From: Kazachstania africana CBS 2517
Taxonomy: Eukaryota; Ascomycota; Saccharomycetes; Saccharomycetales; Saccharomycetaceae
Length of the DNA: 64,000 nt
Assembly: GCF_000304475.1 (NCBI RefSeq)
Contig: NC_018942.1
Span: 1,178,001-1,242,000, forward strand
Direction of reading: 5' to 3'
Positions within the stretch are counted from its first letter, which is position 1; each line of letters opens with the position of its first letter. The notes below the pieces were generated by a model, which searched no databases, was not told the DNA's origin, and worked only from the letters and a program-made list of their open reading frames with translations. The position numbers and the translations under genes are program-made. This document shows, in pieces, positions 1-64,000 of this stretch.

Positions 1-75
1 CAATAACATGTTACTGAAATCAGAGGAACAAAAAGAAATGTGTTCATAATCATAGATCAAATATTGACGCGATTA

Positions 76-802
76 TTATTCGCTTGCTGTGCCAATGGAG
101 ATACAGATTTTGTCTCCGTCATTAAAGGAAACCGTACCATTATTGTAGATGTACAATAGGTCATCTGTCAAACCAGTCTGTTCCTCAATAGTCTTTGATG
201 AATCATAGAAAATTGAGATACATTCACCAAAATCGGCTGAGTTAACTGGGCCATAAGCTTCTTCCGCTAGTTGTTGGCAGATGTTAACATTACCAATAGA
301 TTGGGTACTAGTGTAGAAATCATAGCCCTTACCCATACTCCATGTCTTAACAGCTTCATCAACATAATCTTCATGTTCTTCCTCAGCAACAATAAAACCA
401 TAAGTAGTTTTTGGGTCACCTGTATGAGACTCAAAATATAAATAGTTGCTGAGACTATTCAAGATGGTAGCGTAACCACTAAAAAGAGTCAACAGGTTAG
501 TCATACCAGCATAAACTTGAATACCTCCGAAAAGACCGAAATCAAGTCCAGAGTCAGATAATTTAAACGCTTGAGTAGTTCCGGTACCGTCTAGAACAGC
601 GTCTAGAAAATCGTCAAAAACCATCTTCCAAACCGTCTATACCATCAGTAGGCAAATCACCATCCCAATAGGCGAAGCCTTCGTGAGTTATCATAAAAGA
701 TCCTTCTGAACAGTCAGCTGGAGAGGATGGAAATGTGACATCTGGAAGAGTAAGTTCGCACAAAACGACTCGGATGAGGAAGAATAGCACTAAAAAAAAC
801 AT
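76..802 (-). pseudogene. Frame-broken gene for a small secreted protein
   Basis: Two overlapping minus-strand open frames appear to be one gene. The 5' piece (802 down to 614) begins with a strongly hydrophobic leader of about 15 residues ending in Cys, as in a signal peptide, and continues as an acidic, Cys-containing stretch. The 3' piece (frame of 624 down to 76) supplies about 180 residues with several Cys, Gly-rich hydrophobic segments and an Asn-Gly-Thr glycosylation site. The frames cross at a run of five A (T on the coding strand) at 616-620, so a one-base indel explains the break. I do not recognise the family. Size, leader and accessory location resemble yeast killer-toxin-like or other subtelomeric secreted proteins, but this is inference. 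A sequencing error at the homopolymer is the main alternative to a true pseudogene. A TATA-like stretch lies near 985-993. Confidence 0.5.
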
Positions 803-1963
803 TAAGTAAATATCTTGTTTTTATTTATAAAATAAAGGACTTTGTAAAATGTAAATGTCAATACCTATTCAGAAATCAATAAACCGTTATCGATTAAGGA
901 TTTGCAATAGTATGTTTCTTTTACAAACTAGCATATAGATAAAATGGAATCGAAATATCAGTGGGAACTCGGAATAAAGCCAGCTATTTATATGTTTTAA
1001 AAAAGAGCCTTCTAGGTAGTCTCCTCTTCATTAGTATATGAACTTCAGTGATAGTGACCTCAGAAGTTCGTCTATGATTTATTAACTTTTTCCACCGTTC
1101 TAATCCCTTACTGCGCGAAACTCAGCTCTCGAAAAATTGTACCTCAATTGAGCGTCTACAGTTGGCCACACTAGAATATGTACCTTCTAATTCGGAGCTA
1201 CATCGAACTGTTTTTGAAGACGTCATATCTACTTGTAAGATTGTTTTTCAAAGCGGGGTGGTCCTGATAGCGCCGTATAATTTTAGAGTTACTCCGATTA
1301 TCACGATGACGGGATATATCCAAAAATGGCAATTTATATTCAATTCTAATGAGGTTCTTGGTGCAGTGCGTACATAGAAGTGCTATTTGAGGCAACTTTT
1401 CTCTCAGCTTGAAAATGCAGTACAGAACAAACTTTGAAATGTGATTAGATGTATGGAAACATTAAGATTAAATGGCAATCCAGATCACAGTTTCATGATT
1501 CTACCAAAACATTGGAATGTGTTAGAAATGTCAGTGTAAGGCTATTTCCAGAACTTATTCACTGTTCAGCAACACATATCATGCATACTTTCCTATTGTA
1601 TCTTCCTCACTGTAAGCCTCGTGTAGTCCGCATAGAGCGTCTTAGAGTGAGGTCATATTTATATGCGCATTAGTATCGAGAGAAAATATTAAAAAAAGTT
1701 GTAATTCCCCAAGTATATACTGTAAGAAAATTAGTGCAAGTTCAATCCAGTAACCAGACCGATGATAACAGAGGGAATATAGCACGGCTTCTGCATATTC
1801 TAATTCAAGGAATAGGAGCAGTGGAAACATATCTGATCGTAGAACTGTAGCTAAAAGCGTCCTGTCTTTTTTCCAAATAGAATTATAAAGTAAATAAAAT
1901 TAAGAAACAAATGTGAGGAAGATTTCCCTTTTATAGTGTGGAAGTCCTCAGTATGACAAAAAT
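803..1963. other. Gene-poor spacer
   Basis: About 1.1 kb with no recognisable gene. Frames of 62-74 codons exist on both strands, but one begins at TTG (1162) and none has a family signature. The part nearest 803-1000 probably holds the promoter of the broken secreted gene. Otherwise I see nothing supported. Confidence 0.5.
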
Positions 1964-2312
1964 TTGACCGATAGTTCTCTTGTCCTCTCTTCAGGTATTG
2001 CGAATCGATGACATTGTACTAATAAGTAACATCTAAGGTTAGTTATATTATACCAAACAAAATGAAGTGTGGAATCAAAGCTAAACTGCATAGTAAAAAC
2101 CAATATTCGTCCTAATTTTTTTCTATACCAAAAGTATCATCAATAAGAGAGGAACAGATGTTCTCTCGATGCTAGATGACATCTATTTATACCTCATAAT
2201 TCACAGTACTCTCGTCGACGACATGATGAAAATTTTTCACTTGTTACTTGTAAGACATCGTATAGCTTCTTTGTATCTATACAAGCAGCGAATGTTTTTG
2301 TTATGGTAAACT
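1964..2312. repeat. Dispersed repeat module, copy A (without an internal gene)
   Basis: This stretch is colinear with two segments at 35147-35298 and 36287-36560. Shared landmarks are TTGACCGATAG at the left, a TATACCAAACAAAAT block, ACCAATATTCGTCCTA just before the junction, then TTTTCTATA, GATGTTCTCTCGAT, ATTTATACCTCATAA and TATCTATACAAGCAGCGAAT. In this copy the halves meet directly at about 2111-2127, whereas the other copy carries a secreted-protein gene there. A further shared piece, ACATTCTTTGTAGTTATTTA at 2769-2788, corresponds to 36563-36582. The 2313-2765 stretch is extra here. It is probably a retrotransposon-LTR or subtelomeric relic; no pol coding remains. Confidence 0.7.
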
Positions 2313-2789
2313 GTAGTGTTTAGTGGACGGAAACGTTCTTGGAAGTATCCATACCTTCGTGACTGTTGTTGTTAATAGTGTTGTTAGACATGATAAGCTT
2401 GTAAGAGTATAAGTTCTTTATTTTATTCAGTAATTATCGTAATAAGTCGATACATATTTTCTTCTAATGTACATAACGTAACGAAAGTAATGAAATAATC
2501 CAGGAAGTTCTGTTCTTATTTCATCCCTTATATAATAATTGGATTGCAATCGATTCCATCTAGAATCGATTTCCCATGAAGAATTTTGTCGAGGTTTATC
2601 CGAAGATACTCTCTCACGGCCTCGTCTGAGTGGGCTTAATATATCCGTAGAACTAGACTCTGATCAAACCTTGCATTTGATTACAAAACGATATCTCAAA
2701 TATGCATCCGAGATATCCTCTATAATCGACTCTTAGCATCATCTAGCCTTATCTAGCGTTTCCAGCATTTACATTCTTTGTAGTTATTT

Positions 2790-3420
2790 ACCAATCTGCT
2801 GAAAATGGCAATATACTGACATTTCAATGTTTTGATAGTTAGAATGACAAATTTAGAATGTTAGAGAAGATATGAACAATAATTATGGTGTGATAAACAC
2901 GACCATATATTGACACGAAATAATTATGGTGTGATAAACTCGACAATATATTGACATGAACCTTATATGGCGTGATAAACGCGAATACATATTATCATGC
3001 AATAATTATGGTACGATAATTATGACAACGTATTGATTCATAAATCTAGAACATGATAATGGGCATAAATCAAAATGTGTTCGAAAAGGTATAAATACTC
3101 AGGTGAACACTGAACTTTGATCAAAGTTCAGTGTTCACCTGAGTATTTATACAATTTCCAACATATCATGCTTTGTAGCATTTTTCCATGTTCTATAATC
3201 ATATTTGTAATATTCTCTAATATTTACTGCCGATAAATTCATCGATTTATCACATTACCATATTATTATGTAATGTTAACTACCGATAAATTTACTGTTT
3301 CTCATATTACCTCATTATTATGTAATTTAATCCTTCTAGAACATTCTAAATTTGTCATTCTAACTATCAGAACATTGAAATGTCAGTATAATGTTATTTC
3401 CAGCATGTCTAGTATTTCCA
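2790..3420. repeat. Fold-back element: diverged inverted repeat with a perfect central palindrome
   Basis: The left arm (about 2817-3120) and the right arm (about 3121-3400) are inverted copies. For example, the 2817-2865 stretch reads as the reverse complement of about 3343-3397, with few differences around AAATTTGTCATTCTAACTAT. At the centre, 3089-3152 is a perfect 64-bp palindrome with no spacer; each 32-bp arm contains TATAAATACTC. The outer arms have drifted and contain indels. It ends about 100 bp before the tRNA-Gly gene, a typical landing place of yeast retrotransposons. Two head-to-head LTR remnants are the likely origin. Confidence 0.75.
2878..3045. repeat. Four tandem units of about 41 bp
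   Basis: Inside the left arm of the fold-back element a unit of the form AATAATTATGGTGTGATAAA followed by a CG-centred linker and CATATATTGACA is repeated about four times (starts near 2878, 2919, 2960 and 3000). The first two copies are nearly identical; the third and fourth have diverged. One degenerate unit can be seen on the opposite strand in the right arm. Confidence 0.7.
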
Positions 3421-3501
3421 GCAAGTCTATTGTCTTTTCAACTACGATATTTAGAGCTTATAATGGTCACAGTTGCAGTTATCATTAGCTACAAAATAAC
3501 A

Positions 3502-3572
3502 GCGCAAGTGGTTTAGTGGTAAAATCCAACGTTGCCATCGTTGGGCCCCCGGTTCGATTCCGGGCTTGCGCA
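3502..3572 (+). tRNA. tG(GCC): tRNA-Gly (anticodon GCC)
   Basis: A 71-nt cloverleaf can be drawn. The acceptor arms are GCGCAAG and CTTGCGC with discriminator A. The D-arm contains TTTAGTGGTAAAA (A-box), the anticodon stem is CAACG/CGTTG around loop TTGCCAT (GCC), and the T-arm is CCCGGTTCGATTCCGGG (B-box GGTTCGATTCC). There is no intron. A run of six T at 3577-3582 is the Pol III terminator. Confidence 0.97.
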
Positions 3573-4173
3573 CTTATTTTTTAAAAGTTTCATTATGTCT
3601 TCGCCATTTGATACGTATAATGTTTATACATGAATCAGCGATATTCTGTAATCTGTCTCAGTATGCTAAAGCACTCCGAACGAAATGAAGATACACACGT
3701 CTGTAGGTTACGATAATATTAAGAAACTTTTGGTGGCTTGTCTCAACTCTGGTTTTCACGATGAAAGTTTAGCAGAAGAGATCTGGATCATGGAATAGGA
3801 AAGATCTGAATCGCATCACAACGCTTTTGTGACGTACCGTACAATACTACGATTTTCTGTACTTGTTGAAAATAACGGATGTATAACAGATTCATTTTTC
3901 AGTCAGAGCTACCTGTTGACACGTCAATTCGACATAGGTAAATTGTATTTCTCATATGGCCCACTAGTCTGCCGTCAACTTGTACCATGCATTTGGCCAG
4001 TACGATGTATGAGCGTAACACAATCATCAATATAGGAATCATCTCTTGTTGTGGACGCAGTGCATTCATCACTAACTTTCAACATTAAACATTGCACAGA
4101 TTATATAAAATTATTAATATTAATATGTAACTTGAAAAGAAAAACAATGGGAATTAAGATTTTTATCAAAGAA
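3573..4173. other. Intergenic, tRNA-Gly to HMS1 3' end
   Basis: About 600 bp with the Pol III terminator at its left edge and the HMS1 3' UTR at its right edge. One short frame (3829-4035) has no recognisable features. Nothing else is supported. Confidence 0.5.
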
Positions 4174-5421
4174 TTAGCTTTCGAATATGCGGTCATTATT
4201 AGTGTTGTTACTTAGTAGAAAGCTCGGATCTCTCATGGATAAACCATTAAGGTCGAATCCAGAGTTGAACCTGGTAGAAAGGAGCCTGCTGTTATCCACT
4301 TCCTCTGATTTGATCAGTGTCTTTTCATTAGCAAAATCCCCAAGCAGTATATTGGAAGAGTCTATTATCTCGGGACGCTCATGCTTCACGTCATCAAAGG
4401 AGGATAGGTTGTCATTAGAATTGTCATTAGTAATTGTAGAGTACATTGAGGGAAGTGGGAGCGTCTGTATGCCCTCTGCCTGCTTTAAAATTGCCGCACT
4501 TTCTTCTGCGGTGCATACCCGTTCTATTGTGTCCTCCAAAAATCTATTTTTCAATTTATATTCATCGCATTTTGACTGTAAGTGGTTGATATATTCTATT
4601 GTCTTATTCAATATACTGCCCTTATTCAGTTTGCGAGCTGGCTCTAGACCATCCAACTGATGAAGGTCTATGTCATTTATAGCTTGATGAGCCAATTTTT
4701 TTTGAGTAACACGTAGAGTAGGCACTATATCTCTTAATCGTGAGATTTTGTCATTGATATTTAGCCTATATTTCTTTTCTATGGCATTATGTGATGTTTT
4801 AATTTTTTTTGGTTTCTTAATCCTAGTTCTCGCACTTCTATTTTTAAGTTTATCTGAAAGCTCCTTTGGATCATCACGGGGACGAGCAACCATAGTATCG
4901 GTCTCATCTGTTGGATGGAAACTTAAGTCTGATGCTATTTGATTGTTGGGGTCAGTTTTAGAATCGGATGGTTCGAAATTAACAAAATTATTAGACTTAC
5001 CATCTTGTCTTCCATTACCATCGAACAGCTCATTTGGGAATATTGGTGTAACGAATGAATCTGGGTCGCTATTGTCCACCAAAGATTTGGGTTGTAGTAC
5101 CAAACTTTCTGAGGAAGTGTATGAGGATTGATAAGGGAAAGTGGTAGATTGTCTTGAAGAATTAGATCTTGTTCCAGCAGTAGTTGATCCTTCATATGGA
5201 TCTAAAGCACCGTAGCTTGTGCCACTCATTTTTTGATCTATGGAGCCGTTGTGTAACATCTGGAACAGAGTATCATCTGCGAATTGTGGGATATTAGGAT
5301 TCTTGTTAAAGATACTTGATTGTGAATGTATACTTTCAATAAAAGTCATCTTTCTTTCGTCGTATATATTGTTAATGGGTTGGTTAATAACAGTAGTCGC
5401 CTTAACATTTGCTGTACTCAT
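4174..5421 (-). CDS. HMS1: HMS1-like bHLH transcription factor
   Basis: 415 residues. A basic stretch (about 195-210) leads into a bHLH domain of the SREBP/Tye7/Hms1 class, recognised by SHNAIEKKYRLNINDKI, where Tyr replaces the usual Arg of E-box binders. An extended loop (LDGLEPARKLNKGSILNKTI) follows, then helix 2 and a short leucine-type coiled segment. The N-terminal half is Ser/Asn/Asp-rich and low in order, as expected for an activation region. Hms1 in S. cerevisiae (434 aa) promotes pseudohyphal growth. Placement next to EXO1 and an AKR gene matches YOR032C-YOR034C, which is why I prefer HMS1 to the glycolytic regulator TYE7. It acts in the nucleus. The start is the first ATG. Confidence 0.87.
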   Translation of the reverse strand: MSTANVKATTVINQPINNIYDERKMTFIESIHSQSSIFNKNPNIPQFADDTLFQMLHNGSIDQKMSGTSYGALDPYEGSTTAGTRSNSSRQSTTFPYQSSYTSSESLVLQPKSLVDNSDPDSFVTPIFPNELFDGNGRQDGKSNNFVNFEPSDSKTDPNNQIASDLSFHPTDETDTMVARPRDDPKELSDKLKNRSARTRIKKPKKIKTSHNAIEKKYRLNINDKISRLRDIVPTLRVTQKKLAHQAINDIDLHQLDGLEPARKLNKGSILNKTIEYINHLQSKCDEYKLKNRFLEDTIERVCTAEESAAILKQAEGIQTLPLPSMYSTITNDNSNDNLSSFDDVKHERPEIIDSSNILLGDFANEKTLIKSEEVDNSRLLSTRFNSGFDLNGLSMRDPSFLLSNNTNNDRIFES

Positions 5422-7132
5422 CTAAACCTGGGAAAATAAATAGAGATAAACTAGAGGAATATAAGAAGCATGTACAACTAGATGGAATATAAATAAGTTT
5501 CAAGAACTATAGAAGTACTTAAGAGGGAAAAGAAAAAAATAACAACAGAAAGAAAGAAAAAAAAATGTATACTTTCCATTTCTACTTCTGGCATTTTTAT
5601 AATGTGACAGTTGCAAATGGAAGGGCCATGTTCTGAAGACTCGCCGTTGTTTGTCTACCGAAACTCTCCACACTTGGATCAAAAGCAAAGCAGTCAACTG
5701 TATCTGCATTTAGCTTCTCTTCCCTCTTTTGTTAGTAAAGTAATCCGAAGTCGAAGTTGAGGCCGCTCCAGACTCGAAGACATATCTCCCATTCCTACTG
5801 ATTTCTCCTTCAGCTTCGAAGAGTTACCTCGGGCTTGAGTATATTCTCCACCATACCCAAAAGAAGTAATGTGCGGCCTGCACTTCGATCTCTGCACTCC
5901 GACTTGTGCCCGTCCGCGCATATAGATGCTGCGTTGAACTCTAAGGTTCATCCCCATCTTTTTTCCCCTGCCTAGCCTCTCAGCTACTGTCTAGCGCATT
6001 AAATTCTCGCTCGGGGATAAAACGATGGAAAAATTTTTTTATTTGCTTTTTTGTTCAGATATTTCTTTTTCACAGTGAAGGACGTGTATGCCTCATGGAG
6101 ATACTGCCGCAGAGGAAAGGCAAGCTACCAATTAGTGAATCATATATGGCAGGCTCTTTAAAAAAGCTTAGGAGCCTTCTGGTAAAATACCTTCCTTCGG
6201 ATAAATAGTGCTCGAGCTCACCAAATGCCCTTCCCAAAAGAGTAATTGCCGCATGCAGCCAGGTTTCGCTGACCAAATTTGGGAACGACTCCACTATTAT
6301 TTGATTTGAGTCAGGGCAGCCGGAGCGAAGTGAACTTCTGCTTTTTCTTCCTTCTTCATTTGTAGCTAGTTGTTCTTATCCCCTGTGATATTGAGGCACA
6401 AATTTTTCTTCACTCTTGGCGAAAATGCATCTTCAAAAATTCTGTGTTTGCTCTTCAGCAGTGGAATCCTAGTTCTTTCTTCTCTCTTTCTCACAACATT
6501 GTGGAGGTCGGAGTCTCATATACAGCGGACTAGATTCAGTAACGAAATACGTACCAGAAATCTTCTCCATGGAGAATAACGAATAAGGAAAATAACTTTT
6601 CAAACCGTCTTCTTTACTGAAAAGAGACAAGAAGCTCATTTAAAAGGTTTCTGCATAATGGGGGATATACCCCCGCAAAAAAGCTACACACTCTTCTGTA
6701 GAGTCCGCTAAATAAAAAAACTCTTTTCTTCACTCAAGTTACTAAGAAAACTAAACTTATTTAATTTTCCCAACATACAAGAAAATATAGCAAACAAAGA
6801 GAACGTTTCAGGAGATTATTGTGTTTGAAAAAGCGCAAGAATTCCTTTTACTTGTATTCTTTCCCTTAACTTCTAAGTTTTATACTTTTATGGGAACAGT
6901 TTACCCATTTCATTGTAACTGATCTTTTAAGTAATTATCTTGGCAACATCATTTACTTGGCTGTCCAAGATTTAAGGGGAAGAAGACGCTGGAAAATAAA
7001 AAAAATAATTATGCATATTTATTTGCTTACTGAATCGATGGAAGAAGGCGCAAGATGTACAGGGATAATTTGATGTATGACCCCACTAAATATATTTTTT
7101 CCTTTCATTGTCCTTTCTCTCAACTATCTCGA
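5422..7132. other. Long intergenic region, HMS1 promoter side
   Basis: About 1.7 kb between the HMS1 start and the EXO1 stop. It probably contains the HMS1 regulatory region on its left. Frames up to 87 codons occur but are compositionally ordinary and unrecognisable. I see no RNA gene or repeat beyond short A/T runs. The length is unusual for this compact window. Confidence 0.45.
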
Positions 7133-9292
7133 TCATTCGTGTTTATATACAAATTTAGTCAATAAAGATACGGATCTCGAGGCAGGTCTGCTAACAGGTT
7201 TTCCATGATCATCACTTTGACTCGCAGAAACTGTCAAGTTTATAGTATTCCTAGTAGTTATAGTCCGCTTTTGTGAAGAAACTTCCATGCGACTATCTTC
7301 CCTACCGCTTGATGTAGTACGAACAATACTTCTTCTTAAACAAGGTCTTTTTTTTTCGCTAAAACCTGCTTCTGTGCTCACTTCGGATGCTTTGTGGAGG
7401 AAGGCTATTAGTCGTCCATTTTTATTCGGGTGTTGCGTCGACAAAGGTACCCTAGAAGCAATGTTATTTTCAGCTTCGTTTGTATTCGCATTCAATGAAG
7501 AATACTTAAACTTATCTAAAATAGTGGAGGATCTCGAAAGTTTTCTCGTTTGCAAAATTTCCCCAGCTTTTTCCTCTCCCTCCAAACTATTTTTTTTCAT
7601 GATAAATAAACTTTTCGCATCAAATTTATTTATTTTTGCAACAGATGGCTCACTAATAACCTCGGAGATATCTTCCGTGTCTTCGTCCTCTGATGTTACA
7701 ACATCTTTTTCATCAGTCTCATCAGTACCGTCCCCACCGTCCTCAGCTGTCGCTGTTGGTGTTCTTCGTAAAAGTTCCTGAAAGGAACTAGGTATTTGTG
7801 TTGAAAAACAGGAATCTGGTATTTCTGTTTCAACTTCACTCTCTGATCCACATTCTTTAAGTTTAGAGTTTCCAAGTTCTTGGCGTACTTCTGGTGTAAG
7901 TTGTCTTTTTCGAAAATATTTGCTCGTTGTTGGTAAAGTATTCAAAGTTTCAAAACTGTCTTCATCTAATTGCAATTTACGACGTTTTACAGATATGGTA
8001 TTTGATAATTTATTTGTAATATCTCTCATTTGCGAATTTCCAAGTCCTGAAATTGTTTTTGTAATAGAACTGTTTCGAAGTAGAGTAGCAGATGCGGCTT
8101 TCGGAGTAACATTTTTGGTCTTATCAAAGAAAGAATCTATTAACTTATTTCTCACCTGAGATGGAAGTTTGATATTTACCTCTGATTTGGAGACTAGCTG
8201 TAACTTACACTCTCTACTGATCAATGGTTTACGATAATCATAGGGACTAGACTCCCCGAGAGCCATTCTTGCATGCAAAGAGTGATCAATCTCTTCTTCA
8301 TTTAAAATTTGTCCTTTTTCTTTATTCTGATAACTTATAGCGGGTCCGATGCATTGCAAAAGCAGATCTGAAGCTGAATCTATTAGTCTTTTTGGAATCT
8401 CATTCAAGGTAACCAATCGATTACTCACTGGACAAAAAACTCTTTGAAATTGAAAGGCGTAATTAGCCAGTGAATACTCCTTCAAAAAATTCGCTGGAAT
8501 TTTCCACTTGCCCTCTCTTTGTAAATATAAAATAACTTTTTCCATCTGTTTCCATTGATTTACTAACTTGAAAGCTGTCAATAAACCAATTTTAGGTATA
8601 CCATCTGTGTAGTCACATCCTGAAAGACATACCACAGCTCTTATTTGTTCGTCATTAAGCTGTCCTAATGGAAACTTCTTGGGCAGTCTGGAAAAATCAT
8701 CTCTGCGAATTTCTATACATTCACCGTAGTCATTCAACTTTGTAATCAGTTTCTTACATCCAAAAATAAGAAGATCAGAATCTTCGGAGATTATGCCATG
8801 TATCAAACCTTTCTTCTCCAGGTAAACCATCTGTGAATCAGCTTCAAAAGGTGCAACAACGTACTTAATATTATTGATCTTACAATATTCTATGACACAT
8901 TTAGCCATTTCTGGAGTTATATCGACACATTTTTGGAAGAAATCCATTGCATTCCTCTTTTCACCAGCATTCCATAGTCTCATTGCCATTTCTTTATTCT
9001 CTACTCTCTTATCCCGTCTCTTCAATTCCGTATTCTTCTTTACAGGTATAGAATCCCCATCGAATATAAAATAGGGCTCAATATTGAAGGATTTCAACAT
9101 CCTAATCTTTTTGATGAAGAACTGTAAATACTTTTCAGTAGGCTCATTCATCACTAGCTCATAGGAGCATGCGAATGCTGCTCTATGTAACCATGCATAG
9201 CCATCTATACCAAGTGTTTGACCTTCATATCTATGTAATGTGACTGGATTTTGGATAGGCTTCAATTGAGGTAGCAGCCCTTGAATACCCAT
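7133..9292 (-). CDS. EXO1: Exonuclease 1 (5'-3' exonuclease and flap endonuclease)
   Basis: 719 residues; S. cerevisiae Exo1 has 702. The XPG/FEN1 N-domain begins MGIQGLLPQLK with the first metal ligand in GIDGYAWLH (Asp30) and a second in FIFDGDSIP. The I-domain has the ligand clusters EADSQM and SEDSDLL, then GCDYTDGIPKIGL, the helix-hairpin-helix entry. The long polar C-terminal tail carries TSKYF (about residue 455), which fits the Mlh1-interaction (MIP) box. The protein resects double-strand breaks and removes mismatched strands in the nucleus. The paralog DIN7 is much shorter and lacks this tail, so EXO1 is the better name. The gene lies 3' of the AKR gene as in YOR033C-YOR034C. Confidence 0.96.
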   Translation of the reverse strand: MGIQGLLPQLKPIQNPVTLHRYEGQTLGIDGYAWLHRAAFACSYELVMNEPTEKYLQFFIKKIRMLKSFNIEPYFIFDGDSIPVKKNTELKRRDKRVENKEMAMRLWNAGEKRNAMDFFQKCVDITPEMAKCVIEYCKINNIKYVVAPFEADSQMVYLEKKGLIHGIISEDSDLLIFGCKKLITKLNDYGECIEIRRDDFSRLPKKFPLGQLNDEQIRAVVCLSGCDYTDGIPKIGLLTAFKLVNQWKQMEKVILYLQREGKWKIPANFLKEYSLANYAFQFQRVFCPVSNRLVTLNEIPKRLIDSASDLLLQCIGPAISYQNKEKGQILNEEEIDHSLHARMALGESSPYDYRKPLISRECKLQLVSKSEVNIKLPSQVRNKLIDSFFDKTKNVTPKAASATLLRNSSITKTISGLGNSQMRDITNKLSNTISVKRRKLQLDEDSFETLNTLPTTSKYFRKRQLTPEVRQELGNSKLKECGSESEVETEIPDSCFSTQIPSSFQELLRRTPTATAEDGGDGTDETDEKDVVTSEDEDTEDISEVISEPSVAKINKFDAKSLFIMKKNSLEGEEKAGEILQTRKLSRSSTILDKFKYSSLNANTNEAENNIASRVPLSTQHPNKNGRLIAFLHKASEVSTEAGFSEKKRPCLRRSIVRTTSSGREDSRMEVSSQKRTITTRNTINLTVSASQSDDHGKPVSRPASRSVSLLTKFVYKHE

Positions 9293-9536
9293 TTGAACTG
9301 TTTGGGTATGTTCAGATTAATATTGCTGATAGATATTAGGCCTTATAATTGCACATTAAGGCTTTATGGAAAAGGCTCGAAGACTTTTCCCATATATATG
9401 CTATATGTCAGCTACGCGTAAAGAAAATTTTGTGGTATTTCCATAATAAGTCAAAGAGATGCGCGTCCGGCTCGAAGTTGAAATTATTGCTTTATAGGCT
9501 AAAATACATAATAAATAAGATTAAGATAACTTCATA

Positions 9537-11720
9537 TTACACCAGCCTTGTTGCAGAAGAGACGTGGTTTCTAGTAGAGGGAAGACTATATAGCGTAAAG
9601 AAGTCAGTTTCCTTGCCATTCAAGAGGGCTTTTGAAGTCGTATTGAAATGAAGGAGGCGGCACAGGAGGGAACTATTTTCATCACTTGTCAAAAAGAAGT
9701 CTGCTAAATTTCTTTTCCATCCATAATATATGGGGTTTATGATATCTTCGTTCGCTAGGAGATTCATCTTATCTTTGTTTCTCTTTGGTATCACTAATGT
9801 TGACCAGCCGCACATATTCAGTATATTGTAAAGAGAAAGAAATCTTCTCCTGGCATTTTTATTTGGTAGCCTTTCCCTGAGCTTTATTACCTTTAAAGGT
9901 CTTATTTTTGTTGCTGACGCAAGATTATTAACGGTATTATATATAATCAGGCTCTCTGTACGCAAATTGAAGTATTCCCTATATCTTTGGTAATCAGTAG
10001 TCTCTTGATATAAAAAATTCTTTATCATTTTAGCTTCTTGGATGGTTAGTCCCTGCAAGACGGTAAGTAATTGACAAACAAAGGAGTTTGTCACTATCAG
10101 CAACTGAAAAGTCGCAACGATCAGAGATAGTAATACTTTCTTGTTCTCAGCTAATACTTGCTTTAAGGCTTCAAATGGTAAGATAGAGGCACTATTCCAG
10201 GCTGCAGTTTGGATACTTTTGAAATAACTGACACAGAGGAATATGTGGAAGTAAAGCAAAATTTGTAACGCTAGTAAAAGATAGAAGAAGGCTTTACGAT
10301 TTTTCAATGCAATGTCATTATAAAGCCACATGCAATAGTGATCAAACCCTGCAACTCGTTTCTTTTGCAAAGGTGAGATGTGACTCTTAAAGGGCCTTCT
10401 GACCCAGGTAGTCAAACAGAAGCCGGATACGTCAAAATTATTAAGTGACAAAAGATCTTCCATATCTTGTCTTATTTTGTCATGGGAAAATTCTGGGGGA
10501 ATATTTCCTGGATCTGAAGTGTAGACATAATGAAGGAGATAGGTGACAAAAAGCGTACCTAATAAATAAGTAATGGTATAATATAATGAGGGGCGCCAAA
10601 TGTCTCTCATTTCTGCAGCACCTACGGTTAAAATAGCAATCAAAACTGAGGAAAAAGTAGCCAAGGAAAATGGTGACAACACCAGCGATTTGCATCTCCT
10701 GCCAGAAGCTTCTGATGTTGAAGTGATGATTAGAGTTTTTTGAATGAAAAAAACAGTGAAAATTGCAATCATACTAGATAAAAGCAAGCCAATAAAGAGG
10801 GTGCACTGCAAGAAAATATAGGTTGATGACCATATCATGATATATGTGCACAAGATAATCGAAAATTCTCTTCTCCGCACGCTTATCGATATTGGCTTCT
10901 TTCGCTGACCCTTCGTAGTGTAATTATTATTGCTCAGAATAGAATAAAAAATATCAGTAGCCCTCATCCTTTGTGCAGTCGCTAGACAAGAGTCATAGGC
11001 CTCCGTTTCAAATTCGTAGTCATCATAATGCTGCAATATATATGAAGATATTTTTTTATAACCTTTTGCTATCGCCACACATAGCGGATTCACACCACTA
11101 TTATCCGGTAGTGAGAGAGAGGCTCCATATTTGATCAATGCTTCCACGGTCCAACTATCCCCTTGGGTTACTGCCCAATATAAAGCAGTTCTACCATTCG
11201 AGTCCTGTGCGTCAACTTTAATATGATTTTTATCGACGATAAAAAATAATACGTATAGTACCATCATAACATTAGAGCTGATTACAGCTGTATGAAGTAA
11301 ATTAGAACCATTAAAATCGCATGCATCTAATTTTGCACCATTTTTCGAAAGGAAAGCAACAATATAAACGTACCCGTACCTTGCCGCCCATTGGATCGGT
11401 GTGGAACCTGTATTATGATCTTTTATATTTACGTCTGCACCCTTTCTTATTAAATAATCTACGACTAAGAGTTTATTATTCGATGCCGCCCAATGAAGAC
11501 CTGTAATATGATTCTTTTCATCATAGTCCTCTTTTATATTGATTTTACCACCTTCAATTAATTGCTGAACAGCCGGTAAATTACCGCTAGAACATGCGGA
11601 TGCATATTCTTCCATGTATTTATTCGAATATTCGCCTATTTGCGGAACGGAACAGTCATTATCACTATTATCCGGCATAGACCCTCCTTTTAAGCTAGTA
11701 AAACTTTCTATTTTCACCAT
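9537..11720 (-). CDS. AKR2: Ankyrin-repeat DHHC palmitoyltransferase, AKR2-like
   Basis: 727 residues. Five to six ankyrin repeats span about 40-260 (for example TGLHWAASNNKLLVVDYL, STPIQWAARYG, RTALYWAV). Several hydrophobic membrane segments follow, and the catalytic zDHHC-type motif is present as DHYC at about residue 460, the variant used by Akr1/Akr2. The Pro that normally follows (DHYCPW) is Met here. The C-terminal signature GWKRNLADFFLTSD and KALLNGKE matches Akr1. Akr proteins S-acylate Yck kinases and other cargo at the Golgi. Akr1 is 764 and Akr2 749 residues in S. cerevisiae; this copy is shorter, and order with SHE4 and EXO1 points to AKR2 (YOR034C). Two in-frame ATGs exist (residues 1 and 15); I keep the first. 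Confidence 0.87.
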   Translation of the reverse strand: MVKIESFTSLKGGSMPDNSDNDCSVPQIGEYSNKYMEEYASACSSGNLPAVQQLIEGGKINIKEDYDEKNHITGLHWAASNNKLLVVDYLIRKGADVNIKDHNTGSTPIQWAARYGYVYIVAFLSKNGAKLDACDFNGSNLLHTAVISSNVMMVLYVLFFIVDKNHIKVDAQDSNGRTALYWAVTQGDSWTVEALIKYGASLSLPDNSGVNPLCVAIAKGYKKISSYILQHYDDYEFETEAYDSCLATAQRMRATDIFYSILSNNNYTTKGQRKKPISISVRRREFSIILCTYIMIWSSTYIFLQCTLFIGLLLSSMIAIFTVFFIQKTLIITSTSEASGRRCKSLVLSPFSLATFSSVLIAILTVGAAEMRDIWRPSLYYTITYLLGTLFVTYLLHYVYTSDPGNIPPEFSHDKIRQDMEDLLSLNNFDVSGFCLTTWVRRPFKSHISPLQKKRVAGFDHYCMWLYNDIALKNRKAFFYLLLALQILLYFHIFLCVSYFKSIQTAAWNSASILPFEALKQVLAENKKVLLSLIVATFQLLIVTNSFVCQLLTVLQGLTIQEAKMIKNFLYQETTDYQRYREYFNLRTESLIIYNTVNNLASATKIRPLKVIKLRERLPNKNARRRFLSLYNILNMCGWSTLVIPKRNKDKMNLLANEDIINPIYYGWKRNLADFFLTSDENSSLLCRLLHFNTTSKALLNGKETDFFTLYSLPSTRNHVSSATRLV

Positions 11721-12233
11721 TTGAACGGTTAGATAGTGACTTTCCTCTTTTTTGCAGATGATCTCTTCTGTATTCTATCTAAAAAAGGGAAATTGATACC
11801 GGGTTTTCAGTTATCTCGATGCAGCAAGTAAATCAAGCAATTTGGGCATTGCTGGATAATCCATATGATTATATATATAAACAATTTTGTTACAAGATCA
11901 AGGCTACCGATCATCGTTCCTGACTCTTTCGATGTCTCGTTTATTTTTAGACTTAGAGTTCGCTTTTACTTCCTAAAATAAGATAAATCTTATCCGAGTT
12001 TCAATTATGAAGGTCTGCCTCTCTGCTCCGTCAAAGAATTCAATAAACGATGGGCAGAAGCAAAATTTCAACAAAAAAATTAGTTCAAGACGATACAACC
12101 ACCTTTACAGTTTGAGATTCTACGTAAGCTTGCATTTTTTTCAAGAGATAGTAGACAATTTATCTTATGCGCAAAATGTATATAGGTATATCTTACTTTT
12201 CTTTTTTTCACAATACAATTTTAGAAGCTACTT
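11721..12233. other. Intergenic, AKR2-like promoter and SHE4 3' end
   Basis: About 510 bp. The left part is the upstream region of the minus-strand AKR gene and the right part the SHE4 3' UTR. Two plus-strand frames of 85 and 65 codons overlap the SHE4 end and look fortuitous. Confidence 0.5.
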
Positions 12234-14543
12234 TTATTCTAGCTCAAATTCAAGCTTTTTTTGAAGTATTGGAATTAAATCAGCAAATTCACTGTCTGTA
12301 TCTTTCTTTTCCAATGCAAATTGTAGTCCTTCCTTTAATTTCAAGCATTCGTCGAAGCTTCTAATTCTTTGGACGTCTTTGTATGATTCTGGATCTTTTT
12401 CGCTTGTAGCCAGTTCGAAGAGTGCATAAAATAAAATGAGTAATCTTTTTCTCAAATCAGCATCGTCAATTTGGTCTGTAAACACGTTTATAGCAGTCTT
12501 TATCAACTCATCTTGTTTAAGTAATTCTTTAGCAACAAAAGGGATTGCGTTAGCAATATTTGCGAAAATTGCAGCCACTGCTCTTTGTGAATTGATATCA
12601 CTCAAAGTTAACAATTTCACTAAAAGATTAAAATTTTTAACACTATGAGGGTTTTCAAAATTGAAAAACTTGGAAGCTATCGTTAAAGGATGACTCATTA
12701 AATTCGAAATCAATTCTAAGGTCGACCTTTGTAATGGTACACTTTCATCTAACATCAAATTCTCAATAACAGCCCAATAATTTGTGTTCGAAGCAATGGC
12801 TTTGGAAACTTCTTCGCCTTCTGACGTTGGGACTGAAGCCAAATTAGTTAAAGCTAAAAGGCTTTCTAAAACATCAGAAGTCTGCCACTCTTCGCTGTTT
12901 ACCAAAGTATCTTTCGCTTGGGTACTATCGACGTTTGGATTGGGAAGCATTTCAAAAAGGTATGGTAAAGAATTCAAGGACGAGTATCTGTAGAAAATTA
13001 TACTAGGATCGGTGAAGACTAATATTCTAGCTAATGCTCTACAAGCCAGAATTCTAATGGATCTTTCTTTTTCATTTTTATTTGCCAAATATTCCAACAG
13101 CATAGTCACAGAGCCATGTTTAATACAGGTCGTCAGAAAAGCCCGATTTCGTGTTATGTTGTATATTAATCTTATCAATTGTTGTCTTGAACCTTGACTC
13201 AGGTCCTTTGCTTTGGAATTCAGGTATGATATCAATTCCGATTTCAGCAATGAATCTAACATGAATGAATTGATAGCATTTTGGTCATCTTTGATGTCTC
13301 CATTATCTTCATTTTTAGGATCTTTGAGATTTGAATAAAACTGTAAATCTTTCATTGATTTCTCCTTGGAATCTGTGTTCGCAGGTGTCGTTAAATTAGC
13401 CAGTATGACTAATGCACCATAAAGATTTTGATCTTTGAATTTGCTATTTTTAATACATTCAATTAAGGTAGGAACAAAGAATTTGTGGTGTCTTAGATAC
13501 AATTTGACAAAATTTTTCAAACTTAAATATGCTAAACCTTCCATAGAGAGTGATAATTCCTCAGAATCAACAATATCACGATTTGCAATACATGAATCTG
13601 CTAGTATACTTTCCATTTCATGGATGGTAATATTTTTCAACTTTGAAAAAGACCAGGTTTTGATAAGTACCAAGGAGGAATAAACCTCATATTCCTTAAG
13701 CTTCAACGTTTTCTCTAGAATGGGTAAATATTTTTCTGATATATGAATCCTAATATTTTCGTCAATGCATGCAACTGATAACAGCACTAATAAACGTTTT
13801 ATGAATGTTTCGTTTGGATTCTCATTAGCATGTTTTTCCAACAACTTGTTTAGATCATCGCCAAGAAGGACACTTGAACATAATTCCGTGAATGCAGGGT
13901 ACAATTCAATCAATATGTTAGCTATCTTTATCATTGTATCAGTACCCACTTCTTCTTCTGCTTCAAGGACTAAAGATGAAATAAAAATTGAAAGATAATC
14001 ATTGAACTCTTGATGAAATAACTTTTCAATTTGACTAAATATGATTAGACCCATTGATTGGATTTCTGTTTCGTTCATTCTTAGACATAATTCTCTGACG
14101 ATAAATTTAACACCCTTGAACTCCATACTAAATTTACTTAAAACTTGTATAATGCAACCTAATAGAAAATGTACATTAGGGTCAGTCTTTAAATGGAGTC
14201 TAGCCTGTATTTCTGAGAGTAGTGGGGATATATCATCAAAATCTTTGAATGTCCCTATTAAAACGTGAATAGACTTAGAAGACAACGATTCGAATATTTC
14301 TAAAGAATATGGGATATCGTCTTTGATCAGCTGATGGAGGTGCTCCCTTGATTCTGAATGATCCTGATAGGATCTTGTAACAATTTCTTCAATCATATCC
14401 TTCTTCGATTCCTCGATGGAGTGGCTGGAATCAAAAATGTAATCCAGAACTTCATTATATTTTGGCGCATCTCCCGTCGTCGAAAGAGAACCATTGAATT
14501 GAGATACGAGTTCATCAATCAGACTGTCCATAGTAGCGGCCAT
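12234..14543 (-). CDS. SHE4: She4 UCS-domain myosin chaperone
   Basis: 769 residues; S. cerevisiae She4 has 789. It is an all-helical armadillo-type protein. Conserved stretches include RSYQDHSESREHL near the N-terminus and, in the C-terminal UCS domain, PLQRSTLELISNLMSHPLTI, QRAVAAIFANIANAIPF and TDQIDDADLRKRLLILF. The UCS domain binds myosin heads (Myo2, Myo4, Myo5) and supports their folding, so it is needed for endocytosis, actin polarity and ASH1 mRNA transport. It is cytosolic. Position between the AKR gene and PEP12 matches YOR035C. The reading starts MAATM; Met5 is a possible alternative start. Confidence 0.95.
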   Translation of the reverse strand: MAATMDSLIDELVSQFNGSLSTTGDAPKYNEVLDYIFDSSHSIEESKKDMIEEIVTRSYQDHSESREHLHQLIKDDIPYSLEIFESLSSKSIHVLIGTFKDFDDISPLLSEIQARLHLKTDPNVHFLLGCIIQVLSKFSMEFKGVKFIVRELCLRMNETEIQSMGLIIFSQIEKLFHQEFNDYLSIFISSLVLEAEEEVGTDTMIKIANILIELYPAFTELCSSVLLGDDLNKLLEKHANENPNETFIKRLLVLLSVACIDENIRIHISEKYLPILEKTLKLKEYEVYSSLVLIKTWSFSKLKNITIHEMESILADSCIANRDIVDSEELSLSMEGLAYLSLKNFVKLYLRHHKFFVPTLIECIKNSKFKDQNLYGALVILANLTTPANTDSKEKSMKDLQFYSNLKDPKNEDNGDIKDDQNAINSFMLDSLLKSELISYLNSKAKDLSQGSRQQLIRLIYNITRNRAFLTTCIKHGSVTMLLEYLANKNEKERSIRILACRALARILVFTDPSIIFYRYSSLNSLPYLFEMLPNPNVDSTQAKDTLVNSEEWQTSDVLESLLALTNLASVPTSEGEEVSKAIASNTNYWAVIENLMLDESVPLQRSTLELISNLMSHPLTIASKFFNFENPHSVKNFNLLVKLLTLSDINSQRAVAAIFANIANAIPFVAKELLKQDELIKTAINVFTDQIDDADLRKRLLILFYALFELATSEKDPESYKDVQRIRSFDECLKLKEGLQFALEKKDTDSEFADLIPILQKKLEFELE

Positions 14544-14723
14544 AGCTCTTTTGTGTTTTTCAAGCCTAGAAGTTTCTCTGCGTAACTCATAGCTTTTTGT
14601 TCCTCTTTTTTTAACTTCCTTTCCTATTGAAATGACACAAATATTAATAAAAAAAAGAGAAGTGATAGTCTATTAATGATCTATATATGTATATCTATCT
14701 GAGGAGTAGTTGAACGGTCATAA

Positions 14724-16634
14724 TTAAATACCGATATGGAACAGTAACTGCTTTTGCTTGTTCTTGTTCTTCTTGCCTTTGTTGCCACCTGCTGCATTAC
14801 TACTTATATTCAGGTTGGCGAACTCATCTTCAACCTGTGGCGACGTATCTCTCTGTTTCCCCCATTGCTTTGGATCAGGCATAGTTTGCGGATTCACTGG
14901 ACGAATATACACTTTTGGTTTAGGGGTTGGTAACGACGGAAGATTTAGCTGTGACAACTTGTCAGCTTTTTGTGAAAGCGTATTTGCTGCTGGAGATTGT
15001 TGTCTCTTGGATTCTAGGTAGTTTGGAGTAAAATTCACGCTATTAACAGATGGAGATGAACGAGATACTTGTTGTGGGCTGGTTTTCTTCGTGAGTGGTT
15101 TTCCAAGTTTGCTATACGATTTGATATTGTATGGATTTCTGAAGGGGTCATGGTTTGGTGATGGGGATTCCAAGGTTGGTAGGTTTCTCAAGTTCGTTCT
15201 CGAGGAGGATGCAGAACGACTAGTGGTAGAACCTGTTTTGCTCCATACGCTGCTGGCAACAGGAGCGAAACCATCGGTTGGCAACGAAGGTAACGCTTCC
15301 GACCTTTGCCTCCTCTGCTCCTGTGCATTGTAGATTGCATTTAGTTCTTTGAATTTTTTAGAATCCTTTGAATATTGAACAGAAAGATTTCTTATCAGTA
15401 AGTAGACATCTGATTGTGGTGTAGTGAATAATTCTTTATAGGAATTTAACAATTTCTCCGCGGTCAATTTCCCAGAATCATATTCACTATTTAAATGTAA
15501 GAATCTAATGAAATCATCCTCAGAGTTATCAAGATAGTATTTAGCCCTTTCTTCCATTCTTAAAGCTTTCAACTCTGGTGATTCATTTTCACCTGCTAAT
15601 AGAGATTCATTATTTTGCGTAACATTGGTTTCTCTAATGACTCTTGATGGGGCTGAAATGAACGTAGATAATTCAGATTGGAAAAATTTTGGTTTGCCGC
15701 CTATAATACTACCATGTTCTTGGAGTATATGTGCTTGTAATTCTAATTCATCTGCGAAAACAACAAATTTATTATCTAGACACGATTGTACAGTACAGGC
15801 GTAGTGGAAATTCCTGAAATGGTCAAATAATTGATCATAGTCTTTGAAATATTGTGGCGACGAATGGTCAATCTTATCACAAATGTGACATTTTTCATGA
15901 GATTCCCTCATATGAAGATATAATTCATCATCAGAATAAAATCTTCTACCTGAACAGAAGGCACATAAAGGATGACCTTTGAATCCAATGGTTGAGTCAC
16001 CTTTCGATTGATGGTTGCGTAATTGATTTGGCGTGAAAATTTTGAGTTCAATTGGGAATGCATGTTTATGCTGTGCACAAATCATACAGATGGACTTGTT
16101 GTGCTCTGATTTCAGATGACTTTGTAATTTTTGATAACTTTCATAATCAATTTCATCGTTGGAGTCGCATACTTGACAAATAAATTTCAATAAATTCAAC
16201 GTTGCACCTGCTGCTTCTTTGGAAGTAAAAAACACATTATATTTCTCATCTTTGTAATAAAATTGACTCGTATTGTTGACATCAAAATCCTTAAATTGAG
16301 ATTGCTTTTGATCTGTATAGATAACTGTTGCGACGTCGGATCTACAGACTAAACAGATGGATTTCTGGTATAAAGAAAGTTGTCTGAACGAACATTTATG
16401 ACATGTTCTATGATTGCAGGGAGTCAAACCAATGAACTTCAGCTTCTCTGCACAAATTAAACATAATTCATCATCGTCATCATCCGCTTTCGAAGAGCCA
16501 TGTCTATGATCTTGTCTCTTTTTCTCAAGTTTGGCCTTTGAAACTTGAGGTCCCTGAGTTCTGCGGAAATTACGCTTCGGTTTGTTACTATTAGCACCAG
16601 AAGAATTAGCACCAGATTTGTTTGACTCACTCAT
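14724..16634 (-). CDS. HEL2: Hel2 RING E3 ubiquitin ligase (ribosome quality control)
   Basis: 636 residues; S. cerevisiae Hel2 (YDR266C) has 639. A RING finger at about residues 57-99 has the expected ligands (CLICAEKL, PCNHRTCHKC, CLVC). Several C2H2-type zinc fingers follow up to about residue 310 (for example CQVCDSND, CMICAQHKH, CAFCSGRRFY, CHICDKIDH), then a Ser/Pro-rich tail with a basic Lys/Asn cluster near the end. Hel2 recognises collided ribosomes, ubiquitinates uS10 and triggers RQC and no-go decay. In S. cerevisiae it sits on the sister block to SHE4/PEP12, so finding it between them shows interleaved retention. It is divergent from PEP12 with about 230 bp between the starts. Confidence 0.95.
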   Translation of the reverse strand: MSESNKSGANSSGANSNKPKRNFRRTQGPQVSKAKLEKKRQDHRHGSSKADDDDDELCLICAEKLKFIGLTPCNHRTCHKCSFRQLSLYQKSICLVCRSDVATVIYTDQKQSQFKDFDVNNTSQFYYKDEKYNVFFTSKEAAGATLNLLKFICQVCDSNDEIDYESYQKLQSHLKSEHNKSICMICAQHKHAFPIELKIFTPNQLRNHQSKGDSTIGFKGHPLCAFCSGRRFYSDDELYLHMRESHEKCHICDKIDHSSPQYFKDYDQLFDHFRNFHYACTVQSCLDNKFVVFADELELQAHILQEHGSIIGGKPKFFQSELSTFISAPSRVIRETNVTQNNESLLAGENESPELKALRMEERAKYYLDNSEDDFIRFLHLNSEYDSGKLTAEKLLNSYKELFTTPQSDVYLLIRNLSVQYSKDSKKFKELNAIYNAQEQRRQRSEALPSLPTDGFAPVASSVWSKTGSTTSRSASSSRTNLRNLPTLESPSPNHDPFRNPYNIKSYSKLGKPLTKKTSPQQVSRSSPSVNSVNFTPNYLESKRQQSPAANTLSQKADKLSQLNLPSLPTPKPKVYIRPVNPQTMPDPKQWGKQRDTSPQVEDEFANLNISSNAAGGNKGKKNKNKQKQLLFHIGI

Positions 16635-16867
16635 AATGTCCTAATACAGTCTTAACCGGGATACTAAACTAGTGGATCAAGCTTATATATGCTAATAGTA
16701 CTACAACACCTAGCAAATTTTTCTTCTTGGCGGAGATGCTGAATTGGAAGACTACTTCGTCACCCGGCAGCTCGATTGAAATTAATATTAATATATATAT
16801 TAGCAATCGGATATGTTAGGAGTATCATTTACAGGGTAAAGGTGAATTCGGTTGGTTTGTGGATAAG

Positions 16868-17707
16868 ATGGAGCCCTATTTTGTAGATGAGAATGAAGGC
16901 GATGCAGTCAAATATACAGATTCTCCCGAGTTTGAATCGCTCAAGGACCAAATAGCATCTCAGTTGTTTGAAATTAATGGTCAAGTAAGCACTTTACAAC
17001 AGTTCTTATCCACGTTGAAGTCCTTTTTGGAAAGTAGCAATATTAATCCAAAGGCAGTGGATAAGATTGACAAAAAATCTGTTGATAATATTCATAAGAC
17101 TAGAAATTTGGTCAATGAGATAAATCAGTTGGTTTTACGAATTAATGATCTAGAAGAATCGACACTGGATATGACACAGGTGATAGCGAGAGAGAAGTTG
17201 AGTAGGGACGTTAAATACTCGATCCAGGAGTTTCAGAATACGCAACTGAGCTATACAAAGATAATCAAATCTATTAATGACATTGCCAAAAACAAGTTGG
17301 CCACAGAGAATAATACTGCATTATTAGAAGAGGAGGAACGTGATAATACACAGGTCCAACAACAGCACGCTCAGATGATTGTGGAAAGGGATCCCATCAA
17401 CAATGAAGAATTCGTATATCAACAAAATCTTATTAGACAAAGAGATGAAGAAATATTGAATATAGAACAAGGCATAACAGAATTGAATGAAATCTTCAAG
17501 GATCTTAGTACTGTTGTACAACAGCAGGGCTTGATGGTGGATAATATAGAGGCAAACATCTATTCGACTCTAGATAATACTCAGTTAGCATCCAGTGAAC
17601 TAAACAAGGCTATGAGATATCAGAGAAGGTCCGGGAAATGGTGTCTCTATATGTTAATTGCACTATCAGTAATGCTCCTCTTCATGCTGCTTATGGTGTT
17701 CATATAG
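16868..17707 (+). CDS. PEP12: Pep12 endosomal syntaxin (t-SNARE)
   Basis: 279 residues from the ATG at 16868; S. cerevisiae has 288. An open frame extends to a GTG at 16859, but ATG is the credible start. The N-terminal Habc three-helix region (about 15-130) is followed by ERDPINNEEFVYQQNLI, then the SNARE helix (about 180-245) with ITELNEIFKDLSTVVQQQG, whose Gln forms the zero layer. A C-terminal hydrophobic anchor of about 22 residues ends the protein. Pep12 drives fusion of Golgi vesicles with the late endosome/prevacuole. It is divergent from HEL2 and followed closely by CYC2, as in YOR036W-YOR037W. Confidence 0.95.
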   Translation: MEPYFVDENEGDAVKYTDSPEFESLKDQIASQLFEINGQVSTLQQFLSTLKSFLESSNINPKAVDKIDKKSVDNIHKTRNLVNEINQLVLRINDLEESTLDMTQVIAREKLSRDVKYSIQEFQNTQLSYTKIIKSINDIAKNKLATENNTALLEEEERDNTQVQQQHAQMIVERDPINNEEFVYQQNLIRQRDEEILNIEQGITELNEIFKDLSTVVQQQGLMVDNIEANIYSTLDNTQLASSELNKAMRYQRRSGKWCLYMLIALSVMLLFMLLMVFI

Positions 17708-17834
17708 CCCTGAATGTACGTATGTATGTATATTTTTATCAATATTATTATTCATAACTGTTGGGTCCGGACTTTCAAATATAAAATACATATGTGGAAA
17801 AATATTCATTAATTAAATGTAAAACGGCAAAAAC

Positions 17835-17879
17835 ATGTTTCAATGCTATTTAACAGATGGCTCTATCGAAGTACTATAG
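17835..17879 (+). promoter_or_regulatory. Short upstream ORF overlapping the CYC2 start
   Basis: An ATG at 17835, eight bases before the CYC2 ATG and in a different frame, opens a 14-codon frame that stops at 17877-17879 inside CYC2. If the transcript begins upstream, ribosomes must skip this ATG to make Cyc2. A start site between 17837 and 17843 would avoid it. Whether it regulates CYC2 is unknown. Confidence 0.4.
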
Positions 17880-18826
17880 TCAGGAAGCAATTAACAAGTC
17901 CCAGACTTAAAGCATGGCGATTGCCCGTGGGTTCGGCGCTCGCTGTACTGGCTGTAGCCTATGGTACATATAATTTGACGGGACTTCGACATGCTACAGA
18001 TGAGCTCTCTCCTCTATATTTCATACGCTACAAAATAACACAGCATAAAGACATCGATTCTTGCCATTTTTTGCTAGAATTGTCACCGTTAAAGGGACAG
18101 AAGGTTAATTTGTGGTCAACTCTAAAAAATGAGTTCATTTGGTCCATCGAAATTAAACAACCTGAAATAATGATTACAAGACGTTACACTCCATTACCAA
18201 TGAGACTAAAAGGTAACAACGTTGAATTACTTTCTCAGGGCGATAATAATGATGGGAGATTATTGTTGTATGTGAAAGAATATAACACAGGTGAACTCAC
18301 GAGATGGTTAAGTTCATTGCCAACGGGTCATATAGTAGAAGTTCGAGGCCCCTTTGTCGACTATCAACTCATTGAAAGCGGGAGGTATGATCAGATTAAT
18401 TTTTTCACTGCGGGTACCGGTGTTACTATCGCCTTGCAGTTCCTGTTAAATAAGCAAAATGATCTTTCCTGTCCTAAAGTCAAATGGTTTCATTCTTGTA
18501 ACACCATCGCGGACCTGGGACCATTAACTAAGCTTATGGATACCCATATGGCCGAAAATTGCAATATCAGATTGCAAATACTACAATCTTCTTTGAATGA
18601 GGACCTGCGATCTCCTTCTATGGAAGCCTTTCAAGCAATTCCAATGTTTCATCCACTATCACAAAATAATGGAATATTGTCAAAGCGTGCATTCTCTTTC
18701 GTGTGTGGACCTGAAGAATATATCGCTACAGTAGCAGGAAATATTTTCTATCCTTACCAAGGCCCAATCGGCGGTATTCTCAAGCTAAAAGGTTGGCCTT
18801 CCGATAACGTTCGTAAACTTTCTTGA
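17843..18826 (+). CDS. CYC2: Cyc2 mitochondrial redox protein for cytochrome c biogenesis
   Basis: 327 residues; S. cerevisiae Cyc2 has 366. A basic N-terminus rich in Arg and Ser and a hydrophobic span at about 28-43 fit mitochondrial targeting and an inner-membrane anchor facing the intermembrane space. The ferredoxin-reductase-like flavin fold shows RRYTPLP (residues 113-119, FAD contact), HIVEVRGPF and FFTAGTGVTIALQ (about 190), and VCGPEEYI near the C-terminus. Cyc2 assists haem attachment to apocytochrome c. The shorter length comes from a missing insert in the middle of the domain. It converges on HIR2 with only about 100 bp between stops, as in YOR037W-YOR038C. Confidence 0.92.
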   Translation: MLFNRWLYRSTIVRKQLTSPRLKAWRLPVGSALAVLAVAYGTYNLTGLRHATDELSPLYFIRYKITQHKDIDSCHFLLELSPLKGQKVNLWSTLKNEFIWSIEIKQPEIMITRRYTPLPMRLKGNNVELLSQGDNNDGRLLLYVKEYNTGELTRWLSSLPTGHIVEVRGPFVDYQLIESGRYDQINFFTAGTGVTIALQFLLNKQNDLSCPKVKWFHSCNTIADLGPLTKLMDTHMAENCNIRLQILQSSLNEDLRSPSMEAFQAIPMFHPLSQNNGILSKRAFSFVCGPEEYIATVAGNIFYPYQGPIGGILKLKGWPSDNVRKLS

Positions 18827-18929
18827 GTTTCTATTAACTAATTCTATATATCAACACTTGTAAATAACGAAAATAATTACGACCGTCTAATGACCTATGG
18901 ACAAGGTATTACAAGCATAAACTGTTATT

Positions 18930-21554
18930 TCAAAGTTTATCCTGTACAATTCCCAAAACTGTAGCATAGTTACTAGTTACCCTTTGTACATGTCGAATAT
19001 TAGCACATGCCAGTAGTACATCTTTCATTAACTCTTTTCTTGTCTTTCCCCCTAATTTTGATGTTTCTAAATCACCGTCATTGTATAACCATTGTAGAAC
19101 ATCATCTAATCTATCTGTATACCCTAATTCACTCAATCTAATACAATAAACAATAAGTAATTTTGAGAATTCTTCATTTTCCTCCAGTTTTAATGATACC
19201 AAGATTCTATTTTCTAAATGAGACAAAGTGACAATCTCTTCCATATTTTCAAACCCCTCTTTTATCAGAATCGTTCTTGCAAACCTTTGTAAATTCTTAA
19301 TTCTTCCCTTCCTATTAAGCTCGTCATTAGTTTTACGTTCCATAAAATTTAAAATACTTTGAGGATTGCTCTTGACATCCATGACAAGAGTCTGTACATC
19401 ATCAGAGTTCCAAAAATTGTTAGCTTTTCCTTGATTTAAAGAACCATTTGCTACATTGTTCATATCCCAATATTGAGATCCATATGCCCACCAGCTATCA
19501 CTGACCAAAAGCCAGGTTTCCATATCCTCGTCAAATATATATCCATCGCCGTTACTCAATGTTACCAACGGTATACCATTTTTTGTAATAGCACACATAG
19601 TAATATTTTCAGCTCTGGTTAAGATATCATCAGAATACCTTAAAGAAGGATTTAAAAGTGGGTAAATATTATTAATGGGGAATTTCAATTTGGCGCTCTT
19701 AATATCCCAACAATACATCTCTCCCAGGGAGGTAACACACAACAAGTATTTTGAACATGCCTCAAGAAAACTTATCGGTACACCCAAAATCAATGGCGGA
19801 ACTATTCTCTTTCCTGAATCGGAATAAACATATATTGTACCATCATCAGTACAACATGCCCAGAAAAATTCACCAGCAGTGCACATAGTTATAAATTTCG
19901 GTATGAAGTTTTGAAAAAGTTTGTTTTCTTCATAATCCAACTTTGAAGTTAAGGTAACTATTGTTGGTTTTTGTTCGTTACCTGTACCATTTTTGACGTC
20001 AAATTTTAGTTTTGGTGTGGACGGTGGTATATAATTGAAAGTCAGCCTTATTTTTGGCGTTGCTAACCTTACCCTTGAGAAAGATGCATTTGGAAGGAAT
20101 AGCCCTGTATCAAGAAAATCCATAGGCTCTAGTTCACGTTTTAACTTCTTCGGGATATTATCACTGGGACTTTCCTCCTTTGGTTTACGTTTCAAATCTT
20201 TTGGAACGTTATAGGAGGGGGGACTAAATTCCATCCCATTTCCTTGAACTTTTTTAACTTGTACAGCTGGTGGTATCGATGTTGCTTGAAGTTGGTTTGA
20301 TGACTTCCTTTTGGTAGACTTCTTTGATAAGTTCTTTTGATCTTTATCAGGTTTTGTAGGGGAGAGCGTGATGGGCTCTTTACGTTCTATTTTGACTTGG
20401 CTGCGAACCTTCTTTTCTTCCTCCCCGCTAACCTCAGGAAGTGGTGGTAGCAATTTATTTTGCTTTTGTAATTCGATTATTTCATTTGTTGGTAGAATTT
20501 CACCTAAATCAGTAGGTTGGAATGCAAAAGTGTATAATATCCCGTCATCTGAGATTGCAAAAAGTGTAAGACCATCTGAAGACCACACCATATCATTTAT
20601 TGGCGTATCTGAAACTTGAACGGCATTGAATAGTGGTTTCATACGTTTACTATTCCAAACCAAAACAGTACCATCTTTACTCCCTGATGTCGCAAGTAAG
20701 TTGTATCTTGATTTCGTGCCCTTTTTATTATTTGTTTTTTCGTACATTACCGGGGAATACACTACAACCTTACTCAGGTTAGATGACGGCGATACTATAG
20801 TATTCGCGATCTTGTAGGAATCGTTTGTATCCAGAAGTACAGTGGCAGGAATGGCAGCTGATGATGTTCCTTTCACTGAATTGATTATTGGAAGTGTATT
20901 AGCCTGAGGAGACATGGTCAACTTATAATGTAATGGATATACTTGTACAAATTGATTTAATCTGTGTATCTGTTTGTAACTTCCCTTCTCGTTGAATTGA
21001 TATATGAGGACAGATCTATCACTGCACAGTATGGTGAATCTTTCGCTGGAAGGATCTGTTATGCATACAAATGGGGTTGTGTTTTTATCTAGTTTTATTT
21101 CATTCAGTTTATCACCGGTTATGGCATCCAACAGCAGTATGAGGTTTGGATTGCTACAAAGTACAAATAAAACATTTTTCACTTTATCCAGTTTTATATC
21201 AGTAATTGTAGAAGGTGATTTACATTCAAAAAGAGTATGTCTTTCAATTGTACTTGCAGCATCATTTTTCCAATTGTGATGCCTAATAACTTGATGTTCG
21301 GATCCAACAAACAGATAATTATTCAAAGCCAGAATAAAGAAAGCAGTCTCACCAGTAGGAAGTTCAGCCGGAAATTCAGCACTAATCGTCAAGTCTTGAA
21401 CGGAAACCTTATCAAAGGCAGTATCCACTAGTTGTTGCTGTGACCACACCATCACGTGACCGTCACTTGAAAGAAGAATTAGTTCATTATTAGCCACCGT
21501 GAGTGCATTGAGACGATGCGTTGTTTGATCAATTGGGTATTTAAGCAATCTCAT
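18930..21554 (-). CDS. HIR2: Hir2 subunit of the HIR histone chaperone complex
   Basis: 874 residues; S. cerevisiae Hir2 has 875. The N-terminal half carries degenerate WD40 repeats (for example LLATSGSKDGTVLVWNSKR and NDMVWSSDGLTLFAISDDG). A charged Lys/Pro/Ser-rich linker follows (about 380-490), then the HIRA-type C-terminal domain with further beta-propeller-like segments (FFWACCTDDGTIYVYSDSG) and a helical end. Hir2 acts with Hir1, Hir3 and Hpc2 in replication-independent H3/H4 deposition and in repression of histone genes in the nucleus. It shares a divergent promoter of about 250 bp with CKB2, as in YOR038C-YOR039W. Confidence 0.94.
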   Translation of the reverse strand: MRLLKYPIDQTTHRLNALTVANNELILLSSDGHVMVWSQQQLVDTAFDKVSVQDLTISAEFPAELPTGETAFFILALNNYLFVGSEHQVIRHHNWKNDAASTIERHTLFECKSPSTITDIKLDKVKNVLFVLCSNPNLILLLDAITGDKLNEIKLDKNTTPFVCITDPSSERFTILCSDRSVLIYQFNEKGSYKQIHRLNQFVQVYPLHYKLTMSPQANTLPIINSVKGTSSAAIPATVLLDTNDSYKIANTIVSPSSNLSKVVVYSPVMYEKTNNKKGTKSRYNLLATSGSKDGTVLVWNSKRMKPLFNAVQVSDTPINDMVWSSDGLTLFAISDDGILYTFAFQPTDLGEILPTNEIIELQKQNKLLPPLPEVSGEEEKKVRSQVKIERKEPITLSPTKPDKDQKNLSKKSTKRKSSNQLQATSIPPAVQVKKVQGNGMEFSPPSYNVPKDLKRKPKEESPSDNIPKKLKRELEPMDFLDTGLFLPNASFSRVRLATPKIRLTFNYIPPSTPKLKFDVKNGTGNEQKPTIVTLTSKLDYEENKLFQNFIPKFITMCTAGEFFWACCTDDGTIYVYSDSGKRIVPPLILGVPISFLEACSKYLLCVTSLGEMYCWDIKSAKLKFPINNIYPLLNPSLRYSDDILTRAENITMCAITKNGIPLVTLSNGDGYIFDEDMETWLLVSDSWWAYGSQYWDMNNVANGSLNQGKANNFWNSDDVQTLVMDVKSNPQSILNFMERKTNDELNRKGRIKNLQRFARTILIKEGFENMEEIVTLSHLENRILVSLKLEENEEFSKLLIVYCIRLSELGYTDRLDDVLQWLYNDGDLETSKLGGKTRKELMKDVLLACANIRHVQRVTSNYATVLGIVQDKL

Positions 21555-21802
21555 CGTAATGATATGCTGTAATTATTTAGAAATCAACGTCTATTTTTTT
21601 CCCCTTTCAATGGTTGTTCTCTTGCTTGTTTATAATAGTTGTTCTCTAAATTTTTTTTTTTAAAATTTCGACGAGAAAACTTAACATCGAATTGTGTGTT
21701 ACTTTAACCTTGTACGTTGGATATAAGAGAAAGCTCTTTAATATTACGAAGGTTTCCACTGACGACGTCGAATAGTGTATACTAGTATAAGGAAGGTCCT
21801 AT

Positions 21803-22579
21803 ATGTCTAATAAGTCTGGGGATATCGAAATGGGCAGCGAATCTAGAGTGGAAGAGATAGTTGATGATGAAATCGTTGACGACGCTACTGATTCGTCAGA
21901 ATATGTTGAAATGTGGATAGACCTTTTCCTGGGTAAGAAGGGACATGAATACTTTTGCGATATTGATCCAGATTATATTACGGATCGTTTCAATCTGATC
22001 AACTTACAAAAGACGGTATCTAAGTTTACTCAAGTGGTTCAATATATTGTCGATGAATTGGATGAATCAGTTCTGGAGAACATGTCACACGCACGTTTAG
22101 AACAGTTAGAAAACGATGCACGTAAACTATATGGGCTGGTGCATGCTCGTTATATCATAACATTGAAAGGTTTACAAAAGATGTTGGCGAAATATAAGGA
22201 TGCAGATTTTGGTAGGTGTCCAAGGGTCTACTGTAACTTCCAACCGTTGTTACCAGTTGGATCACACGACGTACCAGGAATAGACTGTGTCAAATTATAT
22301 TGTCCATCCTGTGAAGATTTATATATTCCAAAATCATCGAGACACAGCGCCATTGATGGTGCTTATTTTGGCACTAGTTTTCCCGGTATGTTTTTGCAAG
22401 CATTCCCAGAAATGGTACCAAGACATCCAACCAGAAGATACGTTCCAAAAATATTTGGGTTTGAATTACACAAGCAAGCGCAATTAGCACGTTGGCAAGA
22501 GTTGCAACGTTTAAAACTGGAAAAGAAATTGAAAGGCGCCAATTTTGACCTAACAAAATATGGTGGCTACAAAAATTAG
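21803..22579 (+). CDS. CKB2: Casein kinase 2 regulatory beta' subunit
   Basis: 258 residues, equal to the S. cerevisiae Ckb2 length. An acidic N-terminus precedes the conserved block from WIDLFLGKKGHEYFCDID. The zinc ribbon has four Cys (139, 144, 167, 170) in CPRVYC and CVKLYCPSC, and the dimer region ends with TSFPGMFLQAFPEMVP and PKIFGFELHKQAQ. It stabilises the CK2 holoenzyme and steers substrate choice in nucleus and cytosol. The YOR039W position (after HIR2, before GLO4) and the lack of the long acidic insert of Ckb1 both support CKB2. Confidence 0.96.
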   Translation: MSNKSGDIEMGSESRVEEIVDDEIVDDATDSSEYVEMWIDLFLGKKGHEYFCDIDPDYITDRFNLINLQKTVSKFTQVVQYIVDELDESVLENMSHARLEQLENDARKLYGLVHARYIITLKGLQKMLAKYKDADFGRCPRVYCNFQPLLPVGSHDVPGIDCVKLYCPSCEDLYIPKSSRHSAIDGAYFGTSFPGMFLQAFPEMVPRHPTRRYVPKIFGFELHKQAQLARWQELQRLKLEKKLKGANFDLTKYGGYKN

Positions 22580-23038
22580 GATCCATGATCAATCACCACA
22601 TTTAAACGATTGTACATTTTTTCAAAAAAACCAAACTTACTAAAAAAAGTCAAAAAATTGAATGCATTGTAGCATATATTAAACTCAATTCAGTAAAAAA
22701 GAAATGATATCTCTACTTCCTCCAAAGACATACAAAACATAATATGTACTTATATAACTGTAACAACTGTTATCTTCAACCGAATGATGTATGAAGAAGT
22801 ATTATTCAACGAAATTGTAATGTGTCTACATATATATATATAGTCGATTCTATTAGAGGTTTTTTTTTCAATATTAGGGATATTGTTATTTTTTGTAACA
22901 GGCGATGTGATGGCATTGAATTTAAAGAAGCTGGGAAAAATATGTATATCGAATTTTGACTGAGTAGTCTCGTATTGGTGCTCTGTAAAGGTGTCTATAA
23001 TTATCTTTGTTTTACAGTAGATTAGGGACAGACTTTGT
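22580..23038. other. Intergenic, CKB2 to GLO4
   Basis: About 460 very AT-rich bases holding the CKB2 3' UTR and GLO4 promoter. A minus-strand frame of 119 codons overlaps the GLO4 start, but it is low in complexity and unrecognisable, so I do not call it. Confidence 0.5.
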
Positions 23039-23890
23039 ATGCTAATAAGGCAAGTCAGGAAGATGCATATTAAACCAATTAAGATGAGATGGGCCACTGG
23101 TGGCGACAACTACTCATACCTTTTGAGTACTCAGGATAAGAAACTTTCGTGGTTGATTGATCCCGCAGAACCAATGGAAGTGAAGCCTAAATTAGATTCT
23201 TTTGAATTGAAAAGTATCAGATGTATTGTTAATACACATCATCATTTCGATCATTCGGGAGGAAATTTGAATATGGTTCATGATTTAAAAATTGCAGGTA
23301 ATTCGTCTGTCGTCAAGATTGTTGCAGGGTCAACTGAATCGCAAGGTGCTACTGAGATTCCTGAGCATTTGCAACGTTACAAACTGGGGAATTTAGATAT
23401 CTTGTGTATTAGGACACCATGTCATACGCAAGACTCTGTTTGTTACTATGTTAAGGATCCCGAAACGAATGAGCATGCTCTATTTACAGGAGATACGCTA
23501 TTTACCGCTGGTTCTGGTAGATTTTTCGAAGGCACTGGGGAAGACATGGATGCTGCTTTGAATAAGAGGTTGTTAGAAGGTGTTGGGGAACCAAATTGGA
23601 GCCTTACAAGGGTTTTCCCAGGTCACGAATATACAAAGAGTAATGTGAAATTTGTTCGTAAAGCGGTATACACAAACATTGGAGAGAATGACGCCTTAGA
23701 TGAGTTGGAAGATTTCTGTAATAAGCATGAAATGACTACTGGTAGGTTTACATTACAGGACGAATTGAAATTTAACCCATTTATGAGATTGGATGACAAG
23801 CTTGTAAGAAAAGCTGTCGGTGATAGTGCCGGAAAAATGGGTAGAAGTGAAGTTATGGATAAATTGAGACATATGAAAAACAGTATGTAA
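23039..23890 (+). CDS. GLO4: Glyoxalase II (S-lactoylglutathione hydrolase), GLO4-type
   Basis: 283 residues. It is a metallo-beta-lactamase fold with the binuclear zinc motif THHHFDHSGG (His67, His69, Asp71, His72), the ligands CIRTPCHTQDS and FTGDTLFTAGSGRFFEGTG, and FPGHEYT. It hydrolyses S-D-lactoylglutathione to D-lactate and glutathione in methylglyoxal detoxification. Two in-frame ATGs matter. The first gives a short basic leader, and the second (23063) begins at the point where cytosolic Glo2 begins. GLO4 is mitochondrial in S. cerevisiae and occupies this site (YOR040W). With GLO2 absent from the window, this gene could serve one or both compartments. Confidence 0.93.
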   Translation: MLIRQVRKMHIKPIKMRWATGGDNYSYLLSTQDKKLSWLIDPAEPMEVKPKLDSFELKSIRCIVNTHHHFDHSGGNLNMVHDLKIAGNSSVVKIVAGSTESQGATEIPEHLQRYKLGNLDILCIRTPCHTQDSVCYYVKDPETNEHALFTGDTLFTAGSGRFFEGTGEDMDAALNKRLLEGVGEPNWSLTRVFPGHEYTKSNVKFVRKAVYTNIGENDALDELEDFCNKHEMTTGRFTLQDELKFNPFMRLDDKLVRKAVGDSAGKMGRSEVMDKLRHMKNSM

Positions 23891-23993
23891 GATTGTGTGT
23901 ACTTTTTAGTCCAAATATGCCACTGATTTCTATATTTTGAAAATATTCATCTGATGACTAATTAATAGGAATTAAATAGTACGATAAGAAAAT

Positions 23994-24190
23994 AAAATGT
24001 CTGATAAGCCAAAGAGATTCACCAAAAGATAATAAAAACATCATGCAGTGAAGTAGAAGATTAATCTAAAGCCAAAATCATTTTCGAAAGAAAACTTTCT
24101 CTATCTCCGCTGTCCACGCCTCCTAAGATACTGAAAGAAATAGCAAAGGAAGTTCTATAAAGCAGAGATTCTACTATTATATTCCCAGCC
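23994..24190 (-). ncRNA. Possible H/ACA snoRNA (snR9-like)
   Basis: In S. cerevisiae, as I recall, SNR9 lies between GLO4 and CUE5. Here the minus strand has AUCUCUG (about 24169-24163) pairing with CGGAGAU (24109-24103), directly followed by AGAGAA (24102-24097), which fits an H box. The pocket strand GGACAG (24115-24110) is complementary to 25S rRNA just 5' of pseudouridine 2340. A second hairpin (UUCAC/GUGAA) and an ACA at 24000-23998 follow. The 5' pocket strand fits poorly, and the pairing next to the target base is imperfect. This is a candidate only. Confidence 0.28.
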
Positions 24191-24780
24191 TCTTTCAAAA
24201 AAGAACAAGAGAGAATGAGAAGAAAGGTTTTGAGAAATAGAAAAAAAACTTTGACTCTTTATATACTTTTACAAATTTTCGATGCGCATGAAAGAAAAAA
24301 TTTCATGCCCTAAGCAAAAAAAAACTCGAATTACAGCGAGAAGATGGCACTTGTGATAGTAGTAGTCATGGTAATTGCAGGTGTTGTTCCTGTTGTTGCT
24401 ATCAGTTCGGGTAGTATGGTCGATATGGATGGATGTGCGCTATTACGTGTCGAAAGGCTATACATTCGAGCTATCAAGAGAACTTAGACGGTCCTGTTGA
24501 CAGATAGACAATACCAGACTAAAAGCTCATGTTCTTGAGCCCTTGTAAGATTAACATAGTAGTATACATATTTGACATCATCTATCACTAGTGTGCTTAG
24601 ATATATACATATTTGTATCGATACTTGTATTCCTCTCAACTTGACCTCACCAGTTCTGTCTTTTTTTCGACATTGGAAACTGGAAGAATTAAAATCAGCC
24701 CAGTCCCCTATAGAAAGCATAGAATACACAGACAGTAAATCTACATAAGATAGTTTCCATAGAGTTTCTGTATAAAAAGT
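24191..24780. other. Intergenic, upstream of CUE5
   Basis: Poly-A-rich at 24240-24330, then a more GC-balanced stretch (24341-24480) that can form a hairpin with TGATAG/CTATCA arms at 24353-24402. It could be an RNA gene or 5' UTR; I cannot assign it. The CUE5 promoter must lie here. Confidence 0.4.
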
Positions 24781-26037
24781 ATGAGTGAAGAAGAAGCAAA
24801 TAACGTAGTCAAGGGGGGTAAAGAAGTTTCATCAGAGGAACCTTCGAAAGAGAAACCGGAAGATGATTTAGTAGAAGATGTTGATATTGAAGAAAATGAT
24901 ACTAATAAATCGGTACAGAATGAAGATGAAAGTAAGGAAAAGGCACCTCCATTACCAACAAGGGAAAAGACTCCTGAAACTAAAGAGGAGAATCCAATTT
25001 TCAAGCAATTGAGAGAAGCATTTCCCAATATCGAAGAAAACCATATTAAAGCTGTGATTATTGCATCACAAGGAGCCATTGATCCTGCTTTTAATGCACT
25101 TTTGTTTCTTTCAGACCCAGATTCAGGCAAAGATATCAAATTGCCTTCTAGACCTGTCACACCGGGTATTTCTTCACATAAGAAATTGAATCAATTAGAA
25201 CAAGATGAAATGTTGGCTCGTCAGTTAAGCGACCAGTACAACAAGCCAAGACGCGGACGCCATCATCGTCCTCGTCCACATAGACCACAGCCTGGTACTG
25301 ATGAGTATGCCTGGTACGAAGCAAGAATTCAGGATAGGGAAAGAAGACGTCATCGTCCTTTAACTGATGAAGAAAGGAGAGAAATATATGATGACGATGA
25401 CACATGGGCAAATTTTGTTGAAAAAGACTTGCCTGAATTGAGAGCAAAGGCAAATAAGTCAATTCAAGAGACAGCTACAAAAGTTAGTAATTGGTGGAGT
25501 GGTGTTACCAAGAATTTCGCTAACGATGAATATGATCAACAACCACGTAGAAGCGGTAGTAATACTGATTATAATATGAATGATGATCAATTAAGACAAC
25601 AAGAGGAAGCTTTGAGATACTATGAAAAGAAAAGAAGTAATACTAAGCCTGGCGAAAGACGTAGATTCAATTCATTTGGTGCACATGTTGGTGAGCGTGG
25701 TGACTCATTAGAAAATCATGGGATTTTGTTGACAAATGAGGATTTATCCGATGATGAAGATGTACCACCACAATTACCATCAAGAGAAAGATCTAAGAAC
25801 CTTGAAACCGCTTCTTCTGCAGATCCAGACAGTTCTATGATCACCAATGAAGATCAAAAAGTCATCCCACAAACCACGTATATTGACACACCAGACACGG
25901 TTACAAAGAAGAAATGGCAACCTGTACCACCAGAACCGCTCGGTGCTACCCCTACAAAGGTCACGGCATCGACCAAGGCCAAGCTTGGAACCAGTCCTGA
26001 TGCGGATGAGTTCTTAATCAACAGTGACGATGAATAG
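24781..26037 (+). CDS. CUE5: Cue5 ubiquitin-binding autophagy receptor
   Basis: 418 residues; S. cerevisiae Cue5 has 411. An acidic Glu/Lys/Asp N-terminus leads to a CUE domain at about residues 70-112 (NPIFKQLREAFPNIEE followed by HIKAVI and ending with a di-leucine-type ALLFLSDP). Then come PSRPVTPG, a basic His/Arg-rich stretch (GRHHRPRPHRP) and the ANFVEKDLPELRAKANKSI block. Cue5 binds ubiquitinated aggregates and links them to Atg8. The last residues (EFLINSDDE) are conserved-looking. Position matches YOR042W. The minus-strand snoRNA downstream mirrors the S. cerevisiae arrangement. Confidence 0.93.
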   Translation: MSEEEANNVVKGGKEVSSEEPSKEKPEDDLVEDVDIEENDTNKSVQNEDESKEKAPPLPTREKTPETKEENPIFKQLREAFPNIEENHIKAVIIASQGAIDPAFNALLFLSDPDSGKDIKLPSRPVTPGISSHKKLNQLEQDEMLARQLSDQYNKPRRGRHHRPRPHRPQPGTDEYAWYEARIQDRERRRHRPLTDEERREIYDDDDTWANFVEKDLPELRAKANKSIQETATKVSNWWSGVTKNFANDEYDQQPRRSGSNTDYNMNDDQLRQQEEALRYYEKKRSNTKPGERRRFNSFGAHVGERGDSLENHGILLTNEDLSDDEDVPPQLPSRERSKNLETASSADPDSSMITNEDQKVIPQTTYIDTPDTVTKKKWQPVPPEPLGATPTKVTASTKAKLGTSPDADEFLINSDDE

Positions 26038-26113
26038 TGACTATTTGCGTTGCCCAACATATCCCATACAAGCTCGAGCTTAATAGTTACGTATATAAAT
26101 AAAAATTACTAGA

Positions 26114-26240
26114 CTGTGCGTTTTGTCAGTTTGTAAAGTTCTTTTTCTTCTATTGTAGTAGCTATTGTTAGTTACTAGTTCAGATAATGTAGATAAGTAT
26201 TAATTTCGAACTTGGTCATCATGTAAGTAAAACCGCACAA
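26114..26240 (-). ncRNA. SNR62: C/D box snoRNA snR62
   Basis: On the minus strand a C box AUGAUGA (26222-26216) is followed by a 14-nt guide, CUUAUCUACAUUAU (26197-26184), directly abutting CUGA (26183-26180, D' box). A second CUGA (26129-26126) is the D box. The ends pair as UGUGCGGUUUU (26239-26229) with AAAACGCACA (26124-26115), forming a terminal stem. The guide is an exact complement of the 25S rRNA segment AUAAUGUAGAUAAG. The fifth base from the box pairs with U1888, the known target of snR62. S. cerevisiae SNR62 lies on the same relative strand between CUE5 and WHI2. The exact ends are approximate. Confidence 0.9.
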
Positions 26241-27083
26241 AAATTTCAAGTATGATACTAATTGAAAGTCACGTCTAGTCCTCTAAGACACCTGCCTTTC
26301 AATGTACCGGGCTGCCAATGAGTTCAGTATATGGACAGGAATAACATCATTCAGTATAATAAAATCATCTCTCGTGGCTCCTTTTATACTGAAAAAAATT
26401 TTCCACTGCATGCTCAGAACCCACTCAATTCACGTGATGGGTGCGAGCAGAAGAATCGAATAAAGAAGTGAGGGCTTGTGGCATAGCTGGCCTCGCAAGT
26501 GACACAGCACTGTGAGACATATACTCGTAACAAGAGGTTTTGATGGGCATTCTTAGATTCACAAGAGCCTACTGTGCAAGAGCCGGAGAAGAATACGCTA
26601 CAAACCACTCTTGCCCATCCTTACACCCGGCTAACATAGCACTCTGGTTTTTCTTACAACCTCTCATCCAAAGGCTCGTAATGGCCATGCTTAGATGACT
26701 TGCGTTGCCAGCTCAAGTAATTAAAGTTGGTATACGATTAGTACCATCAATTACTCTTCATAATGCGTTATTTGAACTGTATATCTTCTGCTCGCTAACG
26801 AAGGCAAAAAAAATAGAAGGAAGGAAAAAAAATTTCAAAAGAAGAGAAGGAAAAACATTTAGTTTCACTGTCACGTTGAATATAATACATTCAGAATTGT
26901 TTCATCATCTGCACTGATTGGTACATTTATAACTTATACACCAAGATAATTGGTATCTCTATAGATTCATAGGATTAGGGAAAAAATTGTCATTATCTAT
27001 TCTTTTTCTTTCTCCGAAATTATATTTTGCATTTTTGGTTTTAACTCAAACTGTAGGAAGCATCCGATAATTGAAAGAAAATT
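26241..27083. other. Intergenic, snR62 promoter and WHI2 upstream region
   Basis: About 840 bp. The left part should drive the minus-strand snoRNA and the right part WHI2. It contains A-rich runs at 26805-26850 and short frames without features. No further gene is supported. Confidence 0.45.
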
Positions 27084-28670
27084 ATGCAGAACATAATCAC
27101 TCAGGTGTCTCAGGAGGGTGCTAATGGTAACCCACTGTTGGGAAACAGTCAGCAACAGTTCTATAACTCTGCAGATTCTTCAGATTATTATGATGGATCA
27201 GAAAATGATATGTACGGTAATTCATTAATTCATTTGAATATTCAAGAAAATCATTATTTCATAACAAGAGACCAGTTGATGTCACTTCCTGAATCTTTAC
27301 TGCTATGTCTTTTCCCATCTGGGGTGTTTCTTGATAGAGATGGTCAAGTTATTACAAATTTGACCCCCGAAGATGAGGTTTATATCGTCACTTTTCCACC
27401 AGATTGTTTTGAATATATCATGGAGATTTTCACAAAGGCACATGACGATCTTGTAAACCATCCAATCGAAGAGTTCTTTGGAAAGCCATCATCAAGTGGA
27501 TTTGTCAATTCTGCAAAGGGGTTTTTCAACTTTGGTTATTCAAATCAAAATAATCAATCCACCAGTGAACAGGATTTATTGCATCAAAAACCGGCAATTA
27601 TCGTATTGAGAGAAGATTTAGATTATTACTGTGTCCCACTGCATGAATTTCAATTCGAAATGAATGAAAATGAAACTGATAGTATTAATCACGAAAATAA
27701 TGAAGACCTTCTACAACATTTTATGGCCCAAGTTAAAATAGCTGCTGGCAGTTTTTTAGCTAATAATACTTCAATTTTCCAAGGCCTATTTTCAACAAAT
27801 AGATTAAGATATCAAAATAATACAAATAATAATAATAACAATAATACTATTAGTACCAATAATATGGATAGCAAACAATTGGGTCCTGCTGAACAGCATC
27901 TTATGGATATGCTATGTTCTTCAGGTTTTACAATAGAATCAAAATGGGGTAATCGAACTCAAGAAGCAGGTAAAACCGTTATTTCATCGTTATCGTTATG
28001 TAGATTGGCTAACGAAACAACCCAGCAATTTAGAGAGAAATATGAACTTGCTAGATTGAAATGGTTACAAGAATATACTGAAAAGATCAATAGCACTAGC
28101 AATAACACTAGACCTTCTTTACTGCTCTCGAGATCTTCATTGTCGATAACTGATGCATATAATAATAATACATTATCGGAATCTTCGTTATCTCTGACAC
28201 CATCACGTTCCAATAATTTAACCCCAAGTAAAAGTGCACTAGGTATAAGTAACGGAAGAGAAGGTAGAAATGAAAAGAGAAAGTCAAGATTATCTGTCTT
28301 AGCAGATAATGTACGTTCTCGTTCCACATCGAAAAATAGACATGGTTCCAAAAATGAAAATATAGAATTGCCAAAAGTTTATGATTTAGTTGAAAAACCA
28401 AATATAAATGCTAAATTGCTGCTATTTTGGAGGAAACCCGCTAGAAAATGTTGGTGGGGTGATGAAGAGATAGAACTTGAAGTTGAAATATATGGAGAAT
28501 GGGTTGATAAGGATAAGAAAATAGTGAAGTTGAAATTGCCTCAAAATTTTACTGAATCTCAAGATAACGAAGAAATATTGTTGAAAAGCTTAAATAAGAT
28601 AAAAATCCCTGTAAGACTACATATCAGAAGAGTTTGGACTTTAGAATTAAGCGTCATTGGAGTACAATAA
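27084..28670 (+). CDS. WHI2: Whi2 general-stress-response and nutrient-signalling protein
   Basis: 528 residues; S. cerevisiae Whi2 has 486. The N-terminal KCTD-like BTB region (about 50-140) is very conserved (HLNIQENHYFITRDQLMSLP, PPDCFEYIMEI). LGPAEQHLMDMLCSSGFT and TVISSLSLCRLANETT lie in the centre, and NINAKLLLFWRKPARKCWWG with RLHIRRVWTLELSVIGVQ at the end. Whi2 with Psr1/Psr2 phosphatases activates Msn2 and restrains TORC1 on low amino acids. Extra length is due to Asn- and Ser-rich inserts, including an AAT-repeat-encoded Asn run (27821-27851). Synteny is YOR043W. Confidence 0.97.
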   Translation: MQNIITQVSQEGANGNPLLGNSQQQFYNSADSSDYYDGSENDMYGNSLIHLNIQENHYFITRDQLMSLPESLLLCLFPSGVFLDRDGQVITNLTPEDEVYIVTFPPDCFEYIMEIFTKAHDDLVNHPIEEFFGKPSSSGFVNSAKGFFNFGYSNQNNQSTSEQDLLHQKPAIIVLREDLDYYCVPLHEFQFEMNENETDSINHENNEDLLQHFMAQVKIAAGSFLANNTSIFQGLFSTNRLRYQNNTNNNNNNNTISTNNMDSKQLGPAEQHLMDMLCSSGFTIESKWGNRTQEAGKTVISSLSLCRLANETTQQFREKYELARLKWLQEYTEKINSTSNNTRPSLLLSRSSLSITDAYNNNTLSESSLSLTPSRSNNLTPSKSALGISNGREGRNEKRKSRLSVLADNVRSRSTSKNRHGSKNENIELPKVYDLVEKPNINAKLLLFWRKPARKCWWGDEEIELEVEIYGEWVDKDKKIVKLKLPQNFTESQDNEEILLKSLNKIKIPVRLHIRRVWTLELSVIGVQ

Positions 28671-29031
28671 GTATATACATAATACATTAGCCCCATCGTG
28701 GCTCACCAATACATAGAAGGATATATGTAAGATTAACGAAAGCAAAAACGCATCATTTTATATCACTAAAATGATAAATTCCGATACACTCTTCCTGGAA
28801 GTGACCCTGGCAGTCCTGAAAAAAAAAAAAAAAAAAAGGACAGCTTATAGTGGAGAATAGAATTGAGAGAATATTGAAGCAATACCGAGTAGTTTTCGAT
28901 CATACAGTGTCTCATAAGGTTTATGATATTCAACTGAAGGTATAAATCCAGTGTGATAACCGTCAGTTTTGTGGAAAATTTAACGATAATTTGATAAAGT
29001 CATTTCTGATCTGAAAAAAAAGGTGAATAAA
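28671..29031. other. Intergenic, WHI2 to IRC23
   Basis: About 360 bp with a 19-base A homopolymer at 28819-28837. Nothing else is recognisable; the IRC23 promoter is presumably here. Confidence 0.5.
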
Positions 29032-29460
29032 ATGGTCATGAGTCAGTTGTTCTCGATATTTGCTCGAATATTGCGACAAATATGTTATATTGGTATTATA
29101 TTGTTATTTATACCATTAGCCATATTGTATGGTATTGACTTTTTTGTGTATATCCTTAGACTGATAACCTTTAGTACTAGATGGTTAAGTTTTAGAGCAG
29201 TGAATCCTGAGAGGAACAGGCAAAAATCTAGCCTACAGAAATATGTCAAGAAAAAAGATAAGATGAGTAAGCAAGTGAACGCTGGTATCGTTTTCGTGCT
29301 GTCGAACGTACGGACTAAATTAAGTGAATATTTCTTGAATTCCCGTCATTTGAATCCAAATCAGGGGGAATCGATAAGTAACAAGAGATGTTCAGAATTT
29401 CCCAATAAAACAGGTACAAAAGAGCACATTTCCATGGGGAAAGTCAATGTCATTGGGTAA
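29032..29460 (+). CDS. IRC23: Small ER/membrane protein, IRC23-like
   Basis: 142 residues from the ATG at 29032. The open frame extends to a GTG at 29023, which I do not accept as the start. A long hydrophobic region at about 8-45 can form one or two membrane helices, followed by a basic, polar C-terminal half. No catalytic motif is visible. The name rests mainly on position between WHI2 and TOM6 (YOR044W) and on the membrane-plus-basic-tail layout of Irc23 and its paralog Bsc2. Function is unknown; S. cerevisiae mutants show more Rad52 foci. Identity is likely but not certain. Confidence 0.62.
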   Translation: MVMSQLFSIFARILRQICYIGIILLFIPLAILYGIDFFVYILRLITFSTRWLSFRAVNPERNRQKSSLQKYVKKKDKMSKQVNAGIVFVLSNVRTKLSEYFLNSRHLNPNQGESISNKRCSEFPNKTGTKEHISMGKVNVIG

Positions 29461-29765
29461 GAATACCTCTTTGATATTTTTTTATGCCCCAAATTTATGA
29501 TAAACACAAATTATATATCCCACTTTTATTTAAACATAATCACACGCATACATTATAACATCATGTACAGTCAGCAGAGAGTGGTTGTGGATCATTCAAG
29601 GCCTTTAAACGTCTATCTGCAGAGACAACTCTCTGTTATCGTCCTGTACGAATATCAAAGCACGACGAGAGGCCAATAGCAGCCAGAGAGAAAAACGTAT
29701 ACTTAAGAGAACAATTAAGTGGATTCTTAATAGAGGAGAGAAGCTCGTAAATAGATAATCAAACC
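29461..29765. other. Intergenic, upstream of TOM6
   Basis: About 300 bp. A short frame at 29497-29679 has no features. This is the TOM6 promoter region. Confidence 0.45.
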
Positions 29766-29960
29766 ATGTTCAGTATTCCAGCTAATAACGCCAATATGGG
29801 TGGTATTCCCACCAGTGCGCCATCTCATAATGCCAAATCGAAGTTTCAAAGATTCAGGGAAACTCCTGCCTATACAATGGTGCTAAACGGAGCTTTTTTC
29901 ATTGCTGGTGTAGCATTTATCCAATCTCCATTGATGGATATGCTAGCCCCACAGTTATGA
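29766..29960 (+). CDS. TOM6: Tom6, small subunit of the mitochondrial TOM complex
   Basis: 64 residues (61 in S. cerevisiae). A variable N-terminus is followed by KFQRFRETPAYTMVLNGAFF and the single tail-anchor helix ending IQSPLMDMLAPQL, which is nearly identical to the S. cerevisiae C-terminus. Tom6 stabilises the Tom40-Tom22 assembly in the outer mitochondrial membrane. Short 5' and 3' spacers and position (YOR045W) agree. The first ATG is used. Confidence 0.97.
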   Translation: MFSIPANNANMGGIPTSAPSHNAKSKFQRFRETPAYTMVLNGAFFIAGVAFIQSPLMDMLAPQL

Positions 29961-30242
29961 GTGCCAAATGGGGTCCATGCGAGAGCCCACGCTAGACTAC
30001 ACGCCATAATTTTTCACCTGTATATATGTCTGTTATATAACTTTAATGCTTTTATAAATATAATTAAGTATTTAATAGAAAACGTATTATCTTAATTAGA
30101 AATTATTTATGATGTTATTGAATTACAAGTACATAGGAGCTATATTGATCAAAAGTTGCGAAAAAAAAGGTAAAATGTATTACGATTAGTATGAAAGAAT
30201 GAAAAAGCAGCCGTTATTGCTGACTGGACCTTTGCTAGCATT

Positions 30243-30410
30243 CTAATCGGATAACACAATATATAGGGCATATAACATACCTGGGAAGAAGACACAGATG
30301 GTTAAAACGATATCAATTATACATTCGGTACCCCAACCACGGGCAGCGAACACAGCAACAGGTGGTAAGAATATGGCTAAAATAATGTTAATGATCTTAG
30401 AAGAATCCAT
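30243..30410 (-). CDS. PMP3: Pmp3 proteolipid of the plasma membrane
   Basis: A 55-codon gene. It begins MDSSKIINIILAIFLPPVAV and contains RGWGTECIIDIV and FFPGMLYALYIVLSD before TAG. Two hydrophobic helices are separated by the conserved Arg-Gly-Trp-Gly-Thr/Cys turn, the hallmark of the PMP3/UPF0057 family. The length matches S. cerevisiae Pmp3 (55 aa). The protein limits membrane hyperpolarisation and salt uptake. S. cerevisiae PMP3 is YDR276C, next to MTH1 (YDR277C). Here it lies between TOM6 and DBP5, so markers of both sister blocks stand side by side. Confidence 0.96.
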   Translation of the reverse strand: MDSSKIINIILAIFLPPVAVFAARGWGTECIIDIVLTICVFFPGMLYALYIVLSD

Positions 30411-30922
30411 TGTTTGATATAATAATACGCTTTAATCGATATTGATAGAATCTTCTCAACAACAGTATTTAAAAAATTTAATCGATGAGATACCTCCCTA
30501 TTTATATATAGCTTGTTTTTCTCGATGATGTTGTTTTTTTCTTCGTCCCTACATCAATTTTTTTCTCCTCTGTGATTTCCTCCCGTCGTGTAACTCGCGC
30601 GCACCGAGGGCCCTCTCGAGGAAATCTTCCTACCAGCAGAATGGCCCGCTGCGAGAACCGGGAATTTCCAGTAGACGCAAGGGATCTACATTTCACCTAC
30701 GTAAAACTAGGACGGCTTCTCCGGCCAGGAGGAAGAGTTCGTGGGTAAACTCAACATAGGCCCTGATGAGATATATGTGTCTTATTATCTACTTGTTATC
30801 CCTGTTTATTATTATTGCCGCAGATAATCCTTGTCCCTCACTTTTAAGCAGCAACCCATGCAGATCACAATGGGTTACTCCCTATACGTTCTTATACTAT
30901 TGGTTTTTTATACTATAAAAGT

Positions 30923-30953
<31 letters not shown>

Positions 30954-30992
30954 TTATTGCTATTTTTTCACAGATGCAGGTAAGTACATATA
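30411..30992. other. Intergenic, PMP3 promoter and DBP5 3' region
   Basis: About 580 bp. The part near 30411-30560 should be the PMP3 promoter. A GC-rich patch at 30575-30680 stands out. A TTTA microsatellite of about eight units (30922-30954) lies in the probable DBP5 3' UTR. Confidence 0.5.
30922..30954. repeat. (TTTA)n microsatellite
   Basis: About eight uninterrupted TTTA units, 39-71 bases beyond the DBP5 stop codon, so the repeat would be transcribed as UAAA units in the DBP5 3' UTR. Confidence 0.9.
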
Positions 30993-32417
30993 TCAATCCT
31001 TCAAGACCTTCTTGACAATCTTTTCAACTTCATCCCAATCATCAGTTGGGACACGGGTCATTTCAATATCACCGAAATACTTTTGAATGGCAGATAATGT
31101 ATTGAATGATTTTTTATCACTGACAAAAGAAATCGCAACACCTGTTCTACCAAATCTACCAGTTCTACCAATTCTATGAATGTAAGTTGCTGGATCCGCT
31201 AGGCCATTTGGTAAAGTTGGAAGATCATAGTTGACCACCATTGAGACTGTTGGAATATCAATACCTCTGGCGAGAACATTGGTTGTGATTAATACTTTAG
31301 ATCTACCTTCTCTGAAGTCATCTATCAACCTATCTCTCTCTTGACTTTGTAAGTCACCATGTAAAATGGAAACTTGGTGACCTTCTTGTTTTAATTTCCC
31401 ATACAGAAGATTAGCGGTATTTTTTGTGGCAACAAAGATAATAGAAGAACCAATCGTTAAAAGACCGTATAGTTCACACAAAACTTCATACTTGTGCTGC
31501 TCATCGTTACAATCCATGTATAACTGTTTGATTGCACTAACATTGACTTCGTTTCTTTGTAATTCTAAAGTATTGGCTTCTGGGACAACTTTCTTGGCAT
31601 ATTGTCTAACTGCATCAGCAAAAGTGGCGCTGAAAAGAACTAGTTGTGTAGTTTTTGGCAAAAATCTCTTAACACGAATACATTGATCACCTAACCCTTG
31701 TTTGTCTAACATATTATCAGCTTCATCAAGAACAAAAACTTTGACACTATTCAATGTCAATAATTTTCGGCGCATTAAATCTAATACTGTCCCCGGTGTA
31801 CCCACGATAATTTGTGCTTTAATATGTTCATTCTTTGGGAATGAGTCTGGAACAATTAATTGCGTTGTAATTTTGGTAAACTTGCCCATTTCTTGAATAA
31901 CTTCAAGTGTTTGTCTTGCTAATTCTCTTGATGGTGCTAAACAAATGGCTTGAGTTCCATCGATTTCAGTATTGACACGAGATAGCATTGCTAAAGAAAA
32001 TGCTGCTGTCTTACCAGTACCAGATTGAGATTGAGCTATCATATTTCTTGGAGGATTGGAAAGAAGTAAAGGTAATGCTCTCTCTTGCACTTTAGATGGT
32101 TTTTGAAATTTCATCGCATAGACACCTTTCAATAGTTCAGGTGCCAATCCTAACTCATCAAACGATTTCGCACTAAATAATGGAGAATTTGGATCTGCCT
32201 GTATATCTACTAATTTCACTTTAACTTCATATTCAGATTTAATCAAATTAGTGTCCGATTCCTTTGGTTTTTCAGTCTTCTTATCTTCCTTTTGTTCACT
32301 TTTTGAATCAGTTTCCTTTGTGTCCTTAACTTCATTGGAATCAATCTTCTTGTTATCTTCTTCAATTTTCAAGGAAGCCATCAAATCGGCAGGATCCTTC
32401 TTAGTAGTATCTGTCAT
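30993..32417 (-). CDS. DBP5: DEAD-box ATPase Dbp5 (mRNA export)
   Basis: 474 residues from the ATG at 32417; S. cerevisiae Dbp5 has 482. The frame is open to an ATG at 32498, but the extra 27 residues are Tyr/Ile-rich and unlike the family, while MTDTTKKDPADLMASLKI matches the known N-terminus. Visible motifs are the Q-motif region KFQKPSKVQERALP, motif I AQSQSGTGKT, VGTPGTVLDLM, DEAD (VLDEADNML), FSATF, and HRIGRTGRFGR. Dbp5 remodels mRNPs at the cytoplasmic face of the nuclear pore with Gle1-IP6 and acts in termination. Order is YOR046C. A C-terminus of KIVKKVLKD is typical. Confidence 0.97.
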   Translation of the reverse strand: MTDTTKKDPADLMASLKIEEDNKKIDSNEVKDTKETDSKSEQKEDKKTEKPKESDTNLIKSEYEVKVKLVDIQADPNSPLFSAKSFDELGLAPELLKGVYAMKFQKPSKVQERALPLLLSNPPRNMIAQSQSGTGKTAAFSLAMLSRVNTEIDGTQAICLAPSRELARQTLEVIQEMGKFTKITTQLIVPDSFPKNEHIKAQIIVGTPGTVLDLMRRKLLTLNSVKVFVLDEADNMLDKQGLGDQCIRVKRFLPKTTQLVLFSATFADAVRQYAKKVVPEANTLELQRNEVNVSAIKQLYMDCNDEQHKYEVLCELYGLLTIGSSIIFVATKNTANLLYGKLKQEGHQVSILHGDLQSQERDRLIDDFREGRSKVLITTNVLARGIDIPTVSMVVNYDLPTLPNGLADPATYIHRIGRTGRFGRTGVAISFVSDKKSFNTLSAIQKYFGDIEMTRVPTDDWDEVEKIVKKVLKD

Positions 32418-32703
32418 TTCTTCTGTCGATAATTCTTCTGCAGTCGTATAGTATTTGATCTGATGATATATATATCGATCAAATAACACTTTTTTCATCT
32501 TTTCTCTTCTATGAAATACCTGGAAAAATTTCGAAATTCCGGGTAAACGATTTTGTCACAGTATAAACTGACCCAAATACACGATGAACAAAGCAGTTTG
32601 AATTATAAGAAAGGTTGATTATTTCATTATGAATCAGGAAATTTTATTTAGTCTATATATGCAGACATGTCATTAAAGTCATTAAATTATTCTTGAGAGT
32701 TTA

Positions 32704-33975
32704 TTACACTCCATCGGGCTTCCAGTCTAATTCCAGTCTTTGATAGACTTGGGTTTGACATTGGGACCATATACTAGCTTTTTCTTCTTTAGTCAATGTT
32801 ATTTTGTGATTAGTAGTATAAACGTTGTCAGAAGGGCCATCATTATAGTTTGATGTATTTATTGCTATTGAGTCTTTATTCTCTTGGAAGTTTTTCAATT
32901 GTAGATTTTTCATTAACGTTTTCTTCAATAGACTGCTATTTTTATTCAACGTCGTCGGTATCATTCTTGGTGGAGGCATATCAGGTTTCTTCAAATTCAG
33001 ACTATGTTGCTCACTTTTCCATTTTTTGAATTCATTACAATGATTCTTAAAATCAAATCTACACTGCGCTTCCACTGCAATATTTAATAGATAATTTTCG
33101 ATGATGTTCCTCCATTCAGGTTTTGATAAAGTCATTATTGGCTCGTGAACACCCACAATTTGTTCATGACGTTTTCGAGCTGCAGCAACCGTGTATTTAG
33201 CACTTGTAAGTTTAAATTCGTAATCAATATTTGCCTCCAAATATAAATCTGAATTTACCAAAGTTTGTATTATAACAGTATCAGCGGAATTTAAGGGCAA
33301 TAATTGGAATCTAAATTTCGGAAGACTTGGTGCGGTTCGATTGATAATTTCTGGTAGCTGATGGCCCCATTCTGGGCGTAAATTCTCTACGATTAAAAGT
33401 GATCGCACATCGTTAAGATCCCAATCTAATAATTCTCTTTTAGTAAAAGATGGTCTGCCGTTATACAGAACTTTAGAAGGATCTGACATGAGAACTTCTG
33501 GTGAATACATATCAAAAAATGTCTTCGGGAGGGCTTCCTCTAAAGAAAGCTGCGTTATGAATTTTGAATGCGTTAAAGGTACGCTATCATTGGTAGTTTG
33601 TGAAAATATTGTGGAAGGCTGTGAAAATATACTAGATGCTGCGTCTGATGAGAAAGAACTCTGACTGTCAACAGTTGTCGATATACTATATGCGTCTGAA
33701 ATGTCATTATTGTTACGGCTATGATTTGGAAGATTTTTTTGGTTTGGTAGAAGTCTCTTTTTAATCTCTAATCTAGCCCTATCAGCATATTCAGGTGGAG
33801 CATTGACAAAATTTGCTTCCTTTCGAAGATGTTCGTGTACATCATTTTCATGATACTCTTGTTTCTCATCAACTCTGTTTGCTGGTCTATGTTCTTCAGA
33901 CGCACTCTTCTTCTTCCCATGTCTCTTTTGTATCCCCAACATAGAAATATTACTTGGTGAAGGAGATACGAACAT
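32704..33975 (-). CDS. MTH1/STD1: Glucose-sensing regulator of the Mth1/Std1 family
   Basis: 423 residues (Mth1 433, Std1 444). It starts MFVSPSPS like both paralogs. Conserved blocks include [76 protein letters not shown] and [24 protein letters not shown] and LMKNLQLKN are closer to Mth1, while [12 protein letters not shown] is closer to Std1. The protein works with Rgt1 to repress HXT genes when glucose is low and is degraded through the Snf3/Rgt2-Yck pathway. It sits between DBP5 and RAT1 (STD1 position) but beside PMP3 (MTH1 neighbour), so I leave the paralog open. Confidence 0.93.
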
Positions 33976-34914
33976 ATTTCTTTACTTTCCTTCACAACTA
34001 GTTGATTTTATAAATTTATTTGAAGTAGAAAAATTTTTCTCCTTATTAAGCTGAATATATCTAATAATGTTAAAACTCTTTCCCAACACACGCCAACTCT
34101 TCAGTCTGGACTATAAACAACGAACCAATTTATTCTTTATATCCTTATCAATGGGTAAAACTATCAGATAGACAATGAGTTTAGTATATATATATAATAC
34201 ACCACTTGTTTCCCTCAAAAAGACACTTGTTGTTCTTAGGTCGAGGGGATTGATTTTTGCGGTGCACACTCAAGCAGTTATATTAAATCTGGTCCTAGTC
34301 TTACGAGATTGCGTTGCAGCGAAAAAAAAATCAATACATAAAAATTTTTCCGTGCAACAAAATGACAACATAATAGAATAAGTGCGCAGGGGATTTATTT
34401 CTGGCGAATATTGTCTGTTGCATGTCTCCAACGGAAAAATATCGAAGAAAATCCGCACAAATTTCGGGATATGCCATGTTGCGGGGAGCACCAAATTGTT
34501 ATATTTTCTGATGCGGCCTTTTCTGAGAGAAAGAAATTGCAGCCATGTATAAAGAAAACAAATTAATTTCTCAGGCCTCTCCGAGATTTGTTGGCGGGAA
34601 ATTATCTGCCTATTATTCCCGTCTCTGGTCTGCCCATTATTAATTTCTTTTTTCAAGTTCCTTTACTCCACATTTATTCCTTCGGAAAAACTTCCGAAAT
34701 GTTCCATTTGGTCAAAAACTAAAGGCAAAAATGGTAAATTTGTTTTTGGTGTCTATAGTATAAACTGGGCTGGTCAGAAGAGGAGAAGTATAGGTACTTT
34801 TGCCTTAGTAGTCACTGACATGTACAAAACAACCCATCATAATCTTTTCTATGAATCTGTTACTCATGCAGAAATGGAAATTTAAAAAATTTGAAAAAAA
34901 AATTAAAAAAGAAG
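33976..34914. promoter_or_regulatory. MTH1/STD1 upstream region with Rgt1- and Mig1-type sites
   Basis: About 940 bp upstream of the minus-strand MTH1/STD1 gene. Three CGGAAAA sequences fit the Rgt1 consensus CGGANNA: 34346-34352 (reverse strand), 34432-34438 and 34683-34689. GCGGGG at 34481-34486 fits the Mig1 core. In S. cerevisiae the STD1 and MTH1 promoters are controlled by Rgt1 and Mig1/Mig2, so the set is plausible. Individual motifs of this length also arise by chance. No gene is seen in the interval. Confidence 0.4.
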
Positions 34915-34986
34915 CTCCGATGCCGGGAGTCGAACCCGGGTCTCCACGGTGAGAACGTAATGTGATAGCCGTTACACTACATCGGA
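34915..34986 (-). tRNA. tE(CTC): tRNA-Glu (anticodon CTC)
   Basis: A 72-nt cloverleaf on the minus strand. The acceptor is TCCGATG with CATCGGA and discriminator G. The A-box region is TAGTGTAACGGCTATCAC, the anticodon loop is TTCTCAC (CTC), and the T-arm has GGGTTCGACTCCC. There is no intron. Runs of A on the plus strand at 34889-34910 give Pol III T-run terminators just 3' of the gene. Confidence 0.97.
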
Positions 34987-35374
34987 TTGGAATCTACGGG
35001 GTTGGGAATGATATTAGATAATGAACAAGGATTGAGAATCCTCTGTACTACCCTGTCCGACGTGCTCGATTTTTCAAAGTCTCATTCCCTCCAGCTAATA
35101 TATACGTAAGGGAAGATCGGAGAATATCTCTTGCATTATAATGTTGTTGACCGATAGAAGTCTTTTCCCCTCTTGGGATGTTGCTAATCGATGACATAGT
35201 GGTAATAAATAAGATCTGTGAGTTAGTTATAGTATACCAAACAAAATAAAGTATGAAATCAGAATTAAACTATATATTAAAAACCAATATTCGTCCTACT
35301 CTTTTTTTTTATATATTTATTTTATCGTTTATTATACAGCGCACAGCCCCAGTTACTGGTCGAGCCATTTGCTG

Positions 35375-36275
35375 TTATGCAGAGTAGTCCACGCGCCACT
35401 GCTGCTGCCGTGTATCTGGCCTACTCAGCTCAGACCACCCCCAGTACGCCCAGTGGTTGCCAATGTACAAGCCATTAGCGTTGACCTGCCCTGTCCACGT
35501 ATCTTGGTAGGCTTCAGTACAGGACGCCGGAATGGTGTTACCGTAACACTCATCATCCCTGAAGGTAGCGAACCAAGAGTATGTATTCCTCGCATGACAG
35601 CCGATCTTGTTCCCAGGTCCTACTGTGAACCTACTCTGATTCACTTGCTGGCATCGGTGGTGCGGCTACACCTCCAATAGCATATACTTGGAGCTGGGGT
35701 TCTGCGTTATACGACAGGAACTTTGAGTTTACCATCTCACATATATCCGAATACGTTATAACCATATCCGCGTGTACGCAGGTCTTGTCGTCGGCGCCGA
35801 AGAAATAATAGTATCCCTCGCTATGCCCACGTCACATTATGGTTCCTGAGTTTTCGTTCATGTATGTTGCGCCGCCAGCTATCTTGTCCCACAATTCCAA
35901 GCTAGGTAAGCGATCAGTTCCTGTTAATACTCGGCCTAGAGTTGACCACTGTGTGTAGTACTCCGCAATGCTGTCAGCTAATACCACCTCATTTCGTACG
36001 TGTGCTAAGTAACGAATGGAGCAATAGTCGGTGACCGCTGTAACAGCAGCTGTGTTGACTTGGGTCGTGTTGAAATAGACAATTAGAGAGCTACTACCAT
36101 CAATGAGGACTTGGGTGCTATTGTCAGCGCCGTTCACTTGCAGGCACTTCAAATAATTAAGCGCAGCTATTTCTGGGCTGGTAGAGTTAACAATAGGCCC
36201 CAGAGCGACCTGATCCAGCCAGCTTGCCGCAGTGATAGGCAAAAGGACTAACGAATGTATTAGGGGGAGACGCAT
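35375..36275 (-). pseudogene. Broken gene for a secreted, killer-toxin-like protein
   Basis: Reading from ATG at 36275, a hydrophobic signal peptide (about 17 residues) is followed by a Thr/Asn-rich region with several Asn-X-Thr/Ser sites. The frame meets TGA at 35832-35834 but stays open beyond it in the same frame for about 75 codons, to a stop near 35640. A different frame then carries a Trp- and Cys-rich C-terminal part to 35375. So there is one premature stop and one frameshift in what was about a 300-residue secreted protein. Composition is unlike the neighbours: 38 of 60 bases at 35401-35460 are G/C. I do not recognise a named family. A chromosomal killer-toxin-type gene is my best inference from size, leader, Cys content and setting. 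Confidence 0.55.
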
Positions 36276-36377
36276 CGTAACTCTAATTTTTTCTATATAA
36301 AAAGTATCTTCAATAAGAGAAGAAAAGATGTTCTCTCGATACTAGATGACGTCGATTTATACCTCATAAATCACAAC

Positions 36378-36635
36378 ATTCTCGTCTATAAATATGTGCC
36401 ACAGTATTATAGACCCAACATCATGCAATATCGCACGACATTGTACAACTGACAAGCAACAAGTGAAAATTTTCATCATGTCGTGGGCGAGAGAGTCCGT
36501 CATATAGCCTCTTCGTATCTATACAAGCAGCGAATCTTCTTGTTATGGTAAACCGTTGTGGTTACATTCTTCGTAGTTATTTACCAATCCATAATATTCC
36601 CGTCTACAAATATGTGCTATAGTATTATAGACCCA
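36378..36635. repeat. Direct repeat pair of about 40 bp
   Basis: 36378-36417 and 36596-36635 both read ATTC(T/C)CGTCTA(T/C)AAATATGTG followed by C(C/T)A(C/T)AGTATTATAGACCCA, differing at about five positions. The pair flanks a 178-bp segment in the right half of repeat module B. Confidence 0.85.
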
Positions 36636-37024
36636 TCAAACTCTCATTCCGAGTTGTCGTAATTGTTCCAGCATAATGTCATTTCTAGCAAATATTCCAT
36701 TACATCCATAGCTTCTTTGGTTTATTTATAAATCCAGGGTTAAAAAGGCTTTCTAATCATGGTCGCTACAATAAGTGGAAAGTACTAATGCGTTATCTGT
36801 GAAGGTTACTAGACAAGATGAAGGAACTCAATGGCATGTATGGTAGAGAGCAAAGCGGCTTCAACGAGTAATAAAACTCGATTTCTCTTTTTTGAGAAGC
36901 TACATCGCACTACCTTTTTGTAAAGAAATATTTATTATTTTCTTCACCAGTTTATAGCCCATAAACGACTACCATGTACAAATGTTAATATATACGCTTA
37001 TATAATTAGTAAGGAATTATGTCA
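36636..37024. other. Intergenic, repeat module B to RAT1 3' end
   Basis: About 390 bp with the RAT1 3' UTR at the right. Nothing recognisable is present apart from the end of the repeat module. Confidence 0.45.
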
Positions 37025-40000
37025 CTAAAAACGTCGATACCCTTCATTACCGCCCTGATAACGACTGTTTTGGTAGTTACCATTGTTGTTGTATCTGCTT
37101 TGGCCTGAATAACCACCCCTATTGTAATCTGAATTATTGTTGTAATTTTGATGACTGTTGTTATTGTACCTACGTCCTTGTTGATTATTATAGTTGTTCT
37201 TGATGTATCCATTGTTATAACTTCCGCCACTGTCCCTCGCACCTCTGTAATTCGTTTGTTGGCCTCTTTGTTGATGAACATTATTATAACTACCATTCCT
37301 ATTAGTATTGTTGGCATTTTTGGCATTCGAAAAGTAGAAAAAGGAACGATAGCCGCCCTCCCTTGGTTTATATTGCGTAGTACCAGATGGCCCCACCTTT
37401 ACTACATTCTTCTTCATGTCGTTTCCAAAAAACCTGTTGTTTCTTTGGAAATTATTGCCACCATATTTATAGAGGATTGAATCTACATCATATACAGACA
37501 ATGTAGCCTCAGCAGGGATGTAGCCATTCAATATAACGGATTTATTGTTTGCAGGCAGCGGCGTAAACTTGAAAAGTGCCTTCAGAAACAGATTAGTTGA
37601 TAGCTCGGGTAAAGATGTACTTTCCAGAGGGCACAACAGTTTACTATTTAACTTAAAGCCTTCTTCATCAATTGAAACAATACCACTGAGACCACTCTTG
37701 AAATGTCTGAATTTTATTTCAAAATCGTCAGCTAGATCTTCACTTTGGTATAGTTTTTTTGAAAATTTCTCATAATTTACGTTCTTATTGCTGATAAGTA
37801 AAATAGCCTCTTTCCTAACATTTCTTGATCTTTCAGCGTCTGATAATTTTGGGTACTGTGCCCTCACAACTTCAAGCAGTCTTTTTTCATCAATAAATGG
37901 AAGTAATGCAATGCCTTGCCAGGACATTTTCTTACCGTTCATATCAATTGGGAATTCTGGGGGATAGAAGTCTATGATAGGGGAATCTGCTTCACTCATT
38001 AAAGGACGAAATATTGGAGGCAATGTATGGCCAGATGCTGCCGGTAAAACACTCATTAATTGCTCATATGGTAAAAATGGTTCTCCTAAATCAAATTCTA
38101 CTTTAATATCCTTGATATCAAAAAAATCAGAGGCGAATGGAGCATAGTGGAAGGGGTAGTACCAGTTCCATGAAGCACAACCTTGATAATAGTATCTTAG
38201 AACCCATGAGACACCCTCGACATACGAGCGAACCATGTCTCTTCTAACAATTTCAATTTCATCCTTAGAGATATGAAACTTCTCAGTATAATATCTCTCT
38301 CTATATCCTGATTCGTATAATTTCACGTTATCATCGGTGTCAATTACACCGGATGTAATATCCCCACTGGAAATAATAGACCCAGCGCTCTTTTTTACAA
38401 TGTTGTTCTTAACGTCACTTTCTTCACTTGATTCATCATCGTTATCGTCCTCTTCTTCTTGGACAGCAGCTTCAACCTCAGATTTTATTTCATTAGTCAA
38501 ATTTTCATCCTCGGTCTTAACTTTTTTCATTGGGTTTTCTTTGTCTTCTTCGACATCTTTATCAGCATTTTGCTCTTCTTCTTCTAGTTTATGTTTTCTA
38601 GCAGAGAGCTTTTTCTTCATAAGTTCTGCTACTTTGAAATTTCTTTTGTTAGCTTCATCGACAACTTTTTCCATTTCTTCTTCGGTAATGTTTTTGACCA
38701 ATTCATTATTTTTATCACTTTGTGCTCTTACTATAGCGATTGCGTCTGGATCACCTTCATTAGCTAGCATTATTTCCTTTTTTAGTCTTACCATATCACT
38801 GGTAGTCAAGTTCCATGAGCCAGCTGCTAATTTGCCTGAAGTATCATACAATTGCAATTGTTCATTCGGTATAGTAGGATGTCTATCTTGACCTTTTGAT
38901 ATATTCTTACCATTTTGTAATCTCCTTCTTTCAAAAGCTTCTTGTTTTCTTACTTCTTGAATATATCTTGTCTTAAAGATATCAGGTTCTCGATCACCTA
39001 ATTGTTTTAAGAGAATCTCTACGGACTCTAAATTTAAAAAGCCATCACATGTCATATATGTCTTCAATGATGGCAAAATGACTTTCCAAATGTCTAAAAG
39101 AATATCAATACTATTTTCTCTAACGTCTAAACTTGGTAGATGAGGCAAAAAATCATTACCGCAAAAGAAACACATGAAAACCCAATCGTCAATAGCACGT
39201 TCAAGGTCGAAATTGAATGAAAGTCTAGGGATCCATAATTCGGCAGCAAGATATTCTCTTAATACGCTGATGTGTAGCCAAAGAAATGGTTTTTCCGCAT
39301 CTTTTTTCATTATCAGTTCTTTTTCTTCCTCAGACATGTTATCACTGAAAGTTGTTCTTTTACGATTATCTTGAGCAAAGACATCTTCTCTCAAAATTTT
39401 GAAGTGAGGTTCATGGGTAGCCAAACCCAAGAAAATTAAATCTGCATCTAAACCATAAATGCAATGTGTGGTATTTGGATTATATTCAGGATCAGCGCGT
39501 TGGGATCTAATAAAATTCATAATTTTATGTTCACCTTCACCAGGGACTGTGGCATCACTAATGATGACTTGCAAATTTTTCCAACCTGGATCGGTAGCTA
39601 ATTTAAAGGCAGTCCAATATCTTAAGGCAGCCGCTAATTTGTCCATGAAGGGAGTACCAGGTGTAATCGCGTTTGAATCCCACGTTTTCTTCTTCTTCAA
39701 TGCGTCATCAATAATTTCACCGTAATTTTCTCTTTCTCTCAATTCTTCTTCACGAGCCTCGTTAGCAATTTGAGCATCTCTGGCACTTCTAAATCTACGA
39801 GCTCTTTGTTGATTCATTTTAGCACGAGGTGCAACACCATCCACAGCCATAAGAAGGACTTTACGTGGTCTTGCCATATTTAAAACACGATTAGTGTATT
39901 CAAAAACAGCCAATAGCATCTCATCTTCTGTCTCTGGTGGGGGTTTATTTTCAGGATGAGAACATGGATGGACAATACCATTCATATCTAGATATAAATT

Positions 40001-40144
40001 GTCTAATTCTCCATTAGGGTTGGGCGATGCATAATCTATAGGTAATGCGACTCCATCAACTACTTGAGGATATTCTTCCAACACAGGGCAGATAATTTTA
40101 GGGTACTTCCTGGATAACCATCTAAAAAATGAGGGAACACCCAT
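37025..40144 (-). CDS. RAT1: Rat1 nuclear 5'-3' exoribonuclease (XRN2)
   Basis: 1039 residues; S. cerevisiae Rat1 has 1006. The XRN N-terminal nuclease core starts MGVPSFFRWLSRKYPKI and contains NLYLDMNGIVHPCSHPE, VDGVAPRAKMNQQRARRFRS, DATVPGEGEHKIMNFIRSQ and YGLDADLIFLGLATHEPHF, the acidic metal-binding motifs of the family. CFFCGNDFLPHLPSL follows. A charged linker (about 510-580) precedes the second conserved block (VSWVLRYYYQGCASWNWYYP). The tail (from about 900) is Asn/Gly/Arg/Tyr-rich and repetitive. Rat1 with Rai1 degrades nascent RNA in Pol II torpedo termination and trims rRNA and snoRNA. Order is YOR048C. Confidence 0.98.
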   Translation of the reverse strand: MGVPSFFRWLSRKYPKIICPVLEEYPQVVDGVALPIDYASPNPNGELDNLYLDMNGIVHPCSHPENKPPPETEDEMLLAVFEYTNRVLNMARPRKVLLMAVDGVAPRAKMNQQRARRFRSARDAQIANEAREEELRERENYGEIIDDALKKKKTWDSNAITPGTPFMDKLAAALRYWTAFKLATDPGWKNLQVIISDATVPGEGEHKIMNFIRSQRADPEYNPNTTHCIYGLDADLIFLGLATHEPHFKILREDVFAQDNRKRTTFSDNMSEEEKELIMKKDAEKPFLWLHISVLREYLAAELWIPRLSFNFDLERAIDDWVFMCFFCGNDFLPHLPSLDVRENSIDILLDIWKVILPSLKTYMTCDGFLNLESVEILLKQLGDREPDIFKTRYIQEVRKQEAFERRRLQNGKNISKGQDRHPTIPNEQLQLYDTSGKLAAGSWNLTTSDMVRLKKEIMLANEGDPDAIAIVRAQSDKNNELVKNITEEEMEKVVDEANKRNFKVAELMKKKLSARKHKLEEEEQNADKDVEEDKENPMKKVKTEDENLTNEIKSEVEAAVQEEEDDNDDESSEESDVKNNIVKKSAGSIISSGDITSGVIDTDDNVKLYESGYRERYYTEKFHISKDEIEIVRRDMVRSYVEGVSWVLRYYYQGCASWNWYYPFHYAPFASDFFDIKDIKVEFDLGEPFLPYEQLMSVLPAASGHTLPPIFRPLMSEADSPIIDFYPPEFPIDMNGKKMSWQGIALLPFIDEKRLLEVVRAQYPKLSDAERSRNVRKEAILLISNKNVNYEKFSKKLYQSEDLADDFEIKFRHFKSGLSGIVSIDEEGFKLNSKLLCPLESTSLPELSTNLFLKALFKFTPLPANNKSVILNGYIPAEATLSVYDVDSILYKYGGNNFQRNNRFFGNDMKKNVVKVGPSGTTQYKPREGGYRSFFYFSNAKNANNTNRNGSYNNVHQQRGQQTNYRGARDSGGSYNNGYIKNNYNNQQGRRYNNNSHQNYNNNSDYNRGGYSGQSRYNNNGNYQNSRYQGGNEGYRRF

Positions 40145-41184
40145 TATGAAAGTACTATCGTAAGTAGTGTCTTAGTTATTAGGATTCTCTCAGGTTTTTC
40201 TTATTCAATGCATAATAAGCACTTCATCGTCGCAATGGTCCTTTGCTGACTTCGAAATTTTTCGTTAACATCGGATCATTTGGTACGTTAGCAAGAACAA
40301 CAAAATGACAGATGACAGCTTAACGATGGCTGGTGACAGTGGCAGATAATATTTTTAATATAGTGGTAAATATTTTGGAATCGTGGGACAAGTGTTAGTA
40401 GACATATTCCCAGTTTATTTCAAAAAATTTTTTTGGAAAGAAGTCTATATTTGACATTAATTTATCAGGCTATGAAATAATATAAATATCAGTTCATGTA
40501 ATCTAGTAATACAGTGCGTCACTACCAGTAGTTATGTAGAGGAACATTGTTTTCTCCGTTACAATCTTGTAGTAGGTGTGGCAATGGTCTTGCGCATTAC
40601 ATCGTTCTGCTTTTACACAAAGGTGGTTTTGCGAGCATGTTCAGAATTCGATTTTGCATATTGACAATGGAAGTGGCCTACTATCTCTTTTATCAAATTT
40701 GTTGTGATATGCTGGGGGTCAAAAACCTGAAGAAAACATCGTAGTATGTACGTGGTAAATTTGTTTAGCACTCCATTTACAGTACTACATTTTCAAGAGG
40801 TCGCAGATTGAAATTGGCATTAATATATTTTATATCTGCATCTTTCACGCCCTATATTCACATATGGTGATGGTACCAGTTCTTCCATCGGTTGCTAGTT
40901 TCCGACTGAGTTACGCTTTTCTGATAAAATTTTATTGTTTTGTTAACATGTTCTACTTTTGATCCAGATCTATCTAAAATAAAACTACGCATCTGATAGA
41001 TAAGAAAAATTCAGAGAGCAAGACGAAGATAAATGAATGTACAGTTGTTTAAAATGCATATTTTGAAAAAATTATAAAATGTGATTATGAAAGAAATAAA
41101 AATGGTATAAATCGTGAAAAGAAGTGAATAATTGAACATTTATGACAATGAAATAGAGTAATATTACAAATTAGAAGAATCAAA
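40145..41184. other. Intergenic, RAT1 promoter and RSB1 3' region
   Basis: About 1 kb. The left part is upstream of RAT1. A 65-codon frame at 40547-40744 has no recognisable features. No RNA gene or repeat was noticed. Confidence 0.45.
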
Positions 41185-42285
41185 TTATTTTTTCTTAAAT
41201 GACCAAACTTTTTTTGAAAAATTGAGCTTATTAGGCTTACTATCTTCTACAATTGGCACTTTTAGCTCTGTACTCATTGATGCAGTGGAACTGCTTCTAT
41301 TTTCGGATAGAGTGCCTTCTAAAAGCTCCGGGTCCACTCTTCCCTTAGTGATTGGTATCGATACGTACCTACCTTGAAGAGCCAATCCTGGATGTATTAC
41401 TGTCATGATCACAGTAGAAATGGTCATCATTAGACAATCTAGTGCGATGAAATACCATTCATGCGAGACCAGTTTACCTAGCCATCCGTATGACAGTTCG
41501 GCAAGACGGTATACACAACGTGTAAAGATTAGTAGCACGGTAGCAGTCAATGATAAAGTGAAATACTTAAATGGCCAACGAGATGGATTGATTCTTAAAT
41601 CGTGATATTTTTCTCGGTAAAGATAATCGATATCATTTTGTGAGATTTTGAAGAAATCACTTATCTTGAAATTTTTATCATGCTCTTTCCTTGTACCGAT
41701 ATAAATTTTATAGAGGAAATGGAACCAAAATGTAATGAAAATAATCATCGATACGACTTGTAGAGCTAAACCTGCAATGAAGATATCTTTACCTGGTTCA
41801 CTCGAAGTGTTCCTACTTGTGGCGCTTGCAGCGACACCACCTCCGATGGCTTGAACGACAAGCGAAATGATATCACTAGTAATGAATACGTACGAATACG
41901 CCATTGGCGAACCTAAAAGAGCAAATCTATGACCATAAACCTCGATCAATTTGGCTAGTTGATAGTAGATACCAGCCATGGTAAAGACCGGAGAAATGGT
42001 TAAACAAATCATATTCAAAAGATAACCTTGTCTATTAGCAACATTGAAATGATTCATAGTTCTACCAATATAACCGATAACTTCTAAAATTCCTGTACAG
42101 ATAAATGAAACAGAAAACCAATACTGTCTGAAATATAGTTGTGCGATCTGCGCCAATAGCAATGCACCCCATATACCAATCATAGAGGCATTAAAGCCCA
42201 GATTCGGCACCATACCACCATAGTAACCTTCTGCTTTAAAATGTAGTTCAGCGATCTGAGTTGCCACATCTGTAGAATTCGTCAT
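41185..42285 (-). CDS. RSB1: Rsb1-type lipid translocase/exporter (RTA1-like, seven membrane spans)
   Basis: 366 residues; S. cerevisiae Rsb1 has 382. The extracellular N-terminus has possible glycosylation sites (Asn-Ser-Thr, Asn-Ala-Ser). About seven hydrophobic helices follow. RTA1-family features include ILEVIGYIGR, ISPVFTMAGIYYQLAKLI, ITSDIISLVVQAIGGGVAA and FTRCVYRLAELSYGW. The cytosolic tail is Ser/Lys-rich. Rsb1 moves sphingoid long-chain bases to the outer leaflet or exports them across the plasma membrane. Position matches YOR049C next to RAT1. Related Rta1/Pug1 proteins have the same fold, so the exact substrate is inferred from synteny. Confidence 0.88.
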   Translation of the reverse strand: MTNSTDVATQIAELHFKAEGYYGGMVPNLGFNASMIGIWGALLLAQIAQLYFRQYWFSVSFICTGILEVIGYIGRTMNHFNVANRQGYLLNMICLTISPVFTMAGIYYQLAKLIEVYGHRFALLGSPMAYSYVFITSDIISLVVQAIGGGVAASATSRNTSSEPGKDIFIAGLALQVVSMIIFITFWFHFLYKIYIGTRKEHDKNFKISDFFKISQNDIDYLYREKYHDLRINPSRWPFKYFTLSLTATVLLIFTRCVYRLAELSYGWLGKLVSHEWYFIALDCLMMTISTVIMTVIHPGLALQGRYVSIPITKGRVDPELLEGTLSENRSSSTASMSTELKVPIVEDSKPNKLNFSKKVWSFKKK

Positions 42286-43325
42286 GCTTTCCCCCTGTGT
42301 GACGTCTTGAGACGGATCGTAAAATTACAGTATAAACAAAGAATATTAAATTGACGCTTGCTTGCAGTACTCAGAATTGAAGAGCTCTATAGCCTTCTTA
42401 AACCAAGATGAATCAAGACCACCTACTAATACATGTCCCTGTTCTTCCATGACAACCATGATTTATATAAAAACTAAAAATTTTATAGATATTGGAAATA
42501 GAGTTTCCTTCCCAGCTGGAATGAATGGCATACATAAAGCTTCCGGGTTGAGTAATTCAGTGCAATATTACTACTTGACATTCTTAGATGCGACATTATG
42601 ATATAAATCAGTGATTTTTTTTGCCTCTCTTTTCTTCTTTTTTCCTCTCGCATGATGATTCCGTGGAGATTTGCTGTGATTTGTCAAAAAATTATTCGAG
42701 CTTAAGAACCGATGCATTTTAATAAGCAAAAGTTACGGAAGCACACAACTTGGCCTCTTTAGGTGGGAGGAGACTTCGTATTCCACATTGTGTGCCGGCT
42801 TTAAATGACACATACCCGTTCAGTGTGTATACTTTCTTCAGAGAGAAGCAGCAGCAGCAGTTCTTCATGCTGTCTTTGGGTGAAAATCCAATTCTGGATG
42901 AACCCTGTAATGTACAATTTATTCTATTCAGCGTTTTCCGGTCTTGGAAACGGACCGGCCGAATTTTGAAAAGAGAGGCCGATCGCATGGTGTAGTTTTC
43001 TATTCCTTTGTCACATTAAAAGAACGTGACAGATGCAGACTCCAGAGGTACGATACTATAATCCCGCAAGGTGGGTTCCATCTGGCGTTACGTAATTCCT
43101 ATACACTCGTATCAAAAACACTAACAAAGTGTAACCCATCTTGAGAAATAAGCTATCTGCATGAGCACAAAGAAGTTAATCGTTCAAGGCTCTCCCGTTG
43201 TTATGTAAAGAAGTTCCGTGGAGCTTTTTTAATATATATATATACATATATCCTATTGTAAAGAAGCTATTATTTATTGTTAATATTTTTAATATATAAC
43301 GAGAATACACAAACAATAGTCAAGT
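42286..43325. other. Intergenic, RSB1 promoter and ETT1 3' region
   Basis: About 1 kb. Overlapping frames of 81-89 codons on opposite strands at 42719-42995 have no family features. The RSB1 promoter is at the left and the ETT1 3' UTR at the right. Confidence 0.45.
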
Positions 43326-44573
43326 TCAATCCTTTTGCAGTAGGTTGTTTAAAATATCTTCATATTTATTGTGAGATGCCACGTTGGCTCTCTTCAATAG
43401 CTCCTCAGCTTTCTTGTAGGCGTCTTCTTGTTCAGTCGAACCGTAGTCGTGGATATTTCCTAAATCGATGTAAGCCTCTGCAACTTGAACCCAAGTTTCT
43501 GGATCATCAGAAATTTGCGCTTTATCTAGATATTCCAATGCAGATTTTATCAAATTCAACGCCTCCTTTTGAGATTCAGCAGCTAATTTCTCTTCTTCTT
43601 CAGTTAACGTGATTTCTTCATCACCTCCATCATCATGTCCATATTGTAATCTTACATAGGTACTTGATGGAATTTCAGCATCTTTCAAGTATAATTCACC
43701 GGTAGATTTCGCAATGGAGTGGTATAATTTACTACCTTTATAAGTTTCAGAAACAAATTCAAATAATTCAATGAATTGATTCTTCAACCATTTGTAATGA
43801 CTATGAAGATTGTTCTTAATTCCATGTAGAGGATGATTCTTCTTCAAAACAATCTCTTCATCTTCCTCCTCATCCAATTCTTCATCATCATCACTATCTA
43901 AACCTTCCTTTAGATTATTCTCAGTACCAAAATTTTCTACAATATCTAATAAATCATCAAAACTTTTTAATATTTCAAAGCATAATTCCAATTGGTCCAT
44001 ATCCTTTTCTCTTATGACAGAAAATGATTCAATACCTTCTTTCAACATCTTGGAAAGATCGATGTTAGCAATCTTGGTACTACTAACTTTCAATTTGGAA
44101 ATGTATTCTAATGGGATTCTTTGAAAAATGATTTTAGAGACGATTAATCTCAATTTTGAAGTGTCTTTGAAGTTTTTTTCCATACCCAACTTTATGGCAT
44201 CCATTGCATTTTCGAAGATATCATTAATCCTCAATTTAGAGTCATTGACTTTGAACACAGATAATTCAGACAGTGCAATGGCAAAAATTACATAAAATTC
44301 AATGTCGTTTAAAAGTGTTTCATTCTTAGCGGTTATAGCAGAGTTACATTCGTTAATAACACCATTTAGCAAAGTCTCGGTGTCCCTTGGAGAATCTAAA
44401 TATGATTTTAAAAGGGTCTTCAGTTGAGTAATTTCATTTTCTGGATCTTCATTTTCGTTAACTTGGAAAGTCAGTTGCGGAGAGTTTGAGTTTTCTTTTG
44501 AAACTGGAGTGGTCTCCTTCTTTTGTTTCTTTGATTTATTCTTTTGGGAAATTCCTAATGGTCTCTTAGCCAT
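43326..44573 (-). CDS. ETT1: Ett1, enhancer of translation termination
   Basis: 415 residues; S. cerevisiae Ett1 has 412. The N-terminus MAKRPLGISQKNKSKKQKK is basic and nuclear-signal-like. Helical TPR-like repeats follow, with ALSELSVFK, IIFQRIPLEYISKL, DDLLDIVENFGTE, a short acidic run, LYLKDAEIPS, and the highly conserved DPETWVQVAEAYIDLGNIHD near the C-terminus. Ett1 is the NRO1 family; in S. cerevisiae it affects stop-codon readthrough and interacts with the Tpa1 prolyl hydroxylase, in nucleus and cytosol. Position is YOR051C. Confidence 0.95.
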   Translation of the reverse strand: MAKRPLGISQKNKSKKQKKETTPVSKENSNSPQLTFQVNENEDPENEITQLKTLLKSYLDSPRDTETLLNGVINECNSAITAKNETLLNDIEFYVIFAIALSELSVFKVNDSKLRINDIFENAMDAIKLGMEKNFKDTSKLRLIVSKIIFQRIPLEYISKLKVSSTKIANIDLSKMLKEGIESFSVIREKDMDQLELCFEILKSFDDLLDIVENFGTENNLKEGLDSDDDEELDEEEDEEIVLKKNHPLHGIKNNLHSHYKWLKNQFIELFEFVSETYKGSKLYHSIAKSTGELYLKDAEIPSSTYVRLQYGHDDGGDEEITLTEEEEKLAAESQKEALNLIKSALEYLDKAQISDDPETWVQVAEAYIDLGNIHDYGSTEQEDAYKKAEELLKRANVASHNKYEDILNNLLQKD

Positions 44574-44802
44574 GTTTACGTGTCCTATATGCTTTTAAAG
44601 ATCTCATCTCATCATCAACCTCGACCATTTCAATTTTTTTTTTTCAAAAATGCACTTAAATTTTTCACGCACACGTGGACAAAAATTCACAGAATGCTAA
44701 TGATGAACTGATTTGCATTTGAATATTTATATGTATATAATATATCTCTAACATTATTTATTACAGGATATATGGATGGCGACGTATCATGAATAGTTGA
44801 AT

Positions 44803-45267
44803 TCAAATTCGAAGTTTTGGAATCAAAGTTTGTTCTTTATTCAATTTATCTGCATTTTTCTTATGCATAATTTCCTTACAATCATTTAGACGATTACAAT
44901 CATGATTTTCCATTATTCTGTGCTTAGAACAGAAGGACCCATTACAAAACTTACAATCTCCAATCAATTTCAAAGAGAGATTATCGCAATCCTTGAAAAA
45001 GCATAGATTCTTTCTCTTCTTCTTTGGCTTTTGTGAGGACCTCTTGTTTACACGTTTACGCGATGTAGACACACCACTGTCTGTACTTGATATCTTGGAT
45101 AAAATGGGAAGGGGCGATGATGCATTAGCGGTTGTCACCGTGGCACCACTTGCTAAGCTGGAGGCAGCAGAGGGACTTCTTTTCAATGCCAAGTCCGCTG
45201 ACAACTCTTCTTTTGTAGCTAAACTATCAGGAGTCAATTTTATCTTGTTCACGTTTAAGTCTGACAT
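44803..45267 (-). CDS. TMC1: Tmc1 AN1-type zinc-finger protein
   Basis: 154 residues; S. cerevisiae Tmc1 has 150. The N-terminal half is Ser/Ala/Thr-rich with a basic run (RKRVNKRSSQKPKKKRK). The C-terminal AN1 zinc finger starts CFFKDCDN and has CKFCNGSFCSKHRIMENHDC, giving the eight zinc ligands expected. Tmc1 is a proteasome-linked protein induced by metalloid stress and relieves misfolded-protein load. An Rpn4-type site lies 126 bp upstream. Order is YOR052C. Confidence 0.93.
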   Translation of the reverse strand: MSDLNVNKIKLTPDSLATKEELSADLALKRSPSAASSLASGATVTTANASSPLPILSKISSTDSGVSTSRKRVNKRSSQKPKKKRKNLCFFKDCDNLSLKLIGDCKFCNGSFCSKHRIMENHDCNRLNDCKEIMHKKNADKLNKEQTLIPKLRI

Positions 45268-45944
45268 GCTATGGTCTGTCCGTGTGTGTGGGGCCAGTTT
45301 CGTTGTGTTCTTGGTAAATGTTTAGTTTATGGGTGATATAATAAGCGTTGTTTATTATATAGCGCACAGTATGATCGTGGTGTTTTCAAGAAAGTGGCAA
45401 ATTTCAAGAAATAAATAGTGAGGTATTTATATACTAAAGTGGCTTTCCCTCACACTCTCTATGACTAAGAGAGGATAGGAATAAGGAAAGACGAATAAGG
45501 CCCATAAAAAAAAGAGAAGATGGGATTGTGTGCATGAGGGTGTTGGCACCACCACCACCACCATCACCGCCGTCAAATGGAGGAAGTATAATAATAGACT
45601 CACAATCGCTATCTCATATGGATTCGCCAAGTAACTGCAATGAAATACAAGGAAAATCAAAAGGAAAGTTAAAGAAGCTCACGGAAAACTTTAGCGGGGG
45701 GTGATGGTGGTGCCATTAGAGTGGCTTGCGATGAAAAAAAACAGCTTTCGGAAAGGGGGAGGCTAGTTTTAGCAGTGGGACACGTTGCTCACGTGAATAG
45801 GAAAGTTATCCGTAAATAGTTGAGAGGTTGTTGTTGGTGACTGTGGGTGTGCGTTGATCTCACTATTAGGTGTAGTGGGCTCCTCCCGCAATCATGAATA
45901 TATAACATGTATATTTTATTTTATACACCTCATGCAATGCACGA
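45268..45944. other. Intergenic, TMC1 promoter and DRE2 3' region
   Basis: About 680 bp. It contains the Rpn4-type site (45393-45401), a CAC-repeat microsatellite (about 45547-45570) and CTCACGTGA at 45789-45797. No gene is recognised. Confidence 0.5.
45393..45401 (+). promoter_or_regulatory. Rpn4 (PACE-like) site upstream of TMC1
   Basis: AGTGGCAAA differs from the proteasome-associated control element GGTGGCAAA only at its first base. It lies 126 bp before the TMC1 start codon. S. cerevisiae TMC1 is an Rpn4 target, so the location is meaningful, although a single 9-mer is weak evidence. Confidence 0.5.
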
Positions 45945-46913
45945 TTATAAATCGTCAGAAATAGTTGCCAGGCTGATTCTTTCACCTGGTTTGAATGCAG
46001 GTAGACCCAAGTAGGGACAGCCACTGCATCTGAAGGCGTCTCCCAATGTACATGACCCACATCCACCAACTTTTTTGCCTTCAATGGTGAAATCAATCTC
46101 GGTTAGTTCGTCTTCAGTGAATTTGATTACCTTCTCCTGTACGCTTCTGATTTGTTCTATTTCTTCTTCCACTTCCTCTTTCAAGCCACAACTACAGTCC
46201 TTACATGCTTTCTTCTTCTTTGTCTTGGTCTTCCCACACATGATCATAGTTACGACATTATCTTTACCTTCTATAATCAGCTCATCCTCCGACACTGACT
46301 CCTCACCACCTTCACTGTCAAGTAATGAATCCAGAAATTTGGCCTTGGCCGAATCACTGAACACCCCATCTTCGTTTTCGTCATCATCATCCTCTTCTTC
46401 ATCAGAAACAAGCTTCTTGTTTGAAAGATTGCCTAGTTTCTTGAAACTAGGTAGTTTCTTTCTAAGTTCGCTGGTATTACCACTTCTGGCTTTTCTCAGA
46501 CTCACGGGGGCTACATCCTCCGTTTTCTTTTCCTTCTTAATCCAAAAATATGCATTATTTTCATTTACAATCTCAAATCCATTTATTAGTGCGTCTATCT
46601 TGTACTTATCACTTAAGCCATATAAGTTACCGTTATCTTTCAACGCATCGCCTAGAATAGTTACTAACTTACTAGGAAACAAGATATCCTCACGTTTTTC
46701 AGGCGTCAAATAATAAATCAAATCATATGTACCTTGTGCTACTTTCACAGACCCATCATTTACTTTATTTATTAGATATTGTTCCGTGAATTTAAGATTT
46801 TCAGTTTCGTATTGTTCTTTCACTTCTGGAACCTTCTCCGGCATAGTAGTAATAGCCGGATGCAATAATAATAAAGCTCTCTCCATATTTTTTTGGCTCT
46901 CAGTTACTGTCAT
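45945..46913 (-). CDS. DRE2: Dre2 Fe-S protein of cytosolic iron-sulfur assembly (anamorsin)
   Basis: 322 residues from the ATG at 46913. The frame runs two codons further to a TTG, which I reject. The N-terminal SAM-methyltransferase-like domain (about 1-140) is followed by an acidic linker and the CIAPIN1 domain. That domain has [18 protein letters not shown] for the [2Fe-2S] cluster and [19 protein letters not shown] for the [4Fe-4S] cluster, then PAFKPGE. Dre2 receives electrons from Tah18 for the CIA pathway and for ribonucleotide reductase cofactor assembly. It is essential. In S. cerevisiae DRE2 (YKR071C) is next to SIS2 (YKR072C), the arrangement kept here. Confidence 0.97.
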
Positions 46914-47187
46914 CGTCAACTAAGCTTCTTTTTAAACTTCAAATGATTATTGCTCTTTATATGTATTCCAATTCGTTTATACCATTTTTTGCAAATTTTA
47001 ATAGATGAGCAAAAAAAAAAAAAAAAATTAAATATCATTGCCGTTAGCGGAGACCAGCTCACGTGCTATGACAACATAAATCGACTTAATGATGCATAGT
47101 AGTACATATGCAATAGTTGATAATGTATTAATGCCTGTCATATAATAAATAATTTATCTATAAACGTTGTTTCGTGATAGCAAGTAT

Positions 47188-48861
47188 CTATGTCGTGGTG
47201 GTCTCTGGGAATGCCTTCATTTCTTCACCATCGTCATCTTCTTCATCATCATCGTCGTCATCGTCATCGTCGTCATCGTCATCATCATCATCATCTAGAA
47301 CGTCGCTGACTGTTTTGTCGCCTTCCTCTTCCTCTTCCTCGTCTTCATCATCATCGGGTATTTCTTCTTCATTATCCTTGGGATATCCTCCTAATTTTAT
47401 TACAATCTTGTCTATAATTTCATTCTTGTCCATCATACCACCTAGACCAATATCACCATTGACTCCGATAACTTTTTCTGATGGCTTGAAAACCGTTATC
47501 CAGGGCATTTCCTCTTCTATTATTTTCAATTGTTTCTTTGTCATTATAGAATTATAAGTTGACGATACCATAGAAGGTGCAAGGAAAATAGGAAACATAG
47601 GGTTCCATGCCCTGATGACACTTGTCAGTAAATTATCACAAAGACCCAACGTGATCTTAGACAATGTATTGGCTGTTAGCGGAGCTACCACCAATATATC
47701 TGCCCACCTACGTAATTCAATATGCAATACAGGATCTGTTCTGTTGTGCCACGTATCCCATTCATCTTGGTCTGTCCAAACTCTAATATGTGATGGAAAT
47801 TCAATGGGAGTTACAGGGGACTGAAGTTCAATAGTACCATTCACTCTCGTTTGTGTCGATGATGCCGCTGAAATCAATGAGATGTCGGAATTTATTCTAC
47901 TTAGATTCACTTCAGCTAGATTGCCGCTACTATTATTACTGTTGATATTTATGAGATTAGTGTTATTAGCAATCTTTTTTAGGTATCTCTTAGCAAAAAA
48001 TTGTGTCGCTGACTGTGTTAAAATCACTTGAATGGAAATTTTATCCTTACCATAAATTTCTTCCAATTTTTTAATCATTATCCTGATCTTGAATACAGAC
48101 ATAGAACCTGTAGCACCGAATAAAACGTGTAGTTTACCATCATCCTGTGGCAATCTAGGATCAATATTTTTTACATTTTCCCTTCTTGGAATATTTGGAG
48201 CAACAGTGTTCGAAGTTGAAATTCCCTCTAAGACAGATTCCAACGTGTTGATATTTTCACCAGTACCAACTGACCCACTAGAAGTACCGTTGCTACTATA
48301 TGTCCCACTGTTTGAGCGAGATCTTGTCTTACCAGCTACGAAAAAAGGTTTTGAAGGCTCATCTAATTGAATATGCTTGAAATCCTTGGCAAGCTTGGAA
48401 TCTACACTATCAGACTTTGGTGATAGTATAGACGTTGGAGTAGACATATTGGAAAAAGCTGAAGCCTCCAACTCTGATGCCAACTTCGTGTTGATATCCC
48501 TTAGTTGAGTGGCTTCTTTATTTTCAATTTCGAAAGTTGATTGTGCTGCAATTTTGACCTTTGGGTCATCAAAAGTTACCATTGGAGTCTTTTTCATTAC
48601 CGAAGATGTGGAGTTAGTTACCACAGCGCCTGAGGTACCAGATGCGTTCATGATGGACTTTGTCTGTGATCCAGTAGGACTCGTAGATGTTCTTAATATA
48701 GGTGAGTTCGCTAATGAAGATTGAACAAAAGAACTGACACAGTCCAACGGAGATGTATTTCTGGTCATCATGGGATCTTCGGAAGTACGCTCTCTTTGTG
48801 ATAAGGGAACGAAGTTCGGTGATACAATAACTGGCTTCTTTTCTTTTAAAGGATCTATCAT
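47188..48861 (-). CDS. SIS2/VHS3: Sis2/Vhs3 halotolerance flavoprotein (Ppz1 inhibitor, PPCDC subunit)
   Basis: 557 residues (Sis2 562, Vhs3 674). A Ser/Thr-rich N-terminal half is followed by the HFCD flavoprotein domain from LHVLFGATGSMSVFKIRIM, with ELRRWADILVVAPLTANTL, ITLGLCDNLLTSVIRAWNP and FLAPSMVSSTYNSIMTKKQL, the phosphopantothenoylcysteine decarboxylase fold. The tail ends in a run of about 17 Asp and further Asp/Glu (encoded near 47220-47300), typical for this family. It inhibits phosphatase Ppz1 and forms the coenzyme A decarboxylase with Cab3. Length and DRE2 adjacency favour SIS2, while the YOR block favours VHS3. Confidence 0.95.
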   Translation of the reverse strand: MIDPLKEKKPVIVSPNFVPLSQRERTSEDPMMTRNTSPLDCVSSFVQSSLANSPILRTSTSPTGSQTKSIMNASGTSGAVVTNSTSSVMKKTPMVTFDDPKVKIAAQSTFEIENKEATQLRDINTKLASELEASAFSNMSTPTSILSPKSDSVDSKLAKDFKHIQLDEPSKPFFVAGKTRSRSNSGTYSSNGTSSGSVGTGENINTLESVLEGISTSNTVAPNIPRRENVKNIDPRLPQDDGKLHVLFGATGSMSVFKIRIMIKKLEEIYGKDKISIQVILTQSATQFFAKRYLKKIANNTNLININSNNSSGNLAEVNLSRINSDISLISAASSTQTRVNGTIELQSPVTPIEFPSHIRVWTDQDEWDTWHNRTDPVLHIELRRWADILVVAPLTANTLSKITLGLCDNLLTSVIRAWNPMFPIFLAPSMVSSTYNSIMTKKQLKIIEEEMPWITVFKPSEKVIGVNGDIGLGGMMDKNEIIDKIVIKLGGYPKDNEEEIPDDDEDEEEEEEGDKTVSDVLDDDDDDDDDDDDDDDDDEEDDDGEEMKAFPETTTT

Positions 48862-49421
48862 ATTATGTAATTCAATTTGAATAATGATATTAGGTAAGAT
48901 ATCAAAGTTGGCGCTTGTATTCGACGAAAAATCTTGAATAAAGTTATAAGGAGAGAATGGGGAATTGTAGACTGACTAATTCAAAAGTAAATTAAATCTC
49001 ACTTCTTGACACACACACACACACACACACACTCGCTCACGTTTCTCAAGCTACAAAAACTAATAAAGACACCAACAGGAACAAGAAATACAGGAAATGC
49101 TAAGCTTCAGCTTAAAGATCATTAAATTAAAATGCGATACTGGATAGTCTTACAAATCCTGGGTATGGCGAGAGTCGCGATGATCTCTCCTCCAAACTCA
49201 CAGAATCGTGAACTCACTCTCGAGGAATGAAAATTTTGCGAACCTTCCGAGAAAAATTTTCAGTGCGTCTGTTGAAAATGATGTGATTGTGAATATCGAA
49301 CGAATATAGTGTGAATTTCTTGTAAAACGAATATTATATGACGTGTGTATATGAGAGATACTTGGTATGTAGTGAGGAGTGGGACAACTTTAAATGTTGG
49401 CTACCCCACGCTTGCAGTTGT
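48862..49421. other. Intergenic, SIS2 promoter and ASE1 3' end
   Basis: About 560 bp containing an (AC)12 microsatellite at 49009-49032 and short T/A-rich motifs. The left part is the SIS2/VHS3 upstream region. No gene is recognised. Confidence 0.5.
49009..49032. repeat. (AC)12 microsatellite
   Basis: Twelve uninterrupted AC units about 150 bp upstream of the SIS2/VHS3 start. Confidence 0.95.
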
Positions 49422-52160
49422 CTATGAGTTTATTTCGACAATCAGGCTATTTTCTGGCTGCATCGGTTCTGTCGCTGCTGAATCTTGTTCTCCTTGTAAT
49501 GGCGGAGGTAGGATGTTCATGGGGAGTGAGGAATAGTTTTCTTGCTCTTGAGTGGGCATTGAGACATCTTCTTCAAATATACTCGTGTCGTCAAATGGGT
49601 TGTCTAGATCTCTCTGCTGTATATTCAATCTGAACTTACCGTCCGGCGACATCGATAATTTGTAAATGCTGTGGTCTGGCTCTTTGTAGGGGCTACTGAG
49701 TCGACCATCATATGCGTTTTCTTTATCAACTATGGCAGCGTCCTTGCTCTCGTTAGTTTGAGAATGTTGTTGCGTTGTGGACGTCTTATTGATCTGAGAC
49801 AGTTTTGGTATCTGACTCTTGTGCATTGTGTTGTTCCTTTCACGATTTAATTTATTCATGTCAACTGGAAATAACTTTTTTGGTCGTATATCATTAAATT
49901 TCATGTCTGCTAAGGCCAAAGTAGGTGACATCGTCGAGCTAGTGATCTCTGAATATGACTTCATTAAAGTTGGCTTCCTTATCCTCGTGGCATTATTGAG
50001 ATTCATGGATTTCCTCTCTTGTACAGTGGAAAACTGTACAAAATTGTCATTATTGCTTCTTGATGGACTTAAAGAACGCGATATTTTTTCTTTTCTTACC
50101 ATGCTATCACTTTTATGTCTAATTGGGGTTTTATGAACAGTTCTTGACATCAATTCAGCTGTACTGTAGGTCTTTGATCTCATAGTTGTTGTTTTTGGGA
50201 TTGTTGCATGCTTTCTTGAATGATTATCATTTACCCTGGTAGAATTGACAACAGGCCTCGTCCTACCAAAATTTAAAACGCTTTTTGGATACCTACTCAT
50301 AAATTCCTCTTCTTCTTTTAAGATAATATCTTGGAGTTTTTCACCATTAAAGGAGAATGGTTTGTGGAAAAAATCTTCAGCTTCAACTAATTTGACCTTG
50401 AGCTCCTTGATGACTTTGGGGAAATGTCTCTTTAGCCTTCTTCTAGTATTTTCCTCTTTTAATAGTATTTTATGAGAGTTTCTTGCAAGTAACCTTGATG
50501 AATCTTTACTACTATTTTCTAAGAATATTTTATCCTTCTGTAATGATTGGAATTCTTTGATCAAGTTAAGAACGGGCTCATATATTTTCAGTTGTTCGTT
50601 CAAGTTTTTTATTTCAACTTCACAAACTTCCAGTAAATTTTCATCATCCTGTAATCCTTGAGAAGTTTCCTTCATATTTTTGAACTTACCTATGAAATTT
50701 GCTCTGTCCTCGTTTGGAATTTGTAAAGTGTCCCATAATTCGTTAATCTTTTCCCAGGATTCAGTTATTAAATCCTTAATCAATTCCTTCTTCATGGTCT
50801 GTAGCCTTTGAAACTCAATCTTGAAGTTATCTATGACATCAAGAGAAAGATTGTTGTTCTTATTTAAAAAGAAACTGGTATATTCTTCAGGTACTTTCAA
50901 TTTACACCATAATTCTCTACAATTATCTAAAAGCAATTTTTTTTCCTCGAATCGTTGTGATTTGACAATTTCATATTGTTTTTTAATGAATTTAAACTTG
51001 TTTAAGAGGTCGTCATTCAATGGCACATATTCATTTTCAGAAGCTTTCTCAATTCTAGAATATTTGGTGAGTAATTCAATCTCATCCTTGTTCAAATTAT
51101 CAGTTGCGTTAAGACGTAATTCATGTAACAAAGTTTCAATATTCTTGATCAATTTTTTAACTTCACAAAACCTAAAATCATATTCAGTTCCATAATATTT
51201 CGTTAGCTCTGCTAATCTTTCATTTCTCTTTGGTGTTAGATGCTTGAATTGGTCACTATAGAGAAAAAGTTTCTTATTTGATCCAATAAAGTTGGAAATT
51301 TGACTGATTTCATTGGTCTCATTCAAACTTTTCAAACAAGCTTGAATTACATAGAGTTTGGGGATATTATTAATAAATTGTACATCTTCTTCTGCCATTG
51401 ATTCTATGGTACCCACAGAATTTATTATGATCTGTAAATTCAATGCGTTATTTAAGAAACTGATTAATTTTGGAATATAGGCATTGAATATGAAAATTTT
51501 TGCTGATTCTAATAAGGACTTTTTATTCAGTAGAGATAAGGGCTTCTTCGGAGATTGTGGTACGGTCTTTCTGGTTTCGAATAAGATGGAATTTCTAATG
51601 TATAAATCAGGTATTGTCCTTATACCATTTGGATCATTTAAGTTTTCTAAAATCTTATTCAATATTTCTTGTTCCATATCATTACTAGTCGATAGATTTT
51701 CCATTTCCGTTTGTGCATCTTGGTAAAAATTGTTTATTGATTCAGACAACGTGCTGAAAATAGCTTCCTCTTTCTTTTGTATGTCTAAGTTGGAGTACCC
51801 AATTTTTTGATAAAAAACGTGCAGGTCACCTAATAGTTTTTCCAATTGTTTGGATATCACATTAAATTTGTCACTGTAGGGAGAAGAACTATTGCTGGTT
51901 GTGTTGAATATTGTCTTTTGTGACTGATTTGGATATGGTCCGTCAAAAGTGGATGGTCTAATTGGAGAACTTAAATCGTTGATTTTGACAGGCGTCAATG
52001 TCAGGAAATCTTTTGAAGTGCTAATGGGAAATATGGTACCAGATGTGGTAGCTGGGGTTGCAGTAATCACGGGAGAATTTGTGGTATTCGTTGCACTCTC
52101 TGTTGAGGATGTTATGGACTCAGTGGCCAGAGATGAGGGATGATCTGTTACTGAATTCAT
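49422..52160 (-). CDS. ASE1: Ase1 microtubule bundling protein (MAP65/PRC1 family)
   Basis: 912 residues; S. cerevisiae Ase1 has 885. A Ser/Thr-rich leader is followed by a long helical rod (about 80-620) with LEKLLGDLHVFYQKIGYS and the MAP65 microtubule-binding signatures ESWEKINELWDTLQIPNEDR, EEFMSRYPKSVLNFGRTRPV and NTRRRLKRHFPKVIKELK. The basic C-terminal third contains SP/TP sites (RSLSPSRSN, SPYKEPDH), as expected for Cdk1 control of the spindle-midzone role. Ase1 cross-links antiparallel microtubules in anaphase. The position near SIS2/VHS3 matches YOR058C with intervening genes lost. It is the last gene of the YOR-type block. Confidence 0.93.
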   Translation of the reverse strand: MNSVTDHPSSLATESITSSTESATNTTNSPVITATPATTSGTIFPISTSKDFLTLTPVKINDLSSPIRPSTFDGPYPNQSQKTIFNTTSNSSSPYSDKFNVISKQLEKLLGDLHVFYQKIGYSNLDIQKKEEAIFSTLSESINNFYQDAQTEMENLSTSNDMEQEILNKILENLNDPNGIRTIPDLYIRNSILFETRKTVPQSPKKPLSLLNKKSLLESAKIFIFNAYIPKLISFLNNALNLQIIINSVGTIESMAEEDVQFINNIPKLYVIQACLKSLNETNEISQISNFIGSNKKLFLYSDQFKHLTPKRNERLAELTKYYGTEYDFRFCEVKKLIKNIETLLHELRLNATDNLNKDEIELLTKYSRIEKASENEYVPLNDDLLNKFKFIKKQYEIVKSQRFEEKKLLLDNCRELWCKLKVPEEYTSFFLNKNNNLSLDVIDNFKIEFQRLQTMKKELIKDLITESWEKINELWDTLQIPNEDRANFIGKFKNMKETSQGLQDDENLLEVCEVEIKNLNEQLKIYEPVLNLIKEFQSLQKDKIFLENSSKDSSRLLARNSHKILLKEENTRRRLKRHFPKVIKELKVKLVEAEDFFHKPFSFNGEKLQDIILKEEEEFMSRYPKSVLNFGRTRPVVNSTRVNDNHSRKHATIPKTTTMRSKTYSTAELMSRTVHKTPIRHKSDSMVRKEKISRSLSPSRSNNDNFVQFSTVQERKSMNLNNATRIRKPTLMKSYSEITSSTMSPTLALADMKFNDIRPKKLFPVDMNKLNRERNNTMHKSQIPKLSQINKTSTTQQHSQTNESKDAAIVDKENAYDGRLSSPYKEPDHSIYKLSMSPDGKFRLNIQQRDLDNPFDDTSIFEEDVSMPTQEQENYSSLPMNILPPPLQGEQDSAATEPMQPENSLIVEINS

Positions 52161-53638
52161 AGTGGTCCCAAAAAGAAGTGGTCAAAACAAAAAAAAAAGA
52201 TAACAAACAAGCTTTTTTCTCCTAGGAATACGTCGGTATTTTGTGTTGGACTCTTGTATTTGTTTCTCAAATATATGGATAGCTTGTGGTCTATGTTTAT
52301 AGCAATTGATCATGTTTCAAAGCATCTAATTTCAATGTTCCTCAAATTAGTGAGAACGAACCGGTTCTTGCTGTTTACATGTTTCCGAATGCGGTAATTT
52401 GACACTATTACCCTGAAAAATCATCAGAGAGTGGCATGCCCGGAAAATTAGGGCACGATACGTTGTGCTGCTGGTCGGAAATTTTCATCTCGCCCAAGCC
52501 CTGAAAAGGCTATGACACGGCAACGTTGAGAAAAACCCTAATATAATATTTCCATTTGGAATGGGTATTGCCACAAAAGCACATTTGGGCGGCTAATATG
52601 AAGTTGTTTTGTAATCGCAGGTTATTCCTTCTCTGATTTCAATAGGATGCGTTTCTCGTCACGTGATAATTGCACGATAGGATATTTGTAATGTTACCCC
52701 ATTGGAATAAGCACTATTCGCATCACACATAAAGCGATGGACCAATATCAAGAGTAGTATTGTGGGGGCAGATTTATTGATAATCTTATTGGCATTTGTA
52801 GCCTTGAATATATTAATTGTGTATAGGAAATTGTTATGGCGCCTTTATTTTCGGGCTTCCCATAGGAAGCATGCCATGGGATTTGCAGCCAGAGCTATAC
52901 TAAAACGTGACAAATAAATAGGTCAATATTACGGCCAGGTGTTGGCTTTTTCTTTTGTCAAGGAACGTCAGACCGCATAATAGATCTGTAATGTCATTTT
53001 TCTAGTTTTATGACTTCATGTTTCCGTAATAATTTAGACAGAGAGATCTGTTTTGGGTGGTATTGGCTTCGAAATTACTGGTCGTATCGCTAAGTCACAG
53101 AATAGACTCTCCGATATTCCATTCTGGCTTGTATCAACGTGGGGTAAATATATAAAAAGTTCTCTTGGATAAACAAGAGTGAAGTGGCCTTTTAGCTGAC
53201 TAACGTTTACGTTGGATTCACCGGTTCAAGCGGCTACTACATCATGCCATATTGTTCGTCCCCAGCCAAACTGTGTCAGTTCGCACTCACTGAAGAGTCC
53301 ACAGAGACCCATTCACAGGATCTTCCTACAGCATACAGACAAATGCCATGCAACTTGGTGGGTTAATCAATTGGAAGACCAGCTATAAGATAGAGACTTA
53401 TTATGTAGAATCAGAAAGTTTGGTTTTAAAAAATCACGTGACGAAGAACTTTACAACTTACCCGCAATTTACACTCGAAATTCTGGAAAATTTTTCCTCC
53501 AAAATTATCGTCATTTTGGAAAATTTTTCCTTGCACAGCAGAGACAAAAGTCAAGTTATAGTGTTGAGATATATTAATTGATACAGGAGATAGAAATCTT
53601 TTTATCTTGAAGAATAGATCAATAACACATAGTCAGAG
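52161..53638. other. Long intergenic region at a synteny breakpoint
   Basis: About 1.5 kb between ASE1 and SUI2, whose S. cerevisiae relatives lie on different chromosomes. No gene is seen. The longest frame (53348-53581, 77 codons) is unrecognisable. TCACGTGA occurs at 52660-52667 and TCACGTGAC at 53434-53442. The SUI2 promoter occupies the right end and ASE1's the left. Confidence 0.5.
53485..53530. promoter_or_regulatory. Paired RRPE-like sites upstream of SUI2
   Basis: The same 13-mer GGAAAATTTTTCC occurs at 53485-53497 and again at 53518-53530, 33 bp apart. The core GAAAATTTTTC resembles the ribosomal RNA processing element bound by Stb3. It lies 110-155 bp before the SUI2 start, consistent with control of a translation factor. 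Confidence 0.5.
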
Positions 53639-54550
53639 ATGTCCATCAACCATTGTAGGTTTTACGAAAACAAGTATCCAGAAGTTGACGATGTCGTCAT
53701 GGTCAATGTTCAACAAATCGCCGAAATGGGTGCTTACGTCAAATTATTAGAATATGACAATATTGAAGGTATGATTCTACTGAGTGAATTATCTCGTAGA
53801 CGTATAAGATCTATCCAAAAATTGATCCGTGTTGGTAAGAATGATGTCGTTGTCGTCTTACGTGTTGATAAAGAAAAAGGTTACATTGATTTATCAAAAC
53901 GTCGTGTATCTTCAGAAGATATAATTAAATGTGAAGAAAAATATCAAAAATCTAAAACTGTTCATTCCATCTTGAGATACTGTGCTGAGAAATTCCAAAT
54001 TCCATTAGAAGATTTATATAAATCAATTGCATGGCCATTAAGTCGAAAATTCGGACATGCTTATGAAGCTTTCAAATTATCTATTATTGACGAAACCGTT
54101 TGGGAAGGTATCGAACCACCATCTCAGGAAATATTGTCAGAATTGAAAACTTACATTTCAAAGAGATTAACTCCACAAGCTGTCAAAATTAGAGCCGATG
54201 TTGAGGTTTCTTGTTTCAGTTACGAAGGTATCGATGCCATTAAAGAGGCTTTGAAGTCAGCTGAAGCCATCTCTACCGAACAAATGCAAATTAAAGTTAA
54301 ATTAGTCGCTGCTCCTTTATATGTCATTACCACCCAAGCTTTAGACAAAGCTCAAGGTATTGAACTATTAGAAACTGCAATTACAAAAATTAATGAAGTC
54401 ATTACTAAATATGGTGGTGTTTGTAACATTACTATGCCACCAAAGGCTGTCACCGCCACTGAAGATGCTGAATTACAAGCTCTATTGGAATCTAAGGAAT
54501 TAGACAACAGATCCGATTCTGAAGATGAAGATGACTCTGATTATGAATAA
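53639..54550 (+). CDS. SUI2: Translation initiation factor eIF2 alpha
   Basis: 303 residues; S. cerevisiae Sui2 has 304. The N-terminal S1-type OB fold (about 15-85) contains ILLSELSRRRIRSIQKLIRV, in which Ser52 (Ser51 without Met) is the Gcn2 phosphorylation site. A helical domain follows, then an alpha/beta domain with KIRADVEVSCFSYEGIDAIK. The acidic tail ends SEDEDDSDYE, a CK2-type phosphorylation tail. It carries initiator tRNA as part of eIF2. Codon choice looks strongly biased. In S. cerevisiae it is YJR007W, two genes from TDH2; here MHO1 (YJR008W) is absent and TDH follows directly, converging. Confidence 0.98.
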   Translation: MSINHCRFYENKYPEVDDVVMVNVQQIAEMGAYVKLLEYDNIEGMILLSELSRRRIRSIQKLIRVGKNDVVVVLRVDKEKGYIDLSKRRVSSEDIIKCEEKYQKSKTVHSILRYCAEKFQIPLEDLYKSIAWPLSRKFGHAYEAFKLSIIDETVWEGIEPPSQEILSELKTYISKRLTPQAVKIRADVEVSCFSYEGIDAIKEALKSAEAISTEQMQIKVKLVAAPLYVITTQALDKAQGIELLETAITKINEVITKYGGVCNITMPPKAVTATEDAELQALLESKELDNRSDSEDEDDSDYE

Positions 54551-54911
54551 TTAGATTAATCTTTGTTTCTTCTATTCGTATCTATCCCCCATCACATTGT
54601 CATACTACTTACTCAAGATAAAACATATATATCACACATATATTACCTATAATTGATTTTTTGAAAAAAAAATAACTGTATAATGAAATTGCAATTCTTT
54701 GTTACTTTACTCTTTCGCTTTAATTTTTATAACATTTCTGGACCAAACTATATAGATAAGAAAGAAAAATGTCATTCAAATAAACGTTATAGTTCTCTTA
54801 TTTGATCAATTGTATAAAATCATTTATATAGAACTAAGTCATCATTGTAAATCTATATCATAGAAACATAAAAATAAATTAAAATACTGGAAACTAGTAA
54901 TTTAAATTAAT
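54551..54911. other. Convergent 3' regions of SUI2 and TDH
   Basis: About 360 AT-rich bases between two stop codons of highly expressed convergent genes. It holds both 3' UTRs and terminators; no other feature is seen. Confidence 0.5.
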
Positions 54912-58847
<3,936 letters not shown>

Positions 58848-58978
58848 TAAATTTAATTTATGTGATTGAAATTTATTCTTTTCATAATTACAGTAAAATT
58901 ATATAAGTACATGATGTGTATATTATAGAACATTTGAAACAATATACTATTTGCAAGAATTAAGTATAAAATATCTTT

Positions 58979-60217
58979 CTAAAAAATTTCAACTTGTTTG
59001 ATATATTCAATAAATCTTGAGGCCTTTTTTTCAGAATCTAAAAACCTATTCGAGACAGCTACTCTTAAATTTAATAGATAGTCGTTGGTCTTTTCGTTGT
59101 TGCGTCTACTTTCAACACTTGCTCTCCTCTTTCTTGAAGATAGGATATCAAAAATATCGTCCTCTTCCCCCATCATGTTATTGCTATTTGTATTTAATGG
59201 AATAATGTCATAGCTGTACTTAAATCTTGGTGCCCTTAAATTTGGAGTAGTTAGCTCATCAAATATAGCATCAAAATAATTAGATTGTTCATTTTCTAAA
59301 GATGCCCTGTGAGTATAATGATACGCTTCATCTATAAAGGAACGCAACGATTTGCTCAATTTAAGCTCATTAACTTCACTAGGAACAGTTAGTATAATTT
59401 CTTCATTTAATATTAGAGGAGCTTTCTTGATGGCAGCTTCTTTTTTAGTCTCTTCAACCTTCTCTTTGCTGATTTCTTGAGTTTCCATTGCCTGCCGTGG
59501 TTTTACCTTGATATTAGATAAGTCTAATGATTCAGAGTTACGAATATATTCGGTAATACCCAGTAAGTTTTCGTTGTCAATACGTCCAAGGTAAGCCAAG
59601 ACATCACCTTTCAATAGTCTACCATTTAATCCCGTAGCTTCGATATTGTTAAACGCATCTTCTTTTGATAAATTATTCTCAGCTAAAAGCAATGAAACAG
59701 AAGGTAATAGAGTCTGATTTGGGTTTGCGGTGTGCAATTTAACAGCACTTCGTTTTGCACCTTTGGTAGGTGTTGCTTGTGGAGAAGATTTAGCTTGAAG
59801 TTCATCCTTTTTTCCTGATGAAGCATGAGCCTTCTCCCTCTTGTCTTGTGCTATTTCAGGAATCTCAAGGGTGGATAAATCATCATTTGGTTCTGCAATA
59901 AATGCAATGGTTTCACCAACTGAGATATCTTTGGACCCATCCTTGCGCAGAATCTTCGCTAACTTACCATCATCTTGAGCCTCGACATCAATTTGAGCTT
60001 TATCTGTTTCTACTTCTAAAAGAACATCCCCAGCAGAGAAGGTATTACCTACTTCGACTTTCCATGAGACTATACCGCCCTTTTCCATTGTAGGGGACAT
60101 GGCAGGCATCAAAAATGGTTGAATATCCCACACTTTAGCACTATTATGAAGACATCTTGCGGAGTTCCTCTTAAGAACTAGCCGTGCGGCTGTTCTCACT
60201 AGATTTATCCCCAACAT
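58979..60217 (-). CDS. PDX1: Pyruvate dehydrogenase complex protein X (E3-binding protein)
   Basis: 412 residues from the ATG at 60217; S. cerevisiae has 410. The open frame extends three codons to a GTG, which I do not use. A basic mitochondrial presequence (about 1-30) precedes the lipoyl domain, FLMPAMSPTMEKGGIVSWKV with the lipoylated Lys73 in VETDKAQIDVEA. A linker and peripheral-subunit-binding-like segment (about 165-210, GLNGRLLKGDVLAYLGRI) follow. The rest lacks an acyltransferase catalytic core. Pdx1 anchors E3 (Lpd1) to the E2 core in the matrix. MET3-PDX1 tails converge with about 130 bp between them; XKS1 follows as in YGR193C-YGR194C. Confidence 0.95.
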   Translation of the reverse strand: MLGINLVRTAARLVLKRNSARCLHNSAKVWDIQPFLMPAMSPTMEKGGIVSWKVEVGNTFSAGDVLLEVETDKAQIDVEAQDDGKLAKILRKDGSKDISVGETIAFIAEPNDDLSTLEIPEIAQDKREKAHASSGKKDELQAKSSPQATPTKGAKRSAVKLHTANPNQTLLPSVSLLLAENNLSKEDAFNNIEATGLNGRLLKGDVLAYLGRIDNENLLGITEYIRNSESLDLSNIKVKPRQAMETQEISKEKVEETKKEAAIKKAPLILNEEIILTVPSEVNELKLSKSLRSFIDEAYHYTHRASLENEQSNYFDAIFDELTTPNLRAPRFKYSYDIIPLNTNSNNMMGEEDDIFDILSSRKRRASVESRRNNEKTNDYLLNLRVAVSNRFLDSEKKASRFIEYIKQVEIF

Positions 60218-60427
60218 AATTCTCACTGGATTAACAAGATTAATTCAGACTAATCCGGGAATATATAATCAACTTCAGAGTACTTGAGTTTTTACGAAGT
60301 GCTGCTGTTGAGCCCCTTCGCTTTTGACATTTGCCTTTAAGTTCTTTTTTTTTTTTAATGGCTCGAGAAATCAAGATATTCCTATGGATTATATAAAGTC
60401 AATAGAAATGGTTATATATATATAAAT

Positions 60428-62176
60428 CTAGTCCAAAATGGCTTCAATATTGCTCAAAGCGATAAGTTTGGAACTGTAGGCCTTGTAACATTCTTCATTA
60501 GAGTCACAGATGTATTCAACATCTTCCCAATGGAAGTTTTTTGACAAAAATTCGTCAAAGGGTAATGCGGTCTGTTTTGTCGTGTACATGAAAGACCATA
60601 GAGCTTTGTAGCAGCCACCAAGTGCACAAGAGTTTGAAGTTTTCAGTCTGTAATTGCCGTCTGTAGCTCCAATTATTTGAGCAAACTTTTTGACGATTGC
60701 GTCATTCTTTGATGCACCACCAACGAAAAATGCTCTTTTGGGTCTATTGTTCAAGTAAGCACTCAGTGGCAGCTGGTCATAGTCAAATTTGAGTTGTCTT
60801 TCAGATACTTCCTGGTCAATTTTACCAGAGCTGTTCAACAGTGGAGTAATTCGGGCGCGGCAGCTTAATGCTTGGGACTCAATAATGTTCTTAGCGTCGT
60901 GGAGTACACTACGGAACGAATCCAGGTTTTGCTTGAGCTCACCTGTCTCTCTATCGAATTTCACTCGTTTATAAGTTGGTTTTACGCTAGGTACAATTTC
61001 TCCTAGTGGGAAATATATGCCAAGTTCATCGTCATTTTTAATCGAATCGTCGAATAATGCCTTATCAAATAAAGTCCAATCATCCTTAGTTTCCACATTA
61101 TTCAAAACATTTATTTGATGGCAAACTTCGGATCTAGCCAAAGCACCATTGCAATAGCATATCATTCCCATGTAATGGTTTGCAAGAGTTGGATGGATAA
61201 ATAAGTGATAATTTGGCGAAGGGTGATATTGATCGGTGGTCACCAAAACGGTTGTGCTAGTGCCCATAGAAATCAAAACGTCATTTTTTTGTAGTGGTAA
61301 TGAGCATATTGTTGCTAGGTTGTCTCCCGTAAGTGGAAAGATTGCACATTTACTATCCAAGTCAAATTTTTGGACGAAATAAGAGGATATTTCACCAACA
61401 TGCTGTGGAGTCTGACAACTAATCGGTGCTCCTTTTAACTTATCTAACAAACTCGAATTGCTTTTCTCATTGATGAAGTCTACTAAAGGCTGACAGTACT
61501 TTTTTTCGTTAATATCATACAGATTCATCCCACAAGCATCTGCTTCATCCAAAGAGACTAATTTACCGCATAGCAAGGAAGTCAAAAAGTTGGAGACTAG
61601 CGTGATGTGTTCAGTAGATTCGTATAGCTCTTTTTCTTGTTCAGCAATTTTTAAAATTTGCGGTCCAGTAAATCTGAAGTGTGCCCTTGAACCTGATATT
61701 CTTGCCATTTCTTGCGAGCCACAGACCTTATTTTCCATTTCTTCACATTGTTTAGCGGTACTGTGATCTTGCCAATTTGGAGCATTTGCCCTCGTAAAAG
61801 CATGGGGACATAATTGTTCCACGAGCATTCCTTTGTTTGGATGTAGACTATTTAACAAGGCGTTGGCTTCCTTCGACCAATAAACAGACCCGTGCTGTTG
61901 GCAGGATCCTGAAATTGCAGAGACTTTGTTTAAAGGGAATGCTGCGGAAGCAAACTTTTTAAAAACTAAATCCACTGCTTCAATCCACATTGCAACTGGA
62001 CATTCAACTACATCAGCATGGATGTAAACGCCATTGTTCGTGTTATATTGGGGAAGTTCGGTATCAAAATCAACATTCTGGGAAGTTACTATTTTCAGAT
62101 CTTGATCTATGGCTAAGCATTTCAGTTGCTGGGTCGACAAATCAAACCCTAAAAAGTACGACTCTTCTTTGGTCAT
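60428..62176 (-). CDS. XKS1: Xylulokinase
   Basis: 582 residues; S. cerevisiae Xks1 has 600. FGGY carbohydrate kinase fold: N-terminal YFLGFDLSTQQLKCLAID (phosphate-binding loop 1), SGSCQQHGSVYW, GDNLATICSLPLQKNDVLIS and MGTSTTVL (ATP site), and the FGGY-type signature region RAFFVGGASKNDAIVKKFA near residue 480. It phosphorylates D-xylulose to xylulose-5-phosphate, feeding the pentose phosphate pathway in the cytosol. Its N-terminal extension is minimal. Position is YGR194C, head to head with no gene before FYV8. Confidence 0.97.
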   Translation of the reverse strand: MTKEESYFLGFDLSTQQLKCLAIDQDLKIVTSQNVDFDTELPQYNTNNGVYIHADVVECPVAMWIEAVDLVFKKFASAAFPLNKVSAISGSCQQHGSVYWSKEANALLNSLHPNKGMLVEQLCPHAFTRANAPNWQDHSTAKQCEEMENKVCGSQEMARISGSRAHFRFTGPQILKIAEQEKELYESTEHITLVSNFLTSLLCGKLVSLDEADACGMNLYDINEKKYCQPLVDFINEKSNSSLLDKLKGAPISCQTPQHVGEISSYFVQKFDLDSKCAIFPLTGDNLATICSLPLQKNDVLISMGTSTTVLVTTDQYHPSPNYHLFIHPTLANHYMGMICYCNGALARSEVCHQINVLNNVETKDDWTLFDKALFDDSIKNDDELGIYFPLGEIVPSVKPTYKRVKFDRETGELKQNLDSFRSVLHDAKNIIESQALSCRARITPLLNSSGKIDQEVSERQLKFDYDQLPLSAYLNNRPKRAFFVGGASKNDAIVKKFAQIIGATDGNYRLKTSNSCALGGCYKALWSFMYTTKQTALPFDEFLSKNFHWEDVEYICDSNEECYKAYSSKLIALSNIEAILD

Positions 62177-62684
62177 TTCTCGTTCACCTTTTGTACTTTT
62201 ATTCGAGACGGTTGTAACTTTTATTTTAAGGAACCAAATTACGCTCTATAAATAACTGTGGGGTTTATAACACGAAATGGGACAGGAACGATATAAAAAG
62301 AAGAACTTTTGGACTAGAAAATCAGATACCATCTATCAGGCGCTTTCTATGTTAGTATCCTCGAGCATCTTCGGTTATCTTGATCCTTATGACTTTACTA
62401 TATCTTGTATCCTATTTCTGGAACAAAAGAAACTGCAAGATATGCTGATTTATTTATATAATGACTAAGCATATGGATGGTAATGGGTCATCTGAGAGCC
62501 TTTGAATTTTAACTTATTACTATAAGGTGTCTATCAAATGCAGCGAGTTTTTAATATCTTGTTTATCAAAAGAGCATTTTCGCTTCATTTCTTTTAAGGA
62601 ATAACATAATTACCATGAAAAGGTTAAAAGGATATTAAACAAAATATTGACGAATCTTAACTATATTTATACATAAAAAATGCT
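62177..62684. other. Intergenic, XKS1 promoter; site of the missing SKI6
   Basis: About 510 bp between the XKS1 start and FYV8 stop. In S. cerevisiae SKI6 (YGR195W) is here. The only frame (62277-62468, 63 codons) does not resemble Ski6 or another protein I know. XKS1 promoter elements and the FYV8 3' UTR must be in this stretch. Confidence 0.55.
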
Positions 62685-64000
62685 CTATAATTTTTTCTTA
62701 CCTATTGACGAGAATAATTGCTTTGACTTTATTGTGTGAGAGAGAACCTTCTTTTTTAAATGATTTACATTTTGATTCACAGTATTCACGGTGTTAATTA
62801 CAGTATTCTTCCGCGTTATATCTTCAGCGTTAGCATATGCTTCTCTAACATGTCTATTATTTTTGTATTCTTCCATCAAGTAATCCTTATCCTCTTTAGA
62901 AGATGATTTTAATGAGTAACTAATCCATGTTTGAATACCGGAGTCAAATTCATTAAGTTCCCCGTAATAATCCTTCAACTGTTGCAATTTAGAGTCGTTC
63001 GATATCTTACTGTTAATCAACTTATTTAAATTCAATTCAGGTACAGTATTATCATGGTCGATCACTTTTGCTATTTGTTGTGAATTTGGTTCCGATATGC
63101 CAAGAATATCTGTATGATTGCTCCGAATCGATCTCTTGTCATTTTCAGACGTTATCGTCTTGTTAGAATCTATTTTCATCAATTGGTTATCATTTATTTC
63201 TTGCGTATCGCCATTATTCGGCAGAGGTGGTAAGTTATGATGGTTCGTTATTAATCCTGGAACGTTATAGATTGTACTATTATCGTATATTGTTTTAGTA
63301 TCTCGTATTGTTTCCAATTCGTCTGTATCTATACCATCGGATGGGAATGCGTTCCAGGCACTCTCAATTTCAGAATACGTAGAGACAACTCTAGATTTCA
63401 TACTCGATGGAGTTAGATCAATTAATTTACCGTCTTCATCATAAACGAAGCCTGGAGGGGCCTTGTTCGCACTTCCCTGGACGAAGCCCGACCTTAATCC
63501 ATCTGTATCAGGTTTCCATTGGTTTAATTGCACTGAACCGGTCGAATTTATTGTTTCATTGTCATTACTTAGAGAACCTTTATCATCACTTTCAACCGTT
63601 GTAACAGATTTAGAGTCAGAATCATCATCTGATCCCTTCGAAGTCAAAATATCTTTATCAGAATCATTTATTGAGGCTTCTTGATCTTCAAGAGATTCCC
63701 TTCCTTTGCCACCACCGGCGCTTGAGATCGTGTCGTTATCATCATTGCTACTACTAGCTCTATCGTCACTTTTGTTACTACTTTCATCATCACTATATCT
63801 AGCATTAATGCCATAATCTTCATCTTCGTCACTTGAGTCAATGATAGATTCTCTTAGTTCTTTATTTGTAAACCGGAAATTATCTTCTTGGTCGTTATTT
63901 TCTTGATAATTGATTGATTTTGTATAGGATAAGTTATCGTCCAGATCATTGCTCATATTAGTAATAGAATCCTCATCAGAAATTCCCTCCTGCTTGTAAT
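62685..64000 (-). CDS. FYV8: Fyv8, C-terminal part (gene runs off the window)
   Basis: At least 438 codons; the frame remains open to the window edge. An ATG at 63956 exists, but the codons before it (toward 64000) are open and acidic/Ser-rich like the rest, so the gene almost certainly continues. S. cerevisiae Fyv8 has 817 residues. An Asp/Ser/Asn-rich disordered region leads to the conserved segment APPGFVYDEDGKLIDLTPSS, then STYSEIESAWNAFPSDG. A helical, basic C-terminus (about the last 80 residues) follows. Function is unknown; S. cerevisiae mutants are K1-killer-toxin sensitive and the protein has been linked to membrane traffic. Order XKS1-FYV8 matches YGR194C-YGR196C. Confidence 0.9.
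   Translation of the reverse strand, partial: YKQEGISDEDSITNMSNDLDDNLSYTKSINYQENNDQEDNFRFTNKELRESIIDSSDEDEDYGINARYSDDESSNKSDDRASSSNDDNDTISSAGGGKGRESLEDQEASINDSDKDILTSKGSDDDSDSKSVTTVESDDKGSLSNDNETINSTGSVQLNQWKPDTDGLRSGFVQGSANKAPPGFVYDEDGKLIDLTPSSMKSRVVSTYSEIESAWNAFPSDGIDTDELETIRDTKTIYDNSTIYNVPGLITNHHNLPPLPNNGDTQEINDNQLMKIDSNKTITSENDKRSIRSNHTDILGISEPNSQQIAKVIDHDNTVPELNLNKLINSKISNDSKLQQLKDYYGELNEFDSGIQTWISYSLKSSSKEDKDYLMEEYKNNRHVREAYANAEDITRKNTVINTVNTVNQNVNHLKKKVLSHTIKSKQLFSSIGKKKL

Follow-up and report, generated by a model that had tools for sequence, protein, structure and literature searches.

The sequence suggests that the retrotransposons of Kazachstania africana have repeatedly picked up secreted, toxin-like genes and supplied them with promoters. 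We analyzed one stretch of 64,000 nucleotides (the window; G000:C3:1178001-1242000) and searched the genome (11.13 Mb in 12 contigs) with the repeats and genes found in it. Directly readable are the identity of a long terminal repeat (LTR), its target duplications, the sense of the gene that it holds, a junction that recurs in further copies and a run of A residues at R, as well as the presence of unrelated gene families in the same slot and the near identity of the LTR that hosts the gene in one copy, B, to an empty LTR.

The window holds two copies of the repeat, A and B, and the original prediction had it that A and the two flanks of B are one repeat, matching in order, with a gene for a secreted protein between the halves of B only. 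Consistent with this, A matches the flanks of B at 81-88% identity, with E values down to 7e-40 (A 1964-2127 with B 35147-35313, 135/167 positions, E 7e-40; A 2112-2216 with B 36283-36386, 92/105; A 2258-2322 with B 36500-36564, 57/65), and A 2769-2796 matches B 36562-36589 in 27/28 positions. The same places matched when the whole window was searched with the low-complexity filter on, which rules out low-complexity similarity as the source of the match. The predicted order holds for the matching segments but not throughout: one internal piece is inverted (A 2209-2254 corresponds to B 36493-36449) and B has extra U3 sequence, its U3 half containing one inverted inner piece and one duplicated piece. 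The gene is indeed confined to B, the occupied copy. Copy A is an empty LTR (84% identical to that at C2:1374677 and 82% to that at C2:1082059) split by later insertions; it is interrupted by ∼447 bp of another repeat (2322-2768), around which no clean target duplication was seen, and resumes at 2769-2796. The fold-back element at 2797-3405 has inverted arms of ∼300 bp, and related pieces lie beside many LTR copies. Elsewhere in the window are another secreted-type gene, in pieces (76-624, minus strand, and 614-820), which gave no Pfam match above the cut-off and has a relative at L038:3781-4344 (73-80%), where an LTR and a tRNA gene are likewise found, and the snoRNA snR9 (23995-24186, minus strand; Rfam RF01245, 82.6 bits).

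Table 1. Features of copies A and B and their surroundings (positions in the window)
Feature	Position	Strand	Remark
LTR-III remnant (second repeat, LTR-like), adjoining copy A	1839..1955	-	
Copy A, empty solo LTR (LTR sense minus)	1964..2322	-	LTR 3' end at 1964-1965; by similarity to empty LTRs
Other repeat inserted in copy A	2322..2768	+	76% to L022:2927-3379
28-bp continuation of copy A behind the later insertion	2769..2796	-	
Fold-back element, adjoins copy A	2797..3405	.	Inverted arms TGCTG...CAGCA
tRNA-Gly(GCC)	3502..3573	+	Copy A lies upstream
tRNA-Glu(CTC)	34914..34986	-	B lies upstream
Target-site duplication GTTGT, left of B	35143..35147	+	
R-U5 half of the LTR of B	35148..35301	-	Includes Gag start codon position; putative border at 35301
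A9 run (gene sense) between putatively captured gene and R	35302..35310	-	
Putatively captured stretch with toxin-like gene	35311..36290	-	
Toxin-like gene, piece 3	35375..35665	-	Other frame
Toxin-like gene, piece 2	35631..35831	-	Same frame, behind the stop
Toxin-like gene, piece 1	35832..36275	-	Signal-peptide-like start; ends at in-frame stop
U3 half of the LTR of B	36291..36652	-	Rearranged middle resembling the L021 head-to-head U3 junction
TATA box TATAAATC	36354..36361	-	∼63 nt before U3/gene border
Target-site duplication GTTGT, right of B	36653..36657	+	

Judged by its ends and its neighbors, the repeat belongs to a K. africana retrotransposon of Ty1 type, of which it forms the LTR (LTR-I), and empty solo LTRs are numerous among its copies. 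In minus-strand reading, it extends from TGTTGGAA to GGTCA over 438-459 bp (three empty copies). Copy A as a query gave 37 matches in the genome and an empty copy gave 46 pieces, amounting to 11.1 kb or 0.1% of the genome; these counts are lower bounds, and the locus survey left out LTR matches at C8:279k, C1:939k, C4:958k and C3:686k. As in solo LTRs of Ty1-type elements (Pseudoviridae), the ends are TG...CA and 5-bp target duplications are found: TTGGG at C2:1082k (L041), CTCAA at C8:610k (L039) and GTTGT, which flanks the whole of B, where the 5' end of the LTR is worn. A clear target duplication is absent in some other copies (for example L024, L040 and L033). At L024 (C2:1376-1380k), the LTR end ...GGTCA is directly followed by TGGTAGCGCC, which we take to be the Ty1 iMet primer site, and the linked element has an open frame of 1185 aa whose first Gag residues are coded within the LTR. 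This frame matches TYA above the cut-off (8.9e-20) and the integrase domain (rve) just below it (32.4 bits; cut-off 32.6). No reverse transcriptase was found in an element with the same LTR; the RVT_2 matches (n = 4) lie only at C1:360k and C11:468k, and LTR-I gave one weak, short match at these elements (L055 and L056; E 0.01).

The module had been predicted to be mobile or subtelomere-like. An LTR with target duplications bears out the first, whereas a subtelomeric module is ruled out by the distance of A and B, 126-160 kb, from the nearer end of the 1.34-Mb contig; both lie upstream of tRNA genes. A tRNA gene was present in the examined stretch at 13/15 gene-less LTR loci and at 6/11 toxin-LTR loci (introns allowed, stretches of unequal length, the tRNA of L022 being a doubtful call), and tRNA-linked insertion is therefore less clear for the toxin LTRs. 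There is next to no probability that the repeat is the conserved, immobile promoter of the gene family itself. It does lie upstream of many family members, but it includes the Gag start codon and abuts the primer site, a tRNA gene is found at most gene-less loci, and the many gene-less copies, some with target duplications, rule this explanation out.

The gene of B lies in LTR sense between the half with the TATA box (U3) and the R-U5 half. The U3 side covers positions 5-292 of the LTR and the R side positions 284-438, the two overlapping in an A-rich stretch. Of the 11 U3 stretches on the toxin side, 10 align at a TATAAAT(A/C) box that precedes the slot by ∼60 nt (the alignment fails at L026a, though the word TATATAAATA is present there); the box is exact in 3/10 empty copies and one base off in some of the others. 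Because transcription would be expected to start ∼60 nt after the TATA box, we infer that the slot is the U3/R border. The run of A residues at R is longer in copies with an embedded gene (B, 9; L021a, 10; L021b, 12; L029, 16) than in eight empty copies (2-7; exact p 0.006 with L021a and L021b counted once), so that a poly(A) tract such as marks a retro-copy is found at the 3' junction as A9, A10, A12 and A16. The run at a further occupied locus, L022, is A7, no longer than that of the longest empty copy (copy A, 7). Runs of at least nine A residues are common in the window (approximately once per 9 kb per strand), which makes the A9 of B weak evidence when taken by itself. GAAAAA at the junction is ambiguous as a motif, since it is also found in 7/10 gene-less LTR copies; it is absent at the L026a and L030 junctions, which belong to a third secreted family. 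The short direct repeats said to bound the gene of B were only partly confirmed, as one edge has the LTR's own TATATAGAAAAA and the other TATATA and the A9 run; it is the A run, and not TATATA, that recurs at other occupied copies.

The fit of the two halves bears on a different account, namely that toxin genes already in place received Ty insertions upstream and that the LTRs downstream are separate and there by chance. Several genes do have an LTR upstream only. However, a single GTTGT duplication stands at the outer ends of the two halves of B, these halves fit together as one LTR with the same empty LTR as best match, and the halves also fit at L021 (16-292 and 302-438), L029 (3-292 and 299-438) and L033 (7-372 and 401-438); we consider insertion upstream of resident genes improbable.

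The gene of B is a broken relic, a secreted-type protein in three open pieces on the minus strand interrupted by an in-frame stop and a frame change. Searches made separately with the three pieces (E up to 0.01) placed its family at 16 loci in the genome (14 and 12 matches from two of the piece searches, combined), two reverse-transcriptase open reading frames of L056 in ORF cluster 0 having been removed. The best match of the gene, 56% over 126 residues, is located between LTR-III copies. Six intact members are 278-298 aa long, with conserved cysteines and dibasic sites (KR/RR sites and Cys seen by eye in alignments); the N termini of the toxin-like proteins are hydrophobic. The family thus has the form of a killer-toxin precursor, secreted and with processing sites and cysteines, the copy in B being broken; the label "toxin-like" rests on this form and on neither homology nor assay. 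The first piece and three members tested gave no Pfam match. Among 5.8 billion proteins, in a search that reaches only relatives sharing short words, relatives were found in K. africana only (two with one query, five with a six-member profile). The second family, DUF6736 ("secreted protein CSS2," PF20521), to which the genes of L021 and L029 belong (73.6 and 88.8 bits; cut-off 27), is another one than that of B, and the two profiles have no similarity (hhalign probability 0.4, E 0.16). No relative of either family was found among solved structures, and the predicted structures of both (pLDDT ∼50) were too poor for searching.

Genome-wide, gene-bearing and empty copies of the module are both present elsewhere, and the junction of B is found again in further copies, recurrent and precise. 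At L021 (C7:450-453k), two head-to-head LTRs each carry the same 235-aa DUF6736 open reading frame, and at L029 (C7:621-623k) the gene is KAFR_0G03000, also DUF6736. The two gene-bearing LTRs of L021 (L021:4354-7102), whose frames are identical, appear to be a recent inverted duplication. The long open reading frame starts 114 nt behind U3 in L021 and 59 nt in L029, and in both another ATG precedes it, which argues against efficient promoter use there. At L025 (two genes) and L033, a toxin-like ATG coincides with or adjoins the Gag start codon position (by eye). The last 38 bases of the LTR follow the gene of L033 (score 30; shuffled maximum 19), whereas L025 has no LTR behind the gene beyond chance, only a worn look-alike with a flank shared with L033. 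In L023 and L037, U3 is followed by a gene and no clear LTR lies behind it (L037 score 21; shuffled maximum 20), and in L026 and L030 the third secreted family stands directly behind U3. Because the stretches behind the genes of L023, L025, L026, L030 and L050 gave no LTR match better than chance (a rear match of L050a belongs to the upstream piece of the next gene), these may be promoter fusions only.

LTR-I lies directly upstream of 11 of the 24 toxin-like genes tested, scoring 41-178 against a highest shuffled score of 35 in the whole set. This set is non-random: 16 genes come from the protein searches with the pieces of B and the rest were seen beside LTRs; 13 of the 24 lack LTR-I there, L050a and L050b being borderline. 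Within the family of B, an LTR or LTR-like stretch is clearly present upstream at 11 of the 16 loci (LTR-I directly upstream in seven, LTR-III in four), two have a partial LTR-I (L050, kept separate in the count on account of its short, rearranged LTR pieces) and at three (L053a, L053b and L054) no LTR was seen directly upstream. If LTRs and genes are assumed to be uniformly placed, the tail probability is 3e-21 for LTR-I upstream of 7/16 and 3e-12 for 4/11, the count without B and with tandem pairs collapsed. Open reading frames of at least 90 aa in the sense direction within 300 nt downstream of LTR pieces are all of secreted or gag type, which random capture of mRNAs does not predict; those on the upstream side include three of other kinds (L024, L034 and L037) and overlapping frames.

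Two further repeats stand beside secreted genes in a similar way. L022 has an open 331-aa secreted reading frame followed by its A7 run and R-U5, and its 5' flank matches the U3 of a second LTR type, U3-II (68% over 149 bp, E 3e-15). U3-II precedes R-U5 and gag remnants in L021, is also present in L056, which holds a Ty1/copia reverse transcriptase, and lies directly before a 245-aa secreted frame (L058, DUF6736-like) and a 314-aa one (L059). Three secreted genes thus stand behind this type of U3, one of them (L022) with R-U5 following. The third repeat, LTR-III (41 matches; TGTTGTAAC...ACAATA), is LTR-like, and two of its copies show, by eye, duplications of ATTGA and CAAAC; neither gag nor pol was found linked to it. 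One LTR-III stretch precedes the genes of L048, L049, L051 and L052 and an inverted one follows them, with arm identities of 277/296 (L048), 206/210 (L051), 143/167 (L049) and 198/257 (L052). These toxin-like genes are situated between inverted front parts of LTR-III, with arms up to 98% identical (L051), and all four stretches have a tRNA gene. A DUF6736-like gene at G000:C1:1653028-1654717 also appears to sit between inverted LTR-III copies.

The original prediction had left the choice between precise gain and microhomology-mediated loss of the gene. Each of the three LTR stretches of B is closest to the empty LTR at C2:1374677 (150/153, 92/96 and 133/139, gaps aside; 96-98% identity in each part). 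In trees of U3 and of R-U5, many nodes of which are weakly supported, the toxin LTRs fall into several groups rather than one clade and are mixed with empty copies except in two toxin-only groups (L029 with L023 and L025a with L033). A gene older than its LTR and a near-twin LTR that is empty argue for gain, which is the simpler reading and in B the likelier event. Loss as the main route, with LTR-toxin units ancestral and empty copies produced by deletion between short repeats, could draw on the similar AT-rich words at both edges of the gene of B; yet empty LTRs are spread through the trees, the empty LTR nearest to B has A2 only at the junction, and an LTR interrupted at U3/R would presumably no longer serve in Ty replication, all of which leaves loss very improbable.

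To account for the gain, we lean toward a course of events in which toxin-like mRNAs were reverse transcribed by the Ty machinery, joined at the U3/R border and so placed under LTR promoters. B and a few further copies have the layout U3 with a TATA box, gene, A run and R-U5. Minus-strand strong-stop DNA, a copy of R-U5, would have moved to the poly(A) of a toxin mRNA and not to the 3' R of Ty, copied that mRNA as far as the 5' end and only afterwards switched to U3. The product of both switches would be U3-gene-poly(A)-R-U5, the arrangement seen; integrase would insert it upstream of tRNA genes, and the LTR promoter would then drive the captured gene. Since an A run appears to mark the start of R, the strong-stop DNA would terminate in T residues, which would favor poly(A) priming. 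The Gag start codon may have been a second capture position, with the toxin-like ATG replacing that of Gag (L025 and L033). The predominance of secreted genes might reflect selection or a special source of RNA such as killer satellites.

Repeated capture of RNA would not be needed if one old LTR-toxin unit had spread and been reshuffled by recombination or gene conversion, the toxin changing within a shared chassis. A 40-nt U3 insert common to B, L021 and L029 only, among the loci compared in the trees, makes some spread by recombination likely; the middle of the U3 of B resembles the L021 head-to-head junction (by eye), and the U3 of L029 groups with that of L023 (support 95) despite the unrelated genes of these two loci. 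Against such a spread as the whole explanation, the two halves of B belong with a single young lineage of LTRs in which the other members are empty or lack a gene, the genes come from two families without profile similarity, more than one LTR type takes part, and the A runs are left unexplained. We therefore regard the spread of a single unit as unlikely and retain reverse transcription of toxin-like mRNAs as the preferred reading. In a broader form of the latter, which we offer tentatively and consider less likely than not, Ty elements would be recurrent toxin-capture devices whose oligo(T)-ended strong-stop cDNA primes on the poly(A) of toxin RNAs and yields promoter-fitted, integrating U3-toxin-poly(A)-R-U5 units. 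The RNA could be host mRNA or killer-satellite RNA, at least two LTR types would have offered this slot to unrelated toxins, and the third, LTR-like type would give a U3-like stretch on both sides of other toxins.

Capture of killer genes by retrotransposition has already been proposed in print (PMC7888664, PMC12691639), the earlier suggestions resting on nearby LTRs and tRNA genes. KTA2 of Saccharomyces cerevisiae Y55, a K62-like killer gene, is there described as LTR-flanked and 1,459 bp from a tRNA gene and is read by its authors as acquired through retrotransposition (PMC12691639). It is like B in being a toxin-type gene with LTRs near a tRNA gene; the gene of B, however, lies inside one LTR, at the U3/R border and with an A run, and, unlike what that description gives for KTA2, the slot in K. 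africana is found at several loci and with unrelated genes. For the K1-like killer toxin (KKT) genes of K. africana and other yeasts, Fredericks 2021 proposed reverse transcription by retrotransposons (PMC7888664), so that species and proposed origin are shared with the present case; the KKT genes are described there as mostly subtelomeric, whereas A and B lie far from the contig end. The same source reports that six KKT genes or pseudogenes have GAAAAA by their start codons, read as a mark of satellite dsRNA, and describes a killer satellite that itself begins with GAAAAA and in which poly(A) follows the toxin frame (PMC7888664). Ty1 is described as reverse transcribing cellular RNAs into the S. 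cerevisiae genome and as able to place coding sequences near other promoters (PMC7175516); compared with the retrosequences and processed pseudogenes that this source covers, the products in K. africana are inside the LTR, secreted and toxin-like. We found no description of a toxin gene inside an LTR itself among the papers listed in a search of titles and the starts of abstracts that left most subscription journals outside.

The junctions described here can be read directly and bear on how killer-toxin genes may enter yeast chromosomes and acquire promoters. They also warn that an LTR, and not a killer satellite, may be the source of GAAAAA by a start codon. With a gene at the U3/R border, an A run and a single duplication enclosing the unit as a whole, capture, the source RNA and the use of the promoter become testable in one yeast.
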